NCBI GenBank assembly: GCA_024275165.1
Contig: JAJRZQ010000012.1
Coordinates: 124,001-188,000 of the forward strand
Source of the DNA: a bacterium
GTDB taxonomy: Bacteria; SAR324; XYD2-FULL-50-16
Length of the DNA: 64,000 nucleotides
Reading direction: 5' to 3'
Part shown: positions 1 through 64,000 of the stretch, piece after piece
Layout of the letters: the number at the start of each line of letters is the position of its first letter
How positions within the stretch are numbered: the first letter of the stretch is position 1
Made by a program: the position numbers and the translations under genes
The notes under the pieces: model-generated
The model's database searches: none
What the model was told of the DNA's origin: nothing
Seen by the model: the letters and a program-made list of their open reading frames with translations, nothing else

Positions 1-1631
1 TCGCTCGACCCTTTATAGGTGAGTTGGTAGTCTCGAATTTGCTTGGATTGATTAGGGTAGAGGGTAAAGGCGTCTTCGTAACCGAAGAAGTTTCCGCAAA
101 AACCCAAAACCATCACCACCACCCCGAGGTGGATGATCAAACCGCCTCGTTTGCGCTTATCCTGCCATACTTTGACCCAAAAGCCCGTTGGTTTTGGGTT
201 GTGGAGTCGTTGCGCCCGGATGGACTTGATGAGTTCGCTCAAAACGACCCAGCCGGCAAAAAAGGCCATGCCCGCCAAAAAGGAGAGTTGCCAATCCCAA
301 GCAAGGGCGACCATGCTCCCCACGACGAGGGCTAAGGTGGTTAGGCTGGGGATCGCCAGGTTTTTTTGCAGCATCTTGTTGGTGGTGGTCTTCCAGCCCA
401 AAACCTGCGTGATGCCCATCATGAAGATCAATAAAACCCCTAAGGGTAAGATGATGCTGTTAAAGAAGGGGGCCTGGATGGAAAGCTTTTTGTCAAACAA
501 CCCTTCAGCCAAGAGGGGGAACACGGTGCCGTAAAGCACCGTAAAGGCCATGCCCAAAAAGAGAACATTGTTGAGCAAAAAGCTGCTTTCTTTGCTCATG
601 ATGCTGGCTTTGCCCTCTGGGTCTTTAAAGTAGCCGGGGCGAAGGTAAAGCAGTAAGAAACTCAAGACCAAGATCAGGGCGATAAAGACCAAAAAGGCCG
701 GGCCGATATTGGACTTGGAAAAGGCATGGACCGAATTCAGCACCCCTGAGCGGGTGATGAAGGTGCCCAAGATCGACAGGGTAAAGGTGGTGATCAGCAA
801 CAGTACATTCCATAATTTTAGTCGATTGCGCTTTTCTTGCACGATTACAGAATGCAGGTAGGCCGTTCCGGTCAGCCAGGGCATTAAACTGGCGTTTTCG
901 ACCGGGTCCCAGGCCCAATAGCCGCCCCAACCGAGTTCGACATAGGCCCAATGGCCGCCTAAAATCATCCCGAGGGTTAAAAAGAACCAACTTACCAAGG
1001 TCCAGCGGCGGGTGGCCAAAATCCATTCGTCACTCTGCCTGCCCGCCCATAACGAGCCCATGGCAAAGGCAAAGGGAATGTTGAACCCCACATACCCCAA
1101 ATAGAGCGAGGGGGGGTGAAACACCATTCCCGGATTTTGCAAAAGGGGGTTGAGCCCTCTCCCCTCGCCCGGGGCGGGGAGCATCTTGGCAAAGGGGCTC
1201 GACCAACCGATGAGCATAAAAAGCAAAAACAGGCTGGTCAAAGAGAGTACGGTAACCACAAAGGGCATGATTTCTTTGTGCTGCTTTTTGTAAAACAATA
1301 CCAAAGCGGCGGTAAACCCCGAGAGCAATAACTGCCATAACAACAAACTGCCCTCTAAACCACCCCAAACCGCGGTGAGCTTGTAAAAGATGGGGAGGTC
1401 GGTGCTGGAGTTGTTGGCGATGAACTTTACGGTAAAATCGCTGGTTAAAAAGCCGATGGAAAGGCTGAAGTAGCTTAGCAGCACCATGATAAAGGTGGCC
1501 AAGTGGGCGCGGTAGGCGGAATCAATGAGGTTGGCGGAATTTTTATAAATCCCGCTCAAGCCCGCAAAAATAGCGTAGCCGGTCAGCAAAAAGGCCGCCA
1601 GCATGGCGTAATAGCCGATGTCGATAATCAT
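1..1631 (-). CDS. ccmF: Cytochrome c heme lyase subunit CcmF (partial, 3' end outside window)
   Basis: Integral membrane protein that, in the System I pathway, passes heme from holo-CcmE to apocytochrome c on the periplasmic side. The frame is open from an ATG at 1631 to the window edge (543 codons), while the family is usually about 650 residues, so roughly the last sixth is missing. The N-terminus is a hydrophobic helix starting MIIDIGYYAM. The CcmF signatures AVWGGLEGSLLLW (about residue 88) and the tryptophan-rich heme-binding segment GWGGYWAWDPVENASLMPW are both present, and the frame still matches the family at the edge (RDYQLTYKG). It starts 3 bases after ccmE and is clearly in the same operon. 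Confidence 0.93.
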   Translation of the reverse strand, partial: MIIDIGYYAMLAAFLLTGYAIFAGLSGIYKNSANLIDSAYRAHLATFIMVLLSYFSLSIGFLTSDFTVKFIANNSSTDLPIFYKLTAVWGGLEGSLLLWQLLLSGFTAALVLFYKKQHKEIMPFVVTVLSLTSLFLLFMLIGWSSPFAKMLPAPGEGRGLNPLLQNPGMVFHPPSLYLGYVGFNIPFAFAMGSLWAGRQSDEWILATRRWTLVSWFFLTLGMILGGHWAYVELGWGGYWAWDPVENASLMPWLTGTAYLHSVIVQEKRNRLKLWNVLLLITTFTLSILGTFITRSGVLNSVHAFSKSNIGPAFLVFIALILVLSFLLLYLRPGYFKDPEGKASIMSKESSFLLNNVLFLGMAFTVLYGTVFPLLAEGLFDKKLSIQAPFFNSIILPLGVLLIFMMGITQVLGWKTTTNKMLQKNLAIPSLTTLALVVGSMVALAWDWQLSFLAGMAFFAGWVVLSELIKSIRAQRLHNPKPTGFWVKVWQDKRKRGGLIIHLGVVVMVLGFCGNFFGYEDAFTLYPNQSKQIRDYQLTYKGSS

Positions 1632-1634
1632 GAG

Positions 1635-2069
1635 TTACTGGGCCATAGATTGATAATAACTGTTTTTGTTTTGCTGTTCCTTGGTTTTGTATTCTTCGGA
1701 ATGCTTGACCAAAAGCTTGCTGGCAACCACGAGACCGGGCTGGGTTAATTGACCTTCCACCACCACGCCTTGCCCTTCTTTGAACATGTCGGGTTTGGAG
1801 CCTGTATAGTTGATCTTTAAGAAATGTGGACTGTCTTCGCTGATGCGAAAGCTGAGTTGGGTTTCTTGGGGTTTCCAAGTCACCGAACCCGCTTCGATCA
1901 GGCCCATGATGCGAATTTTTTTGTTTAAAAACTTATCGGGCTGATTGATGATTTCTGAAGGGGTATGGTAATAGGTCATGTTGTCGGAACTAATGGAAGC
2001 AAAGAGCCCTAAGGCGATGGCGACCAGCAAAAGGCCGCCGAAGACGAATTTCTTGTTTCGTTTGTTCAT
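1635..2069 (-). CDS. ccmE: Periplasmic heme chaperone CcmE
   Basis: CcmE binds heme covalently through a histidine and hands it to the CcmF lyase. The 144-residue protein has one N-terminal membrane anchor (residues about 7-25), a beta-barrel (OB-fold) domain, and the heme-binding motif in the form KHSEEY near residue 123, equivalent to HDENY of E. coli CcmE. Length and motif fit the family well. It lies between the small ccmD-like gene and ccmF, in the usual order. Confidence 0.95.
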   Translation of the reverse strand: MNKRNKKFVFGGLLLVAIALGLFASISSDNMTYYHTPSEIINQPDKFLNKKIRIMGLIEAGSVTWKPQETQLSFRISEDSPHFLKINYTGSKPDMFKEGQGVVVEGQLTQPGLVVASKLLVKHSEEYKTKEQQNKNSYYQSMAQ

Positions 2070-2088
2070 AAAAAATTACATAAAGGGT

Positions 2089-2229
2089 TTAGGCCTTGTG
2101 GGAGCTGTCGAGTTGACGGGTCTCACGGGTGATCCGGCTATGGCGGATCACCAGCCCGATGACATAAAAGGCAATCATGCCGAAAGAGATTCCATAAGCG
2201 GCAAGGACGAATTCGTAATTATTTGGCAT
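2089..2229 (-). CDS. ccmD: CcmD-like heme exporter small subunit
   Basis: A short reading frame of 46 residues (50 if the upstream ATG at 2241 is used) directly before ccmE. It starts MPNNYEFVLAAYGISFG, continues as one transmembrane helix (about residues 9-30) and ends in a basic, charged tail. This is the standard shape of CcmD, which helps release holo-CcmE from the CcmABC transporter. The call rests on size, topology and position, since CcmD is poorly conserved. I prefer the second ATG because a weak GAG motif precedes it and the helix then starts at the usual distance. Confidence 0.75.
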   Translation of the reverse strand: MPNNYEFVLAAYGISFGMIAFYVIGLVIRHSRITRETRQLDSSHKA

Positions 2230-2451
2230 TAGTGGTCTCATGCGATTTGTTTTTTTTCAGCTTAATTCATGGATTGGGTTAGGGCAAGGCTTTTGGCGTG
2301 AAGCCCAAACCCCTCCAGATTACTTTTCCGCTTGCCCCCAAGCCTGTTTTTGGAGTAAGATTAAAAAAGTTTAACCCTTGTAAAGGGCCGTTAAAAAAGC
2401 GTTTGCGGTCTTTGTGAATTGTGATATACATAAAACAGCCCTCAGGAACTC
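2230..2451. other. Intergenic region between divergent ccmD and zapA
   Basis: About 220 bases that must hold the promoters of the divergent ccm operon and zapA. A small perfect hairpin (CCCTT-gta-AAGGG, near 2374-2386) and AT-rich tracts are visible. A weak -10-like TATACA lies near 2435-2440. No clear consensus promoter or coding potential was found. Confidence 0.3.
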
Positions 2452-2730
2452 ATGGCCGAAAAGAACAGCTACGAAATCGCAGTGAACCAACAGGTCTACC
2501 GCTTCACCTCAACCGATTCGGAGGCGCACATTAGGCGGATGGAGCAACAGATCAACGCGGTGATTGAAGACCTGACCCGTCGTGGGCCGGGGCACAAGCT
2601 CTCTGATTATGCGATTAAAGTTGCGATTGCCTTAGCGGACGCCGCGGCCCGGTCAAATGGGGGTGTACAGGAGCAAGACCTGATAGAGCGGTTTCAACCG
2701 CTCTTAGATGAGCTTGACAGCGTCATCTAA
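2452..2730 (+). CDS. zapA: Cell division protein ZapA
   Basis: ZapA bundles FtsZ filaments at mid-cell. The 92-residue product has the compact N-terminal ZapA head (VNQQVYRFTSTDSEAHIRR) followed by a long amphipathic helix that would form the coiled-coil dimer (from about residue 50 to the end). Length is typical. The 6S RNA gene follows immediately, the same order as in gammaproteobacteria, which supports both calls. The last codons overlap the promoter of the RNA gene. Confidence 0.9.
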   Translation: MAEKNSYEIAVNQQVYRFTSTDSEAHIRRMEQQINAVIEDLTRRGPGHKLSDYAIKVAIALADAAARSNGGVQEQDLIERFQPLLDELDSVI

Positions 2731-2742
2731 GAAAGATAGAAA
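2714..2742 (+). promoter_or_regulatory. Sigma-70-type promoter of the 6S RNA gene
   Basis: A perfect TTGACA (2714-2719), a 17-base spacer and TAGAAA (2737-2742) sit across the end of zapA. The predicted start, about 2749-2750, coincides with the expected 5' end of the 6S RNA closing stem. Confidence 0.7.
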
Positions 2743-2749
2743 AGCGACT

Positions 2750-2912
2750 TCTGCCCTGTGCGTGTTTTTGGGTTATATTGAGCCGATATATTTAGAACGG
2801 GGCCGGTCTCTGTTGACGGTGTGCATGCCTCTTGTTGGAGGAAGCCTAATGTCATTACGCTGTTCCCACCTGGTTAGCCAGGTTCAATTTGTCTCAACTC
2901 ACGGCAGGGCGG
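2750..2912 (+). ncRNA. ssrS: 6S RNA
   Basis: 6S RNA mimics an open promoter and sequesters sigma-70 RNA polymerase in stationary phase. The 5' GCCCTG (2753-2758) can pair with the 3' CAGGGC (2905-2910) to form the closing stem. The family's conserved internal blocks are present: TGAGCCGATAT near 2779-2789, a GTGCATGCCTC block near 2821-2831, and GGAGGAAGCCTAA near 2838-2850. Size (about 160 nt) and position after zapA both match. A dedicated promoter and a strong terminator flank it. Confidence 0.88.
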
Positions 2913-2934
2913 TCGCCCTTTTGCGCAAAGAAAA

Positions 2935-2977
2935 AGGCCTCCAAAGCTCTGAAGCAGAGCTTTGGAGGCCTTTTTTT
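2935..2977 (+). terminator. Rho-independent terminator of the 6S RNA gene
   Basis: A perfect 16-bp stem (2935-2950 with 2956-2971) with a 5-base loop, followed by a T tract. It ends the 6S transcript about 25 bases after the mature RNA and separates it from the convergent gene ending at 3003. Confidence 0.92.
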
Positions 2978-3002
2978 AAAAAAAGAGTTTAAATCCGCGG
3001 CC

Positions 3003-3287
3003 TTATCCGTAGAGATCCAGCAGTTTCCCTTTTTTCTTTTTTTTATGTTTGCGTTGTTTGTCTTCTTCTTTATGTTTTAAGCGCCGTTGATCCGGGTCTT
3101 CCGCTGCGGATTTCTCCGTTTCCGCAAACTCTTGCACCTGCTCTGTTTTGATGTCTCGTTTTCCTTGTTGGAGCACATTGATAATTTGCGCCCCATTGGC
3201 GGCCAGGTGCTCTTGAGGCTCTAAAATCTTATGCACTCGAGGGATGAGGGCTAAGTTGATTTGGATGTTGTGCAGGTCGTTGCTCAT
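3003..3287 (-). CDS. Small lysine-rich protein of unknown function
   Basis: About 94 residues when started at the ATG at 3287, which overlaps the stop of the STAS-like gene by ATGA; the longer start upstream is less likely. The first half is mixed (MSNDLHNIQINLALIPRV). The second half is highly charged and ends in a run of Lys, His and Arg (KHKKKKKGK) before LLDLYG. I do not recognise a family. The translational coupling suggests it works with, or is regulated alongside, the STAS-like protein upstream. Confidence 0.6.
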   Translation of the reverse strand: MSNDLHNIQINLALIPRVHKILEPQEHLAANGAQIINVLQQGKRDIKTEQVQEFAETEKSAAEDPDQRRLKHKEEDKQRKHKKKKKGKLLDLYG

Positions 3288-3637
3288 TTTGCCTTGTTTT
3301 GGAGTAGGGGCCATAAAGCCTCTTCGCTGGGGGCGAGAATCACTTTTTGCTCTAATTTCGCTAGATTGAAAAGTTTGCCGAAATCTTTTTGTTGTCCCAG
3401 TAAAGGCAAGGGGTTGTGCCCCGCGTGAGCCAGAAAACTGATCGCCCCCAAGCCCGCGCCCGTGACCCCCTTTGTATGGCGCAGATCAAGCACAAAGGTC
3501 TGGTAGGCCTGTTTTTTGAGTTCGCGAATCCGGGTGAGGATGTTTAAGGCATCCCGCTCCCCCAAGCGGCGGGTGAGGCGGAAGATGGCCAGCCCCGGTC
3601 GCTCTTGGGGGAAGTCGATCTCGGTTTCTTGAAACAT
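3284..3637 (-). CDS. STAS-domain-like protein (anti-sigma-factor-antagonist type fold)
   Basis: The 117-residue product fits the STAS pattern: a beta strand FVLDLRHTKGVTGAGLGAI followed by an amphipathic helix, matching the strand-loop-helix that carries the regulatory Ser/Thr in SpoIIAA-like proteins. The classical D-S-S-G is replaced by a TKGVTG-like loop, so phosphorylation by an anti-sigma kinase is uncertain. No anti-sigma kinase lies next to it. The only partner in its operon is the lysine-rich protein downstream. Confidence 0.6.
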   Translation of the reverse strand: MFQETEIDFPQERPGLAIFRLTRRLGERDALNILTRIRELKKQAYQTFVLDLRHTKGVTGAGLGAISFLAHAGHNPLPLLGQQKDFGKLFNLAKLEQKVILAPSEEALWPLLQNKAK

Positions 3638-3723
3638 GAAAATTGCGCCCTCTCTGCTTGCCGGGATTTGCTACCTGTGAGAATATGCTTTTTATTCTAC
3701 TTTAATTTACCCTATTTGACTCT

Positions 3724-5364
3724 ATGAATCAACTGCGAGCCATTTGTGAGCGGATGCGGGGGCGCGGCCCTCTTTTAAATATTGTTTTAGATGGGTACGG
3801 ACTCGGTTCCAATGGCCCCGGGGACGCGGTTCACCTTGCCCGTACCCCCTTTATGGATTCGTTGCTCGCTCGTTTTGCCCATACCAGTTTGCTCACCCAC
3901 GGCCCTTATGTCGGCCTGCCCGGTAAAGACGACCTCGGCGGCAGCGAGGTGGGGCATCTCACCTTGGGGGCGGGGCAAATTTTAGATCAAGGGCCGACTT
4001 TAATCGCGAAGGCCATCGCGTCGGGTCGTTTTTTCGCGCTGCCTTTGTTGGGGGAGCTGCTCGAGAGGGGTAAGGCCCAGGCATTGCACCTTTTAGGGCT
4101 TTTGAGCGATGGGAATGTCCATAGTCATATCGACCACTTCATGGCCGTGATTCAAGAAGCGGAGCGGAGAGGGGTCACCAAATTGTACCTGCATGTTTTA
4201 TACGATGGTCGTGATGTGGCCATTCAGTCGGCAGACCAATATGTAAAACGGGTCGAAGCTTTGTTGGCCGAAATTTCGCGTCAAGATCGGGCAAAAGACT
4301 ACCGTTTCGCCAGCGCGGGGGGGCGCGAGGTGATGACCATGGACCGAGATCAAAATTGGAACAAGATCCAAAAAGGATATAACGCCGCCGTCTTAGGGCA
4401 GGCGGGGCAAAGCTTCCCCAGCGCCTTGGCCGGGATCGACCACTTTCGAAAACAAGACCCCGACTTGGTGGATCAGGATATTCCTCCTTATAATATTGTC
4501 GGGCCCAAAGGCGACATCCCCCGAATGAAGGAGGGGGATGCCTTGCTGTTGCTCAACTTTCGCGCTGACCGCGCGGCGCAGTTTGCTCGGGTGATGGAAG
4601 ACCCAAGCTTTACCCCCTTTGAAATCACGGATCGGCCTCGGGTTTTTTTCTGCGGGATGAGTGTATATGATGAGGATACCCAACTCCCTAAAAAGGTTTT
4701 GATGGGGAGCCCGGAAGTAAAAAACCCCTTTGGCAAACGGGTTTTGGAGATGGGTTTGGGTCAGTTTCGCTTGGCAGAGACACAAAAATTCGCTCATGTT
4801 ACCTTTTTTTACAATGGCGGCTATCGCAATCCCCTTGACCCTAAAAAAGAAGAATACCGCCTCATTGATTCAGATAAAATCGATTCTTTTGCCGCCGCGC
4901 CGAAAATGAAAGCGGCGGAAGTGGCTGCCCAGGCAGAAGCTTTTTTGCAAGAGCAACGCTTCCGGTTTGGTCTGATTAATTTTGCCAATGCCGATATGGT
5001 TGGCCATACGGGGGACTTATCGGCGGCGATTCAGGCAGTGGAAGCGGTGGATCAGGCCCTGCAACGAGTTTGTTTGGCCTTGGAAAAGGCGGGAGGCCTG
5101 GCCTTGATCACCGCGGATCATGGAAACGCAGACGAAATGCTGGTCTATAACCAAAAAGCGGGTAAAGAGGAGCGCAGTACCAAGCACAGCATCAACCCCG
5201 TGCCCCTCGTCATTTTTGATCCGCTTTTTAAGGCTGGTGATTACGCCTTAAAAGAGCGTACCCCTGAGGCCCCCCTTACCTTAGCCCAGGTGGCGGCAAC
5301 CAATTATATCCTCTTAGGGCGCCAATTGCCCCAAGACTTGGCAGAACCTCTATTTCAGATCTGA
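3724..5364 (+). CDS. gpmI: 2,3-bisphosphoglycerate-independent phosphoglycerate mutase
   Basis: Interconverts 3- and 2-phosphoglycerate in glycolysis using two metal ions and a phosphoserine intermediate. At 546 residues it is slightly longer than the usual 510-515. The first metal-binding aspartate lies in VLDGYG (D23), the catalytic serine in GGSEVGHL (S74; GNSEVGH in most homologues), the substrate block DGRDV near residue 172, and the C-terminal metal motif TADHGNADEM near residue 463. It heads a plus-strand run; lpxD starts 2 bases after its stop. Confidence 0.95.
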   Translation: MNQLRAICERMRGRGPLLNIVLDGYGLGSNGPGDAVHLARTPFMDSLLARFAHTSLLTHGPYVGLPGKDDLGGSEVGHLTLGAGQILDQGPTLIAKAIASGRFFALPLLGELLERGKAQALHLLGLLSDGNVHSHIDHFMAVIQEAERRGVTKLYLHVLYDGRDVAIQSADQYVKRVEALLAEISRQDRAKDYRFASAGGREVMTMDRDQNWNKIQKGYNAAVLGQAGQSFPSALAGIDHFRKQDPDLVDQDIPPYNIVGPKGDIPRMKEGDALLLLNFRADRAAQFARVMEDPSFTPFEITDRPRVFFCGMSVYDEDTQLPKKVLMGSPEVKNPFGKRVLEMGLGQFRLAETQKFAHVTFFYNGGYRNPLDPKKEEYRLIDSDKIDSFAAAPKMKAAEVAAQAEAFLQEQRFRFGLINFANADMVGHTGDLSAAIQAVEAVDQALQRVCLALEKAGGLALITADHGNADEMLVYNQKAGKEERSTKHSINPVPLVIFDPLFKAGDYALKERTPEAPLTLAQVAATNYILLGRQLPQDLAEPLFQI

Positions 5365-5366
5365 TT

Positions 5367-6401
5367 ATGTTGAAAAGTTATCGTCTAGGAGAAATCGCCC
5401 AAATGCTGGGGGGAACCTTAAAGGGCGACCCCAAGGTGCAAATTCGAGGGGTAAACGGTATTTTAGAGGCCACAGAGGGGGAAATCACCTTTTTGGCCAA
5501 CCCGAAATATAAGGATAAACTCCCTTTGTGCAAAGCCTCCGCGGTGTTTGTGGGGCTTGATATCGAGGTCGAGGGGATCAACCTCGTGCAGTTGGAAAAC
5601 CCTCGCTTGGCCTTTGCCAAGTTGGTGGCGGCCATGTTGCCCCCTAAAAAAGAAAGCGGAAGGGTTTCTGAAGATGCCTTTGTCGACCCCAGCGCTGTGC
5701 TGGCTGAAGGGGTTACCCTCTACCCCGGGGCCTTTGTGGGGGAAAAGGTCAAGATCGGCAAAAACTCGACGCTCTACCCCGGGGTCTTTGTGGGGGATGG
5801 GGTGCAAATCGGAGAAGATTGCTTAATCATGGCCAATGTAACGGTGAACACCGGTTGCAAGCTCGGCGACCGGGTGGTGATCAACCCCAACAGTGTGGTC
5901 GGCAGTGAGGGTTTTGGTTACGAGAGGGATGGAGAGCGGCACTTTAAGGTGCCCCAGGCAGGTTATGTCGTTTTGGAAGACGATGTGGAGATTGGTACCC
6001 ATTGCGCTATTGATCGCGGCAGCATTAAGGCGACGGTGATCGGGAAGGGGACCAAGTTGGACAACCTAATTCATGTGGCCCATAATTGTCGGTTGGGTGA
6101 AAATAATTTGCTCTTGAGCCAAGTGGGCCTCGCCGGAACGGTAAAAACAGGGAAGAATGTTTACTTTGCCGGGCAGTCGGGCTGTTTGGATCACATCACG
6201 CTCACCGATTTTGTGCAGATTGGGGCCAAAGCGGTGGTGACTTCCAACATTGAGGAGCCGGGGACCTATTTCGGTTATCCGGCCCGGCCCTACAACGAAT
6301 GGCAAAAGGCGAATGTCAACTTCTACAAGGCCGATGAGATGCGAAAAAAGCTCAATGAGTTGGAAAAACGGCTCTCTGCCTTGGAGAAGAAAGAGGATTA
6401 A
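5367..6401 (+). CDS. lpxD: UDP-3-O-acylglucosamine N-acyltransferase LpxD
   Basis: Third step of lipid A synthesis: transfer of an acyl chain from ACP to the glucosamine amine. The 344-residue product has an N-terminal uridine-binding domain (about 1-100), then a left-handed parallel beta-helix of hexapeptide repeats (about 105-300) with the catalytic histidine in HVAHNC (H239), and a C-terminal helix rich in Lys and Glu. Length and order are standard. It shows that the cell makes an LPS outer membrane, consistent with waaA later in the window. Confidence 0.95.
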   Translation: MLKSYRLGEIAQMLGGTLKGDPKVQIRGVNGILEATEGEITFLANPKYKDKLPLCKASAVFVGLDIEVEGINLVQLENPRLAFAKLVAAMLPPKKESGRVSEDAFVDPSAVLAEGVTLYPGAFVGEKVKIGKNSTLYPGVFVGDGVQIGEDCLIMANVTVNTGCKLGDRVVINPNSVVGSEGFGYERDGERHFKVPQAGYVVLEDDVEIGTHCAIDRGSIKATVIGKGTKLDNLIHVAHNCRLGENNLLLSQVGLAGTVKTGKNVYFAGQSGCLDHITLTDFVQIGAKAVVTSNIEEPGTYFGYPARPYNEWQKANVNFYKADEMRKKLNELEKRLSALEKKED

Positions 6402-7087
6402 TGCTGAGCGAGTTGGAACAGATTATCGGTTATGGTTTTTCAAATCAGGGCCTGCTTTTACAGGCAGTGACCCATAAATCCTATGGAAACGAGTTTCGAG
6501 CCCCCAATAATGAGCGGTTGGAGTTTTTAGGGGATACGGTCTTAGATTTGATCATCAGCGATTATTTAATGCTCCGCTTCCCCGAAATGGCCGAAGGAGA
6601 ACTCTCTAAATTCCGCGCTGTTTTAGTGAGCGAGGCGGGGTTGTCTAGGGTGGCCAGAGAACTCAAATTGGGCCATTTCATGCGGATTGGGAAGGGGGAA
6701 GAAACCACTGGTGGGCGCGAAAAATCGAGTATTTTAGCCAATGCCTTTGAGGCGGTCATGGCGGCGGTTTACCTAGACAGCAAAGAAAAAGGAATCAAAC
6801 TGATAGAACAGGTTATTTTAAATTTATTTGCTCCCTTGATAGAGGAACATCTAGAAAGCTTTGCCTTTGAAGATGTGAAGACGGACCTGCAAGAATGGGT
6901 GCAAAAAAGAGGCAAGGAAGAGATTTGTTATCAAACCCTAGACGAGCAGGGACCGGATCACGATAAAAGCTTTCTGATCGGGGTGTATATCGGAGAGAAG
7001 TTGATGGGCAAGGGTGAAGGGAAAAATAAAAAGAGCGCGGAGCAGCAAGCCGCGAGCGACGCGCTCCATCAATTAAAAAAACGATGA
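6401..7087 (+). CDS. rnc: Ribonuclease III
   Basis: Cleaves double-stranded RNA, including rRNA precursors. The 228-residue protein carries the signature NERLEFLGDTVLDL (residues 37-50) with acidic catalytic residues E41 and D45, a second acidic site in FEAVMAAVYLD (about 108-118), and a C-terminal dsRNA-binding domain (about 155-228) with GEGKNKKSAEQQAA. It overlaps lpxD by one base and the pseudouridine synthase gene by four. Confidence 0.95.
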   Translation: MLSELEQIIGYGFSNQGLLLQAVTHKSYGNEFRAPNNERLEFLGDTVLDLIISDYLMLRFPEMAEGELSKFRAVLVSEAGLSRVARELKLGHFMRIGKGEETTGGREKSSILANAFEAVMAAVYLDSKEKGIKLIEQVILNLFAPLIEEHLESFAFEDVKTDLQEWVQKRGKEEICYQTLDEQGPDHDKSFLIGVYIGEKLMGKGEGKNKKSAEQQAASDALHQLKKR

Positions 7088-7827
7088 AGACGCGTTTGCA
7101 TAAAATTCTTGCCGAGGCGGGCATCGCCAGTCGGCGCAAGGCAGAAGAAATGATCTCTTTAGGTCTGGTCGAGGTCAACGGGGTGGTGGTGACCGAGTTG
7201 GGCAGCCAAGCCGACTTGGAAACCGATGTGATTCGAGTGGATGGAAAGCGGGTTAAGATTCACCCCCATAAAGAAGTTTGGATGTTTTTTAAACCCAAAT
7301 CCGTGGTCAGTACCTTGAGCGACCCCGAGGGCAGGCCCTGTTTGGCGAATTATTTGCCCCAAAGCAGGGCGAGGCTTTTCCCCATCGGCAGGTTGGATTA
7401 CGACGCCGAGGGGTTGCTGCTGCTGACCAACGACGGCCAACTCGCTCAAGCCTTGGCTCACCCCTCAAAGGAGGTCTGGAAGGAGTACCTGGTCAAGTTG
7501 AAGGGGAATATCACCCAAGAGGTGATGGTAAAGCTCAGGCAAGGGCCGGTGATTGACGGGAAAAAGAAAAAGCCGGTGCGGTTGAAGCTTTTACATTATA
7601 AAGAGGATAAAAGTTGGGTTTCTGTAAGTTTGACCGAAGGAACCAAGCACCATTTAAAAAAAATGTTCATCGCTGTCGGGCATCCGGTACTGAAAATCAA
7701 GCGGCTCGCCGTGGGCCCGCTCAACCTAGGGGAGTTGAAAGCGGGGGAAAGCCGTCGCTTGACCGACCTTGAGGTAGCCGAATCAAGAAAACTCAGCAAG
7801 TCAGATCATGCGCAAAAAGTATCTTAG
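7084..7827 (+). CDS. RsuA/RluB/E/F-family pseudouridine synthase
   Basis: Converts a specific uridine in rRNA to pseudouridine. The 247-residue product has an N-terminal S4 RNA-binding domain (RLHKILAEAGIASRRKAEE), then the synthase domain with catalytic aspartate D105 in GRLDYDAEGLLLLTNDG. The family member (RluB, RsuA or similar) and target base cannot be fixed from motifs alone; the S4 domain with this active-site form favours RluB. The start overlaps rnc by ATGA. Confidence 0.88.
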   Translation: MKTRLHKILAEAGIASRRKAEEMISLGLVEVNGVVVTELGSQADLETDVIRVDGKRVKIHPHKEVWMFFKPKSVVSTLSDPEGRPCLANYLPQSRARLFPIGRLDYDAEGLLLLTNDGQLAQALAHPSKEVWKEYLVKLKGNITQEVMVKLRQGPVIDGKKKKPVRLKLLHYKEDKSWVSVSLTEGTKHHLKKMFIAVGHPVLKIKRLAVGPLNLGELKAGESRRLTDLEVAESRKLSKSDHAQKVS

Positions 7828-8311
7828 CCTCCTTTGGGTAGGGCTTTTCTTATTTGCCTCCAATGCAAAGGCAGAGTATCGGGCTTATTTGGTGGAGGTC
7901 TACGACCATATTTTGCAGAAAAAATGGGACGCGGCGAGCGGCTTTGATCCGCAACAATATGTTGCTACCCATGGGGGCGGGAACCGTTTATCGGTGCTTT
8001 TAAAGGCCACTTGGAATTGTTACGGGGATACCGGGCAGTTTCGCCCCGCCTGCCCTATGCCGGAACCCAAAGACCCTAAATTTAAGGTGGGGGACCGGGT
8101 TAAGATCGCTTTAGAAAAACACCTGACCTTTGGTTGGAAGGGAACCGTAGAGATCGCTCTGTGGCGGCAAGACCTTAAAAGTAATGTCTATGGGGTGCGT
8201 TTTGGCGAGCGTAAGCAAATGTATGGCCGCTATTTTGAGTTTAACTTAGAGCCCCTGGCAGACGCAAGTGGCGACATTAATGGGGAAAAGGTTCCCGAAC
8301 CGACCCAGTAG
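7808..8311 (+). CDS. Secreted protein of unknown function
   Basis: A 167-residue product with a clear Sec signal peptide (MRKKYLSLLWVGLFLFASNAKA, cleavage after about residue 22), so probably periplasmic. The mature part contains two cysteines (WNCYG and PACPMP) that could form a disulfide, and a beta-rich segment around KVGDRVKIALEKHLTFGWKG. I recognise no family. It overlaps the previous gene by 20 bases and ends in TAG just before ubiE, so it is probably cotranscribed. Confidence 0.7.
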   Translation: MRKKYLSLLWVGLFLFASNAKAEYRAYLVEVYDHILQKKWDAASGFDPQQYVATHGGGNRLSVLLKATWNCYGDTGQFRPACPMPEPKDPKFKVGDRVKIALEKHLTFGWKGTVEIALWRQDLKSNVYGVRFGERKQMYGRYFEFNLEPLADASGDINGEKVPEPTQ

Positions 8312-8318
8312 GAAGCAA

Positions 8319-9035
8319 ATGAGTTATCAAATGCCCGATGGGGCGGAAAAATATGAATTTGTACAGAGCCGATTTTCCGCGATTGCTCAAAAGTACGACC
8401 TCTTTAATGATTTAATCACCCAAGGCTTTCACCGCCATTGGAAAAACTTGGTGGTGCAAAAAACAGGTTTGGCCCCGGGAGACCAGGCCTTGGATATTTG
8501 TTGCGGCACCGGGGATATTACGGAACGGTTGGCCAAAGCGGTGGGGAGCAAAGGCAAGGCGATTGGGCTGGATTTTTCCTTTGGCATGTTGGAGGTGGCT
8601 CGTTCGAGAAAAGGACTGAGCAAGACCCCTTTGGTGCAGGGGGACGCGATGAACCTCCCCTTCGCCTCAGAGACTTTCGACGCCTTGACGGTGGGATATG
8701 GTTTGCGGAATTTGGTTGATTTATCCCAGGGTCTAGAGGAGGTTTACCGTGTTTTAAAGCCTGGTGGGCGCTTTGTTTGCCTAGATTTGGGCAAGGTGAC
8801 CTTGCCGGTGGTCAAACAGGTTTTTCAGTTTTATTTTTTTCAAGTGGTGCCGCGCATTGGCAAGATTTTATATCCGAAAGAAGACATGTTTGATTATTTC
8901 CCTCAATCGAGTGTCGATTATCCGGGGCCGGAAAGCCTAAAAAAGATGTTGGAAAAGGCGGGGTTTCGTCAGGTGGAATATCAAAGCTATCATTTTGGGG
9001 GGTCGGTAATTCACCGGGCGGTGAAACTTAAATAA
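8319..9035 (+). CDS. ubiE: UbiE/MenG quinone-biosynthesis methyltransferase
   Basis: SAM-dependent C-methyltransferase acting on demethylmenaquinone or a ubiquinone precursor. The start at 8319 is chosen because AGGA precedes it by 6 bases and the product begins MSYQMPDGAEKYEFVQSRFS, as in the family. The SAM-binding motif ALDICCGTGDIT and the downstream GYGLRNL and RVLKPGGRFVCLDLGK blocks are typical. Length is 238 residues. Which quinone is made cannot be decided from this window. Confidence 0.92.
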   Translation: MSYQMPDGAEKYEFVQSRFSAIAQKYDLFNDLITQGFHRHWKNLVVQKTGLAPGDQALDICCGTGDITERLAKAVGSKGKAIGLDFSFGMLEVARSRKGLSKTPLVQGDAMNLPFASETFDALTVGYGLRNLVDLSQGLEEVYRVLKPGGRFVCLDLGKVTLPVVKQVFQFYFFQVVPRIGKILYPKEDMFDYFPQSSVDYPGPESLKKMLEKAGFRQVEYQSYHFGGSVIHRAVKLK

Positions 9036-9036
9036 A

Positions 9037-9247
9037 GGAAACTCTGAAAAACGCGGAGTTTCCCAGCAAGGCAGGAATGCCTTGCCAAATCAAAAAGTGG
9101 TACTTATTGATTCGCGTTGAGGTTGTGGATTTTATTCACAGCCGAAAAGACGGAAAAACTTGACGCGCCCCCAGGGCTATAATCAGCCCGAAGGGTACGA
9201 ACCTACCGCTTGAACAAGCGGTAGGCAAGGAGTTTTTCAGAGGTTCC
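9037..9247 (+). mobile_element. 211-bp MITE-like inverted-repeat element, copy 1
   Basis: Near-identical in sequence and identical in length to 22820-23030. Ends are 16-bp inverted repeats differing at one base (left GGAAACTCTGAAAAAC, right complement GGAACCTCTGAAAAAC), flanked by TAAA on both sides (9033-9036 and 9248-9251), a likely target-site duplication. There is no coding capacity. Inside are several hairpins: GGAAACTC/GAGTTTCC at the left end, GCAAGGCA/TGCCTTGC, GGTTGTG/CACAGCC, and CTACCGCTTG/CAAGCGGTAG near the right end. It lies between the convergent ends of ubiE and the TPR gene and could also end transcription. Confidence 0.8.
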
Positions 9248-9339
9248 TAAAGAGGGCTTGCCCCTGCGCTGGGTCGAGGGGATCGGTTGCGTCGCTGAAT
9301 TTAGTTGAGTTGGTAGCTGAGCGGGCAAAAGAGGGGGAA

Positions 9340-11088
9340 TTAATCTTGCCCCGTCTTTTCTCGTTCTTGTTCTTTAGCGAACTTCGCCATTTTTTCTTGG
9401 TGCTCCACCATTTTTTCCCATCGGCGAATCAGGTCTTGTAGGTCATTCATCTTTTTTAGGCCCTTGTAAAGGCCCGCAAGCTGCATAAAGACCTGTTTGT
9501 CGACCTTCATTCTCAAGGCGGATTCTAAAAACTGAATTGCCTTCATGTAGTTCTTTTTCGACATACAGGCACGAGCCTCGGCAAGGAGAACCAACCTCTC
9601 CTTTTCTTGTTCCTGCCGTTTGACCTCGTCCATCATCTGGCGGTATTCTTCCAGGTATTGCTCTTCTTTTTCCGAATTTTTCAGTTGGCTGTAGATCGCC
9701 GCCGCTTTTTTGACCGTTTCTGGTAGACGCAAGATTCCCAATGCCTTATGCACATAGTCGGTGGCGGGTTTGAACTTCATATTGTGCATGAGTTGCTCGG
9801 CTTTGGAAAAGTAATAATCGTGCATCTCTTTTAATTTGGCCTTTCCTTCTTCATTGTCCGGGTAGGCGGCGAGCAATTCTTTGTAGCAGCGGGTCGCCTC
9901 GTCAATTTTTTTTTGTTCCCGATAGATTTCGCCCATGCGCAGCCATAAGAGCGGCTCGGGATATTCTGTGCAGGCGATTTTGTAAAAGCTTAAAGCCTTG
10001 GCAAAGTGCCCGTCTTCAAAGGCACGGTGAGCCTGACGCACCAGTTTGCGCATGCTGTAGATGCCGCCGGACTTTTCTAAGAGGCTCGCGGTTTTAATGA
10101 GGTACTTGGTAGCGAGGAATTTTTTCTTCGCTTTTTTATACATCAAGCCGATGTTGACATTATTGTAGCGATTGAACTCATTTCCCCCCAAAAGGCGGCT
10201 CATGCCGGCGATCCCTTCTTCTAGTTTTCCCGCTTTAGCCAAGCAAAGGTTGAGCAGCATGGGCTTGTAGAAATAATCGGCCTCATTGAGCCGTTTAAAG
10301 GCGTCTTCGGCGATATCAATACGATTGTTCCTGAGGGAAAAAAGCCCGAGATTGTAGATATGGTTGTTGGCCTGTTCGGTATCGGTCTCAATGAGGCGTT
10401 GGAACTCATCGAGAAAGTCTTCCACCGTGGCGTTGAGGGCCTTTTCCTGAATTCTTTTAATATCGAGGTCAAAGTGGCTCGCTTCGACCGTGGCCCCTTC
10501 GTTAAGCTTTTGTTCTTTTAAGAGTTGAAGCTCTTGGATTTTCTCAGCAACCCGTTCTTCCTTCGCGGATTCGATTTCTTGGCGCATGAGTTCTAAGATC
10601 TTTTCCGGGCCAATGAAGTCGGGGTAGACAAAATCGGTGAGATCATTGAAGGAGGAAACACTGCTGATCACCGCTTCATCATATTTATCGACCCGAGCCA
10701 TGCAGGCGGCGAGGTTGTAAAAAGCGGGTTCGTAGTTTTGTTTTGCCTTGAGGGCCGTTTTATAGAGCTGCTCGGCTTGGGGGTAATTTTTTAGTTCCCT
10801 GGCGTAGTTGCCGAGGCGATTGGCGAGTTCAAAGTCACGGTTGTTGTCTTTGATCAGGTTGAGCCCAATGGAGACTGCCGATTCGAGGTTGCCCATGGCG
10901 GCGAATTGGGCGAGTTCTTCTTTTAACCGGGGGTAGACATCTTGAGGGTTGATGGACATGGCTTTGTCGAATTCGACCATGGCGCCATTGTAAAACTTGT
11001 CGCCGAGCATTCGCATGCCGTCTTTAAGGTGTTGTTCCACCTTTTCACGGACTTGGTCTTCTTTACTGCGTAAAAGGCCTCTTAACAT
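9340..11088 (-). CDS. Tetratricopeptide-repeat protein
   Basis: A 582-residue cytoplasmic protein (no signal peptide or membrane helix) made largely of TPR-type helix pairs. Repeats are visible at about residues 35-70 (YNGAMVEFDKAMSINPQD), 95-130 (NYPQAEQLYKTALKAKQNYEPAFYNL) and 345-400 (GHFAKALSFYKIACTEYPEP, then KIDEATRCYKELLAAYPDN). It ends in a charged coiled-coil region. Such proteins scaffold complexes; no partner is evident. It follows ntrX on the same strand with a 124-base gap, so it may have its own promoter. Confidence 0.75.
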   Translation of the reverse strand: MLRGLLRSKEDQVREKVEQHLKDGMRMLGDKFYNGAMVEFDKAMSINPQDVYPRLKEELAQFAAMGNLESAVSIGLNLIKDNNRDFELANRLGNYARELKNYPQAEQLYKTALKAKQNYEPAFYNLAACMARVDKYDEAVISSVSSFNDLTDFVYPDFIGPEKILELMRQEIESAKEERVAEKIQELQLLKEQKLNEGATVEASHFDLDIKRIQEKALNATVEDFLDEFQRLIETDTEQANNHIYNLGLFSLRNNRIDIAEDAFKRLNEADYFYKPMLLNLCLAKAGKLEEGIAGMSRLLGGNEFNRYNNVNIGLMYKKAKKKFLATKYLIKTASLLEKSGGIYSMRKLVRQAHRAFEDGHFAKALSFYKIACTEYPEPLLWLRMGEIYREQKKIDEATRCYKELLAAYPDNEEGKAKLKEMHDYYFSKAEQLMHNMKFKPATDYVHKALGILRLPETVKKAAAIYSQLKNSEKEEQYLEEYRQMMDEVKRQEQEKERLVLLAEARACMSKKNYMKAIQFLESALRMKVDKQVFMQLAGLYKGLKKMNDLQDLIRRWEKMVEHQEKMAKFAKEQEREKTGQD

Positions 11089-11212
11089 GAATGCAATCTG
11101 GGTATGATATGATCGTTCTGGAGGTTATTTGTATCAAACTATTCGTAAAAAGCCTATAAAAAAAGTGTAAAAAATACTTACGCATAGGGTTAAAACCCGG
11201 TAATGTGGGGAA

Positions 11213-12586
11213 TTATATATCTAAAGGCACCGTAATTTCAAATTGTTGTATTTTTTCTTCCAACTCTTTTCTGGAAATTTCTAAAAAAATAGCCGCTTGG
11301 TCGAGGTTCCATTGATTTTTTTTCATGGATTCGCTGAGAAAGAGCCCCTCAAATACGGTCATGGCTTGGCGGAGGTTGTTGGGTAAATTCCCCACCTGCA
11401 TCACTTCAGCGTTGGAAAGTCGAATCACGGGGGGGACATGGTTTAAACTGATTTCTCGTTCACGCACCATAATCACCATTCGTTCTACAATATTTTTTAA
11501 TTCGCGGATGTTGCCCGGCCAATAATATTGGTTCAAACTGGCCATGGCTTCGTTGCTGACTTCTTTAAGCGGGAAGCCACCAGACTGGCTGAATTGATGC
11601 AGAAAATAATCGACCAATAAAGCGATATCTTCTTTTCTTTCCCTTAAGGGGGGGAGTTCTATGGGAATAACATTTAAGCGGTAATAGAGGTCTTCTCGAA
11701 AGCGCCCTGCCTGAATCTCTTTTTCCAAATCCTTATTGGTCGCGGCGATGATGCGCAGTTCTAAGTCGTGGGTTTCGGTTCCGCCGAGTTGCTCGAATTG
11801 CTGTTCTTGTAAAACCCTTAAGATTTTCGCTTGGGTTTTTAAACTCATGTCCCCGATCTCATCTAAAAAGAGGGTGCCGCCATTGGCTTGGGAAAACTTC
11901 CCTGGTTTGGTGCGGCTGGCCCCCACAAAGGCCCCCTTGACATAGCCAAAGAGTTCGCTTTCAATCATGGCTTCGGGAATGGCGGCGCAATTGACCGCCA
12001 CAAAGGGCATTTGATTGCGTTTGGAATGCAGGTGAATGTGCTTGGCAGCCAGTTCCTTCCCCGTTCCGTTTTCTCCGTGAATTAAAACCCAACCCTCGGT
12101 GGGGGCTGCTTGCTCCAACTCAGCGAGGACTTCTTGAATGCGTTTTGAATTCCCGATGATTTCCACCCCGTCGAGCATGGTTCGGTTTCGGAGTTCTTTA
12201 TTTTCTCGCTCTAAGGCACGCTCTTTTAAGGCATGTTGGAGGGTGAGCAGGATTTTTTCTAAGGCCAAAGGCTTTTCGATGAAGTCATAAGCCCCTTTTT
12301 TGGTTGCCCGTACTGCCGTTTCGATGTTTCCGTGACCGCTCATCATGATCACGGGGAAGTTTTCTTCCCTTTCCCTCAGCCAATCGAGCAGGGTCAAGCC
12401 GTCCATGCCGGGCATCCAGATATCAATCAAGGCCGCGTCAAAGGAAGGGAGTTTCTCGCTGATAAGCGCTTGGGTGCTTTCGGCGCTATCGGTGGTGCTC
12501 ACCTCGTACCCCTCTTCTTCCAAAATGCTCTGTAAGCTGTTGCGGATGCTGGGCTCGTCATCGACGATGAGAATGTGATCGTTCAT
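11213..12586 (-). CDS. ntrX: Sigma-54-dependent response regulator, NtrX-like
   Basis: Transcription activator of the NtrYX system, linked in other bacteria to nitrogen and redox control. The 457-residue protein has a receiver domain (phosphoacceptor D55 in LIDIWMPGMDG), an AAA+ domain with Walker A GENGTGKE (171-178), and the sigma-54 contact loop as GAFVGA (218-223) where GAFTGA is usual. It ends in a Fis-like helix-turn-helix region (about 415-455). The start overlaps ntrY by ATGA. The T-to-V change in the loop also occurs in some NtrX proteins and may alter sigma-54 activation. Confidence 0.88.
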   Translation of the reverse strand: MNDHILIVDDEPSIRNSLQSILEEEGYEVSTTDSAESTQALISEKLPSFDAALIDIWMPGMDGLTLLDWLREREENFPVIMMSGHGNIETAVRATKKGAYDFIEKPLALEKILLTLQHALKERALERENKELRNRTMLDGVEIIGNSKRIQEVLAELEQAAPTEGWVLIHGENGTGKELAAKHIHLHSKRNQMPFVAVNCAAIPEAMIESELFGYVKGAFVGASRTKPGKFSQANGGTLFLDEIGDMSLKTQAKILRVLQEQQFEQLGGTETHDLELRIIAATNKDLEKEIQAGRFREDLYYRLNVIPIELPPLRERKEDIALLVDYFLHQFSQSGGFPLKEVSNEAMASLNQYYWPGNIRELKNIVERMVIMVREREISLNHVPPVIRLSNAEVMQVGNLPNNLRQAMTVFEGLFLSESMKKNQWNLDQAAIFLEISRKELEEKIQQFEITVPLDI

Positions 12587-14724
12587 GTGCGAATGGGGTT
12601 GGCGGGTAATTCAATGGTACAGCGAGCCCCGGTTTGCTGGGGGCCATCTAGATTTTCCAAGCGGATGAAGCCTCCATGATCTTGAACGATCTGTTGTACG
12701 ATGGCAAGCCCTAGACCCGTACCTTCTTCCTTGGTGGTTACATAGGGATCAAAGATGCTGCCCAGCATGGCTTTGGGAATTCCGGCCCCCTGGTCAAGCA
12801 GCTCGATTTGGATGAGCTTGACGGACTTTAGGTAGCGGGTTCGCAGCAGAATACGCCCTTCTTTGCCCTGCATGGCGGCAATGGAATTATCCAACAGGTT
12901 TTTAAAGACCTGTTTGATTTGTTCGGTATCGAGCAAGGCTTGGGGTATATTTTGATCTAGCGCAAGCTTTAGCTCAATCCCCTTAGGGATGCTCGCCTCA
13001 TAGAGATGCGCGATTTCAGTGAGGATTTGATTGATCTGCCCCGGCGAGGGGTTGACCTCAGGTAAACGAGCGAAGTTGCTAAATTCGTTGACCATATTTT
13101 TGAGGTGAGCCACTTCTTGAATGATGGTGGCGGTGCAGTGGTCCAAGACTCCGCTTTCTTCGCTTTCGCTCAAGTAGTTGCGGCGAATGCGCTGGGCAGA
13201 GAGTTGGATAGGGGTGAGGGGGTTTTTGATTTCGTGGGCAATGCGCCTTGCCACCTCTCGCCAGGCCCGCGCCCGGGTCAAACGATCAAACTCGGTTAAG
13301 TCGCTGACCACCAAAAGTCGGCCTAGGGCCTCCCCTTGGGGGGTTTTGAGTTGATACAACTCCAGGTTGACATGGAGTGGTTTTTTACTGATGGAGATAT
13401 GGGTTTCTTCTCGGATTAGCTTTTGTTTCGATTGGGTTAGCTTTGCATTGATTTCTTCAAAGTAGTGTAGCGCTTCTTTGTTTAAAATAGAGCGGTAATG
13501 CTTACCAATCACCGTTTTTTGCTTGATTTTGGAGAGTTCCAGCATGTAGGGGTTGACCCCCTTGATATAACCGGAATTATCAATAAATAAAATTCCACTT
13601 TGGATGTTCTGCAATACCAATTCGACAAAGATGTTTCGTTCTTCCAAAGCGTTGTTGGAATCCACCAACTTGCCTCTGGACTCGGCGAGTTTCTGCTGGT
13701 TTTGCCGCAACTGGCTGGTCATGCTGTTAAAGCTTTCCAAAAGCATGCCGACCTCGTCTCCGATTTCCAGTTTGATTTGAAAATCCAAATCCCCACGGGC
13801 AATGCGTTTTGTGCCTTCTGCCAGGATTTCTAATGGTTCTACGATACTGCGCGCTAAGTAATAGCTGAACCAAATTCCCGCAAAAATGATCAATAGGGTA
13901 AACAACAAGAGATAGGTGGTAAAATTGGTGCGAATGGGCTCTTCTAATTGAATAAGCTTTTTCTGATCCTTGAGGTTTTGTTTGACCGTGGTCAGTTCTT
14001 GGGCAAACTCCTTTGATTGGAGGATCAAAGCCTCCATGATCTGCGGTTGATGGGGGAGGTGATAGATCACCCGAACCAAGCGGGAGTGATCAACGAGTTG
14101 ATAAAAGACCAAGGGAGCGTTGAACAGTTTTGAGGGAGGGAGCAAACCTGAAAAAGGAGACCAAAGGGGTTCGAGATGGGCGTTGATTTGCTTTTTTAAG
14201 ATCTTTAAATTGGGATCGTAAAACACAACCCCGTCAAACTGATAATGCTCCAATATCCGGGGCCAGTGAGAAGACTTTTGGTTTAAAAATTCCGCCGCGG
14301 CCTGAATGGCGTGGTGTTTGAGTTGATCTTCTTCTTTGCGCTCAAAGTGTTGGATGACTTTTTCCGCGTTGACGATGGTGCTGTTGAATTGCCCTTGAAA
14401 CCAAAAATTCATGCTTGATTTTAAAAAGACATTGGCGATGAAAAAAAACATCACCATGGGCAGCGCGGTGACTAAGATAAAGGCAAGGGTTAATTTGAAC
14501 TTCAGGCGAAAGCCGAGTTTACGGTGCCGTACCTCGTAGATGAGCTTGATGAGATTGCGCAAGACCAAGAGAATGGTCAAGAGCAGTAAGACGACATTGA
14601 GGTTGATGAGAAAAAAGATTCCTAAATTGGAGTCGATGGTACTCCAATGCATGACCTCTTGCTGGTAGAGGTTGACCATCAAAAGGCCGATGATCAATAA
14701 AACCATCAGGGCCACCAAGCCCAA
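12583..14724 (-). CDS. ntrY: NtrY-like membrane sensor histidine kinase
   Basis: Partner kinase of NtrX. At 713 residues it has several N-terminal membrane helices (about 1-110), a periplasmic segment, a further helix near 272-292, HAMP (about 293-345), a PAS domain (about 365-470), the phosphoacceptor histidine in RRIAHEIKNPLTPIQ, and an ATPase domain with GAGIP and TGLGLAI. The start shown is a TTG at 14724, which would begin the protein inside a membrane helix. The same frame upstream reads a charged stretch (SEEEHKRLVKNR) back to a TAA, with an ATG four codons before that TAA, so the true start is uncertain. Confidence 0.88.
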   Translation of the reverse strand: MGLVALMVLLIIGLLMVNLYQQEVMHWSTIDSNLGIFFLINLNVVLLLLTILLVLRNLIKLIYEVRHRKLGFRLKFKLTLAFILVTALPMVMFFFIANVFLKSSMNFWFQGQFNSTIVNAEKVIQHFERKEEDQLKHHAIQAAAEFLNQKSSHWPRILEHYQFDGVVFYDPNLKILKKQINAHLEPLWSPFSGLLPPSKLFNAPLVFYQLVDHSRLVRVIYHLPHQPQIMEALILQSKEFAQELTTVKQNLKDQKKLIQLEEPIRTNFTTYLLLFTLLIIFAGIWFSYYLARSIVEPLEILAEGTKRIARGDLDFQIKLEIGDEVGMLLESFNSMTSQLRQNQQKLAESRGKLVDSNNALEERNIFVELVLQNIQSGILFIDNSGYIKGVNPYMLELSKIKQKTVIGKHYRSILNKEALHYFEEINAKLTQSKQKLIREETHISISKKPLHVNLELYQLKTPQGEALGRLLVVSDLTEFDRLTRARAWREVARRIAHEIKNPLTPIQLSAQRIRRNYLSESEESGVLDHCTATIIQEVAHLKNMVNEFSNFARLPEVNPSPGQINQILTEIAHLYEASIPKGIELKLALDQNIPQALLDTEQIKQVFKNLLDNSIAAMQGKEGRILLRTRYLKSVKLIQIELLDQGAGIPKAMLGSIFDPYVTTKEEGTGLGLAIVQQIVQDHGGFIRLENLDGPQQTGARCTIELPANPIRT

Positions 14725-14795
14725 GCGGTTTTTTACCAGCCGTTTGTGTTCTTCTTCACTGAGGGGTTATCTTTTTGCCATGCACCAAGCTGGGG

Positions 14796-15995
14796 CTAGT
14801 ATTCAAAGCGTTTGGGAAGAACAACCAAGCCATCGGCGATGAAGAGGTGTTTTTTCTCTTCTTCTAAGTTGACCCCGATTTCCCGATTGTCACTCACCTT
14901 GGCGCCATGGTCTAAAATCGCGTTTTTGATGACGCAATTTTTGCCGATAGAGGCATTGGAACTGATGATGGAGTTTTCGATTTTGCAGCCTCCCTTGATT
15001 TGGACATTGCGCCCAATCAGGCTGTTTTTGATTTCGCTGTCAACGATATAGGACCCGCTGCCCACGGTGGAGCCTTCGAGTTGAACCCCCTTCTCCCCCC
15101 CTAAATAGGCGCTGGGGAGTTGTTCCCCCAAGGTGCGCAGGGGCCAGGGTTTGACGGTGGTGCCGGTTTGCTGGATTTGTTTGAGGTAATCCATGTTGGC
15201 CTCATAATAGCTGCGCAGCGTGCCCACATCGCGCCAATACTCCCCAAAGCGGGTGGAGCGGAAGTCAAAGCCTTGAATCTTGTAGGAGTGGAGCATCGAG
15301 GGGATAATATTTTTCCCGAAGTCATGCTCGGTCGCCGCGCGCGCGTCTTTGGAGAGTTCTTTAACCAAGGAATCGGTTTTGAAAAGGTAGATTCCCATAT
15401 TGATAAAACATTCATCCCCCTCTCCCTGAATGAGGTCCGGGTTTTTGGGTTTTTCGATGAAGCTGTTGACCTGATAATTTTGATCTAGCGTTAAGACGCC
15501 GAATTCATGGGCTTCTGTTTTTTTAATGGCCATGACCGGCAGGGTGAGGTCGGCCCCGGAGGAGAGATGCCGTTCATACATCTCGCTGAAATCCATGTTG
15601 TAAATGTGGTCGCCGCTTAAGATAAAGACATGCTCGGGGCGGTGATCCTCCAAAAGGTGCATGTTTTGGAAAATGGCGTCTGCCGTGCCCGAATACCAGT
15701 TCTCGCTGATTCGTTGCTGGGCGGGAACCGCGGTAATGAATTCGCCCAATTCATGGGCCAAAAAGTTCCATCCCAAGCGCAGGTGGCTTTCTAAGGAGAG
15801 AGATTTAAACTGGGTCAGCACATAGATATGCCTCAATCCTGAATTGACGCAATTCGACAGTACGAAGTCGGCAATGCGAAACCTTGCCGCGAAGGGGACC
15901 GCCGGTTTAGAGCGGTCACGGGTCAAGGGGTAGAGGCGGCTGCCCTTGCCACCCGCAAGGACAAAGGTTAACAGGTTTTGGCCGTGCAGGTTCAT
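14796..15995 (-). CDS. glgC: Glucose-1-phosphate adenylyltransferase
   Basis: Makes ADP-glucose for glycogen synthesis. The 399-residue product shows the nucleotide-binding signature LAGGKGSRLYPLTRDRSKPAV, the family motif WYSGTADAI, ILSGDHIYNMD, and a C-terminal left-handed beta-helix with hexapeptide repeats. Length is typical (about 400-430). It overlaps the response-regulator gene upstream by ATGA, an unusual coupling suggesting glycogen synthesis is controlled with that signalling pair. No other glg gene is in the window. Confidence 0.93.
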   Translation of the reverse strand: MNLHGQNLLTFVLAGGKGSRLYPLTRDRSKPAVPFAARFRIADFVLSNCVNSGLRHIYVLTQFKSLSLESHLRLGWNFLAHELGEFITAVPAQQRISENWYSGTADAIFQNMHLLEDHRPEHVFILSGDHIYNMDFSEMYERHLSSGADLTLPVMAIKKTEAHEFGVLTLDQNYQVNSFIEKPKNPDLIQGEGDECFINMGIYLFKTDSLVKELSKDARAATEHDFGKNIIPSMLHSYKIQGFDFRSTRFGEYWRDVGTLRSYYEANMDYLKQIQQTGTTVKPWPLRTLGEQLPSAYLGGEKGVQLEGSTVGSGSYIVDSEIKNSLIGRNVQIKGGCKIENSIISSNASIGKNCVIKNAILDHGAKVSDNREIGVNLEEEKKHLFIADGLVVLPKRFEY

Positions 15996-16357
15996 GTTGT
16001 CGTTGTCTTGAGGTTTTGTTTAATGGTGTTTTTGAGTTCGCCGAGATCCATGCTTTTTACCACATAGGCCGCCGCGCTCCAGGTGCGGTAGTTTTCCTTA
16101 AAGTGGGAGTAGGCGGAATGAATGATCACAGGGAGCCCTCTCTGGCTGTTGATGATTCGTTCCAAGGCTTCGATTCCATCCATGCCGGGCATGCGGATAT
16201 CGAGTACAACCAAGTCGAAAGCTTGATTTTGCAAGGCCTTTAGGCCCGCGAATCCGGAATCCAGAGCTTCGGTGTGATACCCTTCGTCTTCTAATTCCAT
16301 TTGAATCAGTTCTCGCATGCTGTCGTCATCTTCAATAATCAGGATATTGCCTGGCAT
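15992..16357 (-). CDS. Single-domain response regulator
   Basis: A 121-residue CheY-like receiver with no output domain. The acidic pair lies in IIEDDDSM, the phosphoacceptor is D53 in VLDIRMPGMDG, and the conserved lysine lies in VVKSMD near residue 105. It sits 11 bases after the kinase gene at 16369 and overlaps glgC downstream, so kinase, regulator and GlgC are probably one operon. Its output must be through protein contacts. Confidence 0.88.
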   Translation of the reverse strand: MPGNILIIEDDDSMRELIQMELEDEGYHTEALDSGFAGLKALQNQAFDLVVLDIRMPGMDGIEALERIINSQRGLPVIIHSAYSHFKENYRTWSAAAYVVKSMDLGELKNTIKQNLKTTTT

Positions 16358-16368
16358 GGTTCCTCCTT

Positions 16369-18126
16369 TTAGATGGGGCTGGTTGACTGCGTTAGAGGGA
16401 AGCTGATGGTAAAGGTGGTGCCTTTTCCCTCAATGCTGTGGTATTCAATGGCACCATTGTAGCATTTGACGAGTTTTTTTACCACGATCAATCCTAATCC
16501 GGTCCCCTCCGCTTTGGTCGTAAAATAGGGGGAAAAGAGTTTGTTTGCCACCTTGACGGGAATCCCGATTCCCGTATCTTGGATGGTTAAAATTTCTTTG
16601 TTGCCGCTGGACTGGGCGATAATCAACAGTAACCCGTTTTCCGTCATGGATTCTAAGGCATTGCGAATTAAGTTGTTTAAAATCTCAAAGAGGTGATGCT
16701 CCGGTACGGGAAGGGGGGGGAGGTTTCCTTGCAGGTTGAGATTGACCGATACCTTTTTTTGTAAAATCTCCTCTTCAAAGAGGTGAACGACTTTGTGTAT
16801 GACCTTGGCTGCGTCGCAATGATCCGAAATTTCAGATGATTTGATGATTTCCTTGTCTAGAATATCATTGAGAACCAACTCGAGGGTTTTTGCCGTTTCC
16901 ACGATGCGCTCTAGGTCTTTTTTTAAGGGGAAGTCGGCCTCCACTTTGTTGGACACACGCCTGGCATAGCCGCCGATTACCGCTAAGGGGCCGCGCACCT
17001 CATGAGCCATTTGGTTGAGCAATTGCCCCTTGGCGGCCATTTTTTCTTGGTGCAACAGGCTTTGCTGGCTTTCTTTTAGTTTTAGGTTGGCCTCGTTAAT
17101 CGCCGTGATGCTTTTTTCCAACACGGTGAGCAGGCGCATGGAGACCAAAACCTCGCAAGCCGCGTGGGTAAAATTGATCAGGCTGTTGATATCCCAATAG
17201 GAAAAGGGGTTGCCCGTAATGGCATTGTCGACGATCAACAACCCGATACTGCGCCCATTCCATACCAAGGGAACCAGCACGGCCGCTTCGGTTTGAAAGA
17301 GCCGGAAAAACCATTGGTGATTTTCCGCGGTATCGGTTGAGGCCTGTTGCAAAATGCAATATCTTTGCTGGTATAGGGTTTGGATAAAGATGTTGTCTAA
17401 ATTGCTCAAGCCGACCTGCAAACCCCGAATCATCTCATTGATCCAAAGGTCGGAATGCTGGCGTTGCTCGCGGTAGAGGGCGATCATCTCGGTCAAGGTT
17501 TTTGGGGCCTTACCGAATTGGTCGTAGATGTTTCCCGCCTCTTCTTTGGAGGCGGGGCCAATGGCCTGAATGCCCTTTAAGGCGTTGTCCGCCTGATCAA
17601 TCAACAGCAGGTAGGCCCGGTTGAATTTGAGCCCATGCCCTGAAGTCGCCGAGACCAGCACGGCGTCGTAGATATCGCGCAGGTGGTCTGAGTGGCTGTG
17701 AACATCGTAAAAGAAATGAAAGCGGTCTAAGAGTTCAAGCTGCTTGTTGTTGGTATATTGCTGAAGCTCTGCAATTTCAGTAATCTTTTCAAAAGCAATC
17801 AATTTGAAATTTTTACCTTCTTCGGGTATGGAATAGATGGAGAGCTCAACTTCTAAAATGACTCCATTCTGGTTGCGCAATTTCACTCGATTGAGGATGA
17901 TGGAGTTTCCCGGAGTTTCTTGGAAAAGTCGCTGTAGGTAGGTTTCCCGGTCGATTCGGTAATCGGGGAGCAGGTGAAAGAAAGGTTGGTTTAAAATCTC
18001 TTGGGGCTCATAACCTAAAGCTTGCTGCGCTGCCGTACTCCAATGCACGATGAGATCGTTTTCATCCAGCAGCAACCAGCTTTTTAAAAGCAGATCGAGA
18101 TTTTTGGCGATCAGTTTTTTATACAT
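16369..18126 (-). CDS. Cytoplasmic PAS-GAF sensor histidine kinase
   Basis: A 585-residue soluble kinase with no membrane helices. An N-terminal PAS domain (about 15-130) is followed by a GAF-like domain (about 140-330). A coiled linker leads to the phosphoacceptor histidine in MAHEVRGPLAVIGGYA (near residue 375), then an ATPase domain with N, G1 (DTGIGIP) and G2 (TGLGLIVVKK) boxes intact. It should phosphorylate the adjacent single-domain regulator. The signal is unknown; the two sensory domains suggest an internal cue. Confidence 0.88.
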   Translation of the reverse strand: MYKKLIAKNLDLLLKSWLLLDENDLIVHWSTAAQQALGYEPQEILNQPFFHLLPDYRIDRETYLQRLFQETPGNSIILNRVKLRNQNGVILEVELSIYSIPEEGKNFKLIAFEKITEIAELQQYTNNKQLELLDRFHFFYDVHSHSDHLRDIYDAVLVSATSGHGLKFNRAYLLLIDQADNALKGIQAIGPASKEEAGNIYDQFGKAPKTLTEMIALYREQRQHSDLWINEMIRGLQVGLSNLDNIFIQTLYQQRYCILQQASTDTAENHQWFFRLFQTEAAVLVPLVWNGRSIGLLIVDNAITGNPFSYWDINSLINFTHAACEVLVSMRLLTVLEKSITAINEANLKLKESQQSLLHQEKMAAKGQLLNQMAHEVRGPLAVIGGYARRVSNKVEADFPLKKDLERIVETAKTLELVLNDILDKEIIKSSEISDHCDAAKVIHKVVHLFEEEILQKKVSVNLNLQGNLPPLPVPEHHLFEILNNLIRNALESMTENGLLLIIAQSSGNKEILTIQDTGIGIPVKVANKLFSPYFTTKAEGTGLGLIVVKKLVKCYNGAIEYHSIEGKGTTFTISFPLTQSTSPI

Positions 18127-18198
18127 TGAGGGCTCGGTTATTTTCTTGAAGTATAACGGCGTTCTTGCCTTTTGTCATCTTTGTTTCTTAAAGGGGTT

Positions 18199-18435
18199 AT
18201 GATTAATTTGCTGACTTTGAGCCCTGAATTTCCTCTGGAGATCGACGAAGAGACCTATGAAAATTTAAAGGTAAAAAAACACCGGGGCTGGAGCCGTTGC
18301 GATGATCAGCTGGAATGGTTGGTTAAACTGCATTATTTGCGCAAAGGGTTTAAGGAAGGCCGAGTGCCGTCTGACGAATTTCGCAAAAAAGAGGCGGAAT
18401 TGGTGTTGCATTGGTGGCGTCGCTGGTGCGGTTAG
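18199..18435 (+). CDS. Small protein of unknown function
   Basis: Seventy-eight residues starting at an ATG preceded by AAAGGGG and beginning MINLLTLSPEFPLEID. It is rich in Trp, Arg, Lys and Glu with a C-terminal VLHWWRRWCG. There is no signal peptide or membrane helix. It ends in TAG, 58 bases before the large kinase-like gene on the same strand. I recognise no family; the good ribosome-binding site and biased composition support a real gene. Confidence 0.55.
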   Translation: MINLLTLSPEFPLEIDEETYENLKVKKHRGWSRCDDQLEWLVKLHYLRKGFKEGRVPSDEFRKKEAELVLHWWRRWCG

Positions 18436-18493
18436 GTTATGCCGACTGACTTTCTTCGCCTGGTTAGGCTGAAGATCACTTTATAAATCAACC

Positions 18494-21436
18494 ATGAAAA
18501 TAAATAAACTTCCCTCAATTCTCCTGACGCTCCTCACCTTGATTTTAAGCGGTGGGTTTTATTATTTTTCCCAACTCGAAATTGAAAAACAAAGGCAAAC
18601 AACCCTGACCGCTTGGGCAAAAAAGGATGCCGAACTCCGTTTAAGGCAGATAAAAGCGGTGCGGGCCGAGGGGCAAAGCGCGCAAGCTTTGTTGTTTCAA
18701 GAGGGGCAGGCCCACCTGGGTCAATGGATGAAGGCCGAGGTTTGGGAGCGGAAGCAACTGCGTTGGTTGAGTAAAAAGGCGAGGAAAAAAGAGGAAAGCT
18801 TCGAACTCCATCCCGTGGTAGCCGAAGAGGCAGAGGCCGCTTGGGTGGTGGTTTGGGCAGAGGGAATACAAGGCGCTTTGGGGTTGGACCTCTTGAGCTT
18901 GGCTTTTTTGCGCCCCTTAAAAGAACAGGTGGATCAGGGCGAGGCCCAGGCTGCTCTTTGGTTGGAGGGAGAAGGCAACCCCTCGTGGCTTAAACAAAGG
19001 CTTCTTTATCTGACTCCGGCGGCCTCCGGTCCAAGTTATCTTTTGGGTATTTTCAACCTGAAGGAGTTATTGCTCCATCCACAGACCCAAAAATCGCTGG
19101 ACGCGCAAGGCCTCACTTTAACCTTGCGAATAGCCCAAGATTTGCCCGCCTCTGCTCTGACCTTATACCGCGCGCAAGCCGATTTGTGGGGGCAAAAGCT
19201 TAGCCTGCGCTATGAGTTGCGAGGCCAAAAATCACCATTGAACTTAGAGCCCGTTCCCTTAGCGGGGGCTTTGGCGCTGCTGCTTTTTGGTTTTGGGACC
19301 GCTTTTTTTACCTTTAAAGCCGCGCAAATCCAAGCCAATCGAAATCAAGAGCTTTTTAAGGCAGCGAAATTACATCAGTTTTTTAACCGCGCGATTTCGC
19401 TTAGTTCTAAGGCAAAAGAAATGGAAGGCTTGGTGCAATCGGTGTTGGGGGAAATCGCGGTTTACGCGGGCTGGGAAGTGGCCCACGCCTATCTGCCGAA
19501 CGCGGAAAACGAAGCCAATGCCAGCGAGGTTTGGTATTTTGCCAAGCAAGCGCAAAGCGTTTTATTCAAGCAGCATTTTGAATCGAGAAATTTTTCCGGC
19601 AGCTTAACCCTTACGGATCGAGTCATTAACCATCAAAGTTATGTCTGGATACCCGATATCAGCCAAGACCGGCAATTTACCAAAAGCCGAGCGAAGCTTA
19701 ACATAGGAGCCAATTCCGCGGTGGGTATTCCCTTGTTTTTACAAGGTGAAATTGTGATTGTTTTGGAGTTTTTCGGTTCTCAGGTTCAAGAATGCGATGA
19801 AGGCTTGATCAGCGAGGTCTTGACGGTCGTCGATCTTTTGGCCGGCTTTGTGGAAGCGCATTGGTCGAGAGTGCGCATCGGGCAGACGGAAAATCGGGCC
19901 AAGGGCGCTTTAGACAATATTATGGAGTCTGTGTTTTTGATGAACGAACAAGGCAAGATCATTTTGATGAATTACGCGGCAGAAACCCATTTTGGTTATC
20001 GCTTTCAAGATATTCGGGGGATGGGGTTTGAGATGCTCCTCCAAGAGCCTAATCAGAGCAAATTCAAGCATTTTTTTGCCTCTTATTCCAAAAACCCGCA
20101 AGGCCAAACCTTTGACGGAAGCAAAGAATTACAGGGGAGAAAAAAGGATGGAAGTTCGATCCGGTTGCGCCTGTTGCTCAAGGAGTTAAAGATAGGAAAT
20201 GAAACCAACCTGCTGGCTATTGCGGTTCACTTAGACAAAGAAGAAAAGCAACTGAGCTTGAGCCAAAAGGCGGAGTTGCCTTTAGAGCCCGATGACGGGG
20301 CCGGGACCATGTTGATTGAACCCAAGAGTTCTTTTGGGGGCAAGAACTTAGCCATTACCGAGCCCATTCGCTTGATTCAAGAAGAAAGCCGTCTTTTAGG
20401 GGCTAAGGCCAAAACCAAAAAGGAGGCCAGCGCCTTAAGAAAGATTGAAGTTCAAGCCGAAGCCCTACAAGATACCTTAGAATCTTTGTATATTCTTTCA
20501 AGGTTGCAAGATGGGAGCTTAAGACCGCAAAAGCAACCCATAAACTTAGGTCAACTCTTAGATCGAGCGATGCGGCGGGTCGCCCCTAGGGCTTATGCCA
20601 AAGGACTGGAATTGGTGGGCTATCTTCAGCCCGATGTCCCCCTGGAGGTGTTAGGGGATGAGGCGCTGCTCTTTTCCTTGTTTTTGTTGCTGAGCGACAA
20701 TGCTATTCGTTATACCCAAACAGGGGAGGTCTCCTTGGAGTTGCGTTGTAGCCTTGCGGAAATGCGCCAAGCGCAGTTGCAGTTGATTGTAAGAGATTCA
20801 GGAACCGGTATTGACGCAGGCCTAGCCCAAGAGTTGGCCTTGCAGTTGCGTAAAGAAGACAGTTTGATCAAGCGGGAAGCAAAACGCCTAGGCCTCACCT
20901 TATCTTATGCCAAGGAGCTGAGCAAGCGGCTGAACGGCAAAGTCTCCCTCTCCAGCCAGCCCGGGCAATGGACTCAGCTCCAAGTGGATTTTACCTTGGA
21001 AAAAGCTCTCGCCAACAAACAACGCGTCACCGTGGAAAAAAGCCTCTCGGGGGTGAAAATCATGGTTCTCGACGGCAATGAGGTTCAAGGGAAAATGCTT
21101 TTAAAAAAGCTTATCTACCGAGGCGCCGAAGCCCAGTACATCGGTGAACTAGGAGACGCGGTGAATCACTTGCACAATAGCTTGAATTTAGAGCAACCCT
21201 TCCAATTGATTCTCCTCAACCTGGATGAGAAAAAAATAATGGAGGGGAAACTCTTAGCGGAATTGGAGAAGCTAAAAGAGGCCAAACCAAAAATCATGCT
21301 GTTGAGGGAGGGGGCTAGTAGAGAACTGGAAAGCTACCCTCAAGATTTGCTCTACCGACTCGATAAGCCGGTTTTACAACCAGAACCCTTTCAAAGCTTG
21401 TTGGAGTTTTTAAAAGGGGATTTGGAAAGGGGTTGA
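18494..21436 (+). CDS. Large kinase-like hybrid protein with degenerate catalytic sites
   Basis: A 980-residue membrane protein: helix at about 8-27, periplasmic region, second helix at about 255-277, GAF domain (about 295-460), PAS domain (about 468-580), then kinase-like and receiver-like regions. The dimerisation region (about 620-680) has no His-Glu phosphoacceptor box. The ATPase region keeps an N box (SDNAIRYT) and a G1-like DSGTGID but has lost the glycine-rich G2 loop. The C-terminal receiver has G861 in the acidic pair (VLDGNE) and N909 where the phosphoacceptor Asp should be; only the lysine (K958) remains. It probably senses and transmits without phosphotransfer. Confidence 0.78.
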   Translation: MKINKLPSILLTLLTLILSGGFYYFSQLEIEKQRQTTLTAWAKKDAELRLRQIKAVRAEGQSAQALLFQEGQAHLGQWMKAEVWERKQLRWLSKKARKKEESFELHPVVAEEAEAAWVVVWAEGIQGALGLDLLSLAFLRPLKEQVDQGEAQAALWLEGEGNPSWLKQRLLYLTPAASGPSYLLGIFNLKELLLHPQTQKSLDAQGLTLTLRIAQDLPASALTLYRAQADLWGQKLSLRYELRGQKSPLNLEPVPLAGALALLLFGFGTAFFTFKAAQIQANRNQELFKAAKLHQFFNRAISLSSKAKEMEGLVQSVLGEIAVYAGWEVAHAYLPNAENEANASEVWYFAKQAQSVLFKQHFESRNFSGSLTLTDRVINHQSYVWIPDISQDRQFTKSRAKLNIGANSAVGIPLFLQGEIVIVLEFFGSQVQECDEGLISEVLTVVDLLAGFVEAHWSRVRIGQTENRAKGALDNIMESVFLMNEQGKIILMNYAAETHFGYRFQDIRGMGFEMLLQEPNQSKFKHFFASYSKNPQGQTFDGSKELQGRKKDGSSIRLRLLLKELKIGNETNLLAIAVHLDKEEKQLSLSQKAELPLEPDDGAGTMLIEPKSSFGGKNLAITEPIRLIQEESRLLGAKAKTKKEASALRKIEVQAEALQDTLESLYILSRLQDGSLRPQKQPINLGQLLDRAMRRVAPRAYAKGLELVGYLQPDVPLEVLGDEALLFSLFLLLSDNAIRYTQTGEVSLELRCSLAEMRQAQLQLIVRDSGTGIDAGLAQELALQLRKEDSLIKREAKRLGLTLSYAKELSKRLNGKVSLSSQPGQWTQLQVDFTLEKALANKQRVTVEKSLSGVKIMVLDGNEVQGKMLLKKLIYRGAEAQYIGELGDAVNHLHNSLNLEQPFQLILLNLDEKKIMEGKLLAELEKLKEAKPKIMLLREGASRELESYPQDLLYRLDKPVLQPEPFQSLLEFLKGDLERG

Positions 21437-21450
21437 TAAAACTTGTAGAG

Positions 21451-21480
21451 AAGCCCTAAGGTGAGCCTTAGGGCTTTTTA
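21451..21480. terminator. Bidirectional rho-independent terminator
   Basis: An 11-bp perfect stem, AAGCCCTAAGG (21451-21461) with CCTTAGGGCTT (21466-21476), a 4-base loop and a T tract, lies between the convergent kinase-like gene and gltA. The stem begins with AA and ends with TT, so it can serve both strands. Confidence 0.85.
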
Positions 21481-21489
21481 AGGGGGCTT

Positions 21490-22776
21490 TTAGCGTTGAC
21501 TGATGGGGACAAAGGGCCTCTCGGTGGCGCCGGTGTAAATCTGCCTGGGGCGGCCGATTTTTGTGGCAGGGCTTTCGATCATCTCTTTCCAGTGGGCGAT
21601 CCAACCGGGGAGCCTGCCAATGGCAAAGAGTACGGTAAAAAACTTGGTGGGAAACCCCATGGCCTTGTATAGAATGCCGGAATAAAAATCCACATTGGGG
21701 TAGAGTTTTCGTTCGATAAAGTAAGGGTCGGACAGAGCTACTTCCTCAAGCTTTTTGGCGATCTCCAAAAGAGGATCATTGACCCCTAATCTTTCTAAGA
21801 CTTGATCGGCTGTTTTTTTGATGATTCTGGCCCGGGGATCGAAGTTTTTATAAACCCGATGCCCAAAGCCATAGAGGCGAAAATTATCTTTTTTATCCTT
21901 GGCCCGCGCTACGAACTGATCTACATTCCCCCCGGCAGCATGAATGGCTTCGAGCATTTCTAAGACCTGCTGGTTGGCTCCACCGTGGAGCGGCCCCCAC
22001 AGGGCGCATACCCCAGCGGCAACAGAAGCGAAGAGGTTGGCATGGGAAGAGCCCACGATGCGCACCGTTGAGGTCGAGCAGTTTTGCTCGTGATCGAGGT
22101 GGAGAATAAAAAGCTGGTCTAGGGCCTTTTCCACAATGGGATCAATCTCGTAATCCTCAGTGGGCATGGAAAACATCATGTTTAAAAAGTTGGCGGCGTA
22201 ACCGAGTTTATTTTGCGGGTAGACCTTGGGCTGGCCTACGCTTTTTTTATAGGCGTAGGCCGCGATGGTGGGCATTTTGGCAATGAGCCGATGGATCGCG
22301 ATTTCGACCTCTCTCGGGTCCCAGGGGTCGCCGGAGTCTTCATAAAAGGTGGAAAGGGCGCTGACAACGGAGCTGAGGGTCGCCATGGGGTGCGCCGTGT
22401 GGGGCCAGGCATCCCAATATTTTTTAATATCCTCGCGAATCATGGTGTGATGGGTGATGTTGCGCTCCCAATCTTTATATTGGGGGAGGGTCGGCAATTC
22501 ACCGTAGATGGAGAGATAAGAGGCTTCCAAAAAATTGGAATGTTCGCAAAGCTGTTCAATGGGGTAACCGCGGTAGCGTAAAATACCCTTTTCTCCATCA
22601 AGATAGGTGATGGCGCTGCTGCAACTTCCGGTATTGCCGAAGCCGTTATCTAGAGTGATGGCGCCGGTTTGGCCGCGTAATTTGGAAATATCAATTCCCA
22701 CCTCGTTTTCCGTTCCCTTGACTAGGGGTAACTCGACTTCTTTGCCGGAGAGGGTCAGCTTGGCGGATTCACTCAT
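21490..22776 (-). CDS. gltA: Citrate synthase
   Basis: Condenses oxaloacetate and acetyl-CoA, the entry step of the TCA cycle. The 428-residue length fits the hexameric type II bacterial enzyme. Active-site residues are in GPLHGGANQQV (His), GFGHRVYKNFDPRA (His, Arg) and PNVDFYSG (Asp). An AAGGAG motif lies just upstream of the ATG. The promoter region is only about 40 bases before it meets the second 211-bp element, so that element may affect expression. Confidence 0.95.
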   Translation of the reverse strand: MSESAKLTLSGKEVELPLVKGTENEVGIDISKLRGQTGAITLDNGFGNTGSCSSAITYLDGEKGILRYRGYPIEQLCEHSNFLEASYLSIYGELPTLPQYKDWERNITHHTMIREDIKKYWDAWPHTAHPMATLSSVVSALSTFYEDSGDPWDPREVEIAIHRLIAKMPTIAAYAYKKSVGQPKVYPQNKLGYAANFLNMMFSMPTEDYEIDPIVEKALDQLFILHLDHEQNCSTSTVRIVGSSHANLFASVAAGVCALWGPLHGGANQQVLEMLEAIHAAGGNVDQFVARAKDKKDNFRLYGFGHRVYKNFDPRARIIKKTADQVLERLGVNDPLLEIAKKLEEVALSDPYFIERKLYPNVDFYSGILYKAMGFPTKFFTVLFAIGRLPGWIAHWKEMIESPATKIGRPRQIYTGATERPFVPISQR

Positions 22777-22819
22777 TTTGAACTCCTTAGGTAAAAAAAT
22801 TTTCTCTATTTTGATTTTA

Positions 22820-23030
22820 GGAAACTCTGAAAAACGCGGAGTTTCCTGGCAAGGCAGGGATGCCTTGCCAAATCAAAAAGTGTAACTTATTGATTTTCAT
22901 TGAGGTTGTTGGTTTTATTCACAACCGAAAAGACTGAAAAACTCGACGCGCCCCAAGGGCTATACTCAGCCCGAAGGGCACGAGCCTACCGCTTGAACAA
23001 GCGGTAGGCAGGGAGTTTTTCAGAGGTTTC
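22820..23030 (+). mobile_element. 211-bp MITE-like inverted-repeat element, copy 2
   Basis: Same orientation and exactly the same length as 9037-9247. The 16-bp end repeats here differ at two bases, and the flanks are TTTA on the left and TTGA on the right, an imperfect target duplication. The internal hairpins are kept, and one stem has changed on both arms compared with copy 1 (GGTTGT/ACAACC here). It sits between the divergent starts of gltA and the ferredoxin gene, where an insertion can separate or supply promoters. Confidence 0.8.
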
Positions 23031-23156
23031 TTGATTATTTCAGATTAACCGAGGAAGTGGCAAGTTGAATCGAATTACGGTGCGTTGCTTTGTTTTGGAA
23101 AAAGCGCTTTACGAGGTTTGGGGGGAGAAGTTAACCTAAAAACTTTGGAGAGTTCT
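23031..23156 (+). other. Leader region of the ferredoxin gene
   Basis: About 125 bases between the repeat element and the ferredoxin start. An open frame from 23085 could extend the ferredoxin by 24 residues, but these are not ferredoxin-like, and GGAG lies at a good distance before the ATG at 23157. No clear promoter was identified. Confidence 0.3.
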
Positions 23157-23435
23157 ATGCGGCAAAAATATCGAATTGAAATCAAGGGCAAGGGAGAGTT
23201 TTACGCCGCACCGGGGCAAACCTTGGCCCAAGCGCAAGAGGAGCAAGGGGTATCTTTGATTCCCTTAGGGTGCAGCAAGGGGGGCTGCGGCACTTGCAAG
23301 TGTCGGGTCATCCAGGGAACGGTGTCTCACGGGCACCTGAACTCAATTGTCTGTAGCCCCTTAGAACAAGAAAAGGGGTTTATCTTAGCCTGCCAAAGCG
23401 AAGCGAAGAGTGATTTGGTGATTGTTTTGCCATGA
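23157..23435 (+). CDS. Plant-type [2Fe-2S] ferredoxin
   Basis: A 92-residue single-domain ferredoxin starting MRQKYRIEIKGKGEF. The cluster ligands follow the family pattern: three cysteines in LGCSKGGCGTCKCRV and the fourth in FILAC. It is a soluble one-electron carrier. The AEC transporter gene overlaps its stop, so both are cotranscribed. It could supply electrons to the ferredoxin-type sulfite reductase encoded about 4 kb downstream, but that is inference. Confidence 0.9.
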   Translation: MRQKYRIEIKGKGEFYAAPGQTLAQAQEEQGVSLIPLGCSKGGCGTCKCRVIQGTVSHGHLNSIVCSPLEQEKGFILACQSEAKSDLVIVLP

Positions 23436-24358
23436 TGGCGCTGAACGCTCTTTTTCCGGTTTTTTCCCTTATTTTATTGGGTTGGTTTTTACGGCGAAAA
23501 TCATTACTTTCCGCGGAGACCACCGGGCAAATGACGGGGTTGCTTTATTGGTATGGAATGCCTGCCTTGCTGTTTGTTAAGTTTGCCTCTTTAGAAAGCT
23601 TAACGATTGATATATCTAATTATTTTTTATCTTTTTTAATGGCCACCTTTTCCGCCGTGGCTCTCGGTTATCTCTTTGCCGGTATAATGGGTTTGGGGCG
23701 GGTCAAGATAGGGGCCTTTGTGCAGGCGAGCTTTCGAGGGAATTTAGCTTTTGTGGGCTTGCCCATTGCTTTGTATTACCTGAGCGAGGTAAACTTGCCT
23801 GCTTTAGAAGGAATGATTTTTTTGGCTTTGTCCCCGATGATCATTACCTATAATCTTCTCGGGGTCGCGCTATTGGTGCTGCATGGGGAAAGGGCATCAG
23901 GGCAGATAAAAAAAGGGGTGGCGCGGATTCTTACCAATCCCTTGATTTTAAGCTGCGCTTTGGGAATCGGCTTTCGCTGGCAGGGATGGAGCTTGCCGGG
24001 GGTTTTAGAGCAAGCTTTAACGATTTTGGGCCAGATGGTGGTACCCCTTTCCTTGATTCTGGTCGGGGCCTCGGTGGAGTTTGCTTCCAAAGAGCCCCAA
24101 GGGGCGGCGAGTTACTGGGCCGCCTTTTTAAAGACCTTTTTCACCCCCTGGGCCGGGTTTGGTTTTGCGACCCTCTTTGGGCTAGCCCCTGAAGGCCGGG
24201 CGCTGCTCATGCTCTTTCTTGCCGCCCCCACAGCGGCGGCGGCTTACATTTTAGCCCAACAATTGGGTTCGGACGCGAAGATGACGGCAAACGCCATTTT
24301 ATTGGGGAGCTTTTCCTCTCTGGCTTCGGTGAGTTGGATCTTTTTTTTGCTCCTTTAA
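23432..24358 (+). CDS. AEC (auxin efflux carrier) family transporter
   Basis: A 308-residue membrane protein with about ten hydrophobic helices in two five-helix halves, as in the AEC family of bile/arsenite/auxin-type permeases, which export organic anions. The conserved middle segment around VPLSLILVGASVEF is present. The start overlaps the ferredoxin stop (ATGATG). It converges on cysN. The substrate cannot be inferred. Confidence 0.82.
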   Translation: MMALNALFPVFSLILLGWFLRRKSLLSAETTGQMTGLLYWYGMPALLFVKFASLESLTIDISNYFLSFLMATFSAVALGYLFAGIMGLGRVKIGAFVQASFRGNLAFVGLPIALYYLSEVNLPALEGMIFLALSPMIITYNLLGVALLVLHGERASGQIKKGVARILTNPLILSCALGIGFRWQGWSLPGVLEQALTILGQMVVPLSLILVGASVEFASKEPQGAASYWAAFLKTFFTPWAGFGFATLFGLAPEGRALLMLFLAAPTAAAAYILAQQLGSDAKMTANAILLGSFSSLASVSWIFFLLL

Positions 24359-24392
24359 CTGGGGGCGCTTTTTTAAGAATCCTCTTTGGAAC

Positions 24393-26192
24393 TCAGAGAG
24401 TCTTGAACTCTAAGGCCGCCACGATTTGTTGGGCCACGGCCCCCTCGTTCGCGTGAGCTGCGACCTCTAGGCTTACTCCCGGTATATTCCAGCGGTTCTC
24501 CCCCACAGAGACGACAAAGATCTCATTGGGCAGGGTGATCTGCTTTAAAAGCTCGATATCGTAAGGGTCTTGCAAAGAGAGGCAGGTGATGAAAATCATC
24601 CCCGCGTCGGTCATCAAGCGGGCCAATTCCCCCAAGCGGCGCACTTCTTCATCGGAGTCGCTTGCTATGGCGGCTAAATCGCTGTCTAAGCCTAAATTTA
24701 AATTGGTGTAGGCCATGAAGTAGGTGTTTGCCTGATGCTCAAATAAGAGCTTCTCGGTAGCGGCGGCCATCTTGCGTTTGCCTTGGCTGAAATCGCCGAT
24801 AAATAAAATAAAGCGGGCCTTGTGGCCTTGGCGTTTTTCTCGGTCGGGCTGACGGAGCCAACCTAAAACCCGTGCCTCTTCCCGGTGGCGGATCTGCTCG
24901 CTAAAGAGGTCGCCTTGCCCTGTGCGGTCTTCGATGATGATTCCTCCACCGGCGATTTCGTAATCATCGACTAAGACGAAACGGCCTAAGGAGTCGATTT
25001 CATCATAGAGGTCAAAGGCAATGGGTTTTAAGGTTTCCAAGAGGCACTCGGCTACATCGTGGCGGTCGAGTTGCTGCTTTTTTTGGATGCTTCCGGTATC
25101 GGAAGCGTCGATTAAGCTCAACACCTCTACCAGTTTCACACTAACCCGTTTCGCGGCAATTTTGAGTTTGTAGCGTTTCCCCTGGATCAAGGGGGTGCGG
25201 CCCATCCAAAAGATATTGGCCCGAAAGCGATTGCCGACTTTAGGTTGGGGCTCCTTGGCCTTGACCATGAGCTCTCCAGGTTGCACATAGACCTGCGGGC
25301 TTAGGGTAAAGCCCACGGCTTGCCCTGCCTGGGCTCTGGTGGCGGCGGGGCGGTTGAATTCTTCGATGCTTTTGATTTGGCTTTGTTTCCCACTGGGGAG
25401 AAAAATCACCTTATCCCCCACTTGCGCGGAGCCGGATTCGAGGGTGCCCGCGAAAATTCGCCGTTCATCCCCTTCTTCGGTGAATTTATAAACCCCCTGT
25501 AGGGGGAAGCGCAAGGGAGCGGCGACTAGCTCATCGGTGGAGCTTGCCTCTAACTTGTCGAACTGGGTCAGCAGGCTATTGCCTTGATACCAAGGCATTT
25601 GCTCGCTGTTATGAATCATGTTTTCCCCCTCAAAGGCGCTGATGGGGATGAAGGCCAAGGGCTCCAACTTAAAGCGGGAGAGGAATTCTCGGTACTCTGC
25701 TTGGGTTTTTTCAAAGCTCTCTTGATCGTACTGGATCAAGTCCATTTTGTTGATGACCACAATCACCTGTTTTAACCCCAACATGGAAACCAGATAGCCG
25801 TGACGGCGGGTGTTTTCTTGGATTCCTTCCTTGGCGTCGATGACGATCAAGGCCGCTTGGGCGTGAGCGGCCCCGGTGACCATGTTTTTTAAAAACTCGA
25901 TGTGCCCCGGCGCGTCGATAATCGCGTAATGGCGCTTGGGGGTTTGGAAGAAAATTCGTGCCGCGTCAATGGTAATACCTTGTTCCTGCTCGTCTTTTAG
26001 GGCATCGAGCAAGAAGGCGTATTCAAAGGGTTTGGCGTTTTTGGCGCAAAGGGCTTTGACCTGTTCGAGCTTGCCTTGGGGCAGGCTCCCTGTTTCGGCG
26101 AGGAGCCGCCCTAAGAGGGTGCTTTTTCCGTGGTCCACATGGCCCACGATAACCACGGAGATGCGTTTTTTTTCGCTTTGATTCGTTTTCAT
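24393..26192 (-). CDS. cysN: Sulfate adenylyltransferase large subunit CysN with a degenerate APS-kinase-like tail
   Basis: GTPase subunit of ATP sulfurylase, driving sulfate + ATP to APS with CysD. G motifs are intact: GHVDHGKST (17-25), DAPGH (93-97) and NKMD (148-151). After the EF-Tu-like beta domains a CysC-like domain begins near residue 459, as in CysNC fusions. Its P-loop reads GDFSQGKRK (466-474), so the Ser/Thr after GK is lost, and the catalytic-Asp region is also altered. It is therefore unlikely to phosphorylate APS. It is the last gene of the sulfur operon, overlapping cysD by one base. Confidence 0.92.
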
Positions 26193-27073
26193 TACATGTA
26201 CCCTTCACGGCGAAGGCTTTCGAGCCCTCCGCCGTCTTCTTTGTCCTGCGCTCGCCCGGAGCGTTCGGCGATGTTGGCGAACTTGCCGGTTTTTAATTCT
26301 TCAATGACCTCTGCGACAGTGCGGGCAGTGGATTCCACCTTGCCCGTGCAGGGCCAGCAGCCGAGGCTGCGGCAGCGCGTGCCCTCCCCTTGGTCGAAGT
26401 AGAGGTCGATGATGGGAATTTGTTCTTTTTGGATGTATTCCCAGATGTTCAATTCTGTCCAATCTAAGAGCGGATGGATGCGCAAGTGGGTGCCCGGGGC
26501 AAAATCGGTTTTGTATTGATTCCACAGTTCTGGCGGTTGATCCCCTACATTCCAATCGCTTTCTTCATCCCTAGGGGCAAAAACCCGCTCTTTGGAGCGG
26601 CTTCCCTCTTCATCCGCGCGCACCCCTACAATCACCCCCGTATAGGCTTCCTTGTTTTGATCCGGCTCATAGTCTCCGAGTTGGTGATTAAAGCGCATGC
26701 GGGGCCATTCCCCGCTTAGGGTATGTTTTAAGGCGGCGGATTTTAAGTTGCGGCAGCAGGTAAGGCGATCTACATTGCCGTCGGGAAAGGTAAGCTTTTT
26801 TTCCAAAGCGACCTTATTTTCACCGTAAATCATGTTCAACTTCCATTTTGCCGCCATTTCATCCCGGTAGCGGATCATTTCCGGCATTTTATAATGGGTG
26901 TCGATGTGCAAAAGGGGAATGGGCACATGGCCAAAAAAAGCCTTGCGGGCAAGCCACAGTAAAACGGTGCTGTCTTTCCCGATAGACCAAAGCATCACGA
27001 GGTTTTTGAAGTCTCGGTAGGCCTCTCGTAAAATGTAAATGCTTTTCGCTTCAAGCTGTTCGATTTGATTCAT
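26192..27073 (-). CDS. cysD: Sulfate adenylyltransferase small subunit
   Basis: Catalytic PP-loop ATP pyrophosphatase subunit that makes APS. The 293-residue product has the [19 protein letters not shown]-loop near residue 30, [16 protein letters not shown], and the C-terminal SLGCWPCTG and [13 protein letters not shown] blocks typical of CysD. It starts 72 bases after cysH, the largest gap inside the operon, so an internal promoter is possible. Confidence 0.95.
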
Positions 27074-27145
27074 GAACGATCGTGTATACGGGTTGGGTAG
27101 GGTACTGCTTTGGCGTGGGGCAAGAGCAGCAAAATTAGAGTAAAA

Positions 27146-27847
27146 TTATTTAAGGTGTAGACCGCATTCTTTGTGTTCCTCTTCTTCCCACCACCAACGG
27201 CCCGCTCGGGTCGATTCGCCCGGTTGAACGGCGCGGGTGCAGGGTTGACAACCGATGGAAGGAAAGCCCTCCCCCTGTAGGGGGTGGGTTAAGACCTCTC
27301 GCGTTTTGATTTCCTCCAACAGTTGTTGCTCCGACCAATTAAAAAGCGGGTTGAGCTTATAGAGATTATGGGCAGAGTCCCACTCGATTGCCCGCAAGCC
27401 CAAGCGAGTTAAGGATTGCTCGGCCCGCTGCCCGGTGACCCAGGCCTTTTTTCCCGCCAAGGCCCGTTGCAGCGGTTTCACCTTACGCACCTCGCAGCAT
27501 CGTTTGCGCAGCTCTAAGGAGCGATAAAAGAGGTTGGGGCCCTCTGTAGAAACCATTTCCTCTACTTCTTGAGCGGCGGGGGCGTAAACTCGGTAGGGAA
27601 CCTTGTACCTATGCCTGCTCTCTTCTAAGCAGGCATAGGTTTCTGGGAAGTGGCGACCGGTATCTAAAAAAAAGACTCCAATGGGCCGGGGCAACTCCGC
27701 GGAGAGGTGGGTTAGGAGTTGATCTTCATAACCCATGCTGCTGGCCATGCAGAGGCCCTCCGCCCCAAATTCGGAAACGGCCCAGGAAAGTATCTGGGCC
27801 GGGGTCATCCCCTTGAGGTTAGCTTGGTATTGGAGTAGTTGACCCAT
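27146..27847 (-). CDS. cysH: Adenylylsulfate (APS) reductase, CysH family
   Basis: Reduces activated sulfate to sulfite. The start at 27847 overlaps the sulfite reductase stop (TAATG), giving 233 residues; a longer frame from 27874 is less likely. It has the [4Fe-4S] cysteines in RCCEVRK and GCQPCTR and the catalytic ECGLH near the C-terminus. The paired cysteines mark the assimilatory APS-reductase type, which uses APS directly instead of PAPS. This agrees with the broken APS-kinase domain in CysN. Confidence 0.93.
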   Translation of the reverse strand: MGQLLQYQANLKGMTPAQILSWAVSEFGAEGLCMASSMGYEDQLLTHLSAELPRPIGVFFLDTGRHFPETYACLEESRHRYKVPYRVYAPAAQEVEEMVSTEGPNLFYRSLELRKRCCEVRKVKPLQRALAGKKAWVTGQRAEQSLTRLGLRAIEWDSAHNLYKLNPLFNWSEQQLLEEIKTREVLTHPLQGEGFPSIGCQPCTRAVQPGESTRAGRWWWEEEEHKECGLHLK

Positions 27848-29421
27848 TACGCTTTTTTCACCAATACAGACCAATAACCCTCGGGCTGTTGGTCTTGTTG
27901 CAAGATTTCATGGCCTTCTAGTTCTACTGAGTTGGGCACATTGGCGATGGGCTGCCCGTCATCGAGCCAGATCTCTAGGGTTTCACCTGGGGCCATGGGG
28001 TCTAAGGCGATTTTGGTTTTGACGAAGTTCATGGGGCAGCTTACGCCTCGAAAATCGCGAAACTTGGTCGCCTGACTGGTGTAGACCGCAAGGTCGCCAT
28101 TGGCGCTGGGGGCCTCTTTTTCGGTCTTTTTGTCTTGCGGAGCCGCGACCTGCCGAGGCAGGTGAAAGCGTAGGGAGTCGTCCATGCTCTCGTAGAGATG
28201 TTTCATGTACTTGCCCAAAGCTTCCGCCTCTTCGACCCGATTTTGGAGCGCCGTTAGGTCATTTTTCCGCGCCAAGGCAACCAATTCCTTGTATTGGGCG
28301 GGGACCAAGCCCGCCTCTAAAAAATCCTGCAAGAAGGCATCAAAGACCTCGGTATCGTTACCGGGCTCTATCCCCCGAGTGACCAGCAAGGCACGGGTGG
28401 CATGCAGGGTGAGGTCGCGCGCCACCTGCCCGGGGTTGGCGGGGTCAAGGGCAAAGGCCTTGTTGAGCTTTTTGATTTTGTCGAAGTCGTAGTCGATCAA
28501 ATCATACAACCCGGCGGAGCATTCCGCTTTTTTCCCCTTGAGCAGGCTGAAGCGGGCTTCATCGTGCCAGTCGAAGTAGAAGGATTCGTCTTCGCTAAGC
28601 TCGGGTAGCTGGGCTTCATAGCTTTGGGCCAGTTCTCTCAGTTCCAACTGGGCGGCTTCGCTTTGAATCCAGGCCCTAAAGTCGCCTAGTTCGCTTGCCC
28701 TCGCCTCATAGGAGGCAAAGAAATCGCCTAAAACCTGGGGGACAAATTTGGCTGGAACCGTGGCCACCTGGGAGGCCGCCTGGGATCCCGCGTCATGGAC
28801 GAAGCCACCGAGTTGCAGGGTATAGGCCGGGTAGAGGGCCTGACTTTTTTTCAAGGCCTTGCCAAAGAGGCCGATATCGGCCACATGATTGTTCCCGCAG
28901 GCATTGGGGCAGCCTGAAAGGTTGAATTTAACCTGGGCAAAGCGGTCTAATTCCAAGTCGCGGCGGAGTAATTCTTTTTGAATTTCATCCAACAAGGGTC
29001 TGGACTGGGTTAGCCCTAGGGCGCAGGTCGCCGCTCCGGTGCAGGCGACCATATTCCCCAAAAGCGCGGGAATATGGGATTGGGTTTTTAAATTTTGCAC
29101 CTTGTTGAAGACATTGCCTAAATATTCCAAGGGAATGTTTTTCAAGTTGAAATTTTGGTCTGGGCTCAAGCGGATGGAGTTGTCGCCAAAGTTTTCCGCT
29201 AAGTCGGCCAAAGCCAAAGCGTCTTCATTATACAGCACCCCGCATTGTAAGGGAATGCGGACTAAAAAGAGCCCGGCCTGCTTTTGGGGGGTGGTGTAGC
29301 GGCTCTGCCATAGGGCAAAAAGGGAGGGATCAATGGGGCCCTCGGGGGCATAACCGGGTTTGACCTGGGCCTCATTCACGATTTCTTCAACCTCTAATTC
29401 CAAGCTTACATCTTGCTGCAA
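27847..29421 (-). CDS. Nitrite/sulfite reductase hemoprotein, C-terminal part, with fused TusA domain
   Basis: 524 residues in the same frame as the fragment at 29524-30237. It contains the second ferredoxin-like half-domain, the siroheme/[4Fe-4S] ligands (CTGAATCALG and NLSGCPNACGNN) near 133-180, and a C-terminal TusA-like sulfur-transfer domain (last ~75 residues) with the conserved GVSCPMNF. The only in-frame start after the TAG is a TTG at 29421, and the codons between (HGNRKQRNRAKIKW) still match the family. So this is more likely the downstream part of one interrupted gene than an independent one. Upstream of cysH, it should supply sulfide to the carrier pathway. Confidence 0.85.
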   Translation of the reverse strand: MQQDVSLELEVEEIVNEAQVKPGYAPEGPIDPSLFALWQSRYTTPQKQAGLFLVRIPLQCGVLYNEDALALADLAENFGDNSIRLSPDQNFNLKNIPLEYLGNVFNKVQNLKTQSHIPALLGNMVACTGAATCALGLTQSRPLLDEIQKELLRRDLELDRFAQVKFNLSGCPNACGNNHVADIGLFGKALKKSQALYPAYTLQLGGFVHDAGSQAASQVATVPAKFVPQVLGDFFASYEARASELGDFRAWIQSEAAQLELRELAQSYEAQLPELSEDESFYFDWHDEARFSLLKGKKAECSAGLYDLIDYDFDKIKKLNKAFALDPANPGQVARDLTLHATRALLVTRGIEPGNDTEVFDAFLQDFLEAGLVPAQYKELVALARKNDLTALQNRVEEAEALGKYMKHLYESMDDSLRFHLPRQVAAPQDKKTEKEAPSANGDLAVYTSQATKFRDFRGVSCPMNFVKTKIALDPMAPGETLEIWLDDGQPIANVPNSVELEGHEILQQDQQPEGYWSVLVKKA

Positions 29422-29523
29422 TAAGGCGTAATAGCGAAAGAAAAGTTCTTCAAAACCTCTTTGCCCTTGTTTTTCATAGAGCCATTTGATTTTCGCGCGG
29501 TTTCGTTGTTTGCGGTTTCCATG

Positions 29524-30237
29524 CTAATCAAAGAGGCGTTTGATCGCCTTGGCCACATAATAGACCCGATGGGCGGGAACCCAATCCAATAGAACCTTGC
29601 CGTATTTGATGGAAGAGCCGGTTCCGCCCCCGACAAAGACCTTAAACCCCTTTTTGCCCTCCTTGAGTTTGGCCACAAAGCCCACGCAGGTCAAGGTTGC
29701 CTTGGCGCTGTCGCTCTCGTCACCGGAAAAACTGAATTTTAGTTTTCTCGGTAGGCTTAAGGAATCGGCTTCCTCAATCATTCTAGTGGTTAAGGCGTAT
29801 GCGTAGGGGCTTACATCAAAGATTTCCTTGGGGTTGATCCCGGCGTCATAGCTGGCAACGATATTGCGCACCGTGTTGCCGCCTCCGGCGCGGCCGGATA
29901 AACCGACTTCTTCCAGACGGCGCATGGCGGGCAAGAGGTCCTCGAGCCCTAAAAAGCTGATTTGGAATTCTTGGCGAGTGGTGGCGTGCAGCTTTTCATC
30001 GCCATAGGCGCGAGAAACCTCCGCGACTCGCCGCAATTGCTCTGGAGTAATCGCCCCTTGGGGACTGCGCACCCGCATCATGAAGGTGGATTCTTGGCGT
30101 TGTTCGTAAATTCCAAAGGCGACCCTGGCCCCTTTAAATTGGGCGGGGTTTAAGCGTTCTTGCTTGAAATCCTCAACTTGCTGGGCGAATTTGTGGATAT
30201 CGTTTCCCAGGTGTGCTGGTAATTGGTAGAAATTCAT
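29524..30237 (-). CDS. Nitrite/sulfite reductase, N-terminal part ending at an in-frame TAG
   Basis: 237 residues from the ATG at 30237 (MNFYQLPAHL) to TAG at 29524-29526. It has the N-terminal ferredoxin-like half-domain (SPQGAITPEQLRRVAEV, TRQEFQISFL) and the first half of the siroheme-binding fold (GRAGGGNTVRNIVAS). It lacks the siroheme and cluster cysteines, which are in the downstream part. The gene would encode about 796 residues if the TAG were read through. It lies 13 bases after the JAMM protease gene. Confidence 0.82.
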   Translation of the reverse strand: MNFYQLPAHLGNDIHKFAQQVEDFKQERLNPAQFKGARVAFGIYEQRQESTFMMRVRSPQGAITPEQLRRVAEVSRAYGDEKLHATTRQEFQISFLGLEDLLPAMRRLEEVGLSGRAGGGNTVRNIVASYDAGINPKEIFDVSPYAYALTTRMIEEADSLSLPRKLKFSFSGDESDSAKATLTCVGFVAKLKEGKKGFKVFVGGGTGSSIKYGKVLLDWVPAHRVYYVAKAIKRLFD

Positions 30238-30250
30238 GGGTTCTCCTTCG

Positions 30251-30643
30251 TTAAACGAGGGTGAGCTCCTCGGGGCGCACCTCTCCTTTTTGAATGCGAA
30301 AGCTTTTCGCATAGGGGATATCTTTAGCCAAGGAAACGATCACATAGCTGATCGTGGGATCATAGGCCAAGGCGATGTCTTCTTGCGAAGGCCTTGCGGG
30401 CGTGACCGGGTGGCTGTGGTACACCGCCGCCACGCTCAAGCCGTCGGCGCGAATGGCGCGCACGGTGTCGAATTGTTCTTTGGGGTCCATGCTGTAATGT
30501 TCCGGGTCGTTGTCGGTATTGGTCAATTCATAATGTTTCACCACCACCCCGTCTTTCGCGGCCAAATACCCGCAGGCTTCAGCGGGCAGAGCCGCTTTCG
30601 CGTGTTCAATCAGCTTTTCTAAAATTGTCGCTTCAATCTTCAT
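30251..30643 (-). CDS. JAMM/MPN metalloprotease, HcyD/Mec+ type
   Basis: A 130-residue zinc protease of the Mov34/JAB1 family. The catalytic Glu is in EACGYL (near residue 22) and the zinc motif is YHSHPVTPARPSQED (HxH, then S and D). In Mycobacterium (Mec+) and Wolinella (HcyD), such enzymes remove extra residues after the GG of a sulfur-carrier protein. The carrier in this operon ends in GGGQ, so the last residue is the likely target. The gene starts directly after the E1-like gene. Confidence 0.88.
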   Translation of the reverse strand: MKIEATILEKLIEHAKAALPAEACGYLAAKDGVVVKHYELTNTDNDPEHYSMDPKEQFDTVRAIRADGLSVAAVYHSHPVTPARPSQEDIALAYDPTISYVIVSLAKDIPYAKSFRIQKGEVRPEELTLV

Positions 30644-31462
30644 CTATCCTTTCTTGGCTTTGAGGTCGCACAGGGGCACTTCCGCTTCGGAGACCTCGGT
30701 AATCAAGGGGTCGTCGCCGCAGACGGGGCAATCGTGCTGCCTCTTGAGGGTGACTTTGCGAAAGTCCATGGTTTTAGCGTCGAAGCTTAAAAGTTGATCG
30801 GTTAAGAGGTTGCCGACCCCGGTGATCCATTTTAGGGTTTCGGTGGCCTGCATGGTGCCGAGCATTCCCGCAATGGCGCCCAATACCCCAGCCTGAGAAC
30901 AGGTAGGGACAGAGTTGGCCGGGGGGGGCTCACGGAAAACGCAGCGGTAACAGGCGCTCTTTTTGGGCTCAACGGTCATGGTTTGGCCCGTAAAACGCAA
31001 AATACCCCCATGGCTGTAGGGTTTGTTTTCCAAGATGCAAGCGTCATTGATCAAGAACTTGGTGCCGAAGTTGTCGGTGCCATCCACGATGAAGTCATAG
31101 TCTCGGATCAACTCGCGCACATTTTCATGGTTGATGAAAAGGGAATGGGTGTTGACCTTGATGTCGGGGTTGATGGCGAGCATTTTGGCCTTGGCGCTTT
31201 CGACCTTGGGGCTATCGACATCAGCGGTGAAGTGGATGATCTGTCGTTGGAGGTTGGAAAGGTCCACGACATCGTTATCGACAATCCCGATTTCCCCCAC
31301 CCCGGCGGCGGCTAAGTAAAAGGCGATGGGCGCGCCGAGTCCCCCGGCGCCGATAATCAATACCTTTGCCTGGAGCAGTTTGGCTTGGCCTTGAATCCCC
31401 ACATCCTTTAAAATAATGTGTCTGGAATAGCGCTCGAGTTGCTCTTCTGTAAAATCAATCAT
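30644..31462 (-). CDS. MoeB/ThiF-family E1-like enzyme (HcyF-type)
   Basis: Adenylates the C-terminal glycine of a ubiquitin-like sulfur carrier. The 272 residues show the nucleotide-binding GAGGLGAPIAFYLAAAGVG, the catalytic Arg/Asn block LSNLQRQIIH, DGTDNFGTKFLIND, and zinc cysteines in CYRC and CPVC. No rhodanese domain is attached, unlike MoeZ, so sulfur probably comes from the sulfite reductase. The start overlaps the MetY gene by ATGA. Wolinella's homologue (HcyF) has the same gene context. Confidence 0.9.
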   Translation of the reverse strand: MIDFTEEQLERYSRHIILKDVGIQGQAKLLQAKVLIIGAGGLGAPIAFYLAAAGVGEIGIVDNDVVDLSNLQRQIIHFTADVDSPKVESAKAKMLAINPDIKVNTHSLFINHENVRELIRDYDFIVDGTDNFGTKFLINDACILENKPYSHGGILRFTGQTMTVEPKKSACYRCVFREPPPANSVPTCSQAGVLGAIAGMLGTMQATETLKWITGVGNLLTDQLLSFDAKTMDFRKVTLKRQHDCPVCGDDPLITEVSEAEVPLCDLKAKKG

Positions 31463-32691
31463 AATGCCTCCAAGGCTTGTTCTAGATCATCTTTGATGTC
31501 TACATTGTCCTCAATTCCCACACTGAGCCGAAGTAGGGTCGGGCGGACTCCCATGGCGAGCTTTTTCTCCCTCTCGTATTCGGTGAAGATGGTGGAATAG
31601 GGGTGGATGATCATGGTTTTGTTGTCGTTGATATTGGTTGCTCGTTTAATCAATTTTAGGGCGTCGATAACTTTGTAGCAGTCTTCTTGACTGGTCAGGT
31701 CAAAGGTCAAGACCCCTCCGAAAAGGTGGCGAAACTGGGCCTGAGCGATAAGGTGAAAGGGGGAAGACTTCAGGCCCGGATAATTGACCGCTTCGACTTT
31801 GGGGTGATCTTCCAAAAAGCGGGCGATTCCTAAACTGTTGGCGGAGCTGGCTTCAATCCTTAAAGCTAGGGTTTCCAGCCCTAAGGCTTGCATGTACGCG
31901 TTTTGCGGGCTTAAGCAGGCCCCGGTATCGCGAAAGACCCCGGTGCGCAAAGTGGCCATTAAGGCCATGGGACCCATTTTTTTAGCCGCCTCGGCTAGTT
32001 TGGGGGATTTTTTCCAGTCGAAATTCCCATTGTCGATGATCAAACCGCCGATGCCCGTTCCCCCGCCGGAGATGTACTTGGTGCTGCTGATGATCTCGAC
32101 ATTGACCCCGAAGTCTTTGGACTTAAAAGCGTAAGGGGTGGTCATGGTGCCGTCGAGTACCAGGGGCACGCCTTTTTCAGCGGTGATTTGGGAAAGGGCG
32201 CTGATATCGGCGACCTCCAATTGAGGGTTGGTGATGATCTCCAAGAAAACCAAAGCGGTCTGGGCGTCAATGGCCTGGGCCAACTCGGAGGGCCGGGTCA
32301 TATCCACATAGCGTACTTCCAACCCCCAAGGTTGCAGGCTGCGCTCAAAGAGGGAAACGGTATTGCCGAAGAGGTGTTTGCTGGTGACGATGTTGCTGCC
32401 GGTTTGAGCCAAGGTCAGCAGTAGGTTGCTGATGGCGGCCATGCCACTGGCGGTGGCCAAAACGGCAAGGCCATCACTCAAGAGGCGCACCTTTTGCTCA
32501 AAGTCTTCCACCGTTGGATTGGAGATCCGAGAGTAGGCGTGGGCGGGGCGCTTTCCCTCAAAGGAAAGCTGCAAATCCCGCGCTGTTTCCGCGGCAAAGG
32601 ATACGCTTTCGTAAATGGGGGCGCGCAACGAGCCATGCGCATCTTTTTTGGTACGAGCCCCGTGAATTGCCTTGGTACTGAATCCTTTCAT
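31459..32691 (-). CDS. metY: O-acetylhomoserine sulfhydrylase-type PLP enzyme (MetY)
   Basis: Forms homocysteine from an O-acylhomoserine and a sulfur donor. The 410-residue product belongs to the Cys/Met-metabolism PLP family: N-terminal FSTKAIHGARTKKDAHGSL, YSRISNPTVEDFE, and the PLP lysine in SSTKYISGGGTGIGG (near residue 208). The neighbouring sulfur carrier, E1 and protease suggest its donor is a protein thiocarboxylate rather than free sulfide. It lies 21 bases after the carrier gene. Confidence 0.9.
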   Translation of the reverse strand: MKGFSTKAIHGARTKKDAHGSLRAPIYESVSFAAETARDLQLSFEGKRPAHAYSRISNPTVEDFEQKVRLLSDGLAVLATASGMAAISNLLLTLAQTGSNIVTSKHLFGNTVSLFERSLQPWGLEVRYVDMTRPSELAQAIDAQTALVFLEIITNPQLEVADISALSQITAEKGVPLVLDGTMTTPYAFKSKDFGVNVEIISSTKYISGGGTGIGGLIIDNGNFDWKKSPKLAEAAKKMGPMALMATLRTGVFRDTGACLSPQNAYMQALGLETLALRIEASSANSLGIARFLEDHPKVEAVNYPGLKSSPFHLIAQAQFRHLFGGVLTFDLTSQEDCYKVIDALKLIKRATNINDNKTMIIHPYSTIFTEYEREKKLAMGVRPTLLRLSVGIEDNVDIKDDLEQALEAL

Positions 32692-32712
32692 AAAACTATC
32701 CTAGTAAAGGCC

Positions 32713-32919
32713 TTATTGGCCGCCGCCCATGAAATAGAGAAAATCCACCTCAACGCCATTGCTTAAGATGGTTGAAGCATAATCCTCTTTTGCTATAAAT
32801 TCGCCGTTGACCTGTACGGAGACCATGTCGGGATTATCGACTTGGTTGTCGTTCAATAATTGAGTTAGATTGATCTGCTCAGAGACCTGTTGAATTTCAC
32901 CGTTAACCTTAATTTGCAT
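32713..32919 (-). CDS. ThiS/HcyS-type sulfur carrier ending in GGGQ
   Basis: A 68-residue ubiquitin-like protein starting MQIKVNGEIQQV, preceded by AGGAG. Carriers of this type are activated at a C-terminal Gly-Gly. This one ends FMGGGQ, so a terminal Gln must be removed first, explaining the JAMM protease gene nearby. ThiS for thiazole synthesis and MoaD are alternatives, but no thi or moa genes are close and metY follows directly. It is the first gene of the sulfur operon. Confidence 0.88.
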   Translation of the reverse strand: MQIKVNGEIQQVSEQINLTQLLNDNQVDNPDMVSVQVNGEFIAKEDYASTILSNGVEVDFLYFMGGGQ

Positions 32920-32961
32920 GTTTACCGCTCCTAACTTTATTAAGTTGATCAAGATAGTCAA

Positions 32962-32991
32962 GTTATAAAACAACTCCGAGGAAGTTGTCAA
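32962..32991 (-). promoter_or_regulatory. Promoter and candidate Rrf2 operator of the sulfur operon
   Basis: Reading the minus strand: TTGACA (32991-32986), an 18-base spacer and TATAAC (32967-32962), 43 bases before the carrier's start. The spacer holds an inverted repeat CAACT-7-AGTTG (32971-32987) overlapping the -35 box, well placed for repression. The Rrf2 regulator encoded at 33151-33567 is the obvious candidate to bind it. Confidence 0.6.
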
Positions 32992-32999
32992 GCAGAAAA

Positions 33000-33150
33000 A
33001 AGGCTCTGCTCCAAGATAGACTATAAGAAGAGGAGAAAAAAAACTAGGGGCTTCAGCAGGAATCAGCAGGGGGCAAGCCCTTGAAAGAGGGGAATTGAAC
33101 TCTCGATGAAGAAGAGCGAAAAAGGGGTGGGGAGGGGCTTTTTCGGTTTT
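33000..33150. other. Non-coding gap between the Rrf2 gene and the sulfur-operon promoter
   Basis: About 150 bases with no gene found. There is a short direct repeat (CAGCAGG-aat-CAGCAGG, near 33054-33070) and a GC-rich patch; a T-loop-like motif near 33080-33100 does not extend into a tRNA. Confidence 0.3.
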
Positions 33151-33567
33151 TTAAATATGATACATCACATTGGCTTGCAGGCGTTGCTGCTCGGTGATGA
33201 GATTGGCTAAGGTGATCTCCAACTCTGCCTTGAGCTTGTTTTCGATTTCGTTAAAGAGGTTGAACACCGCGTCAATTTCACGATCTGTTCCGTCGGTCAG
33301 TTGTATCCCTCCTTCCAAAACATCAATCAACTCTAACAAAGTGATTTGACTTGGCTCTCTGGCGAGGCGGTAGCCTCCCTTCTTCCCTCTCACACTGGCG
33401 ACAATGCCTGCGTTGACAAGCCGATTGAAGATTTGTTCTAGGTATTGGCGGGGGATTTGTCGGCTTTGGGCAATGTCTTTAATTTGCATGAGTCCACGGC
33501 CATGATGCTCTCCTAAGGCTAAGATCGCCTTGATGCCGTATTTGCATTTCATGCTGATGGAAAGCAT
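33151..33567 (-). CDS. Rrf2-family transcriptional regulator (CymR-like)
   Basis: A 138-residue winged-helix regulator starting MLSISMKCKYGIKAILALGE. It has the Rrf2 helix-turn-helix (IAQSRQIPRQYLEQIFNRL) and wing (VRGKKGGYRLAR). It lacks the three-cysteine iron-sulfur motif of IscR and has only one cysteine, resembling CymR, the cysteine-metabolism repressor of Gram-positive bacteria. Its place directly before the sulfur operon suggests it controls it in response to sulfur status. It lies 2 bases after the thioesterase gene. Confidence 0.85.
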   Translation of the reverse strand: MLSISMKCKYGIKAILALGEHHGRGLMQIKDIAQSRQIPRQYLEQIFNRLVNAGIVASVRGKKGGYRLAREPSQITLLELIDVLEGGIQLTDGTDREIDAVFNLFNEIENKLKAELEITLANLITEQQRLQANVMYHI

Positions 33568-33569
33568 AC

Positions 33570-34040
33570 TTACTTCCTCCGGCGAGTGGCAGCCTGTGTT
33601 TTGATTTCTTCTCCCTTTTTCCAGAGCATGCGCTCTTCTTCGGTTTCCACCAACAAAAGGGGAATCGCTTGGGGCTTGCCCTTTTGATCCACTGCCACAA
33701 AGGTGAAATAGCCCGTGTTGGCAAGACGCCGTTCATTTTCATGATGCACATTGGTGCGGAAGACATCAACACGAATCACCATGCTGGAAGAACCGGTATA
33801 AATGACCTTGCCGATGAAATCCAAAAGATCGCCGACCTGAGGGGCAATGGCGAAATCCAAGGATTCCACCGAGGCGGTGACGCAAGGCTGGGTGGAATAA
33901 CGAAAGGCGGCGTAATAGGCCGCCTTGTCCATCCAAGCCATTAGCCGCCCTCCAAAGAGGGTGCCGTGGTGGTTGATGTCCGCGGGGAAAATGACCTCGA
34001 TATTGGTCACGATCTCTGTTTTTTTGGTTGTTCGACTCAT
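33570..34040 (-). CDS. Hotdog-fold acyl-CoA thioesterase (YciA-like)
   Basis: Hydrolyses acyl-CoA thioesters. The 156-residue product has the hotdog-domain signature FPADINHHGTLFGGRLMAWMDKAAY (conserved N/H and D), and a VDVFRTNV strand. Substrate chain length is unknown. It is cotranscribed with the Rrf2 gene, but no link with sulfur assimilation is obvious. Confidence 0.85.
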   Translation of the reverse strand: MSRTTKKTEIVTNIEVIFPADINHHGTLFGGRLMAWMDKAAYYAAFRYSTQPCVTASVESLDFAIAPQVGDLLDFIGKVIYTGSSSMVIRVDVFRTNVHHENERRLANTGYFTFVAVDQKGKPQAIPLLLVETEEERMLWKKGEEIKTQAATRRRK

Positions 34041-34107
34041 GGGGACTCGTTATAAAATCTCAGGTTAAAAAAAAGGCTCGCTCTTGGCTAGATTTTTCCT
34101 CCTGAGG

Positions 34108-35544
34108 TTAAAGAATTTGCTTTTTTACCATTTCCACGCATTTTTTATGACCGAAAATTTCCACCACCTGGGCCAAGTCGGGGCCCTGTTCAACCAGAGT
34201 GAGGGCGATGCGCAGAGGGGTCCATAAGTCCTTGCCTTTGCAGCCGCTGGCTTGCTGTACCTCTTTCATTAAGGCTTTAAACTGATCCCCCGCTACATTT
34301 TCCTTATCTTGAGCGGCCTGCAAAAAGGCCTGCAACACCGCTTGGGGTTTTTCTTCCTTGAGTTTTTCTTTTAAGGCCGCTTCCTTAATGTCGGGGCTTT
34401 GGTTTAAAAACAGGTCTAAGCGTTCTTCAATTTCGCTTAAAAGCTGCATCCCCTCACGAACAAGGGAAATCATTTTTAAGAGTTGATTTTCTTCAATGGA
34501 TTGGGCCGCAGGGGGTAAGAAGGGGCCGAGTCGCTTTGCGAGTTCGCTCACTTCCATTTGCTGAATGTATTTTTGGTTCATCCATAAAAGCTTTTGCACA
34601 TCAAAGACAGCGCCGGCCTTACCGACTCGCTCAACGCCGAATTCCTGAATCAATTCTTCCAAGGAGAAAATCTCTCTGCCGTCACCGGGGTTCCAGCCTA
34701 AGAGCGCGACAAAGTTAATCAAGGCTTCGGGCAGGTAGCCTTTATTTTTGTAGTCGGCGGTGGCTACATCTCCTTGGCGTTTCGAGAGTTTGCTGCGGTC
34801 GGGGTTGAGCAGTAAGGGCAGGTGCAGCCATTGTGGCGCCTGCCAGCCGAAATATTCATAAAGCTGAATGTGTTTGGGGGTTGAAGGCAGCCATTCCTCT
34901 CCCCGGATGACCTGGGTGATGCCCATCAAGTGGTCATCCACCACCGAGGCCAGGTGATAGGTGGGGTAGCCGTCGCTTTTTAAAATCACCTGATCGTCAA
35001 TCTGGGCGGGTTTGAAGAACACGGCCCCTCGAATTTGATCCTCGACTTTATAATCCCCCTTGGAATGGATGATTTTCATGCGGATGACATGGGGCAAGCC
35101 CTGGGCCAGCTTTTTTGCTCGCGCCTCTTTGCTCAAGCGGCGGCAGCGGCCATCGTAGCGGGTGGGCTGTTTTTTGGCGATTTGCTCTTCGCGCATGGCG
35201 GTGAGTTCTTCTTCGCTGCAAAAACAGGGGTAGGCGTTTTCTTGGCTGAGGAGTTGCTCCACATGGGATTGATAAAGCTCTAAGCGTTTTGATTGGACAT
35301 AGGGGCCGACTTCTCCGCCTTGGGTGGGCCCTTCGTCAAACTCAATCCCTGCCCAGGCAAGGGAAGATAAAAGGTTTTCTTCTGCTCCTTGCGCCTTTCT
35401 GCTTTGGTCGGTGTCTTCAAAGCGTAAGATGCATTTTCCCTTTTGGGCGCGGGCGAATAAAAAATTAAACAGGGCGGTGCGCAGGCCACCGACATGGAGG
35501 TAGCCTGTTGGGCTAGGGGCAAAACGAACGCGGACAGGGCTCAT
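34108..35544 (-). CDS. gltX: Glutamyl-tRNA synthetase
   Basis: Charges tRNA-Glu. The 478-residue product has the class I HIGH-like motif FAPSPTGYLHVGGLRTALFN, zinc-region cysteines (CFCSEE), and the KMSKS equivalent KLSKRQG near residue 250. Length is typical. It starts about 140 bases from the divergent gene at 35708. Confidence 0.96.
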   Translation of the reverse strand: MSPVRVRFAPSPTGYLHVGGLRTALFNFLFARAQKGKCILRFEDTDQSRKAQGAEENLLSSLAWAGIEFDEGPTQGGEVGPYVQSKRLELYQSHVEQLLSQENAYPCFCSEEELTAMREEQIAKKQPTRYDGRCRRLSKEARAKKLAQGLPHVIRMKIIHSKGDYKVEDQIRGAVFFKPAQIDDQVILKSDGYPTYHLASVVDDHLMGITQVIRGEEWLPSTPKHIQLYEYFGWQAPQWLHLPLLLNPDRSKLSKRQGDVATADYKNKGYLPEALINFVALLGWNPGDGREIFSLEELIQEFGVERVGKAGAVFDVQKLLWMNQKYIQQMEVSELAKRLGPFLPPAAQSIEENQLLKMISLVREGMQLLSEIEERLDLFLNQSPDIKEAALKEKLKEEKPQAVLQAFLQAAQDKENVAGDQFKALMKEVQQASGCKGKDLWTPLRIALTLVEQGPDLAQVVEIFGHKKCVEMVKKQIL

Positions 35545-35707
35545 GGAATAAAAAAAATGAGAGGGTTGCTCTAAATTGGCAAGGGCTTTGAATAGCTAAG
35601 TATACAAGAAAACGAATGAGCCCGATTGTAGGCAGATTTTGTAAAATTGGTAAACCCAGCGGGTTAAAAAAGCCAAGGGATTGAAATACCAACTACCTAG
35701 AGGAACG

Positions 35708-36721
35708 ATGCATCAATATTTGGAAAATGTTCGGCTCGAAATCGAAGCCGCGGCCGGACAAGAGTCCTACCTCGCCAGCAGCCTTTTTTATCGGCTCTAT
35801 ACGGAACTCCCCTATGAAGATGATGGGGCGAAGGCTTTAGTCGATACCGAGGGGTATGAAGCGGTGCGCAACAAGGTGGTCAACATCTTAAGCAAAAAAG
35901 AGGAATTTTCCATTCGACAAGAGGTACTCTCTTGGCAGGCCGGGGTTTTGCGCCATATGGCGAGAGACTTTCATCACCTTTGGGTGGATTATAAAGAGGA
36001 TCACTTTAGCGCCGACGACTTTTTTAGCGACGGGGAAACCTGTATTGCTTTGGAGGCTTCTTGCGACCGCATCCATGAAGACCCAACGGAAAATTATACC
36101 GCTATTTTAGAAGTAGAGCGTTCCTTGGCTAAATTGGCCACCTGCCCCAACAGCTTGACGGTTGAATTGGATCGCTTCTGGAGCTTTAAGGCCGGTTTGC
36201 TCTCCCAGGGGGAGGGGATCAGCAGCTTTGCGGAGAAACGAATTCAAGTGGAGCGCTCCAATACTCTTTTGGCCGCGATTTTACGCACTATGGAAGAGGT
36301 AAGCGCGCGCTGCAACCGCAACGCGAGGCAGCTTGCGGGCGCCCATCACCTGTTGTGGGGGAACGCTCATCACCTGTTGGAAGGGTGCTTGCAGGCCCTG
36401 CGCAGCTTTTTAGAGTTTGAGCAATTAGAAAACCTGGAATTGAGCTTAAGCCACTGGCTGGATCAACTTTTTCCCAAAAAATTGAACCGGAATCTACCAA
36501 ACCCCCTGTACATGAGCAGCACCCATCAAGAGGTGATCGCTCGCCTGACCCAGGCGACTCAATGCATGGTGCAGTTGATCGCCTATGGAAACGATGCCTT
36601 TGCTCAGCGCGATCAAATCTTGATCCCCCATTTTATCGATGCCTTGGAGCGGGTAAAAAAGCTAAGCTTAAAAAATATTCAGGCGTTAAAGGAAGAAAAA
36701 AAAGGGCAGGCGCAGCTATAA
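35708..36721 (+). CDS. Unrecognised cytoplasmic protein
   Basis: 337 residues from an ATG preceded by GAGGAACG; an in-frame TTG at 35681 is a less likely start. No signal peptide or membrane helix. Composition is mostly helical, with many Leu, Glu and Gln residues and scattered histidines (RHMARDFHHLW, GAHHLLWGNAHHLLEG). The last pattern could bind metal, but no known motif is clear. A terminator follows, so it is a single-gene unit. I do not recognise a family. Confidence 0.65.
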   Translation: MHQYLENVRLEIEAAAGQESYLASSLFYRLYTELPYEDDGAKALVDTEGYEAVRNKVVNILSKKEEFSIRQEVLSWQAGVLRHMARDFHHLWVDYKEDHFSADDFFSDGETCIALEASCDRIHEDPTENYTAILEVERSLAKLATCPNSLTVELDRFWSFKAGLLSQGEGISSFAEKRIQVERSNTLLAAILRTMEEVSARCNRNARQLAGAHHLLWGNAHHLLEGCLQALRSFLEFEQLENLELSLSHWLDQLFPKKLNRNLPNPLYMSSTHQEVIARLTQATQCMVQLIAYGNDAFAQRDQILIPHFIDALERVKKLSLKNIQALKEEKKGQAQL

Positions 36722-36754
36722 ATTTTTTCACTCCATAATAAAAAATAACGGAGT

Positions 36755-36798
36755 CCCTCTGTAAAGCCTTTGAACAAAAGGGTTTCAGAGGGTTTTTT
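36755..36798 (+). terminator. Rho-independent terminator
   Basis: A stem of CCCTCTG-TAAA-CCTTT paired with AAAGG-TTT-CAGAGGG (with small bulges), followed by TTTTTT. It ends the transcript of the gene at 35708-36721. Confidence 0.85.
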
Positions 36799-36873
36799 GT
36801 TTTTTGACCAAGTTGTCTTGTTGTTTTATAATTGATCTGTCGTTGCACCTTATTTTGATTCCCCCTTTTATCC

Positions 36874-38430
36874 ATGCTTAATTTTTACGGTATCGCCGCC
36901 CAGGGGCAGGGCGAGCCGAAACGCTATCAATACAAGCCCGATCTCAAAGGGATGCTGCATGTCTTTTTGGTGATCTTTGATCACTGCCAAGGGCAGAAAT
37001 TAAAAGTGTTTCAGAGCATTGAAGCCGCCTTGACCGAGCATCTCTCGCAAGCCGACCCCATGCAACGGGCAAAAACCACTTTCCGCGCGACCACGGCCAA
37101 ATGGCTGAGAACCAGAGACTTGGCAAACTTCTTTTTTCAAGATCCGATCAGCTTGCCCTTGAAATTACAGATCGCCCGTATTTTAGATGAGCCTTGCGAG
37201 CTGCAAGCCAAATGGGGGCGGATTTTCCCTCGTTTGCTTTCCGCTTTGGAAGGGGCGGACCCGGCTTTGGCCGCGGAACAACTCGGGGATGCGCAAAGCG
37301 AGTTTCGTCTCTTGGTGGAGTGGATTGCCTTGCATTTTTTGGAACAAGATCCAGAACCGCCGCCGCCCAACCTAACCTTGGAACTGGCTCGGGGGAATTA
37401 TCCCCAAAGCCTGTGGCGGCAGAGGGATAAGCTTTATCACAACGCGAATCCTTTTTGGCAGCCTCAAAACCCGCTCTGCCGTGGGGAGTTTCTTGCCCAG
37501 CAAATTTTGCTCTATCTCGCGCGGCCCAAACAATCGCTTGAAGTCGCTGAAACCGCTGAGCAACAGCACCTTTTGGCGGATCACGAGGCGGATCACTTGA
37601 GCATGCAGTTGCCTGAAGCGGAAGGGACGAGTGAGCCCTTGATTCCGGAAAATCTGACCGAGACCTTGCTCCGTTTGCAGACTTTAGTGCAGGCTCGGAT
37701 TCCAAGAGAGGGGGTGCGGCATTTTTTTGCCCTATTGCGGCAGTTGAGCGAGCAAAAAGAGCTTTTGGCCAGTTTTGAAATGTCGGTTCATTTTAAGCTG
37801 CTCGGTTTGGACAACAAATCAGAAGCCCGTCGATTAAAAGCGGAAGAAGAGTTGTTGCGCCTTTTTGAACTGCTTTCGCAAGTCAAGGTGAAACGAAAAT
37901 ATCACGCTTCCGAGCAGATGAGAGAGCGGGTTCGCCCCTTTTTATCCTTACTCTCCCAAGAGCGAATCGGCTTGAGTTCGCTCAGCAGTCGCTTTGAGCT
38001 CAACCTGGACCCCTTGTTCAAACCCCGGCGGGGGGCCAGCCTTTGTTTGGGGGGGCACTTGGCTTGGGTTCCGGTCGAAGCCTTTGCCGAAAGCCCGACA
38101 AAACATGCCCTGTTATTGCCTTTGCTCTCTTTTGTAACGGGCTCCTGGTTGATTGAGTACCCTCAGCGAAGAGGGGTATTGCGGATGAAGGGGGAAGATC
38201 TTTTACAAGGCAGTGCCATCCGGGTGACCCCGCAGGGGAAAAAAAATCTATTGCATAAGCTGGATCAAACCTTAAACTATATGGAAAAAAGGAACTATAT
38301 CCAAAAGATGCGTAAACAAGCAGCGGCGAATCAAAACCCTTGGGAAGAAGAGTACTCTTTTTCCGCCCCTCCCGAACTCTTAGCGAGTCTGCAAGACAGC
38401 TTGAATCAATCTCGCCTAGTCCATGCCTAA
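36874..38430 (+). CDS. Unrecognised 518-residue protein
   Basis: A large soluble protein beginning MLNFYGIAAQGQGEP, without signal peptide or membrane helices. It is rich in Leu, Gln, Glu and Arg and mostly helical. The last ~130 residues (from about PRRGASLCLGG to LNYMEKRNYIQKMR) look like one or two winged-helix-type folds, but I cannot name a family. It overlaps fmt by 8 bases and heads the fmt-hflX-ytfJ run, so it is probably cotranscribed with them. Confidence 0.65.
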   Translation: MLNFYGIAAQGQGEPKRYQYKPDLKGMLHVFLVIFDHCQGQKLKVFQSIEAALTEHLSQADPMQRAKTTFRATTAKWLRTRDLANFFFQDPISLPLKLQIARILDEPCELQAKWGRIFPRLLSALEGADPALAAEQLGDAQSEFRLLVEWIALHFLEQDPEPPPPNLTLELARGNYPQSLWRQRDKLYHNANPFWQPQNPLCRGEFLAQQILLYLARPKQSLEVAETAEQQHLLADHEADHLSMQLPEAEGTSEPLIPENLTETLLRLQTLVQARIPREGVRHFFALLRQLSEQKELLASFEMSVHFKLLGLDNKSEARRLKAEEELLRLFELLSQVKVKRKYHASEQMRERVRPFLSLLSQERIGLSSLSSRFELNLDPLFKPRRGASLCLGGHLAWVPVEAFAESPTKHALLLPLLSFVTGSWLIEYPQRRGVLRMKGEDLLQGSAIRVTPQGKKNLLHKLDQTLNYMEKRNYIQKMRKQAAANQNPWEEEYSFSAPPELLASLQDSLNQSRLVHA

Positions 38431-39346
38431 AATTCTTTTTATGGGTACCCCTCATTTTGCCGTGCCCTGTTTGCGGGCCTTGGCAGAAGCGGGGTTTGCC
38501 CTCCCTTTAGTGGTTTGTCAACCCGATCAAAAGCAAGGGCGGGGCCAGCACAAGGCGGCGCCTCCGGTTAAGCTTTACGCGCGGCAACAGGGGTTGGAGG
38601 TCTATCAGCCTTCCAGCCTGCGCCTGCCGGAGGTTAAGGCGCAACTTGCCGCGGTAGGGGCTGATTTTTTTGTGGTTGTCGCTTACGGCAAAATCCTTCC
38701 TAAAGAGGTCTTGTCCCTGCCTGCTCAGGCTTGTGTGAATGTGCATGCGAGCTTGCTCCCCGCCTATCGGGGCGCGGCGCCCATCCATTTTGCCTTGATG
38801 GAGGGGAAAACAGAGACCGGAGTGACCACCATGCTGATGGATGAAGGCATGGACACGGGGGCCATGCTGCTGCAACGAGCTACCCCCATTGAGCCCCATG
38901 AAGGGATGGAGAGTCTCTCTGCCCGTTTGGCTGATTTGGGCGCGGAACTGTTGGTGCAAACCTTGCGCAATTTTACCCAAATTCGGCCTCAGCTCCAAGA
39001 GGCGGCCCGGGCGACCTACACCCGCCTTTTAACCAAAGCCGACGCTCAGGTGGATTGGGGCAATTCCGCGCAGGCGATTTATAATCAATTTCGGGCTCTG
39101 TCCCCCAAGGTTTTTTCTTGGTTTAGAACCAAGAGAATCTTGCTCAAAGGGATGGAGGCGCTTGCGGAAACAAGCGCCCTGCCGCCGGGAACCATTACTC
39201 GAATTAGCCCTGCGGGAGTGGCAATAGCCTGTGGCCAAGGGCAGCTTTTACTCTCTCAGGTGCAGCCGGAAAACAAAAAAAGCTTGTCCGTAAAAGATTG
39301 GGTCAACGGCTTTCAGGTCCAAGTAGGAGAAATTTTTCATTCATGA
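38423..39346 (+). CDS. fmt: Methionyl-tRNA formyltransferase
   Basis: Formylates initiator Met-tRNA. The 307-residue product starts MPKILFMGTPHFAVPCLRAL, has the catalytic NVHASLLPAYRGAAPI (His in NVHAS), and the Asp in MDEGMDTGAML. A C-terminal OB-fold domain follows. Length is usual. hflX begins with ATGA overlap. Confidence 0.95.
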   Translation: MPKILFMGTPHFAVPCLRALAEAGFALPLVVCQPDQKQGRGQHKAAPPVKLYARQQGLEVYQPSSLRLPEVKAQLAAVGADFFVVVAYGKILPKEVLSLPAQACVNVHASLLPAYRGAAPIHFALMEGKTETGVTTMLMDEGMDTGAMLLQRATPIEPHEGMESLSARLADLGAELLVQTLRNFTQIRPQLQEAARATYTRLLTKADAQVDWGNSAQAIYNQFRALSPKVFSWFRTKRILLKGMEALAETSALPPGTITRISPAGVAIACGQGQLLLSQVQPENKKSLSVKDWVNGFQVQVGEIFHS

Positions 39347-40620
39347 GTGAGACAAAGGGGAATAAAAGGGCGTTTGTCGCCGGAGTACACCTCAAAAGCC
39401 AATCCCTAGCAGAAACCCAAGCCTCCATGGCAGAGCTGCGCGCCTTGGCAGAGACCTTAGGCCTCACCCTGGTCGGGTCTTATCTGCAACAACGAGACGC
39501 GATTGACAGTCGAAGTTTTTTAGGCAGGGGGAAGTTGGAAGAGATCAAAGCAGAAACCGAACGCCTTGAGGCGGATTTGATTTTATTGGACGCTGAATTG
39601 AGCCCCAATCAGGCCAAGGTGATTGAGCAGACCTTAGGGCGAATGGTTTTGGACCGGAGCCAAGTCATTTTGGAAATTTTTTCCAATCATGCCCGTTCCC
39701 CCGAATCCAAAGCGCAGGTCGAACTCGCTCGGTTGCATTATATGCTGCCTCGATTGGTGGGAATGTGGGCCCACTTAGATCGTGAAAAAGGGGGGATTGG
39801 GGCCAGCAAAGGCACGGGGGAAAAACAGATCAATATCGACCGCGCCCTGGTGCGCAGCCGTATGCGTAAGCTGGAAAAGGATTTAAAGCGGATCGAGGGG
39901 CAGCGGGCGGTGCAGGCGAAACAGCGCAAGAACCACTTTACCGTTGGCTTGGTGGGTTATACCAACGCCGGTAAAACGAGTTTGTTAAAAGCGCTCACGG
40001 GCAAGGGCGAGGGGGGAGAAGATCAACTTTTTGCCACCTTGGAATCGACGACCCGAAAGCTTTACGGGCTCACCAAACCGGAGATTTTATTATCCGATAC
40101 GGTGGGCTTTATCCAACGCCTGCCCCACCACTTGGTGGCTTCTTTTCGCAGTACTTTGTCGGTGGTGCGGGAAGCGGATTTATTGTTGCATGTGGTGGAT
40201 GCCGGTTCTCCCATGCTCAATCGACAAACAGAGACCACTCTAGCGGTTTTAGACGAGATCGGGGCAGGGCAAATTCCCCGTATGACCGTGATGAGCAAGG
40301 TGGATTTGATTCCCGACCCGGTAGAAGAAATCATCTTGAAAAAATCCTTTCCAAAGGCGGTCTTTGTCTCTACCTTGAATCCTAAGAGTATCGAGCCCTT
40401 AAAATTGGCGATACAGCATTATTTTCTTGAGGGTTTTATTCATGAAATCTTCAAGGTGCCCTACACGAAAAGCGGGCTGCTGCCGCAAATCTATCAGTTG
40501 GCTATGGTGGAGGAGGTCGCCTATGAGGAGGATACCATCAACCTGACCTTGGCGGTAACCAGTAAAAATCGGGGTATTTTAGCCAAGGCCCTAGAGCAAT
40601 ATAACGGAGAGCCCTTATGA
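39343..40620 (+). CDS. hflX: Ribosome-associated GTPase HflX
   Basis: HflX splits stalled ribosomes after stress. The start at 39343 (MSETKGNKRAF) is chosen because it overlaps the fmt stop by ATGA. Of 425 residues, the N-terminal HflX domain includes SRSFLGRGKLEEI and ELSPNQAKVIEQ, and a glycine-rich linker GGIGASKGTGEKQ. The GTPase motifs are GYTNAGKTSLL (G1), DTVGFIQRLPHHL (G3) and SKVDL (G4). Confidence 0.94.
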   Translation: MSETKGNKRAFVAGVHLKSQSLAETQASMAELRALAETLGLTLVGSYLQQRDAIDSRSFLGRGKLEEIKAETERLEADLILLDAELSPNQAKVIEQTLGRMVLDRSQVILEIFSNHARSPESKAQVELARLHYMLPRLVGMWAHLDREKGGIGASKGTGEKQINIDRALVRSRMRKLEKDLKRIEGQRAVQAKQRKNHFTVGLVGYTNAGKTSLLKALTGKGEGGEDQLFATLESTTRKLYGLTKPEILLSDTVGFIQRLPHHLVASFRSTLSVVREADLLLHVVDAGSPMLNRQTETTLAVLDEIGAGQIPRMTVMSKVDLIPDPVEEIILKKSFPKAVFVSTLNPKSIEPLKLAIQHYFLEGFIHEIFKVPYTKSGLLPQIYQLAMVEEVAYEEDTINLTLAVTSKNRGILAKALEQYNGEPL

Positions 40621-41144
40621 AAGTGATTTTAAGCCTTTTATTGATCTTGTTTCCTGTCGCCCTTTTTGCCGCCTTGCCGCTTGGCTCGACCCCAAAAGAG
40701 GTCGCCCTTTCGGGGGACGAGGGGGGGCTTGTTGTCGGCGGAGGGGCTTGGGCCAGCAGCTCGCTCAAGGGGAAGATGAGCCTTATTTTCTATGTGGACC
40801 CGGATAAAAAGGATGTCAACGACGAAGCGACCCAGGAACTTAAAAAGTACAAAACCAACAAAACTAAATTTCAGTCTTACGCAATCATCAACATGGCGGC
40901 GACTTGGAAGCCCAATGCCATTATCTCCGCTATTTTAAAAGGGAAGCAAGAAGAATTCCCCAACACGATCTATGTTCAGGATATGGAGAAAAAGTTGGTG
41001 AGGGAATGGGGCTTAGAGGATGATAACAGCGATGTGCTTTTGCTGGATGCCGATTTAAAGGTGTTGTTTAGTCAAGATGGAAAGCTCGGCGCAGAAGACA
41101 TCCAAAAACTGGTGGAGTTGATTCAGGCTTACGCTGCGCCCTAA
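40617..41144 (+). CDS. YtfJ-family periplasmic protein
   Basis: A 175-residue product with a signal peptide (MKVILSLLLILFPVALFA). The mature part has a thioredoxin-like fold as in E. coli YtfJ: LKGKMSLIFYVDPDKKDVNDEA, FQSYAIINMAATWKPNA, and LLLDADLKVLFSQDGKL. The CxxC of thioredoxins is absent, as in YtfJ. Its function is unknown. It overlaps the hflX stop by ATGA. Confidence 0.75.
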   Translation: MKVILSLLLILFPVALFAALPLGSTPKEVALSGDEGGLVVGGGAWASSSLKGKMSLIFYVDPDKKDVNDEATQELKKYKTNKTKFQSYAIINMAATWKPNAIISAILKGKQEEFPNTIYVQDMEKKLVREWGLEDDNSDVLLLDADLKVLFSQDGKLGAEDIQKLVELIQAYAAP

Positions 41145-41167
41145 AGCCTAACGAACTTTTGCCTATT

Positions 41168-42001
41168 TTAGGGGATAACTCCCTCAAGGGTGATTCGTCT
41201 GACTTGCGCTGTTTGACTCAACTCAATGAGGTGAAACCCCGCCTTGGAACCCCGTTCAAAGCGGCAGCAGCCCCCGCTGTTGACCGCCTGCAGGGCAACC
41301 CCCTCTCGCGGGTTAAAGCACCAACTCTGGTGGAGGTGTCCGTGCAAATACAAACGCACTCCTTCTTTTAATAAAATCTCTCCAATGGCTTCCATTTGCT
41401 CGATGCGGTGTTTGGAACTCTCTTTGACCCCGGGGGGAAGGAATAGAGGGTAATGGCCTAGGACGATCCACTTTTTCCCCTTTTGTTTTTCCAGGGTGTT
41501 TTGCAATAGCGTTAAGGGGATGGAAAGCCGACCTTGGGATGAGGTCCAACCCCGGGCAATGGCTTGGTCGAGATGCAGCATCCACCACCCCTCGCCCAAT
41601 TCACGGGTAAAGGGGAGGGGGGTTGTTTGGTCATAGGGCCAGGCATGTTTGAAGAAACGCTCGATACGGCCGCTTGCCGAGGGCGTATAACGGTCATGGT
41701 TCCCCGCGCAGAGCAGCAAAGGCCCTTTTTTCGCTAAAGGGGAAAGGGCGCTTTGGGCAACGGTAAATTCTTCTTCTAAAGAAAGATTGGTTAAATCACC
41801 ACTCAGGCAGGCAAAATCCCAATCCAAGTTTTGCGCTTTGGCTAAAATCGTCTCTCGTAGCGGGGAGGGGAAGGCTCTTGCCCGGTTGAACTTGAGGTTC
41901 AGATAGCCTAAGAGGCTTTTGTTCCCCTGGCCCAACAGCTTAGAAAGGGGATGCCGGGCTGCCTGAAAATGGAGGTCGGAAAGGTGTAGCAGCCGGATCA
42001 T
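41168..42001 (-). CDS. Metallophosphoesterase
   Basis: A 277-residue calcineurin-like phosphoesterase with all dinuclear-metal motifs: HLSDLHF, SGDLTN, GNHDR, LGHYPLF and HGHLHQS. There is no signal peptide, so it is cytoplasmic, perhaps a cyclic-nucleotide phosphodiesterase or a UDP-sugar hydrolase relative. The substrate is unknown. It starts directly after the SPOR gene's stop. Confidence 0.85.
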   Translation of the reverse strand: MIRLLHLSDLHFQAARHPLSKLLGQGNKSLLGYLNLKFNRARAFPSPLRETILAKAQNLDWDFACLSGDLTNLSLEEEFTVAQSALSPLAKKGPLLLCAGNHDRYTPSASGRIERFFKHAWPYDQTTPLPFTRELGEGWWMLHLDQAIARGWTSSQGRLSIPLTLLQNTLEKQKGKKWIVLGHYPLFLPPGVKESSKHRIEQMEAIGEILLKEGVRLYLHGHLHQSWCFNPREGVALQAVNSGGCCRFERGSKAGFHLIELSQTAQVRRITLEGVIP

Positions 42002-43144
42002 TTATTCTAAATATTGAATTATACTGGTGTCGAGGGCGGGCTTTGAGGCAATCACCTTTAGTTTAGGTCGGGTTGTTTGGGTGTTTTTAAAGGCTTGGGG
42101 GGCCCGGTTTAAGGCCTGTTGTAAAACTTTCTGGGCCTGCTTTTGGGTTTCAAAAAATCCGACCTTGATGCGGTATTGCAGTTTCCCCCGGTTGAGTCGT
42201 TGCATTACCAGACTGACCTTATTTTGCCTGCTGAGTACCTGTAGCTGCTCTAGGGCCTTGTCCAAGCTGTTGACCCTAGGGAGGGTCAACATCCATGGAT
42301 AATTGCGCAGCAGGCGAAAATCAACCAAATCTCCATTGGCTTCTTTGTATTCCGGTTTGACCGCCCAGAGGCTTTTTGAGATGAACGGCTCTTCGGGAAA
42401 AAGCTCGCGAATCGCCGCTCCCGCTTCTAAGGCATCGAGTTCGCTTTCGAAAAAACCGACCCGCAAGCGATAATAGAAATCCGCCCGGGCCGTGCCCGGT
42501 GTATTGATTGGTTGTTGGGAGCGATAGAGGTAGGTCAGTTTGCCTTGATGGGTGAGTTTTTGAGCCAACTTGACCGCAGAGGCAAAGTCTTTAGAAGGCA
42601 AACTGAAAAGCTGCAAACCAAACTGGTTTTTGCGTTCTAAATCAAAGCTTACCTTGCTGTTTAAGCTGCCTGCTTTTTCATAAAACTGGAGCTTGATTTT
42701 TTTATCCTCTTCCACCAAAGGCCCCCAGCTATTAAATTGGGTGGCGTAAACGGTGGGGAGTACCAACTGCCCCCGCTGCACTAAGATCAAGCGCCATTCC
42801 CCCGGATTGCTAAAGGTTTCATGGCGGTTGAGAAGCTGAAACCCCTCCTTTTGCTCTAAGGCAAAGCTTGCTTCAAAGCCGGTTTGAGGGGAGGCGACCT
42901 CTGCGGTGTATTCGGGAATTTCGATTTTGGCCGCGCTTGCGTTGTCTTGGGCTTCCCCCTGCAGTGTTTTTGGGGTTGGGGGCGAGGGGGGCACATAGCT
43001 GGAGACCCAAAAAATCTCCCGAAAGAGCAAAATAAAAAACAGGCCTGCGGCGAGTAGGGGAAAGAGCCAGTAGCGCGGGTTGTAGCGGAGGGTATGGTAA
43101 AATTCCTTGAGGTCATCGAGGCGATCAACGAACTTATCCTTCAT
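42002..43144 (-). CDS. SPOR-domain membrane protein
   Basis: A 380-residue bitopic protein: short cytoplasmic tail, membrane helix (WLFPLLAAGLFFILLF, about 26-41), low-complexity Pro-rich linker, then three or so SPOR-like repeats such as FYYRLRVGFFESELDALEAGA and LQYRIKVGFFETQKQAQKV. SPOR domains bind denuded peptidoglycan at division sites, so a role in cell envelope division is likely. It overlaps tsaD by 11 bases. Confidence 0.78.
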   Translation of the reverse strand: MKDKFVDRLDDLKEFYHTLRYNPRYWLFPLLAAGLFFILLFREIFWVSSYVPPSPPTPKTLQGEAQDNASAAKIEIPEYTAEVASPQTGFEASFALEQKEGFQLLNRHETFSNPGEWRLILVQRGQLVLPTVYATQFNSWGPLVEEDKKIKLQFYEKAGSLNSKVSFDLERKNQFGLQLFSLPSKDFASAVKLAQKLTHQGKLTYLYRSQQPINTPGTARADFYYRLRVGFFESELDALEAGAAIRELFPEEPFISKSLWAVKPEYKEANGDLVDFRLLRNYPWMLTLPRVNSLDKALEQLQVLSRQNKVSLVMQRLNRGKLQYRIKVGFFETQKQAQKVLQQALNRAPQAFKNTQTTRPKLKVIASKPALDTSIIQYLE

Positions 43145-44216
43145 GAGAGCATTCCATTAAGGCGATTGGGCTTTTTGAGTTGGCATTGAGGCTTAAATCT
43201 AAGGGGAAAGCCTTCACTTTTAAATATTGACTGGCAACAAAGCCGATCATGGCGGCGTTGTCGCTACAGTAGGGCAAGGAGGGGGCAAAAAAGGCTGCCC
43301 TGTTTTTGGCCGCCACCTTGGTGAGGACTCGGCGTAATCCCTCATTGGCAGCAACCCCGCCCGTGAGTACGACCTGGGGCGCGGGGTAGAGCTTCAAGGC
43401 TTGATCCATGCGCTGGGCGATGATTTTTTCCACGGTTTGCTGAAAGCTCGCCGCCAGATCGCAAACCTTGGTTTTTCTGGGTTCATCCGCTTCTTGCATA
43501 AATTGAGAATAATCGATTAGCTCTTTTTTTTCCACTCGAATTTCTAAAGCCTTCGCCTGGTTCAAGACCGCGGTCTTTAAGCCGGAAAAACTGAAATTAA
43601 GGGTTTTTTTCCCTCGGAGCGGTAGGGTAAAGGAGTAGCTGGGGGAGGGGCAATGGCGGGCGAGCTTTTCAATGGTTGGGCCGCCGGGGTAGGGAAAGCC
43701 CATGATCTTTGCGGTTTTGTCGTAGGCCTCCCCACAGGCATCGTCTAAGGTCTTGCCGAGCAGTTGATATTGGCCCAAGCCCTGAGCTAAGATCAAATGG
43801 GTATGTCCCCCAGAAGCGATGAGCGCGAGATAGGGAAAACGCAATTGGGGGTGATCTAAAAAAGGGGCCAAGAGATGGCCTTCAAGGTGGTCAACGGGGA
43901 CTAAGGGAAGCTTTAAGGCCCAAGCCAAGGCCTTGGCATAACTCACCCCCACCAAAACAGAGCCGATCAGCCCCGGGGACTGGGTAACGGCAATGGAGGT
44001 TAAATCGAGGGGGGTCTTGCCTACTTGGGTAAAGAGGTGCTGGATTAAGAGGGGCAAGGCTTTTAAATGCTGCCTGCTGGCGATTTCCGGTACCACGCCG
44101 CCAAAGCTTTGGTGCAGCTTGATCTGGCTGGAAATTTCGCTGTAGAGTACCTCGCCTTGCGGGGTGAGCAGGGCAACGGCGGTGTCGTCGCAACTGCTTT
44201 CAATAGCAAGAATCAT
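43134..44216 (-). CDS. tsaD: tRNA N6-adenosine threonylcarbamoyltransferase TsaD
   Basis: Catalyses the last step of t6A synthesis on tRNAs reading ANN codons. The 360-residue product has ESSCDDTAVAL, the metal-binding VVPEIASRQH (HxxxH region), LIASGGHTHL, and GGVAANEGLRRVL. Length is slightly longer than usual. Overlaps the HELLH protein gene by ATGA. Confidence 0.95.
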   Translation of the reverse strand: MILAIESSCDDTAVALLTPQGEVLYSEISSQIKLHQSFGGVVPEIASRQHLKALPLLIQHLFTQVGKTPLDLTSIAVTQSPGLIGSVLVGVSYAKALAWALKLPLVPVDHLEGHLLAPFLDHPQLRFPYLALIASGGHTHLILAQGLGQYQLLGKTLDDACGEAYDKTAKIMGFPYPGGPTIEKLARHCPSPSYSFTLPLRGKKTLNFSFSGLKTAVLNQAKALEIRVEKKELIDYSQFMQEADEPRKTKVCDLAASFQQTVEKIIAQRMDQALKLYPAPQVVLTGGVAANEGLRRVLTKVAAKNRAAFFAPSLPYCSDNAAMIGFVASQYLKVKAFPLDLSLNANSKSPIALMECSHEG

Positions 44217-44821
44217 GAATGAAGATAGTGGGTTAGAAATTGATCCATCTGCGCGTAGTCGGGGTATTGTTGTTCTTGTTTTTTAAATTCGCTGGTGTGG
44301 GCATAGTTGCGCCCCCCTAGTTTTTTAATCCCTACCTGGCGGTGCAAGAGCTCGTGAAAGACGAGGTAATGCAAGATTTTTCTGGGTGTTTGCAGGCTGT
44401 CAAAGACTAACGAAAAGGCAACCTCGTCTTTTTGGCTATGAAAATGGGCAAGCTTCCGGGTGGAAAAATGCTTGAGCCAGATGGCTTGGGGCAGGCTTTC
44501 CATCTTCGGAAACCAGATATCCCGCACCGTTTGAACCAAGCCCTCTAAATTGTGAAAGATCCCCCGGCTGGGGCAGGGGGGCTGCTTGCCCTTAAAGTCG
44601 GGCCTGAGAATATTGACCTCTCGCATGAACTTCCAAGCAAAGCGCTCCGCCGAGGTCAGGGGCAGGCGCGAGACCCTCGGGGCGAGGTCGGATAAAGTCT
44701 GTTGGTGCTGTTGGTGTAAGCTTAAAAGCTTGTCAATGTCATTGCCCTTGAGTAACGCTCGGCGCAATCTTGTCGCGTAGGCGGTCAGAGAGAGGTTTTT
44801 TTGGGCAGGGGCTCTGTTCAT
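44213..44821 (-). CDS. SprT/WLM-like putative zinc-dependent protein
   Basis: A 202-residue cytoplasmic protein with a metallopeptidase motif HELLH (156-160) and a third histidine in YAHTSEF (H175), the spacing seen in SprT-like and M48-type minimal gluzincins. Upstream is a helical region without known domains. The catalytic function is inferred from the motif only; it may be structural. First gene of the operon with tsaD. Confidence 0.65.
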   Translation of the reverse strand: MNRAPAQKNLSLTAYATRLRRALLKGNDIDKLLSLHQQHQQTLSDLAPRVSRLPLTSAERFAWKFMREVNILRPDFKGKQPPCPSRGIFHNLEGLVQTVRDIWFPKMESLPQAIWLKHFSTRKLAHFHSQKDEVAFSLVFDSLQTPRKILHYLVFHELLHRQVGIKKLGGRNYAHTSEFKKQEQQYPDYAQMDQFLTHYLHS

Positions 44822-44843
44822 GCAAGGCTAAATGATGTATAAT
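44815..44843 (+). promoter_or_regulatory. Candidate promoter of the LpdD-like gene
   Basis: A perfect TATAAT (44838-44843) with a poor -35 (TGTTCA, 44815-44820) 17 bases upstream, in the 72-base divergent gap. The start of transcription would be about 40 bases before the ATG at 44894. Confidence 0.4.
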
Positions 44844-44893
44844 CAGAAGCATAAAGTTAGCCCTTCTTAAATGCAAGTCACAAAAAGGTCGTT

Positions 44894-45283
44894 ATGCCGC
44901 AAACTCGACTCAAGCCCTTGATTCATCTTTCCCAGGGGAATAAAGAGGCGAAGACCCAGGTTTTTTTTGATCTCTATGCCCTTGGGCGTGATTTCGTACT
45001 TTTTGTCAGCGGAGGGGAAGCGCATATTGGCGCGGTGGCCTGCGGGCTTGCCGGGCAAGCTCAAGAGATTTCCATTGCCGGGCATAAAGAGGGGGAATTG
45101 GTGCAAGAAGTCGCCAATGCGCTTTCTTTGGTGATCTCTCAACGGGTTTTGGTGGTCGGGGGGATTCATTATCCTGCCTTGGATCCGCATCAAATTGAGG
45201 TGATTTTAGTGCATGCCCGCAACCTGACTCGACAATTGCAAGAAGAAATGGCAGCCCTTAAATTGGGTTTTGAGTTGGAATAA
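44894..45283 (+). CDS. LpdD-like (prenylated-flavin chaperone-type) domain protein
   Basis: A 129-residue single-domain protein. The motifs VSGGEAHIGAVA, AGHKEGELVQEVAN and VVGGIHYPALDPHQIEVI resemble the small LpdD-like proteins found with UbiD-type decarboxylases. No ubiD or ubiX gene is in the window, so the role here is open. Its end overlaps that of the convergent nif3 gene by 26 bases, and both coding sequences appear real. Confidence 0.55.
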   Translation: MPQTRLKPLIHLSQGNKEAKTQVFFDLYALGRDFVLFVSGGEAHIGAVACGLAGQAQEISIAGHKEGELVQEVANALSLVISQRVLVVGGIHYPALDPHQIEVILVHARNLTRQLQEEMAALKLGFELE

Positions 45284-46016
45284 AAAAGCAGGCCAACCCT
45301 TGCTCCGCTTGGAGTTTTTTGCCCAAGGCCAAGATGCCAAAGCGTTCTGTGGCGTAGTGCCCCGCGGCGAAGAAGTGCGCTTTTTCCTCTTGCGCCTGGC
45401 CGTAGATGAATTCGCTTGCTTCCCCTGTGATAAAGGCCTGGGCCCCAAAGGACAGGGCTTGCCGGAAGTATTTTTGCCCCCCGCCGGTTACGATGGCGAT
45501 TTGCTCAATCTGACCTGGGCCTAGGTTTAAGCCCAAGGGGCTGCGGCCTAAAAGGTCGGTCAGTTTGTTGGAGAGTTCGGTAAAGCTCCAGCCCGGCGCG
45601 CGGCCCATTACCCCTTGGTGGTAATCCTGCTGGGGTAAGATTCCTTGAATCTCTGTTAATCCTAAAGCTTGCCCGAGCTGGATATTGTTGCCCCATTGGG
45701 GGTGAAAATCCAGGGGCAGGTGGTAGGCGATTAGGGCGATATCCTGTTGGATCAAGGCCTTGATCTTTTGATACTGCGTCCCTCGCAGGGGGGCAGCCTG
45801 ACCCCCATCCCAAAACAGGCCGTGATGCACCAAAAGGGCTTGGGCCTGTTGGTTTTTCGCCTCTGTAATGACTTCTAAGGTAGCCGAGACGGCCAAGGCT
45901 ATTTTTTGAATTGGCTGGCCCGAGTTTTCCACCTGCAAGCCGTTAGGGCCGTAATAGTCAAAGCGATGGGGTTGAAGCCATTGATCGAGCAGGCCGGTCA
46001 ACTCATTGCAGTTCAT
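45258..46016 (-). CDS. Nif3-like dinuclear metal centre protein
   Basis: A 252-residue member of the NIF3/YbgI family: YGPNGLQVENSGQPI near the start, LLVHHGLFWDG with metal-binding histidines, IAYHLPLDFHPQWGNN, and the C-terminal FAAGHYATERFGI. The family has been called a GTP cyclohydrolase-like or DNA-damage protein, but its biochemical role is not settled. The start overlaps the FGE-like gene by ATGA. Confidence 0.85.
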   Translation of the reverse strand: MNCNELTGLLDQWLQPHRFDYYGPNGLQVENSGQPIQKIALAVSATLEVITEAKNQQAQALLVHHGLFWDGGQAAPLRGTQYQKIKALIQQDIALIAYHLPLDFHPQWGNNIQLGQALGLTEIQGILPQQDYHQGVMGRAPGWSFTELSNKLTDLLGRSPLGLNLGPGQIEQIAIVTGGGQKYFRQALSFGAQAFITGEASEFIYGQAQEEKAHFFAAGHYATERFGILALGKKLQAEQGLACFFIPTQNPI

Positions 46017-46723
46017 GGGGTGTCCTTGACGCAGCGAAAGCCCACATGGGCATTGCGGAAGTTGACAATGGCAGAAAAGCGCTCTTGGTTTTTCAGGTGG
46101 TCGAGCTTACTGCCAAAGCTGCCCCCCTTGATAAAGACTTTTTCGTATTGCTCATCCATGCTGTAATCTTTTTGCGCCTTCCAGGGGAAGGGTTTTCCCG
46201 TTTTTTCAATGGTTGCCGTCCATTCCCAGACATTTCCCGCTAAATCCAGCACTCCCTCCGGGGTGGCCCCTTGGGGATAGCTGCCTACCGTCGCTTCTCG
46301 TTGGTTGTGGTCATTGGTTAAAATATCATGCCAGGGGGTGACGCAGTTGACATCGCAATAGTTGGCCCTGGTCGCGTTGAGGGGGTCATTTCCCCAGGGA
46401 TAGAGGCGTTTGAGTCCGGCGGCTCGCTCCCATTCTTCCAGCGTGGGGAGCCGTTTGCCGTAAAACCGGCAAAAACCCTCGGCGTCAAACCAAGAGACCT
46501 CAACCATCGGGGTTTTGGGTTTTTTGGGCAGATGGCGGGGAAAGTTGGGGTTGTTTTTATAAGTCGTCGCTTTTTGATAGGCGATGAATTCTTCTTTGGT
46601 CGTCTCGGTGGTATTCATGTAAAAGGCGGGGTGGCCCTTTGCTGCGGGAATGAGAGCCATCTCCCCCCCCTGGAGCCAGAAGGGAACCATAAGGAGGCAA
46701 AAGAGGAAAGCGGTCGTTTTCAT
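46013..46723 (-). CDS. Formylglycine-generating-enzyme (FGE/SUMF1) domain protein, secreted
   Basis: 236 residues from the ATG at 46723 (overlapping the waaA stop), beginning with a signal peptide (MKTTAFLFCLLMVPFWLQGG). The FGE-sulfatase fold is recognised by VSWFDAEGFCRFYGKRLPT, WERAAGL, YPWGND, DLAGNVWEWTA and VGFRCVKD at the end. The second catalytic cysteine of true FGEs is not evident, and no sulfatase is nearby, so it is more likely a binding or accessory version. Confidence 0.8.
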   Translation of the reverse strand: MKTTAFLFCLLMVPFWLQGGEMALIPAAKGHPAFYMNTTETTKEEFIAYQKATTYKNNPNFPRHLPKKPKTPMVEVSWFDAEGFCRFYGKRLPTLEEWERAAGLKRLYPWGNDPLNATRANYCDVNCVTPWHDILTNDHNQREATVGSYPQGATPEGVLDLAGNVWEWTATIEKTGKPFPWKAQKDYSMDEQYEKVFIKGGSFGSKLDHLKNQERFSAIVNFRNAHVGFRCVKDTP

Positions 46724-47946
46724 GGGGTTAGTTCTTGGAGCAGGGATTGACAAAAATGATCCATGGCCCCGGCGTGTTGGGCCACGCAGGCTTGCGCCCG
46801 CTTTCCCATTTGTTGGGCTTGATCGGGCTTATGGAGACAAAAATTAAAAAAATCAGTGAGTTCAGCCTCATTTTGGAGTACGCGCAAGGCATGGGCCTCC
46901 TTTAAAATCGCCACCTCTTCGCTAAAATTAGGGGTGTTGGGGCCTAGAGCTACGGGTTTGCCAAGCCCACAGGGCTCAATCATATTCTGCCCGCCGCGGG
47001 CGCCAAAGCTGCCGCCCACAAATACCCCCCGGGCTAAGGCATACCACCGGGGCAATACTCCGAACTCTAAAACCAAAATCACCTGGGGGTGGGTCGGTTC
47101 AAAGCCTTGTTGCCGGATGATCTGAAGGCATTCCTCTCCCTTTTCAGGGTGTCGAGGGATTAAGACCAAGCGGGCTTGAGGGTGCTGGAGCGCCTTGAAT
47201 GCCTGGAGCAGCGGGGCCACTTCGCTGGGTTGGATGGAGCCGGCGACCAATAAGGGCTCATCGGGTTGGAGGTTGTAGTTTTGTTGAAGCTTTTTTAAAG
47301 CTTGGGGTTGTGGCAGGGGCGGGAGCAGAAATTTGAAATTACCCAAATAGCGCACTCGTTCTTTTTGCATCCCCAAGGCGCAAAAGGCGTTTAAGCTTTC
47401 TAAGTTGCCTGCCTGCACCAATTGAATCCGCTCTAAAATCGGGGTGAGGAGCCAGCGCAAGGCGGTATAGAGGCGGAGGTGTTTGGGGCTCAAACGAGCG
47501 TTGGCGATGAAGATTTGCCCTTGCTGAGCCATGGCGGAGATGAGGTTGGGCCAAAGCTCGGTTTCGATTAAAATAAGGCATCGGGGTTGCAGCCTTTGCG
47601 TCAGGTCGCGCATGGAGCCCGCAAAATCAAAGGGGAGGAGGAAGCAATGCTCGACAGCGTTTTTTTTCAAGGCTTCCAACCCACTGGGGGTATTGGTGGA
47701 AAAAACAAAATCGAGGTCGGCTTGTCGCGTTTTTAGGTTTTCCTTGATTCTCAAAGCGAGGTTGACCTCTCCCAAACTGGCCCCGTGCAACCAGATACGG
47801 CAAGGGCCGGCAGGCAGAGGGGCAGGCAGGGGCGAGGTGAGTTTCAAGCGCGCCTTGGCCCAGAGTTGGGGGCGAAACCAAGCCAAGAACAGCCACAGGG
47901 GGCTGAGCAGAGCCAATAAAACAAGATAGAGCAGGTTGTACAACAA
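46720..47946 (-). CDS. waaA: 3-deoxy-D-manno-octulosonic acid transferase
   Basis: Adds Kdo to lipid A on the cytoplasmic face. The 408-residue product has an N-terminal membrane helix (1-24), the acceptor-site GASLGEVNLA, ETELWPNLI, and the GT-B donor-site block GGSFGARGGQNMIEP. Length is typical. Together with lpxD it shows a complete Kdo-lipid A pathway is likely. It starts 10 bases after hemE. Confidence 0.92.
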   Translation of the reverse strand: MLYNLLYLVLLALLSPLWLFLAWFRPQLWAKARLKLTSPLPAPLPAGPCRIWLHGASLGEVNLALRIKENLKTRQADLDFVFSTNTPSGLEALKKNAVEHCFLLPFDFAGSMRDLTQRLQPRCLILIETELWPNLISAMAQQGQIFIANARLSPKHLRLYTALRWLLTPILERIQLVQAGNLESLNAFCALGMQKERVRYLGNFKFLLPPLPQPQALKKLQQNYNLQPDEPLLVAGSIQPSEVAPLLQAFKALQHPQARLVLIPRHPEKGEECLQIIRQQGFEPTHPQVILVLEFGVLPRWYALARGVFVGGSFGARGGQNMIEPCGLGKPVALGPNTPNFSEEVAILKEAHALRVLQNEAELTDFFNFCLHKPDQAQQMGKRAQACVAQHAGAMDHFCQSLLQELTP

Positions 47947-47956
47947 GAGCAGGCTC

Positions 47957-48991
47957 CTATCGGGCCGAGAATTCCTTGACCGCTTCCACCATCACCTTTA
48001 GGTGTTCCGGGTTCACTTCCTTATCAATGCCGTGACCGAGGTTGAAGATATGGCCTGAGGCGGGGCCTTGTTTGTCTAAAATCGTTTTGACCTTGGCTCG
48101 AATGACCTCTGGATTGGCAAAGAGTACATTGGGGTCTAAATTACCCTGTAGAGCGACCTTGTGCCCAATCAAATCTTTTGCCTGGGCAAGGTCGGCCACC
48201 CAATCCAAGCCAACGACCTCACAACCTGTATTGGCCATTGCGCTTAAGTGCTGGTGCCCTCCATTGATGTAATAGATTTTTGGCACCTTCCCTGGTTGAT
48301 CCAATCCCGCAAAGATTTGCCGCACATAGGGAAAAACAAACTCTTGGTAATCGTCCGGGCAGAGGATGCCGGCCCAGGTGTCGAAGAGTTGCACCATCTT
48401 TACCCCATGAGCGATTTGGTAGTTGAGGTAACGGGTCGTCATTGCCGTGAGCTTTTCCATCAGTTGATGGGCTAGGGCGGGTTGCTCAAAAAAGAGGGCT
48501 TTGGTTTTAGAAAAAAGTTTGCTCCCGCCGCCTTCGACGGCGTAGCAGGCTAGGGTAAAGGGGGCCCCGGCAAAGCCGATGACCGGTACCCGTTCGCGGA
48601 GTTCTGGGACTAAAATATCCAAGATTTGGCCCACATAGGGCACATTGTCATCGGGGTCGGGGAGGCGCAGAGCCGCGATGTCGGCAGCAGCGCGAAGGGG
48701 GTTGTGGATGACCGGCGCGGGATTGAAGGAAAGCTTGATGCCCATGCCTTCTAAGGGGGTCAAAATATCGGAAAACAAGATGGCCGCGTCCAACCCAAAA
48801 CGGTCAATGGGTTGCAGGGTCACTTCCGCCGCGAGGTCGGGGTTTTTACAGAGGGCGAGAAAATCCCCTGCCTTGGCTCGAGTCGCCCGATACTCGGGGA
48901 GGTAGCGCCCGGCTTGGCGCATGACCCAGACCGGGGTACGCTCAATGGGTTGTTTTTTGGCCGCACGAATGATCAAGTAATCTGAATCCAT
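47957..48991 (-). CDS. hemE: Uroporphyrinogen decarboxylase
   Basis: Decarboxylates uroporphyrinogen III in heme synthesis. The 344 residues contain the N-terminal PVWVMRQAGRYLPEYR (substrate-binding Arg), FSDILTPLEGMG, GFAGAPFTLACYAVEGGGS, and the C-terminal FNLGHGIDKEVNPEHL. Supplies heme for the cytochromes matured by the Ccm system. It overlaps the AMMECR1 gene by one base. Confidence 0.95.
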   Translation of the reverse strand: MDSDYLIIRAAKKQPIERTPVWVMRQAGRYLPEYRATRAKAGDFLALCKNPDLAAEVTLQPIDRFGLDAAILFSDILTPLEGMGIKLSFNPAPVIHNPLRAAADIAALRLPDPDDNVPYVGQILDILVPELRERVPVIGFAGAPFTLACYAVEGGGSKLFSKTKALFFEQPALAHQLMEKLTAMTTRYLNYQIAHGVKMVQLFDTWAGILCPDDYQEFVFPYVRQIFAGLDQPGKVPKIYYINGGHQHLSAMANTGCEVVGLDWVADLAQAKDLIGHKVALQGNLDPNVLFANPEVIRAKVKTILDKQGPASGHIFNLGHGIDKEVNPEHLKVMVEAVKEFSAR

Positions 48992-49572
48992 TAGTCCTCT
49001 TCGTTAAATAGCTGTGCTTGATAGGTGTAAAAGGCCAAGGGTTCTGTTTCCCAGGCCTGCGCGGCGAGCCCTGCCTTTTTGCAGAGTTCGCTTAAAAAAA
49101 GGTCTCTTTCTTGGAGATGATCCCATACTTGGGGTAAAAAAGTAGCGCGGTGGTGACCCCGTTCAATGACAAGTCCCTCTACAAAGGGGCGGATTTGGGT
49201 GATTTTTTCTCGGTTATCGGCTCCTAAAAGCTCCATCAAAGGCGTGAGTACCGAGATTTCCAAACGGACCTCCCTTAACTCATCGGCCAATAATGGGGGA
49301 AAGCGAGGATCGCGCAAAGCCGCTTTGAGGCTGTATTCCTGTACGGCTTTATAGAGGGGAAGCTCTCCCTCGATTTGGCCGACGCAGCCTCGAAGTTGCC
49401 CAAGGCGATGCAGGCTGACAAAGCAACCCTGGGCAGGGGTAAAGCTCGGTCGTTCATAGTTTTCTAAGTAATGGCGAGTACCTAGAAGTTTATTTTCCAG
49501 GGTCTGGCGAGCAAGAGCCAAAAGCAGCTTCCCCTCGGATTGGCTTAAACGAGTTTTCAACGCCACACCCAT
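48991..49572 (-). CDS. AMMECR1-domain protein (AmmeMemoRadiSam protein A-like)
   Basis: A 193-residue AMMECR1 domain: GCFVSLHRLGQLRGCVGQIE (the LRGCIG signature) and VRLEISVLTPL, GLVIERGHHRATFLPQVW. This family is the A component of the AmmeMemoRadiSam system, but the Memo-like and radical-SAM partners are not in this window. Biochemical function is unknown. It overlaps purM by 16 bases. Confidence 0.85.
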   Translation of the reverse strand: MGVALKTRLSQSEGKLLLALARQTLENKLLGTRHYLENYERPSFTPAQGCFVSLHRLGQLRGCVGQIEGELPLYKAVQEYSLKAALRDPRFPPLLADELREVRLEISVLTPLMELLGADNREKITQIRPFVEGLVIERGHHRATFLPQVWDHLQERDLFLSELCKKAGLAAQAWETEPLAFYTYQAQLFNEED

Positions 49573-50732
49573 TGTTCACCTTGATGCTGAATCGTCACCT
49601 GATTGCCCGTCGCGTTGGGTTCCAAATGGCCGATCACCTGGGCCTCGATTCCCATGGAGCGGGCCAGCGCGATGACCCCATCTGCCGCGGATTCCTCAAT
49701 GAAGGCTTCGAGTCGATGACCCATATTAAAGACGGGAAACATCTCTTGCAAATGGAGAGCGCGATCTTTCCGAATGGCGGTAAAAAGAGGAGGGATGGGC
49801 AGCAAGGCGTTTTTGACATAATGGATATTCTGACCGAATTTCAGGCACTTGGTTTGCCCTCCCCCCGAGCAATGGACAAAACCCTGCACTGCGGGGCGGA
49901 ATTCTTCTAAAATCGCTTTGATTAAAGGGGTATAGGTTCTTGTGGGGGAGAGGATCGCCTGCCCCCAATTTAAAGGAGTGCCCGCGAGGGGCTCGGTCAA
50001 GTTTCGTTTTCCGCAATAGACTAAGTCAGGGGGGATTTCGGGGGCAAAGCTTTCGGGGTATTGGCCCGCGTACTCATGGGTAAGGCTGTCGTGGCGCGCG
50101 GCGGTCAACCCGTTGCCGCCGATACCCGAATTATAAGTTTTTTCCCATTTTGCTTGGCCATAGCTGGCAAAGCCGACAATCACCCCCTGGGGCCGCATTG
50201 CGCCTAGGTCAATGACTTGTTTTTTGGGGAGCTTGACCATCAAGGTGGAATCCACGATCAAGGTGCGCACCAAGTCGCCTACATCGGCGGTTTCTCCGCC
50301 GCAGGAATGGATGATCACCCCGAAGTCGGCCAACTCCGTGAGCAACTCCTCATACCCCCAGATGATCGCTTGCACCACCTCCCCAGGGATATGAAACTTG
50401 TTGCGCCCAATGGTGTTGGAAAGCACAAAACCCGTTACCGCGCCGACACAGGCGAGGTCGTCGAGGTTCATGACCAGGCTGTCTTGAGCGATGCCCTTAA
50501 AAACGCTTAAGTCCCCTGTTTCCTTCCAGTAAAGATAGGCTAAGCTGGATTTGGTTCCCGCCCCGTCAGCGTGCATGAGCAGGCAGGAATCCTTATCTTG
50601 GGTGAGATGATCGGGTAAAATCTTGCAAAAGGCACCGGGGAAAAGACCCGGATCAACCCCTTGGATCGCCTGGTGAATCTCGGATTTGGAGGAGGATACC
50701 CCGCGGCCTTCGTAGATTTGGTTTTCGCTCAT
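49557..50732 (-). CDS. purM: Phosphoribosylformylglycinamidine cyclo-ligase (AIR synthase)
   Basis: Makes aminoimidazole ribotide in purine synthesis. The 391-residue product is the longer, divergent PurM form seen in Bacteroidetes and others. Markers are LLMHADGAGTKSSLAYLYW, MNLDDLACVGA, HSCGGETADVGD (glycine-rich loop) and VFNMGHRLEAFI. An AIR-synthase-related protein cannot be fully excluded, but the ATP and substrate loops look intact. Confidence 0.87.
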   Translation of the reverse strand: MSENQIYEGRGVSSSKSEIHQAIQGVDPGLFPGAFCKILPDHLTQDKDSCLLMHADGAGTKSSLAYLYWKETGDLSVFKGIAQDSLVMNLDDLACVGAVTGFVLSNTIGRNKFHIPGEVVQAIIWGYEELLTELADFGVIIHSCGGETADVGDLVRTLIVDSTLMVKLPKKQVIDLGAMRPQGVIVGFASYGQAKWEKTYNSGIGGNGLTAARHDSLTHEYAGQYPESFAPEIPPDLVYCGKRNLTEPLAGTPLNWGQAILSPTRTYTPLIKAILEEFRPAVQGFVHCSGGGQTKCLKFGQNIHYVKNALLPIPPLFTAIRKDRALHLQEMFPVFNMGHRLEAFIEESAADGVIALARSMGIEAQVIGHLEPNATGNQVTIQHQGEQWVWR

Positions 50733-50741
50733 GCTGTTTGC

Positions 50742-51665
50742 TTAGGCTAATAAAGTGGCTTGCTCGGTGAATTCTTGTTCCGTTTGGGCCTGCATCAATT
50801 GTTGCCGCATGCTTTTGGCGTCTTGAAAGCCCTTAATGTAACCGCCGAGGTGTTTTCGAAACTCAATCAGTGCCCTGGCCTCGCTCAAATCCTGGCGTAA
50901 GAGTTGAAAATGCTGGATCATCACCTCGATTTTTTCTTTTAAGGTTACTTTTTCTCTCTCTGCCTCGGGCCAGAATACCCAAGGGTCGCCAATGGCGGCG
51001 CGGCCAATCATAAAGCCGTCTAGGTTTTTGAGTTTTTTTAGGCCCTGGTCATAACTCGCGAGGTCGCCGTTGCCGAAAATAGGCAGGCGAACCCGTTCTT
51101 TTAAGGCGTAAATGGGCTCCCAATCCGCGACCCCACGGTAGCCTTGTTTAGCGGTGCGTCCATGTAGGGTGAGGCGGCCGGCCCCGGCTGATTCCAGCCC
51201 CTGGGCAAAGGAAACCAGATTTTCACTGTTGAACCAGCCCAAACGGGTCTTTACGCTGACGGGGATGGAAGTAGCCTGTACGGTTGCCTCTACGATGCGA
51301 AAGGCCAATTCCGCCTCTTGCAGCAACGCCGCTCCGTTGCCCGCTCGCACGATGCGTTTGGCGGGGCAGCCGAAATTGATGTCGATTCCGCTGGGATTGA
51401 GCAAGGCGATTTCTTGAGCGATCTTGGCAAAGAGTTTGGGTTCTCGACCAAAGAGCTGCACGATCAAGGGTTTTTCTTGTTCTTGAAAACGAACGCGGTC
51501 TTTTACTTTGCTGGAATGCTCAATCCCATTGACGCTGGTGAACTCGCTATAAAGCCACACCTTGGGGTTGAGCCGGCGCACAATCTGGCGATAAGCTCGA
51601 TCTGTCACCCCGTCCATGGGGGCTAGAGCTGCGATTGGTTGGGGTTGGGTCATGGTTTTCGGCAT
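50742..51665 (-). CDS. dusB: tRNA-dihydrouridine synthase
   Basis: Flavoprotein reducing specific uridines in tRNA. The 307-residue product has ALAPMDGVTDRAYR, DINFGCPAKRIVRAGNGAALL (catalytic Cys in GCP), KTRLGW and TLHGRTAKQGYRG. The motifs suit the DusB/Dus subfamily, though the exact target is not certain. First gene of the dusB-purM-AMMECR1-hemE-waaA-FGE-nif3 run. Confidence 0.9.
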   Translation of the reverse strand: MPKTMTQPQPIAALAPMDGVTDRAYRQIVRRLNPKVWLYSEFTSVNGIEHSSKVKDRVRFQEQEKPLIVQLFGREPKLFAKIAQEIALLNPSGIDINFGCPAKRIVRAGNGAALLQEAELAFRIVEATVQATSIPVSVKTRLGWFNSENLVSFAQGLESAGAGRLTLHGRTAKQGYRGVADWEPIYALKERVRLPIFGNGDLASYDQGLKKLKNLDGFMIGRAAIGDPWVFWPEAEREKVTLKEKIEVMIQHFQLLRQDLSEARALIEFRKHLGGYIKGFQDAKSMRQQLMQAQTEQEFTEQATLLA

Positions 51666-51704
51666 ATCAATTTACTTTGCCGAAGGAGGGGCAATCTGTA
51701 AAGG

Positions 51705-52043
51705 TTAGAGCTTCTCTTGCAGGTAATCTTCCCATTCCACCAGCAGCAGGTACTTCTTTTTATTGTTACACTCCTTGCAGGCGGGGACAATATTCCCCTT
51801 GACGCTCTTGCCGCCGCGGCTGAGCGGAATCAAGTGATCCATGGTCAAGTCGCGGGCGTTGAAGCGTTTTTTGCAGTAATGGCAGACCCCTTGCCCCCGT
51901 AGGTTTTTCCACCATTGACTGTGGCGTAATTCACGGGCCTTGGCCTTTTCTTTTTTGATTTCTTTTTCATCAACGCAGATGAAATCGCCTTCCAGTTTCA
52001 AGGCTTTTTCCCTCCGCAGTTGCCGATAGAAGCCTTGGGGCAC
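51705..52043 (-). CDS. HNH endonuclease-domain protein
   Basis: A 112-residue product with a complete McrA-type HNH motif: zinc cysteines CHYC and CKEC bracket the catalytic DHLIPLSRGG and a following Asn. The N-terminal third is basic. Small stand-alone HNH proteins like this are common and of unclear role. Its start overlaps the pentapeptide gene by 46 bases in another frame. Confidence 0.85.
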   Translation of the reverse strand: MPQGFYRQLRREKALKLEGDFICVDEKEIKKEKAKARELRHSQWWKNLRGQGVCHYCKKRFNARDLTMDHLIPLSRGGKSVKGNIVPACKECNNKKKYLLLVEWEDYLQEKL

Positions 52044-52714
52044 AGGCTGCCATCCATCCAGGTGGCCCCGTCCAGTTTTGCCCCGCTAAAGTTGGCTTTT
52101 CTTACCTCCGCCCCCAGCAGGTTCGCCCCTCTTAAGTCCGCGTTTTGAAAATTGGTTTGGATGATTCCCGCCCCTTGCAAATAGGCGCCTCGTAGATTGG
52201 CGTTCATGAAAAGGGCGCCCTCCAAATAGGCGTTTTGCAGGTTGGCCCGCTGTAGGTTGGCCCTTCTAAAATCAGCGTTTAAGAGCTTGCCGAAATAGAG
52301 GTTGGCCCCCTTTAAATTCGCGTCTCGGAGTTCGGCGTAACTGAGGTCGGCCCCATCAAGCTTTGCCCCGGTTAACTCGCTGTGGTTAAACTTGGTAAAG
52401 TTCAAGGTCGCTTGGGAAAAAATAGCCCCAGATAAAACAGCGTAAGTGAGGGTGGCCCAGTTTAGGTTGGCTCTAGTGAATAGAGTTTCTTCAAAATGCC
52501 CGCCCTTGGCCGTGAGCCAGCGCAAATCCGCCTCGGTGAGGTCGGCGCCGGCGAGTTTGGCCTGGGGAATATTCGCTTTTCGCAAGGAAGCCTCGGTGAG
52601 GTCGCAAGCGACGCAGGCCCGTTTTTTCAGCAAAGCTTGCAGGCTTAGGGGGTCAAAGGCAAGCAGACTAGGGGCATAAAAAAGCAGGCAGCAGGCCGTG
52701 AAAAGTCGAATCAT
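51998..52714 (-). CDS. Secreted pentapeptide-repeat protein
   Basis: 238 residues from the ATG at 52714, which gives a clean signal peptide (MIRLFTACCLLFYAPSLLA); a longer frame upstream is not needed. Residues about 35-225 are nearly continuous A(D/N)Lxx pentapeptide repeats such as ANLNWATLTYAVLSGAIF, folding into a right-handed quadrilateral beta-helix. Cysteines near the start of the repeats (RACVACDL) and at the end (LCPKASIGNCGG) may cap it. Periplasmic; function unknown. Confidence 0.85.
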   Translation of the reverse strand: MIRLFTACCLLFYAPSLLAFDPLSLQALLKKRACVACDLTEASLRKANIPQAKLAGADLTEADLRWLTAKGGHFEETLFTRANLNWATLTYAVLSGAIFSQATLNFTKFNHSELTGAKLDGADLSYAELRDANLKGANLYFGKLLNADFRRANLQRANLQNAYLEGALFMNANLRGAYLQGAGIIQTNFQNADLRGANLLGAEVRKANFSGAKLDGATWMDGSLCPKASIGNCGGKKP

Positions 52715-52807
52715 CGCTGGGATGGGTTTTGGGTTTTCTGCGCAAAGCTTCTCCCATTTCAAGAGTCTTTGCAAGCCTATTGAGAAATGCGTTAACGAGG
52801 CTTTCGG

Positions 52808-53509
52808 TTAAAGGTTTGGAAGAGTAGAGCGCTCAGGCTTGGTAATGGTCTGGCTGTAGGTCTTTAAAATCCAATCGAGGCGCTCAAAGATCAATTCTTT
52901 TGCTTCCAATGGAGCGGTTTGCAAGGCTTGCCATACCCCTTTTTTGTTTAATTGCCTCAAGGCCGGTTCCGAGACGGGGGCATAGCTGTAATGCCAGGGT
53001 TCTGGTTGAACCCCGCCTTGAAAAACTCGGTAGGGACGAAAAAACCCATAGTTTGCGGCTTCCTTCGCGAGCCACTCGGTTAAGGGGAAAAAGGGGCCGC
53101 CTGTCGCGTACTCCCAGGGGAGGAGTTCGACCCGCCAGCCCGGGGCCAAGGCGCTGTTGTCAAAGAGGTCGATTTCGCTGCCCCAATGGTGGCGGCTGGT
53201 ACCGGGTAGGGCGGACCAAGCTAAGATGGCCCGCATACGCTCGAAGTCGGTGAGCTGGGTGGGGTCTAGGGGTTGCGCATGGGCATCGTAAAGAGGGCGA
53301 TCTCCCCGCCATTTGAGGTTCCAGATGCGGCATTGGGCGTTAAAATCTCGAAAGGCGGAAAAAACAGCGAGCTGAAACCCTTGTTTTGCCGCCGCCTCTT
53401 GCAGGGAGGTCAGGGCTTGGAGAGCCAAGGGGTGTAGGGCAAAGCCCTCGACTTGCTGGACATGGCTGCGGGTTTGACCCGTAAGCTCTTCGAGGGTTAA
53501 GGGATTCAT
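52808..53509 (-). CDS. VanY-type D-alanyl-D-alanine carboxypeptidase
   Basis: A 233-residue zinc peptidase of the M15B family. Ligands are the His and Asp of SRHHWGSEIDLFD and the His in PEPWHYSY; SAFRDFNAQCRIWN is the substrate-side block. No signal peptide is visible, unusual for a peptidoglycan enzyme, so it may act on cytoplasmic muropeptides or be exported another way. Last gene of the operon with coaE, sharing one base with its stop. Confidence 0.82.
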   Translation of the reverse strand: MNPLTLEELTGQTRSHVQQVEGFALHPLALQALTSLQEAAAKQGFQLAVFSAFRDFNAQCRIWNLKWRGDRPLYDAHAQPLDPTQLTDFERMRAILAWSALPGTSRHHWGSEIDLFDNSALAPGWRVELLPWEYATGGPFFPLTEWLAKEAANYGFFRPYRVFQGGVQPEPWHYSYAPVSEPALRQLNKKGVWQALQTAPLEAKELIFERLDWILKTYSQTITKPERSTLPNL

Positions 53510-54126
53510 CAGCAGAACGGATTCGGGGCGAGCTGTTTTAGTTTGGCCCAGATGGGGCCGATTTGAGCTTGCGTTTCTTGCAGACTACCGGAATTATTGA
53601 TGATAAAATGGGAACGAGCCCTTTTTTCAGCTTGATTCATTTGGTGGCGCAACCTTTGTTGTACCTCATCTAAGGTAAAGCCTCGCTGGGTTGTGAGGCG
53701 TTTTTGTTGAATCTCCGGCTCGATACTCACTAAAATAATGCGTTGAAATTCTTTTTCCATTCCCGTTTCAAAGAGCAAGGGAACCGAATAAATAACCAGG
53801 CCCTGCGGGTCGGTTTTTTGCAAATTGGCGAGGGCTTTTTTTTTTAAACGGCGAACCTCAGGGTGGATAATGGCATTGAGTCGCGCGACTTTGTCGGAGT
53901 CGCCAAAGATCAACTGACCGAGTTCTTTGCGTTTGAGAAAGCCGAATTCATCAATGAATTGAGGGCCAAAGGTGGCGCGGATTTGATTTAAGCAGGCAGA
54001 GCCGGGGGCCACGGCTTGGCGGGCGAGGTCGTCCGCGTCGATGACCTGCGCCCCCAGTTTTGCAAACATATGGGCCACCGTTGATTTACCCGCGCCCAAG
54101 CTGCCCGTGAGGCCAACGAACCTCAT
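53509..54126 (-). CDS. coaE: Dephospho-CoA kinase
   Basis: Last step of coenzyme A synthesis. The 205-residue product has the P-loop GLTGSLGAGKSTVA, DADDLARQAV, HPEVRRL and the substrate-binding VYSVPLLFETG. Length is typical. It starts one base after the cytochrome b-like gene's stop, so an essential enzyme is read from the same message as the hydrogenase-like genes. Confidence 0.95.
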   Translation of the reverse strand: MRFVGLTGSLGAGKSTVAHMFAKLGAQVIDADDLARQAVAPGSACLNQIRATFGPQFIDEFGFLKRKELGQLIFGDSDKVARLNAIIHPEVRRLKKKALANLQKTDPQGLVIYSVPLLFETGMEKEFQRIILVSIEPEIQQKRLTTQRGFTLDEVQQRLRHQMNQAEKRARSHFIINNSGSLQETQAQIGPIWAKLKQLAPNPFC

Positions 54127-54127
54127 T

Positions 54128-54658
54128 TTAATATTCCTTTAAATATTTCAGGGTTTGCTGGGCCCAAAGGGTGATATTGAAGTAGACCTTGACCACAATG
54201 ACGGAGACCAAAAGCCAGCCCAAGGCTTCATGCAGGATCAGGAAATAGCTGGCTCGCGGCAAAAAGACAAAAGCGCCTTTGTTGGCCATGTAATAAATAA
54301 AACCCAGTAAGCCAAGTAGCCCTAAGAGAAGATAAAAAACTCGGTTGACCCATTGTTGCAGGGGGACATCTCGATAGGCCTCTAAGTTTAAACGGTGTTT
54401 TTGCTTTTTTCTTAAAACGGGGTAAAGAAAAAAATCAGCCCAATCGTAGGCTAATAAAAATAAAAAAAAGAGCAGCATAAACCCGCATAAGCGGTGCAGG
54501 GTCAAAAGCTCTGCTCGGGTAAAGAATTTAGCCTGTTCTGGATGAAGTAAGCGGTAGGCGGTATAATAACAAATGAGCAGAAACAAAAGTAGGAGATAGC
54601 GGCGAAGAAACCGGATACCCGAGCGATAGCTTTTTTGGATTTGATCTGCGAGGTTCAT
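54128..54658 (-). CDS. Hydrogenase-type cytochrome b-like membrane protein
   Basis: A 176-residue membrane protein with four predicted helices (about 21-38, 55-72, 106-123, 138-162). Position and topology match HyaC/HupC, the diheme cytochrome b that passes electrons between uptake hydrogenase and quinone. Histidines near helix ends are H39, H55 (LHRLCGF) and H143 (LHEALGW). The usual ligands in helix 1 (RxxHW) and in the last helix (HVY) are missing; the latter reads VKVY. It may bind fewer hemes. Overlaps the large-subunit gene by ATGA. Confidence 0.65.
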   Translation of the reverse strand: MNLADQIQKSYRSGIRFLRRYLLLLFLLICYYTAYRLLHPEQAKFFTRAELLTLHRLCGFMLLFFLFLLAYDWADFFLYPVLRKKQKHRLNLEAYRDVPLQQWVNRVFYLLLGLLGLLGFIYYMANKGAFVFLPRASYFLILHEALGWLLVSVIVVKVYFNITLWAQQTLKYLKEY

Positions 54659-56082
54659 TGGCTGGCGTCTAACCCTTGAGCGTAGTAACTGTGAAGGATG
54701 CGCGAGAGTTGCAAGGGGGAGGTTCGCGGTAAATCTTGTTGATGGATTTCTTGCAAGGCGGGGCCGAATTTACCAAATTCGTCCTTGCCGGCTAAATTCC
54801 AGTTTTGCGCCGTCACAACGCGATAATTGAGAACCTTGCCCTTATCAATATAGACCTGATGCAAGAGGCTCCCCGCCGGGGCTTCGCATTTGCCCAGCCC
54901 GATCCCCCGTTTGGAAAAATCAAAATTGCCGCCTTGGTTTAGGGGGAGGCTGTAATCCAGATCCAAAAGGGATTGAAAGCTGTTTTTCAAAAAGGCGCGG
55001 GCTTCTAAAAAGAGGGAGATCAAGCGCGCTGCCGCGGAATTGCTTCCCAGTTCCTCAAAATGAAAGCTTTTGTCTAGCGTCTGCACTAAATCGCTGATTT
55101 CTGCGTTGCCGCCGCCGAAGTGGGTGACCAGCATGCGGGCCAAGGCCCCGCAAAGTAAGGGCTCGGTTTCATAGCGAGCTGATTTGATCCAGGTTTGGGC
55201 GTCTCGTTTGGCTAGGTCGTAAACGATTTTAGAAGAATCGGCTCCATAAAAGGAATCTTTATAAAAGGTGCCTTGTAGGGATTCGGTGATCTTTAACTCA
55301 TTGACGGGCTCTAAGCGATGCCCTTGGTAGACCCCGGCGGAGTAGGAAATCACATTGTCCAAGAGGGGGGGGAAACTTCCAAAGCTTAATAATCCAAGGG
55401 TTTTGGAAAAAACCTGCCCCAATTCGGGGAAAGCCTTGATGAGTTGTTTGACATCCTCGGGCCAGGCGCGCTCGATGAGGTCTTTGCATTGTTCCAAATG
55501 GCGCAATACCGCCATGATTCGATCGCGCTCCAAGGGGGGAGCGGTGATTCCGCCGGGAATCAGCCAAAGACCGGCGGGAAATTTCCCCGTGAAACTACAA
55601 ATTGCTTTTTCTAAATGGGAGAGGGTCTCTCTCACCAAGGGGTAATGGGCCATGAAATCGCGGGTTTCATCTAGGCTGAGAAACCGATCCCCTCTAGAGT
55701 TGTAGCTGGGAGGGGTAAAGTAAAAACCCCATTGGGGGTTGCGTTTTAGGTAGCTTGGTGACAGGTAATCGGGCAGCAGTTCTAAATAGAAATAAGAGAG
55801 GTGAGCGTGCAGCGTGGCCAATTCCGAAACCACGCGGCGGAGGATCGCCGCGGTTTGCGTGGGTTTGAGTTGGAGATAGTCCTCCAAGGCTAAAACCGCT
55901 GCCAACCCGTGATGGATTGCCGATTTGCCGGAAAGCTGTTGGCTTAAGCTTATCGCTTCTAAAGGAAAGCGGTTGAAGAGGCGCCCTTCTAGGTTCAGGC
56001 TGCGGCCACTACGCAAGGAGAATTCGCCCCTTTGGTTGTTGAAGTGTAAAATCCCCTCGATATTATAAAGGTGTTGCTTCAT
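54655..56082 (-). CDS. [NiFe] hydrogenase large subunit-like protein without metal ligands
   Basis: 475 residues colinear with the large subunit of group 1 uptake hydrogenases: LATLHAHLSYFYLELLPDY near 88-106, FPAGLWLIPGGITAPP near 168-183, WIKSARYETEP, and GKCEAPAGSLLH near the end. The N-terminal RxCGxC is replaced by QLSGKS (S51 and S54), though the following His is kept (H58). The C-terminal DPCxxC is replaced within SYYAQGLDASQ (Q469, D472). All four NiFe-binding cysteines are absent and there is no C-terminal peptide to process. H2 activation is therefore not expected. The frame is intact. Confidence 0.85.
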   Translation of the reverse strand: MKQHLYNIEGILHFNNQRGEFSLRSGRSLNLEGRLFNRFPLEAISLSQQLSGKSAIHHGLAAVLALEDYLQLKPTQTAAILRRVVSELATLHAHLSYFYLELLPDYLSPSYLKRNPQWGFYFTPPSYNSRGDRFLSLDETRDFMAHYPLVRETLSHLEKAICSFTGKFPAGLWLIPGGITAPPLERDRIMAVLRHLEQCKDLIERAWPEDVKQLIKAFPELGQVFSKTLGLLSFGSFPPLLDNVISYSAGVYQGHRLEPVNELKITESLQGTFYKDSFYGADSSKIVYDLAKRDAQTWIKSARYETEPLLCGALARMLVTHFGGGNAEISDLVQTLDKSFHFEELGSNSAAARLISLFLEARAFLKNSFQSLLDLDYSLPLNQGGNFDFSKRGIGLGKCEAPAGSLLHQVYIDKGKVLNYRVVTAQNWNLAGKDEFGKFGPALQEIHQQDLPRTSPLQLSRILHSYYAQGLDASQ

Positions 56083-57065
56083 GGGGAAGGGTGATCCTTT
56101 GAGTCAGAGTCTTCAAGTTTCGGGGTGAATTCTTTCGCGGCTTGGCTTTGCCGACTGATCGCGTGGGTGATGACTCCTAAGGTGGTGACGCCTAAGGCCC
56201 CGGCCCCAAGGGTTTCTAAGGTTTGCACCCAGTTCGCGTTGGCCTGCAAGCGGTCGCCTTGAATTTGACCGAAAAGGCCCAATCCGGAGTTGTCCGGGTA
56301 TTCCGGGTTCGAGCAGCCTGTGCAGGGATGCCCCACAGAGAGGCACCAGTCTTCGCCTAAATCCCATTTATGGCTGGCACAGGTATTTTTGGTGATCAAG
56401 CCCTTGCAGCCCAAGGTGAAGAGGCAGCCTGAGGGATCCCCTAAAAAAGAGGCAAAGTGACCGTTTTCCAAATCCTTTCGTTTATCGCAATGATCACAGA
56501 GGATTTGCTTAAAAAACATACTCGGACGGCGGTATTCATCAAGTTGGGGAAAACCGTACAACAGCAGGTGGTTTAAAACTCCGAGCAGGTGAAAGGATTG
56601 GGCGGGTTCGCCGGGGATGCGGATAAAGGGAACTTCTAAGGGGTAGAGGAATTCTTGTTCCACATTGAGATAACCCTCCATGTTTTTTGCGGAATAACTG
56701 GCCTCGTTGCCTAAAAGAATGACGACCCGTGCCTTGGAGAAGAGATTTTTTAAGGGAGCAAAGGATTCATCTCGGTCAACGGCAAAGGCCCCCTCTAAGA
56801 TGAGAATAAAGCCCGCCTTAATGGCCCGCAGAGAGCTGTAGGGATTATAAAAGAGAAAGTGCTCTTCTAAAAAATGCCCCAACTGCTGCTGGAAAAAGCG
56901 CCCAGCGGAGTGGAGCCCGCTGTGCTGCTCTTGCAGCCAGAGGATGGGTTTTTCTGCCCCTTGGGCAAAGAGGCTTTGCTGGAAGGTTTCCAATAAAAAT
57001 GGGAGGGCAATGGCCCCCTGGGAAAGCTTTAGCAGAAAATCTCTGCGAGATAAAGGCTGGGTCAT
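56079..57065 (-). CDS. [NiFe] hydrogenase small subunit-like protein lacking the proximal cluster
   Basis: 328 residues with a Tat signal (SRRDFLLKL, 6-14), so exported folded, and a C-terminal membrane helix (about 284-303) as in HyaA/HupS. All proximal-cluster cysteines are replaced: H48, L51 (HSGL for CTGC), E121 (GNEA for GTCA) and E153 (PGEP for PGCP). The distal site keeps C193, C214 and C220 and has C190 in place of the usual His. The medial site has C229, C248, C251 and C241 where a Pro usually allows only a [3Fe-4S] cluster. So two [4Fe-4S] clusters are likely. Confidence 0.86.
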   Translation of the reverse strand: MTQPLSRRDFLLKLSQGAIALPFLLETFQQSLFAQGAEKPILWLQEQHSGLHSAGRFFQQQLGHFLEEHFLFYNPYSSLRAIKAGFILILEGAFAVDRDESFAPLKNLFSKARVVILLGNEASYSAKNMEGYLNVEQEFLYPLEVPFIRIPGEPAQSFHLLGVLNHLLLYGFPQLDEYRRPSMFFKQILCDHCDKRKDLENGHFASFLGDPSGCLFTLGCKGLITKNTCASHKWDLGEDWCLSVGHPCTGCSNPEYPDNSGLGLFGQIQGDRLQANANWVQTLETLGAGALGVTTLGVITHAISRQSQAAKEFTPKLEDSDSKDHPSP

Positions 57066-57958
57066 GGAGTTTTGGGAATCCTGGTGCGGTAAATCGCCTT
57101 GGCTTGCGCGTCGTAAAATTCGATATCTAGGTTCACAGAATCTAAGCTTATTCTGATAAATCCAGGCCCGGAGTGGGAAAAATGGCTTTCCGCAAGGCTT
57201 GGCTTGGGTTCGCTGCTGGTCGCGGCGCCTCCGCCCCCCCCTGAGATTAGATATTGGGTTGAAAGTCCCCTTCTCGTCAAGTGTTCCAAGTGATGATCGT
57301 GCCCGGACAGATATAAATCCGCTCGCTCCCCTAAGGCTTGAAGCCAGACCCAGCGGCGCAAAAAGGGGGCGTCTCCATGATTTTTAGAAGCATAAATAGG
57401 GTGGTGGCCAAAAAGAATCTTCCAGGGTTGGGGCCCCTTTAAGGCCTCGCGTGCCCAAGGCAGTTCCAGGGATTGGCAATTGGTATTGATCCCGACAAAG
57501 AGCGCCGGCCCCGCGGCAAAACGGTAAGACCCCGCGGGCATGCGCCAATTTTTTTTCCCGTTCAAGGCGACCTGGGCGGAACCCTCTCCCTTGACATCGT
57601 GATTTCCTAAAATAGCATAGAAAGGGAGGCCGAGAGAAGAGTAGATATTTGAAAAAACCCGGTCAAAAAGAGGATCATTAGGATTTTTCAACCCCTTGGG
57701 GTAGAAGTTATCCCCTAAGAGCAATACAAAGTCACAGGCCTTGTTTTGGCAGACTTTTTTGATTGCCTTGGCCACTGTTTTTTGCATGGGCAGGCCGGTA
57801 CCCGTATCCCCGAGGACGATAAAGGAAGCCTGTTTTCGTTGGTGCAGGGTTTGAAGCTCTTCACTGCTGGGGAAGAGGCAGACCTTTTCTTTGGCGGAGG
57901 ACCACACAAAGATGGCAAACCCCAAGGGGAGCAAGGCAAGGAAAATTTTTAACTTCAT
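57062..57958 (-). CDS. Exported metallophosphoesterase (purple acid phosphatase-like)
   Basis: A 298-residue calcineurin-like phosphoesterase with an N-terminal signal or anchor (MKLKIFLALLPLGFAIFVW). Metal motifs are VLGDTGTG, LGDNFYP (the extra Tyr is typical of purple acid phosphatases), GNHD, FGHHPIY and SGHDHHLEH. The substrate is unknown; it acts outside the cytoplasm. It overlaps fliI upstream and the hydrogenase-like small subunit downstream by ATGA. Confidence 0.87.
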   Translation of the reverse strand: MKLKIFLALLPLGFAIFVWSSAKEKVCLFPSSEELQTLHQRKQASFIVLGDTGTGLPMQKTVAKAIKKVCQNKACDFVLLLGDNFYPKGLKNPNDPLFDRVFSNIYSSLGLPFYAILGNHDVKGEGSAQVALNGKKNWRMPAGSYRFAAGPALFVGINTNCQSLELPWAREALKGPQPWKILFGHHPIYASKNHGDAPFLRRWVWLQALGERADLYLSGHDHHLEHLTRRGLSTQYLISGGGGGAATSSEPKPSLAESHFSHSGPGFIRISLDSVNLDIEFYDAQAKAIYRTRIPKTP

Positions 57959-59187
57959 TTTTCGCTGCCAATGCGATCTTTGGGGAAGTCTTTGAAAATT
58001 TGTTCTAACATGGCTTCGGTCTCCAACATCAAAAAGCGTTCGTTGACTCCTTGGCGTAAAAAGTCGTTGATGGCGTTGATTTTTTTTAAGGCGTAGTCGA
58101 TTTTCGCATTGGAACCCTTGACATAAGCCCCGATGTTGACTAAATCTTCGGCCTCTTTGTAATTGGCGTAAGTCATTAAGAGCTTGATGGAGTTTTCCAA
58201 GATGCTGGAACCGGCTACATCAATCATGACTCGGCTCTTGGAACGGAGGATGTCGATGGCGGGGTAATGCCCCTGGGCGGCGATTTCTCGGTCTAAGAGA
58301 ATGTGCCCATCCACGATGGAGCGCACCGCGTCTCCAATGGGTTCGTTGGGGTCGTCTCCTTCGGATAAAACGGTATAAAATCCGGTGATGCTGCCCTTTC
58401 CCGCCGCGTTTCCCGCTCGTTCGAGCAGTTTCGGGAGCAGGCCGAACACGCTGGGGGGGTAGCCCTTGGTGGTCGGGGGTTCCCCCACGGCAAGGCCGAT
58501 TTCTCGTTGAGACTGCGCCCAGCGCGAGACGGAATCCATCATAAAGAGAACATCCTTGCCTTGAGAGCGGAAGTATTCGGCAATCGAGGTGGCTAAGTAG
58601 GCCCCGTGAATGCGCACTAGAGGGGGTTGGTCGCTGGTGGCGGCGATGACGACGGAGCGTTTTAAGCCCTCTGGGCCGAGGTCTCGCTCAATAAATTCTT
58701 TGACCTCTCTGCCCCTTTCGCCAATTAAAGCGATGACATTCACATCGGCAGTCGTGTTTTTTGCCATCATGCCCAATAAAACCGATTTCCCCACCCCAGA
58801 GCCCGCTAAAATGGCGAGCCGTTGCCCCTTGCCGCAGGTCAAGAGACCGTTGATCGCCTTGATGCCGACATCTAAGGATTCGGTGATGCGTTTTCGCTGT
58901 AGGGGGTTGAGGGGAGGAGAAAAAAGGGGAGCCTGAGTATCGAAATCAATGGGGCCCAACCCGTCAATCGGTTCGCCTAGGCCATCAATACTGCGGCCCA
59001 ACAAGGCCGGACCCACAGGAACCGAGTTTTCCTTGTGGGTAGGCAGGATTAAACTTTCAGGGCCGATTCCGCGAATATCCCCTAAAGGCATGACTAAGAT
59101 TTTGCCCTCTTTAAATCCCACCGCTTCACCGAGAACGCTGGTCCCCGTTTGGGGATGAACGATTTTGCATTGATCCCCGATCTGCAT
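57955..59187 (-). CDS. fliI: Flagellar export ATPase FliI (main frame; N-terminus shifted)
   Basis: ATPase that drives flagellar type III export. This frame gives 410 residues with Walker A GSGVGKSVL, the conserved GERGREVKEFIERDLG, MMDSVSRWAQSQREIGLAVGEPPTTKGYPPSVF (as separate blocks), and the C-terminal helical domain. FliI is usually about 430-450 residues, and its missing first ~36 residues are encoded just upstream in another frame (59297 to about 59205). Either the gene is frameshifted or translation begins internally at MQIGDQC. Confidence 0.9.
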   Translation of the reverse strand: MQIGDQCKIVHPQTGTSVLGEAVGFKEGKILVMPLGDIRGIGPESLILPTHKENSVPVGPALLGRSIDGLGEPIDGLGPIDFDTQAPLFSPPLNPLQRKRITESLDVGIKAINGLLTCGKGQRLAILAGSGVGKSVLLGMMAKNTTADVNVIALIGERGREVKEFIERDLGPEGLKRSVVIAATSDQPPLVRIHGAYLATSIAEYFRSQGKDVLFMMDSVSRWAQSQREIGLAVGEPPTTKGYPPSVFGLLPKLLERAGNAAGKGSITGFYTVLSEGDDPNEPIGDAVRSIVDGHILLDREIAAQGHYPAIDILRSKSRVMIDVAGSSILENSIKLLMTYANYKEAEDLVNIGAYVKGSNAKIDYALKKINAINDFLRQGVNERFLMLETEAMLEQIFKDFPKDRIGSEK

Positions 59188-59297
59188 TCCCGGGTTAAGG
59201 CCTTTAAGACAAAGCCGATGACCTCAACGACCTTGCCCGCCACCTGATTGGTGCGGGTTGCCTCAATGCGTTGGATATAGGTCTCGAAGGAGACCAT
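59188..59297 (-). other. fliI: Frameshifted 5' end of fliI
   Basis: The ATG at 59297 overlaps the fliH stop (TAATG) and reads MVSFETYIQRIEATRTNQVA then GKVVEVIGFVLK, a good FliI N-terminus. The main fliI frame resumes as LNPGMQIGDQCKI. One extra A in the AAA at 59203-59205 (as written TTT on the plus strand) would join them. Confidence 0.8.
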
Positions 59298-60295
59298 TAG
59301 CTCGCCTGGGGTTGAGGGGAGGGGTCTGCCGGGGGAGCGGTTTCTTTGGCAGGGGGGCGGAACAGGGCCTTGCGCTCTTCAATATTGTGAGAGAGTTGCT
59401 CTTCGAGGAGTTGAAACTGCTCTTGCAGGGTGAGGTTGATTTGGGCCTGATCGCACTCTAAGATGACCGAAGCGGCGGGAACGGTGGGGTCGGCGCGGAA
59501 GCTTAAAGATTGATTTTCTTCTGCAAAGGCTTGGAGGCTTTCTTTATGCTGAATTAAAAAATCGTATTCTTCGGGATGGACCCGAATACGGACTTTTTCC
59601 ATGTTTTCGAGTTGTTTGATGCTCTCTTGCAACATGTCCAGCACCAGGGGCTGGTAGTGGGAAAGGTCATGGTGAACCACTTTTTTTGCCAAGAGCAGGG
59701 TCAGTCGTACGAGCTGGGATTCGTATTCGTGAAAGAGGCTTTGCCGCAGGTTGCGCAACTCGGCGAGCAGCTTTTCGATTTGCGTTGCCATGGCTTCATT
59801 GGCTTGAGCATGTTCTGTTTTTCCCTGGTCAAAGCCCTCACTGTATCCTGTTTCGGTGGCTTGGCGGCGTACCTCGTCGCGGCTTGCGTTGGCCTCTTCT
59901 AAGATTGCTTCTGCCTCTTCCTTTGCTTTTTGTTGAATGAGCTTGGCCTCGGCGAGTTCCAGTTCGATTTCGGACTTTAAAAGAGCCGCTTCTTCTTTGG
60001 TGCGTTTGGCGTAAAGGTCCGCGTCTTCACGGACGCTTTTGGAGTATTCTTCGACATTGGTAAGCAGGGTACCCTCTTCCATGAACTTGCCGGCCTCGAA
60101 CTTGATATTTTGCAGCCGTTCTTTGGAGAGGTCGCGGTGGGCAAAGAGGTTTTCTTCTTCTAAGTTTTTTAAGCGGAAGGTTTCGGGTTTGACCTCATCC
60201 CCCGGGAGTTTGACCTGGGGGGTAGGGGCCGCGTCTTGTTCTTGGCCTGGGGTGAGGTCTTGGAACAGCGGAGGTTTGAAGGATGAGTTTTTCAT
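59297..60295 (-). CDS. fliH: Flagellar assembly protein FliH
   Basis: Regulator that binds FliI and links it to the C-ring. The 332-residue product has an N-terminal Pro-rich segment, a long charged coiled coil (about 75-160) with GYSEGFDQG typical of FliH, and a C-terminal domain resembling the peripheral stalk of ATP synthase (RLTLLLAKKVVHHDL, VRIRVHPEEYDFL). It follows fliF by 23 bases with no fliG between. Confidence 0.88.
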   Translation of the reverse strand: MKNSSFKPPLFQDLTPGQEQDAAPTPQVKLPGDEVKPETFRLKNLEEENLFAHRDLSKERLQNIKFEAGKFMEEGTLLTNVEEYSKSVREDADLYAKRTKEEAALLKSEIELELAEAKLIQQKAKEEAEAILEEANASRDEVRRQATETGYSEGFDQGKTEHAQANEAMATQIEKLLAELRNLRQSLFHEYESQLVRLTLLLAKKVVHHDLSHYQPLVLDMLQESIKQLENMEKVRIRVHPEEYDFLIQHKESLQAFAEENQSLSFRADPTVPAASVILECDQAQINLTLQEQFQLLEEQLSHNIEERKALFRPPAKETAPPADPSPQPQAS

Positions 60296-60318
60296 GGCTT
60301 AGGCGGCGAAAAGGCTCC

Positions 60319-61953
60319 CTAATTGGGGCCTTTCTTTTCCTTGAGCCAGGTCCGCACCATTGCCGCGGTTTTGAGCGGATCCTGACGGGCAATTTCGATG
60401 ATCTTGTCGCGTGGTGGAATCCCGGTTTCTTTTTCCGTGGGGATTTCCAGTTCTTCGCCTTCGAGTTCTCCAATCGTGGTGGGCAGACCCATTAAGAGGT
60501 CTAAGTCTTCCGGCTTGGCAGAGAGCTTCATGACCATAGGGCGGATGACCATGAAGACTAAGAGGATGATGATCATCCCCACCATGACATAGCGAACCAA
60601 GTCGATGATGAACTTGCGGGTTGCCCGTGCTTTTTCTTGTTTGAGTTTTTCTTGCTCGACTAAGGGTTTGGTAAAACGCAGATTGCTCACCGTAATACCG
60701 TCACCTCGTTTCGCGTTAAAGCCTACGGTTCTTTTGGCGATTTCTTCAATGGTTTTGAGTTCTTCAGGGCTCCAGGGGGTGTAAACGGGTTCTCCAATGA
60801 TTTCCCCCGAGTCGTTGCGTACATATTCGTATTTTCCATCGAGCAAGACGGCGATACTCAAACGCTCCAAATTGCCGCTGGCGGTTTTTTTAATCACATG
60901 CCGCTTTGAATTGACGAAGTTGGTGCGTTTGGTTTTCCGATTTGAATCCGATACATTTGCCACTTCTGAGGCACCGGCGCGCACTTCGGGGCTGTTGCTG
61001 GTCACCCCCGGCACCCCAATGGGGATGCTGCGGCTGCCCGTGGACTTTTCGGAGACGGACTCTTCGCTTAAGATGGCGGATAAATCAGGGTCGACTAGGT
61101 CTTCTACCATTTCAGCGGTATCGAAGTTGATGCTGGCGGAAACCCGAACCTCAACCCGGTCTGCGCCGGTCACCTTTTCTAATTGGGAGAGGAGTTTTTC
61201 TTGCAGCTTCATTTCCACCGCTTGTTGGTAGATGAAGTTTTTATCTCGCAGGTCAGAGCCGTCCGGGTTGGTGAGCCCTTTAGAAAGCAGTTTGCCTTTT
61301 TGGTCGGAAACCCGTACATCGTCTGGACTCATCCCCGGAATCGCCCCGGCAACGAGGTTTAAAATGGTCATTATCGCCTTTTCCTTCAAGCGATAGCCTC
61401 CAGCGGTATTGAGTACGACGCTGGCTGTGGGGTGTTGCTCGTCGTCAATGAAAAGGGATTTTTCCGGCATCGCTACGGAGACCCGAGCCGCGTCAATGGT
61501 GTCGATTTGGCTGATCAAGCGGGAGAGTTCACCTTCGATGGCTCGTTTGTATTGCACCTTTTGCTGGAACTCGGTGGCACCGAAGTTGTTTTTGTCAAAG
61601 ATTTCCAGCCCGACCATGCCGCCCATTTGCAGCCCGGAACCGGCTATTTTTAAGCGAACTCGATCCACCTCGTTGGAGGGGACTAAGATGCTGGTTCCAC
61701 CGGGTTGGAGGAGGTATTTGACATTCATTTCGTCTAGCTTGGCGGCGATTTTCGACATGTCGTCTTGCTTTAAGCCGCTGGCTAAGGGGGCCCAGGTTGG
61801 TTGCTGGGTAAAAAAGACAAAGGAGATGAGGCCGATGAGTATAGCGCCTAAGGCACTGAAAAGAAAAATCTTCTTTCCCGTGCTTAAGCTTTGGAAAAAG
61901 TGCTGGAATTGACTTTGAAAGTCTTCAAAGAAATTGGCGGTTTGCTCGGCCAT
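60319..61953 (-). CDS. fliF: Flagellar MS-ring protein FliF
   Basis: Forms the MS-ring of the flagellar base in the inner membrane. The 544-residue product has an N-terminal helix (about 29-50), ring-building motifs YKRAIEGELSRLISQIDTIDAARV and MPEKSLF, a conserved VAGAIPGMSPDDVRVSDQ, and a second membrane helix near 440-465. The C-terminal tail (DKIIEIARQDPLKTAAMVRTWL) is the segment that binds FliG in other bacteria, implying a FliG encoded elsewhere. Confidence 0.95.
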   Translation of the reverse strand: MAEQTANFFEDFQSQFQHFFQSLSTGKKIFLFSALGAILIGLISFVFFTQQPTWAPLASGLKQDDMSKIAAKLDEMNVKYLLQPGGTSILVPSNEVDRVRLKIAGSGLQMGGMVGLEIFDKNNFGATEFQQKVQYKRAIEGELSRLISQIDTIDAARVSVAMPEKSLFIDDEQHPTASVVLNTAGGYRLKEKAIMTILNLVAGAIPGMSPDDVRVSDQKGKLLSKGLTNPDGSDLRDKNFIYQQAVEMKLQEKLLSQLEKVTGADRVEVRVSASINFDTAEMVEDLVDPDLSAILSEESVSEKSTGSRSIPIGVPGVTSNSPEVRAGASEVANVSDSNRKTKRTNFVNSKRHVIKKTASGNLERLSIAVLLDGKYEYVRNDSGEIIGEPVYTPWSPEELKTIEEIAKRTVGFNAKRGDGITVSNLRFTKPLVEQEKLKQEKARATRKFIIDLVRYVMVGMIIILLVFMVIRPMVMKLSAKPEDLDLLMGLPTTIGELEGEELEIPTEKETGIPPRDKIIEIARQDPLKTAAMVRTWLKEKKGPN

Positions 61954-62038
61954 AAGTTGCTATATTCTGCGGTCCACCGATGAGGTTTAAGTTGGAACAG
62001 TTTCCCTTAAATGGAATGGAAAATCAATTAAAAACGGC

Positions 62039-62332
62039 CTAGACAGGCATCCGACTGATTTCTTCGTAGGCGGAGATCATTTTATTTCTCACGGCCATCA
62101 ACATTCTTAAACTGGTTTCCGCTTTTTCCATGGCAACCATGGTAGCGGGGATGTCTTTATTGGTTCCCGCGACCATCTCGCTGATCATTTGATCCGCTTT
62201 TAGCTGTTCTTGGTTGACCTCGTCGAAGAGGGCGGAAAAGCCTCCAGCGATTTTTTCCGCCGTAGAGGTTGCGGGGCCTTGAGGCTTTTGCGTTTGTTGG
62301 AGCTGGTTGAGTAGTCCTATGCTGCGAATCAT
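62039..62332 (-). CDS. fliE: Flagellar hook-basal body protein FliE
   Basis: Links the MS-ring to the rod. The 97-residue product has the family C-terminal block AMEKAETSLRMLMAVRNKM followed by SAYEEISRMPV, and a typical length of about 100. It lies between the unknown 62370 gene and fliF, with an 85-base gap to fliF. Confidence 0.92.
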   Translation of the reverse strand: MIRSIGLLNQLQQTQKPQGPATSTAEKIAGGFSALFDEVNQEQLKADQMISEMVAGTNKDIPATMVAMEKAETSLRMLMAVRNKMISAYEEISRMPV

Positions 62333-62369
62333 TGTGTTCTCCAGGAATCATGAGAGGCTAAAGTTTGGC

Positions 62370-62699
62370 TTAAGAATCTTTGCCTTGATTTTGTTCATAT
62401 TTACTGACGGCCAGCTTGGCATTGCCTGCTTGGGGCTGGGAGGGGGAAATATTTTCCACCAATCCCTTCATGGATTGGATCATGTTGCCGATTTGAGCGA
62501 CTCCGTTCTTGACCGTTTGGGGGTTGCTGCCCTCTTTTACCTCAATCATGGCGTCGATCTCGCTGCCCATGCTTTCTAATCGTTCGACCGTTTTTTGCAA
62601 TCTGGTTTCAAAGGCCTCGCCGGGCTCTTTGTTTTGCGGGGTTTTGGCCTTGGTTGTTTCTGGAAGGCCACCTAAACGGATTGGATCAATGTGTGTCAT
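62370..62699 (-). CDS. Small protein of unknown function within the flagellar operon
   Basis: 109 residues, hydrophilic, with a short helical middle section (FETRLQKTVERLESMGSEID) and a charged tail; no signal peptide. It lies between flgC (10 bases) and fliE (37 bases), all same-strand, so a role in basal-body assembly is possible, but I recognise no family. Confidence 0.6.
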   Translation of the reverse strand: MTHIDPIRLGGLPETTKAKTPQNKEPGEAFETRLQKTVERLESMGSEIDAMIEVKEGSNPQTVKNGVAQIGNMIQSMKGLVENISPSQPQAGNAKLAVSKYEQNQGKDS

Positions 62700-62709
62700 G
62701 TTTTACCTT

Positions 62710-63153
62710 TTATCTTCCGATCTCTAAGGCTTTAGAAATCATTTGCTTGGTCGCGTTCATCGCCGCGATATTGGCCTCAAAGGAGCGCCTGGCAACCATC
62801 AAATTAGTCATTTCCTCAACAATATCAATATTTGGCATGGCGACAAAACCCTCTTCATTGGCATCGGGGTGCCCTGGTTCATAAACCATGCGAGCTGGCT
62901 TGCTGTCTTCGGTAACCCCTAAGACCTTGACATGCCGCGCCCCGTCATCTGGAGTGCGGTCTTTTAATTCTTCTAAAAAACTCTTGTGCGAGGGCAAAGC
63001 CCCAAAAATCACATCCTTACGCCGGTACGGCCCTCCGCCCGGGGTTCGGGTCGTGTTGACATTGGCAATGTTGGAAGAAATCACCTTTAATCTCAAACGC
63101 TGCGCGCTTAAGCCCGAAGAGGCGATTTCTAAGCTGTCGAACATGGAAGGCAT
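62710..63153 (-). CDS. flgC: Flagellar basal-body rod protein FlgC
   Basis: Proximal rod component. The 147-residue product has the N-terminal flagellar rod motif SLEIASSGLSAQRLRLKVIS followed by NIANVNTTRTP, and the C-terminal MTNLMVARRSFEANIAAMN with KQMISKALEIGR. Start shown at 63153 shares a base with the flgB stop; a second ATG three codons later is also possible. Confidence 0.95.
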   Translation of the reverse strand: MPSMFDSLEIASSGLSAQRLRLKVISSNIANVNTTRTPGGGPYRRKDVIFGALPSHKSFLEELKDRTPDDGARHVKVLGVTEDSKPARMVYEPGHPDANEEGFVAMPNIDIVEEMTNLMVARRSFEANIAAMNATKQMISKALEIGR

Positions 63154-63572
63154 TATTTACCTCCTTCGGTGATGGCGGTTTTGAGCGTTCTCATTTTCCA
63201 ATTGAGGGCCCGAACCTGGGAGGTAAAGAGCAATTGATTTTCAGCCAGTTTAGCCATTTCCTTATCTAGAATAACCGTGTTGCCGTCCATCCTGGGGTCG
63301 GGGTTAAAGCTGTTGATTTGTTCCCCCTGCACCAACTCTAAGGGTTCGCGGGTGACCCCGTCGAAATGCCTAGGGTCGCTGGTTTTTAGGGGGCCTGGTT
63401 GGTCAGAATGGAGGGCGCGCATCAATTGTTTTTCAAACACCAAGTCTTGGGCACGGTACCCTGGGGTTTCTCGGTTGGCAATGTTCGACGAAATCAAAGC
63501 CTGCCGCCTTTGGGTTAAGCTCATCGCTTGCGTCAGTAGCTGCATGTTTTTGTCGAATAAGCGGACCGCCAT
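63153..63572 (-). CDS. flgB: Flagellar basal-body rod protein FlgB
   Basis: First rod component, in contact with FliE. The 139-residue product has the N-terminal block SLTQRRQALISSNIANRETPGYRAQDL and the C-terminal KLAENQLLFTSQVRALNWKMRTLKTAI. First gene of the flagellar operon, with a sigma-54-like promoter upstream. Confidence 0.95.
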   Translation of the reverse strand: MAVRLFDKNMQLLTQAMSLTQRRQALISSNIANRETPGYRAQDLVFEKQLMRALHSDQPGPLKTSDPRHFDGVTREPLELVQGEQINSFNPDPRMDGNTVILDKEMAKLAENQLLFTSQVRALNWKMRTLKTAITEGGK

Positions 63573-63610
63573 AGTAACTCCCGTGGTAAATAAAACTCAT
63601 TGAAAAGAAA

Positions 63611-63626
63611 TGCAAAGCAAAGGCCA
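63611..63626 (-). promoter_or_regulatory. Sigma-54-type promoter upstream of flgB
   Basis: The minus strand reads TGGCCTTTGCTTTGCA, matching the -24/-12 consensus TGGC-N7-TTGCA with exact spacing. The -12 element is about 39 bases before the flgB ATG at 63572. Early and middle flagellar genes are sigma-54-controlled in many bacteria, and an NtrC-family activator (ntrX) is in this window, though its target is unknown. Confidence 0.65.
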
Positions 63627-63732
63627 TAAAAGCAATTTTTTTCAAAAAAAGTGGCCCTAGGGGGTTGGCCTGGGGCTGAAGTATGTTTTTCTTAAGGTGG
63701 AAATGCAAGAAAAGGGCCGCGAGCGGGAAGGG

Positions 63733-63758
63733 GCCGGCCCGGGCTATGCCGGGCCGGC
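63733..63758. terminator. Strong GC hairpin after trxB
   Basis: Perfect 10-bp stem GCCGGCCCGG/CCGGGCCGGC with a 6-base loop, 25 bases past the trxB stop. No long T run follows on the trxB strand directly, so it may be a rho-independent terminator of low efficiency or a bidirectional stop before the flagellar promoter. Confidence 0.5.
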
Positions 63759-63782
63759 AGAGAAAAGAAACTCAGAGGTTTT

Positions 63783-64000
<218 letters not shown>

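Follow-up and report, generated by a model that had tools for sequence, protein, structure and literature searches.

A new MITE family with nested hairpins, best placed with the IS5 group, in an uncultured SAR324 lineage

A 211-bp element and its copies in one genome

The window, i.e. the whole 64-kb stretch of DNA analysed here, spans positions 124001-188000 of contig 47 in a 2.69-Mb genome of 47 contigs, the sole member of its genus among the 58 genomes that we searched. It carries two 211-bp copies of one element (Table 1), which form the only direct-repeat family of at least 60 bp found in the window; the equal length and the coordinates given in the initial annotation both hold. Copy 1 directly follows an ORF for a ubiE/COQ5-type methyltransferase (8268-9035), whose stop codon lies within the left TAAA, and copy 2 lies upstream of a minus-strand citrate synthase ORF (21490-22776), 43 bp from its start. 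An Rfam search of the window recognised a 6S RNA (RF00013, 85 bits, at 2745-2919) and nothing else, the element itself matching no family.

The perfect TAAA duplication reported around copy 1 is there, and the flanks of copy 2 (TTTA/TTGA) match at three of four bases. The 16-bp terminal inverted repeats are likewise present, but they match imperfectly when read directly: 15/16 in copy 1, where GGAAACTCTGAAAAAC stands against the complement of GTTTTTCAGAGGTTCC, and 14/16 in copy 2. As annotated, the element does not code, the largest ORF overlapping copy 1 being 41 aa. Both copies fold far better than shuffled sequences (z of -8.8 and -9.9), into a predicted series of hairpins in which the arms echo the ends of the element: the 3' arm of H1 resembles the right end, and the resulting repeats would give rise to the 27-bp forms described below; a stretch of the left end recurs in the 5' arm of H5. 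The last hairpin (CTACCGCTTG/CAAGCGGTAG), lying within the H5 loop, is identical in the two copies, as had been noted.

Table 1. Positions of the element, its ends and its predicted hairpins in the window
Feature	Position	Strand	Remarks
Left target duplication TAAA, copy 1	9033-9036	.	read in the sequence
MITE copy 1, 211-bp form	9037-9247	+	91% identical to copy 2; perfect 4-bp duplication
Left terminal inverted repeat GGAAACTCTGAAAAAC	9037-9052	+	157 such ends genome-wide
Hairpin H1	9037-9063 (arms 9037-9044 / 9056-9063)	+	predicted fold
Hairpin H2	9066-9085 (arms 9066-9073 / 9078-9085)	+	predicted fold
Hairpin H3 (AATCAA .. TTGATT)	9088-9112	+	sequence well conserved across subfamilies
Hairpin H4 (GGTTGTG/CACAGCC)	9121-9143	+	stem of the earlier compensatory claim
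Long stem H5	9151-9240 (arms 9151-9161 / 9230-9240)	+	predicted fold
H5 loop	9162-9229	+	holds the ~60 bp (H6, H7) missing from the 151-bp form
Right terminal inverted repeat, GGAACCTCTGAAAAAC on the minus strand	9232-9247	-	sequence and end search
Right target duplication TAAA, copy 1	9248-9251	.	read in the sequence
MITE copy 2, 211-bp form	22820-23030	+	flanks TTTA/TTGA

The further copies that the initial annotation looked for exist in abundance, a search of the genome with the element and its ends finding about a hundred. The left end occurs at 157 sites with up to two mismatches, compared with 3 for a reversed control pattern; the first 100 places of each end search are listed, and our inventory is therefore a lower bound. 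A query with copy 1 gave at least 41 matches, all but one of them close to full length (40 of 127 candidates scored), whilst profile searches covering 300 kb of the genome gave at least 108 separate places at E<=0.01, of which 55 measure at least 195 bp, 20 are 140-194 bp, 10 are 60-139 bp and 23 are shorter. We worked with 54 long copies: 53 full-length ones of the 211-bp form, all aligned and 209-213 bp long, plus one that measures 175 bp. Flanking duplications are common as well: 29 of the 54 have a perfect 4-bp target duplication (TTAA 12, TAAA 5, TTAG 4, TATA 3, TTCA 2, CTTA 2, TTTA 1), against 13% between the flanks of different copies, and 25 lack a perfect one. The description as a non-autonomous inverted-repeat element is thus well supported by copy number, duplications, lack of coding and related IS5-type ends. 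A 1.7-kb element that two ends seemed to delimit (C17:57839-59507) was rejected, as it consists of two separate elements.

Could such a repeat be a product of chance or of assembly? The assembly is in 47 contigs, two of which (C10 and C20) share a flank together with sequence inside one copy; however, each copy has different flanks, duplications are present and the reversed-pattern controls gave 0-3 sites, so we put the probability of an artefact close to nil. The stretch shared by the end of L038 (C10:5148-5307) and the start of L056 (C20:1-369) could be a sign either of the repeat breaking the assembly or of strain mixture.

As far as we have searched, this high-copy IS5-group MITE family is restricted to one uncultured lineage. 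The element was found in 1 of 58 genomes, its own, with no match in the 57 others (9 of them from the same family), and end-like sites at up to one mismatch number 144 in its own genome versus 0-4 in each of those 57. Blastn against plasmids and phages returned no match to the element, and the 22-base left-end pattern was not found in viral contigs. The sole outside match of that pattern, in a Sumerlaeota MAG, was discarded: the rest of the element is missing there.

Gene context, taken from crude ORF calls, was available for 48 of the 54 long copies, six having been dropped for short flanks. An ORF spans the element in 2 of the 48. Classified by the closest ORFs, 14 are flanked by converging genes, 11 by diverging genes and 22 by genes of the same direction (16 antisense and 6 sense), and one has no ORF on one side. 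One ORF adjoining a copy encodes a tandem protein repeat (SQDCRA..QDP.LCQ; L060:1660-1920). A promoter-like match near each window copy falls outside the element. Within it, a TATAAT lies in GGGCTATAATCAGCCC (window ~9174-9189), inside H6 and the extra 60 bp, and copies with T at position 125 have TTGACG 12 bases upstream, a spacing below that of an ordinary sigma-70 promoter.

Size forms and deletion remnants

Fourteen copies, five of them young, three older and the remaining six belonging to a divergent second subfamily, measure 146-152 bp and have H1-H5 but not the pair of hairpins located within the last stem. The 151-bp element looks like the older form, with the 211-bp form being 151 bp plus an insert of ~60 bp in that stem. 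The second subfamily (L147:1501-1650 and L148-L152; C13:16173, C16:97115, C30:47626, C16:63820, C16:187854 and C47:236922) has the same ends, a similar length and hairpin order, and divergent sequence; its H4 stem has another sequence that still pairs, and in two copies a pair of H5 has changed on both sides, from C-G to G-C.

Smaller forms of 57, 44 and 27 bp also occur, some with duplications, and their sizes follow from the architecture of the long ones. The 57-bp form corresponds to 211-154, a deletion across GGCA; the 44-bp form to 151-107, a deletion across CTGAAAAAC (the 151-bp copy tested has no other exact direct repeats of 8 bases); and the 27-bp form to 211-184, a deletion across CGGAGTTTCC/CAGAGGTTCC. 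Predicted deletion products and observed forms differ at 0-7 positions. Because the element consists of nested palindromes, its arms would double as short direct repeats, and deletion between these would leave the 57-, 44- and 27-bp remnants. Nested palindromes may in this way predict the sizes of the remnants that a MITE leaves.

Might the 27-bp form instead have been moved as a unit by the transposase, rather than being left behind by deletion? It keeps both true ends, and of the 15 that we typed and list (a few more degenerate ones were set aside) nine are flanked by a perfect 4-bp duplication, and their sites differ. Against this, the junction varies (CGGAGTTTCC, CGGAGGTTCC or CAGAGGTTCC), as expected of separate exchanges between two 10-bp near repeats, the position-16 variants of the 27-bp forms mirror those of different long copies, and two ends inside 27 bp would leave little room for paired-end binding. 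We consider such movement distinctly unlikely; the varied junctions favour repeated, separate deletions.

Conservation of the hairpin plan

The initial annotation took H4 as a case of compensatory change between the window copies (GGTTGTG/CACAGCC versus GGTTGT/ACAACC) and, from this, suggested that a folded RNA or cruciform is selected. There is no such change: copy 1 has GGTTGTG/CACAGCC, with a T-G wobble and one change on the 3' arm, and copy 2 has GGTTGTT/CACAACC, with a T-C mismatch and one change on the 5' arm, i.e. one-sided changes in two different pairs. The lesson is one of caution, as differences between two copies should not be read as RNA selection.

Nor do the 53 recent 211-bp copies support selection on the fold. 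Their pairing (92.9%) and covariation (0.049) are those of shuffles (92.9% and 0.049), double-changed cells number 4 versus 5.1 in shuffles, and mutual information among copies gives no support to RNA selection in resident copies. In the register seen in copy 1, H4 is paired in only 73.6% of cells across these copies; as its register differs among copies, we excluded it from the tally of rare changes and from the 14-copy structure discussed below. Rare stem changes (in at most 6% of copies) comprise 25 that keep a wobble pair, 20 that break pairing and 30 transversions, with no wobble preference; a large excess of G-U pairs, our first impression from the alignment fold, was due to a handful of common variants and disappeared once rare changes were counted. 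Per site, rare changes are only a little less frequent in stems (0.018) than elsewhere (0.024), and common variants (at least 20%) avoid stems, falling at 2 of 108 paired versus 14 of 75 unpaired sites with H4 excluded (Fisher p ~1e-4).

Across divergent relatives the picture is another one. In the 14 divergent 151-bp copies, again with H4 excluded, 86.2% of cells pair versus 82.6% in shuffles, and there are 25 double-changed cells versus 14.0 (reached in 0/500 shuffles), a test that still contains shared ancestry; pairs that show a double change number 10, an unremarkable count (172/500 shuffles). What survives of the suggestion of a selected fold is hence confined to this level: the two-copy argument was wrong and the recent copies show no compensatory change beyond chance, but the hairpin plan is kept across the 14 relatives, with an excess of double changes. 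From this we conclude that the plan is old and has been kept in the spreading lineage, and that resident copies decay freely. Conservation of the fold here splits into two levels, with hairpins kept by the lineage that spreads and not by the copies that reside.

A structured RNA or regulatory repeat, such as a terminator or mRNA-stability element, selected in each resident copy and with mobility as an incidental property, would be one way to account for the very strong predicted folds, the hairpin plan shared by divergent relatives and the avoidance of stems by common variants. However, rare stem changes keep pairing no more than expected, the covariation of the recent copies equals that of shuffles, copies between same-direction genes are antisense more often than sense in the crude ORF calls, terminator-like matches (one around copy 1, none around copy 2) are no more numerous than in shuffles, and Rfam holds no matching family; we regard this explanation as very improbable.

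How, then, would a fold be kept in a lineage of mobile copies that decay freely once resident? Mobility may favour folded copies, or the hairpins might be repaired by template switching. We can speculate further, whilst thinking it rather unlikely, that the nested hairpins are a working part of the transposition cycle, such that only copies able to form H1-H5 on one strand moved, and that the same palindromes shed the family down to 27-bp scars. If true, hairpin-dependent movement would account for a fold that persists long-term, with double changes, in the spreading lineage and is lost in residents.

The putative transposase and known relatives

Which transposase could have moved the element? 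The transposase gene with the same ends, for which the initial annotation advised a search, did not turn up: searches with four Pfam families and with both ends gave neither an intact transposase nor one bounded by these ends (five weak matches to PF01609, three to PF05598 and none to PF13586 or PF13546 in the genome), and none of the orphan MITE ends that we opened bounds a transposase. An intact IS5 transposase between such ends was not found in the genome, an assembly in 47 contigs that could miss a collapsed IS. What the genome does contain is a broken IS5-group transposase on contig C29 (a PF05598 match, L162:1360 onward; the remnant spans L162:1274-1811, that is C29 near 166982-167519), with MITE copies nearby. 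Over its N-terminal 112 residues it shares 46-50% identity with plasmid IS5 transposases; the middle ~150 residues are lost and a short C-terminal piece follows. Its left end, GGAGGCTCTGAAAA, 86 bp upstream of the transposase, agrees with the MITE end at 12 of its first 14 bases, differs from it at 4 of 16, and is preceded by CTAA (CTAA-GGAGGCTCTGAAAAG); a right end of this remnant was not found. A second IS5 fragment, at C46, was rejected as a partner, having other ends (GAGACCTCTGCA); this broken IS5-type element (L082:1334-2223) lies at the contig end near MITE pieces, and close to it is what looks by eye like two tRNA genes.

We fetched eight plasmid IS5 relatives and sought the ends of the seven with an annotated transposase. 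Six have a candidate GGA-type end pair (e.g. GGAGTCTCTGA, GGATGCTCTGA and GGAACATCTGA) with a 4-bp CTAA, TTAG or CTAG duplication, the pair being top-ranked in five and second-ranked in one (L168); L166 has none. The MITE ends are of the GGAnnCTCTGA type, a pattern exact in L165 and L170 and present as near variants in the other relatives. A 4-bp YTAR duplication is usual for the IS5 group, and the candidates in six of the seven relatives are of this type. For the MITE the target length of 4 is clear, but YTAR describes only 16 of its 29 perfect duplications, an argument against the rule being strict.

Given the similar ends and target size, and the C29 remnant with its similar left end, the MITE appears best placed with the IS5 group. 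Spread by an IS5-type transposase is most likely, and we infer that the C29 IS or a lost sister of it moved the MITE. An IS5-group transposase acting in trans would bind the 16-bp ends (GGAAMCTCTGAAAAAC), and a DDE-type reaction would move the element and leave 4-bp target duplications, with insertion into mostly intergenic sites, often adjoining stop codons; an older form of ~151 bp with five hairpins would have given rise to the common young form by gaining ~60 bp inside the last stem. Overall, we give a probability of about 90% to the reading of the 211-bp piece as a non-autonomous MITE moved in trans by an IS5-group transposase, with an older form of ~151 bp and deletion remnants.

As bacterial mobile DNA the element is of an ordinary kind, and what is new is the family, that of an IS5-group MITE built of nested hairpins. 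Our literature search found no report of the family; the papers listed for the end sequences as text (20 of 39) are unrelated by title. IS5-group elements on plasmids of Acidithiobacillus caldus, Rhodanobacter and Variovorax, and the 'ISPa41 family' in Pseudomonas, have ends of GGA plus CTCTGA or a near variant, as does the MITE (an ISPa41-type copy has GGAATCTCCGA ends), and duplications of CTAA, TTAG or CTAG, of the same 4-bp size; unlike the MITE, they carry a transposase gene of ~320 codons, and only the ends are in common. The ERIC and RUP repeats, as described in passages of one review, are short palindromic MITEs and mostly intergenic, like the element described here, from which they are set apart by description only: ERIC measures 127 bp, and RUP is tied to IS630-Spn1 and TA targets (PMC2229807).

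Within the reviewed material, the closest parallels are Correia/NEMIS and the QMITEs (PMC2229807, PMC10969869), with both of which we compare by architecture only. Correia/NEMIS of Neisseria is a high-copy MITE of two main sizes, ~107 and 155 bp, which differ by a 50-bp internal piece; it forms stable RNA folds, and an IHF site and RNase III processing are reported for it in the passages concerned (PMC2229807). The present family is similar in its high copy number, two sizes, internal piece and stable folds, and differs in that the sizes are 151 and 211 bp and the internal piece, of ~60 bp, holds two hairpins. QMITE1 and QMITE2 of Coxiella burnetii reach 45 and 78 copies in one genome, QMITE1 ranging from 39 to 400 bp; many QMITE copies are truncated, the ends are conserved and small RNAs have been reported from them, according to the relevant passages (PMC10969869). 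With these elements the family shares its copy number, wide size range, truncated copies and conserved ends.

Follow-up and report, generated by a model that had tools for sequence, protein, structure and literature searches.

Three adjacent genes of a SAR324 bacterium appear to encode a retained three-subunit membrane redox complex that descends from a group 1 [NiFe] hydrogenase and acts on a substrate other than H2, a reading to which we give a probability of roughly 0.6. The genes lie on the minus strand of a 64,000-nucleotide stretch of contig JAJRZQ010000012.1, referred to here as the window, as do the fliI and phosphoesterase genes next to them and all the features within these genes. 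They encode a pseudo-hydrogenase large subunit of 475 residues (P0001; 54655–56082), a small subunit-like protein of 328 residues (P0002; 56079–57065) and a four-TM cytochrome b of 176 residues (P0003; 54128–54658). A sequence-only reading of the same DNA had drawn attention to the loss of all four NiFe-binding cysteines from the large subunit; beyond it, we found that the small subunit has lost its proximal-cluster cysteines and gained cysteines at the medial and distal clusters, and that the partner cytochrome b carries a single heme.

P0001 is a group 1 large subunit without NiFe ligands

The Pfam family NiFeSe_Hases (PF00374) matched P0001 at 1e-40, above the Pfam cut-off, and the closest relatives of solved structure by sequence were group 1 large subunits of [NiFeSe] and [NiFe] hydrogenases. 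An AlphaFold2 model (pLDDT 83, pTM 0.89) aligned with solved group 1 large subunits over approximately the whole chain (TM 0.81–0.86), in keeping with the sequence-only reading, which had described a group 1 scaffold preserved end to end. The family model of the complex I subunit NuoD (49 kDa) reached P0001 only at E = 0.21, and the true NuoD of the host genome is encoded separately, on contig C17.

When P0001 was aligned with E. coli HyaB and its orthologues, S51, S54, Q469 and D472 fell at HyaB C76, C79, C576 and C579. The former RxCGxC motif thus reads QLSGKS, with S51-G-K-S54 at 55921–55932, and the former DPCxxC motif reads YAQGLD, with Q469-G-L-D472 at 54667–54678. P0001 ends three residues past D472, in the alignment column that holds the cleavage-site His of HyaB (His582), and therefore has no C-terminal peptide. 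This absence had been noted from the sequence and is real, but it is not diagnostic, since four large subunits from the host's phylum that do bear the cysteines (L021, L022, L028 and L032) also end exactly at the cleavage-site His without such a peptide.

The cysteine loss is shared by a clade of intact orthologues

Orthologues, counted as a small subunit of the P0002 type together with a large subunit, were found in 17 of the 52 genomes, all MAGs, that represent the phylum SAR324/Lambdaproteobacteria. Carriers make up 8 of the 10 genomes of family f1, to which the window belongs, 9 of 10 in family f4 and none of 31 in family f3, where families, like E-values, are those of the collections searched. 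Small subunits of the clade scored 380–500 bits against less than 165 bits for canonical ones. The collection scan relied on a small-subunit alignment and two small-subunit peptide patterns, so that Cys-less complexes with other patterns would escape it; a single-sequence scan of the genome contig collection returned no relatives. In the HyaB-referenced alignment the four NiFe cysteine columns are intact in 64/64 canonical large subunits and in 0/17 members of the clade, which confirms the replacement of these ligands read from P0001. The RxCGxC, DPCxxC and small-subunit CxGC motifs are all missing from 16/16 scanned loci of the clade, and the next-best matches after these loci came from other phyla and had canonical motifs. 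As 17 independent genomes agree, the cysteine loss is not a sequencing error. A tree of the 64 canonical and 17 clade large subunits, computed with the motif columns removed, separated the two sets at a branch supported at 100/100.

The sequence-only reading had looked to close homologues with normal CxxC motifs as its challenge; homologues with identities as low as 24–28% all lack the four cysteines. It had also named homologues with the same Ser/Ser/Gln/Asp replacements as possible support. Here the loss itself proved common to 17/17 members, but the replacing residues differ within the clade (S/G/T, S/G/N, Q/S/V and D/E at the four columns). Its view that the gene is not simply decaying holds as well. 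Reading frames are intact in the 17 orthologues, and within one genus pN is approximately 0.25 for the large and 0.18–0.21 for the small subunit (overall range 0.18–0.28), against a pS of 0.76–0.86 (overall 0.75–0.86) that is saturated, the closest relatives available for this comparison being 60–72% identical. As read from these rates, the large- and small-subunit genes are under purifying selection. A decaying pseudogene would account for the lost catalytic residues, but we consider it refuted by 17 intact orthologues in two families, their invariant cofactor ligands and a pN far below pS.

Beyond the four ligands, the second-sphere Arg of HyaB (R509) is replaced by A/G/S/T in 17/17 clade members, and HyaB D118 (A or S, plus one T and one G) and D574 (Y/F/A/N/Q) are likewise lost in 17/17. 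These losses bear on a quite improbable alternative, in which the Ser/Ser/(Gln,Ser)/Asp set holds a metal of another kind and the enzyme still acts on H2, or on a related gas, by a new route. In favour of it, the D472 column is D or E in all 16 rows having a residue there, and three residues of the former active site (E9, P402 and H58) are kept. It is opposed by the variation of both Ser positions to Gly, Thr or Asn, by the absence of R509, D118 and D574, by the loss of the electron-accepting proximal cluster and by a host without NiFe maturation genes. Since the residues that replace the first two cysteines are not strictly conserved, a defined new metal site at these positions is doubtful.

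The host genome lacks NiFe maturation genes

Searches of the host genome (G000, 98% complete) found no HypD, no HypF zinc finger and no HycI-type maturation protease, and P0002 has the sole group 1 small-subunit C-terminal domain in this genome, which contains no other hydrogenase small subunit. HypD is also missing from eight other carriers, making 9 of 17, several of which are more than 90% complete; the eight carriers that have HypD mostly carry canonical hydrogenases as well. NiFe chemistry is thus likely not performed in the host. The earlier proposal that P0001 has lost H2 activation and been repurposed gains support from the clade-wide cysteine loss and from this set of missing genes.

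Large-subunit-like proteins without the full cysteine set also exist as the maturation scaffolds HupK and HoxV, which are solo cytoplasmic factors with neither a small subunit nor a cytochrome partner. P0001 resembles them in lacking the cysteines, and a solo large-subunit-like protein that looks like HupK/HoxV does occur in the host and in genomes G002 and G004. We nevertheless judge a scaffold role for P0001 to be very improbable, as P0001 is encoded in an operon together with a Tat-signal small subunit and a cytochrome b, and its host lacks HypD as well as any hydrogenase that would need maturing. The solo protein itself is encoded outside the window (contig C33; L141:8355–9551), has 399 residues, has lost its CxxC and ends in DPCVDY. 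Its relatives in G002 (L142:7435–8646, adjoining a HypB-like GTPase) and G004 (L145:1474–2610) lack the cysteines and keep an Arg-Gly motif. Although the host has no HypD, the solo protein looks like HupK/HoxV in sequence; a candidate assignment of the C33 protein as NuoD was rejected, since it proved a distinct large-subunit-like protein, NuoD itself being encoded on C17.

The small subunit has lost the proximal cluster and gained medial and distal cysteines

P0002 begins with a Tat signal whose twin arginines (R7-R8; 57042–57047) are invariant in 15/15 sequences, and it ends with a C-terminal membrane anchor helix (residues 277–311; 56133–56237), seen as a helix in a low-confidence model. 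In the proximal-cluster domain (56607–56921), all four ligand cysteines are lost in 17/17 members, and P0002 has S49, H52, E121 and E153 in their place; the E121 column is E or D in 17/17, and the E153 column is variable.

The Fe-S domain that follows (56313–56498) contains eight cysteines that are invariant in 17/17 clade small subunits. Four correspond to the distal cluster (C190, C193, C214 and C220) and four to the medial cluster (C229, C241, C248 and C251). C190 stands in place of a His found in 64/64 canonical relatives, and C241 in place of a Pro found in many of them. In Desulfovibrio fructosovorans, changing this medial Pro to Cys converts a [3Fe-4S] to a [4Fe-4S] cluster, and [NiFeSe] and sensor hydrogenases naturally have Cys at that position (PMC3701524). 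Since their ligands are now all Cys, both the medial and the distal clusters of the clade are predicted to be [4Fe-4S].

The cytochrome b retains one bis-His heme

P0003 is of the hydrogenase/formate dehydrogenase type, with FdnI (1kqf_C) as its best solved relative. The Pfam family PF01292 matched 11 of 15 members of the clade at E-values up to 0.1, P0003 itself lying just under the cut-off. Sequence identity among members is only 14–34%, and across the 15 sequences M1, H55, G119, H143 and Y172 are the only invariant residues. H55 in TM2 (54494–54496), which aligns with FdnI H57, and H143 in TM4 (54230–54232) are the heme ligands. The His found 14 residues after the H143 position in HyaC is K157 in P0003; f1 sequences have Lys or Arg there, and f4 sequences vary. 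The TM1 His is missing too, and with it the ligands of heme bC are gone. In FdnI, which keeps both hemes, the ligands are H57/H155 for bP and H18/H169 for bC. By this pattern, the loss of the +14 and TM1 His leaves the heme nearer the periplasm, bP, in place and removes bC.

Ligand conservation in the three subunits therefore trims the canonical chain of NiFe, proximal, medial and distal centres, heme bP and heme bC at both ends, to medial, distal and heme bP. An unlikely alternative is that the complex has a non-redox structural or assembly role, in which the small subunit's need for the clusters in folding would be the sole reason for their retention. Fe-S clusters often stabilise such domains, and the residues of the old active-site interface do vary. 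Electron transfer is instead indicated by a bis-His heme that is strictly kept in a partner otherwise only 14–34% identical, and by the gain of Cys at two cluster positions.

The three-gene unit lies near flagellar genes in two families

In the window, the genes run on the minus strand in the order fliI, phosphoesterase, small subunit, large subunit and cytochrome b, with 4-bp start/stop overlaps at each junction. The FliI ATPase gene (57955–59187) is the end of a flagellar operon that runs into the unit, and the calcineurin-like phosphoesterase gene (57062–57958) overlaps both fliI and the small-subunit gene. The phosphoesterase has an N-terminal hydrophobic stretch; because it is found in only some f1 relatives, it is no core part of the unit. 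The order of the three remaining genes is preserved in the readable loci. Downstream genes differ between the families, CoaE and VanY in f1 and an acyl-CoA dehydrogenase-like gene, named by sequence alone, in f4, and at 1e-6 no neighbouring gene besides the three was common to f1 and f4; since the downstream genes differ, the core unit is the three genes.

The unit adjoins fliI in nearly all readable f1 loci. In f4, flhA lies within approximately 4 kb in 5 of 9 loci, with the unit divergent from fliR-flhB-flhA, and an S24-like regulator gene lies between the two in several loci; several other f4 loci have no flagellar gene nearby. Beside the unit in six f4 loci (L049:7329–7976, L044:5946–6719 and others) stands a gene of one family; both members examined proved to be S24 peptidases (LexA/CI-like). 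Proximity to flagellar genes in both families, in different operons, is suggestive but not proof of an old link. Flagella were also considered as a co-occurring trait and proved uninformative, as FlhA is near-universal in the class, being present in every genome except the low-completeness G007 and including genomes without the complex.

These neighbourhoods are relevant to a possible though rather improbable reading in which the large subunit is a mere scaffold and the clusters and heme act as an electron wire or redox sensor, passing information on the quinone pool's redox state to a partner protein that might be linked to motility. The adjoining flagellar genes in both families despite different operons, together with the run of overlapping genes from fliI to the cytochrome in the window, speak for such a role. 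We found no signalling domain and no common partner gene, however; flagella do not require the complex, and the f4 loci without a nearby flagellar gene also count against it.

Elsewhere in the window, an AIR-synthase-related protein and an AMMECR1 protein are encoded side by side (49557–50732 and 48991–49572), an order kept in f1 relatives (L034, L035), and a pentapeptide-repeat protein gene overlaps an HNH endonuclease gene (51705–52774).

A proposed redox complex with a new interface site

Under our preferred reading, a redox complex acting on a substrate other than H2, the small subunit would carry the co-folded large subunit through the Tat system, and the complex would sit on the periplasmic face, with the small-subunit helix and the cytochrome as its anchors. 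A membrane donor or acceptor would exchange electrons at heme bP, and the distal and medial [4Fe-4S] clusters would connect this heme to a cavity at the interface of the large and small subunits. The cavity would comprise the former proximal cluster and NiFe site, where a small molecule or cofactor other than H2 may be reduced or oxidised, and conserved acids (E9 and D472 of the large subunit, E/D121 of the small subunit) may bind protons or a metal. We infer a working interface site in preference to a dead scaffold: the interface is the only place to which the medial cluster leads, and this cluster would be kept and upgraded only if electrons leave that way. It counts against this reading that f1 and f4 have different gene neighbourhoods once the flagellar association is set aside.

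Comparison with known systems

The clade resembles group 1 membrane-bound hydrogenases such as E. coli HyaABC and the periplasmic [NiFe] and [NiFeSe] enzymes in its large-subunit fold, its Tat-signal small subunit with a C-terminal anchor, its cytochrome b, its gene order, the positions of the medial and distal clusters and heme bP. It differs from them in having no NiFe cysteines, second-sphere Arg, proximal cysteines or heme bC ligands, in the change of the distal His and medial Pro to Cys, and in a host devoid of maturation genes. The analogy with NuoD drawn by the sequence-only reading is apt in that both large subunits lost all four NiFe cysteines and were repurposed. It fails at the clusters, as complex I (NuoD/NuoB; 49 kDa, PSST) keeps the proximal cluster, N2, whereas the clade lost the proximal and kept the medial and distal clusters instead. 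Complex I is moreover cytoplasmic and ion-pumping, while the clade protein is Tat-targeted and of group 1 lineage. The sulfane sulfur reductase MBS (MbsL/MbsJ) is likewise hydrogenase-derived, with NiFe cysteines lost and a cluster used for other chemistry; MbsL retains 2 of the 4 cysteines and MbsJ a modified proximal cluster (PMC7684303). MBS and complex I belong to the membrane group 4/complex I branch, and the clade differs from MBS in branch and in membrane arm.

With about even odds, the clade represents a new class of periplasmic oxidoreductase in which both ends of the chain are lost, the core is medial cluster, distal cluster and heme bP, and a new substrate site lies at the interface. 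Hydrogen chemistry would then have been abandoned twice independently, once in the complex I branch and once here. A study of SAR324 aquifer genomes mentions group 1d hydrogenases and not a Cys-less complex (PMC9031357), and a second SAR324 genome paper does not mention hydrogenases (PMC4782131). The open-licence literature that we searched contained no earlier description of a Cys-less group 1 large subunit or complex.

Among repurposed hydrogenases, complex I is the best known example, together with its relatives in group 4. Another example that arose in the periplasmic group 1 branch, and that lost other centres, would allow the routes of hydrogenase repurposing to be compared. It also carries a warning for annotation, as family profiles such as Pfam's label P0001 a nickel-dependent hydrogenase, and surveys of H2 use in SAR324 could miscount proteins of the P0001 type unless the cysteines are checked.
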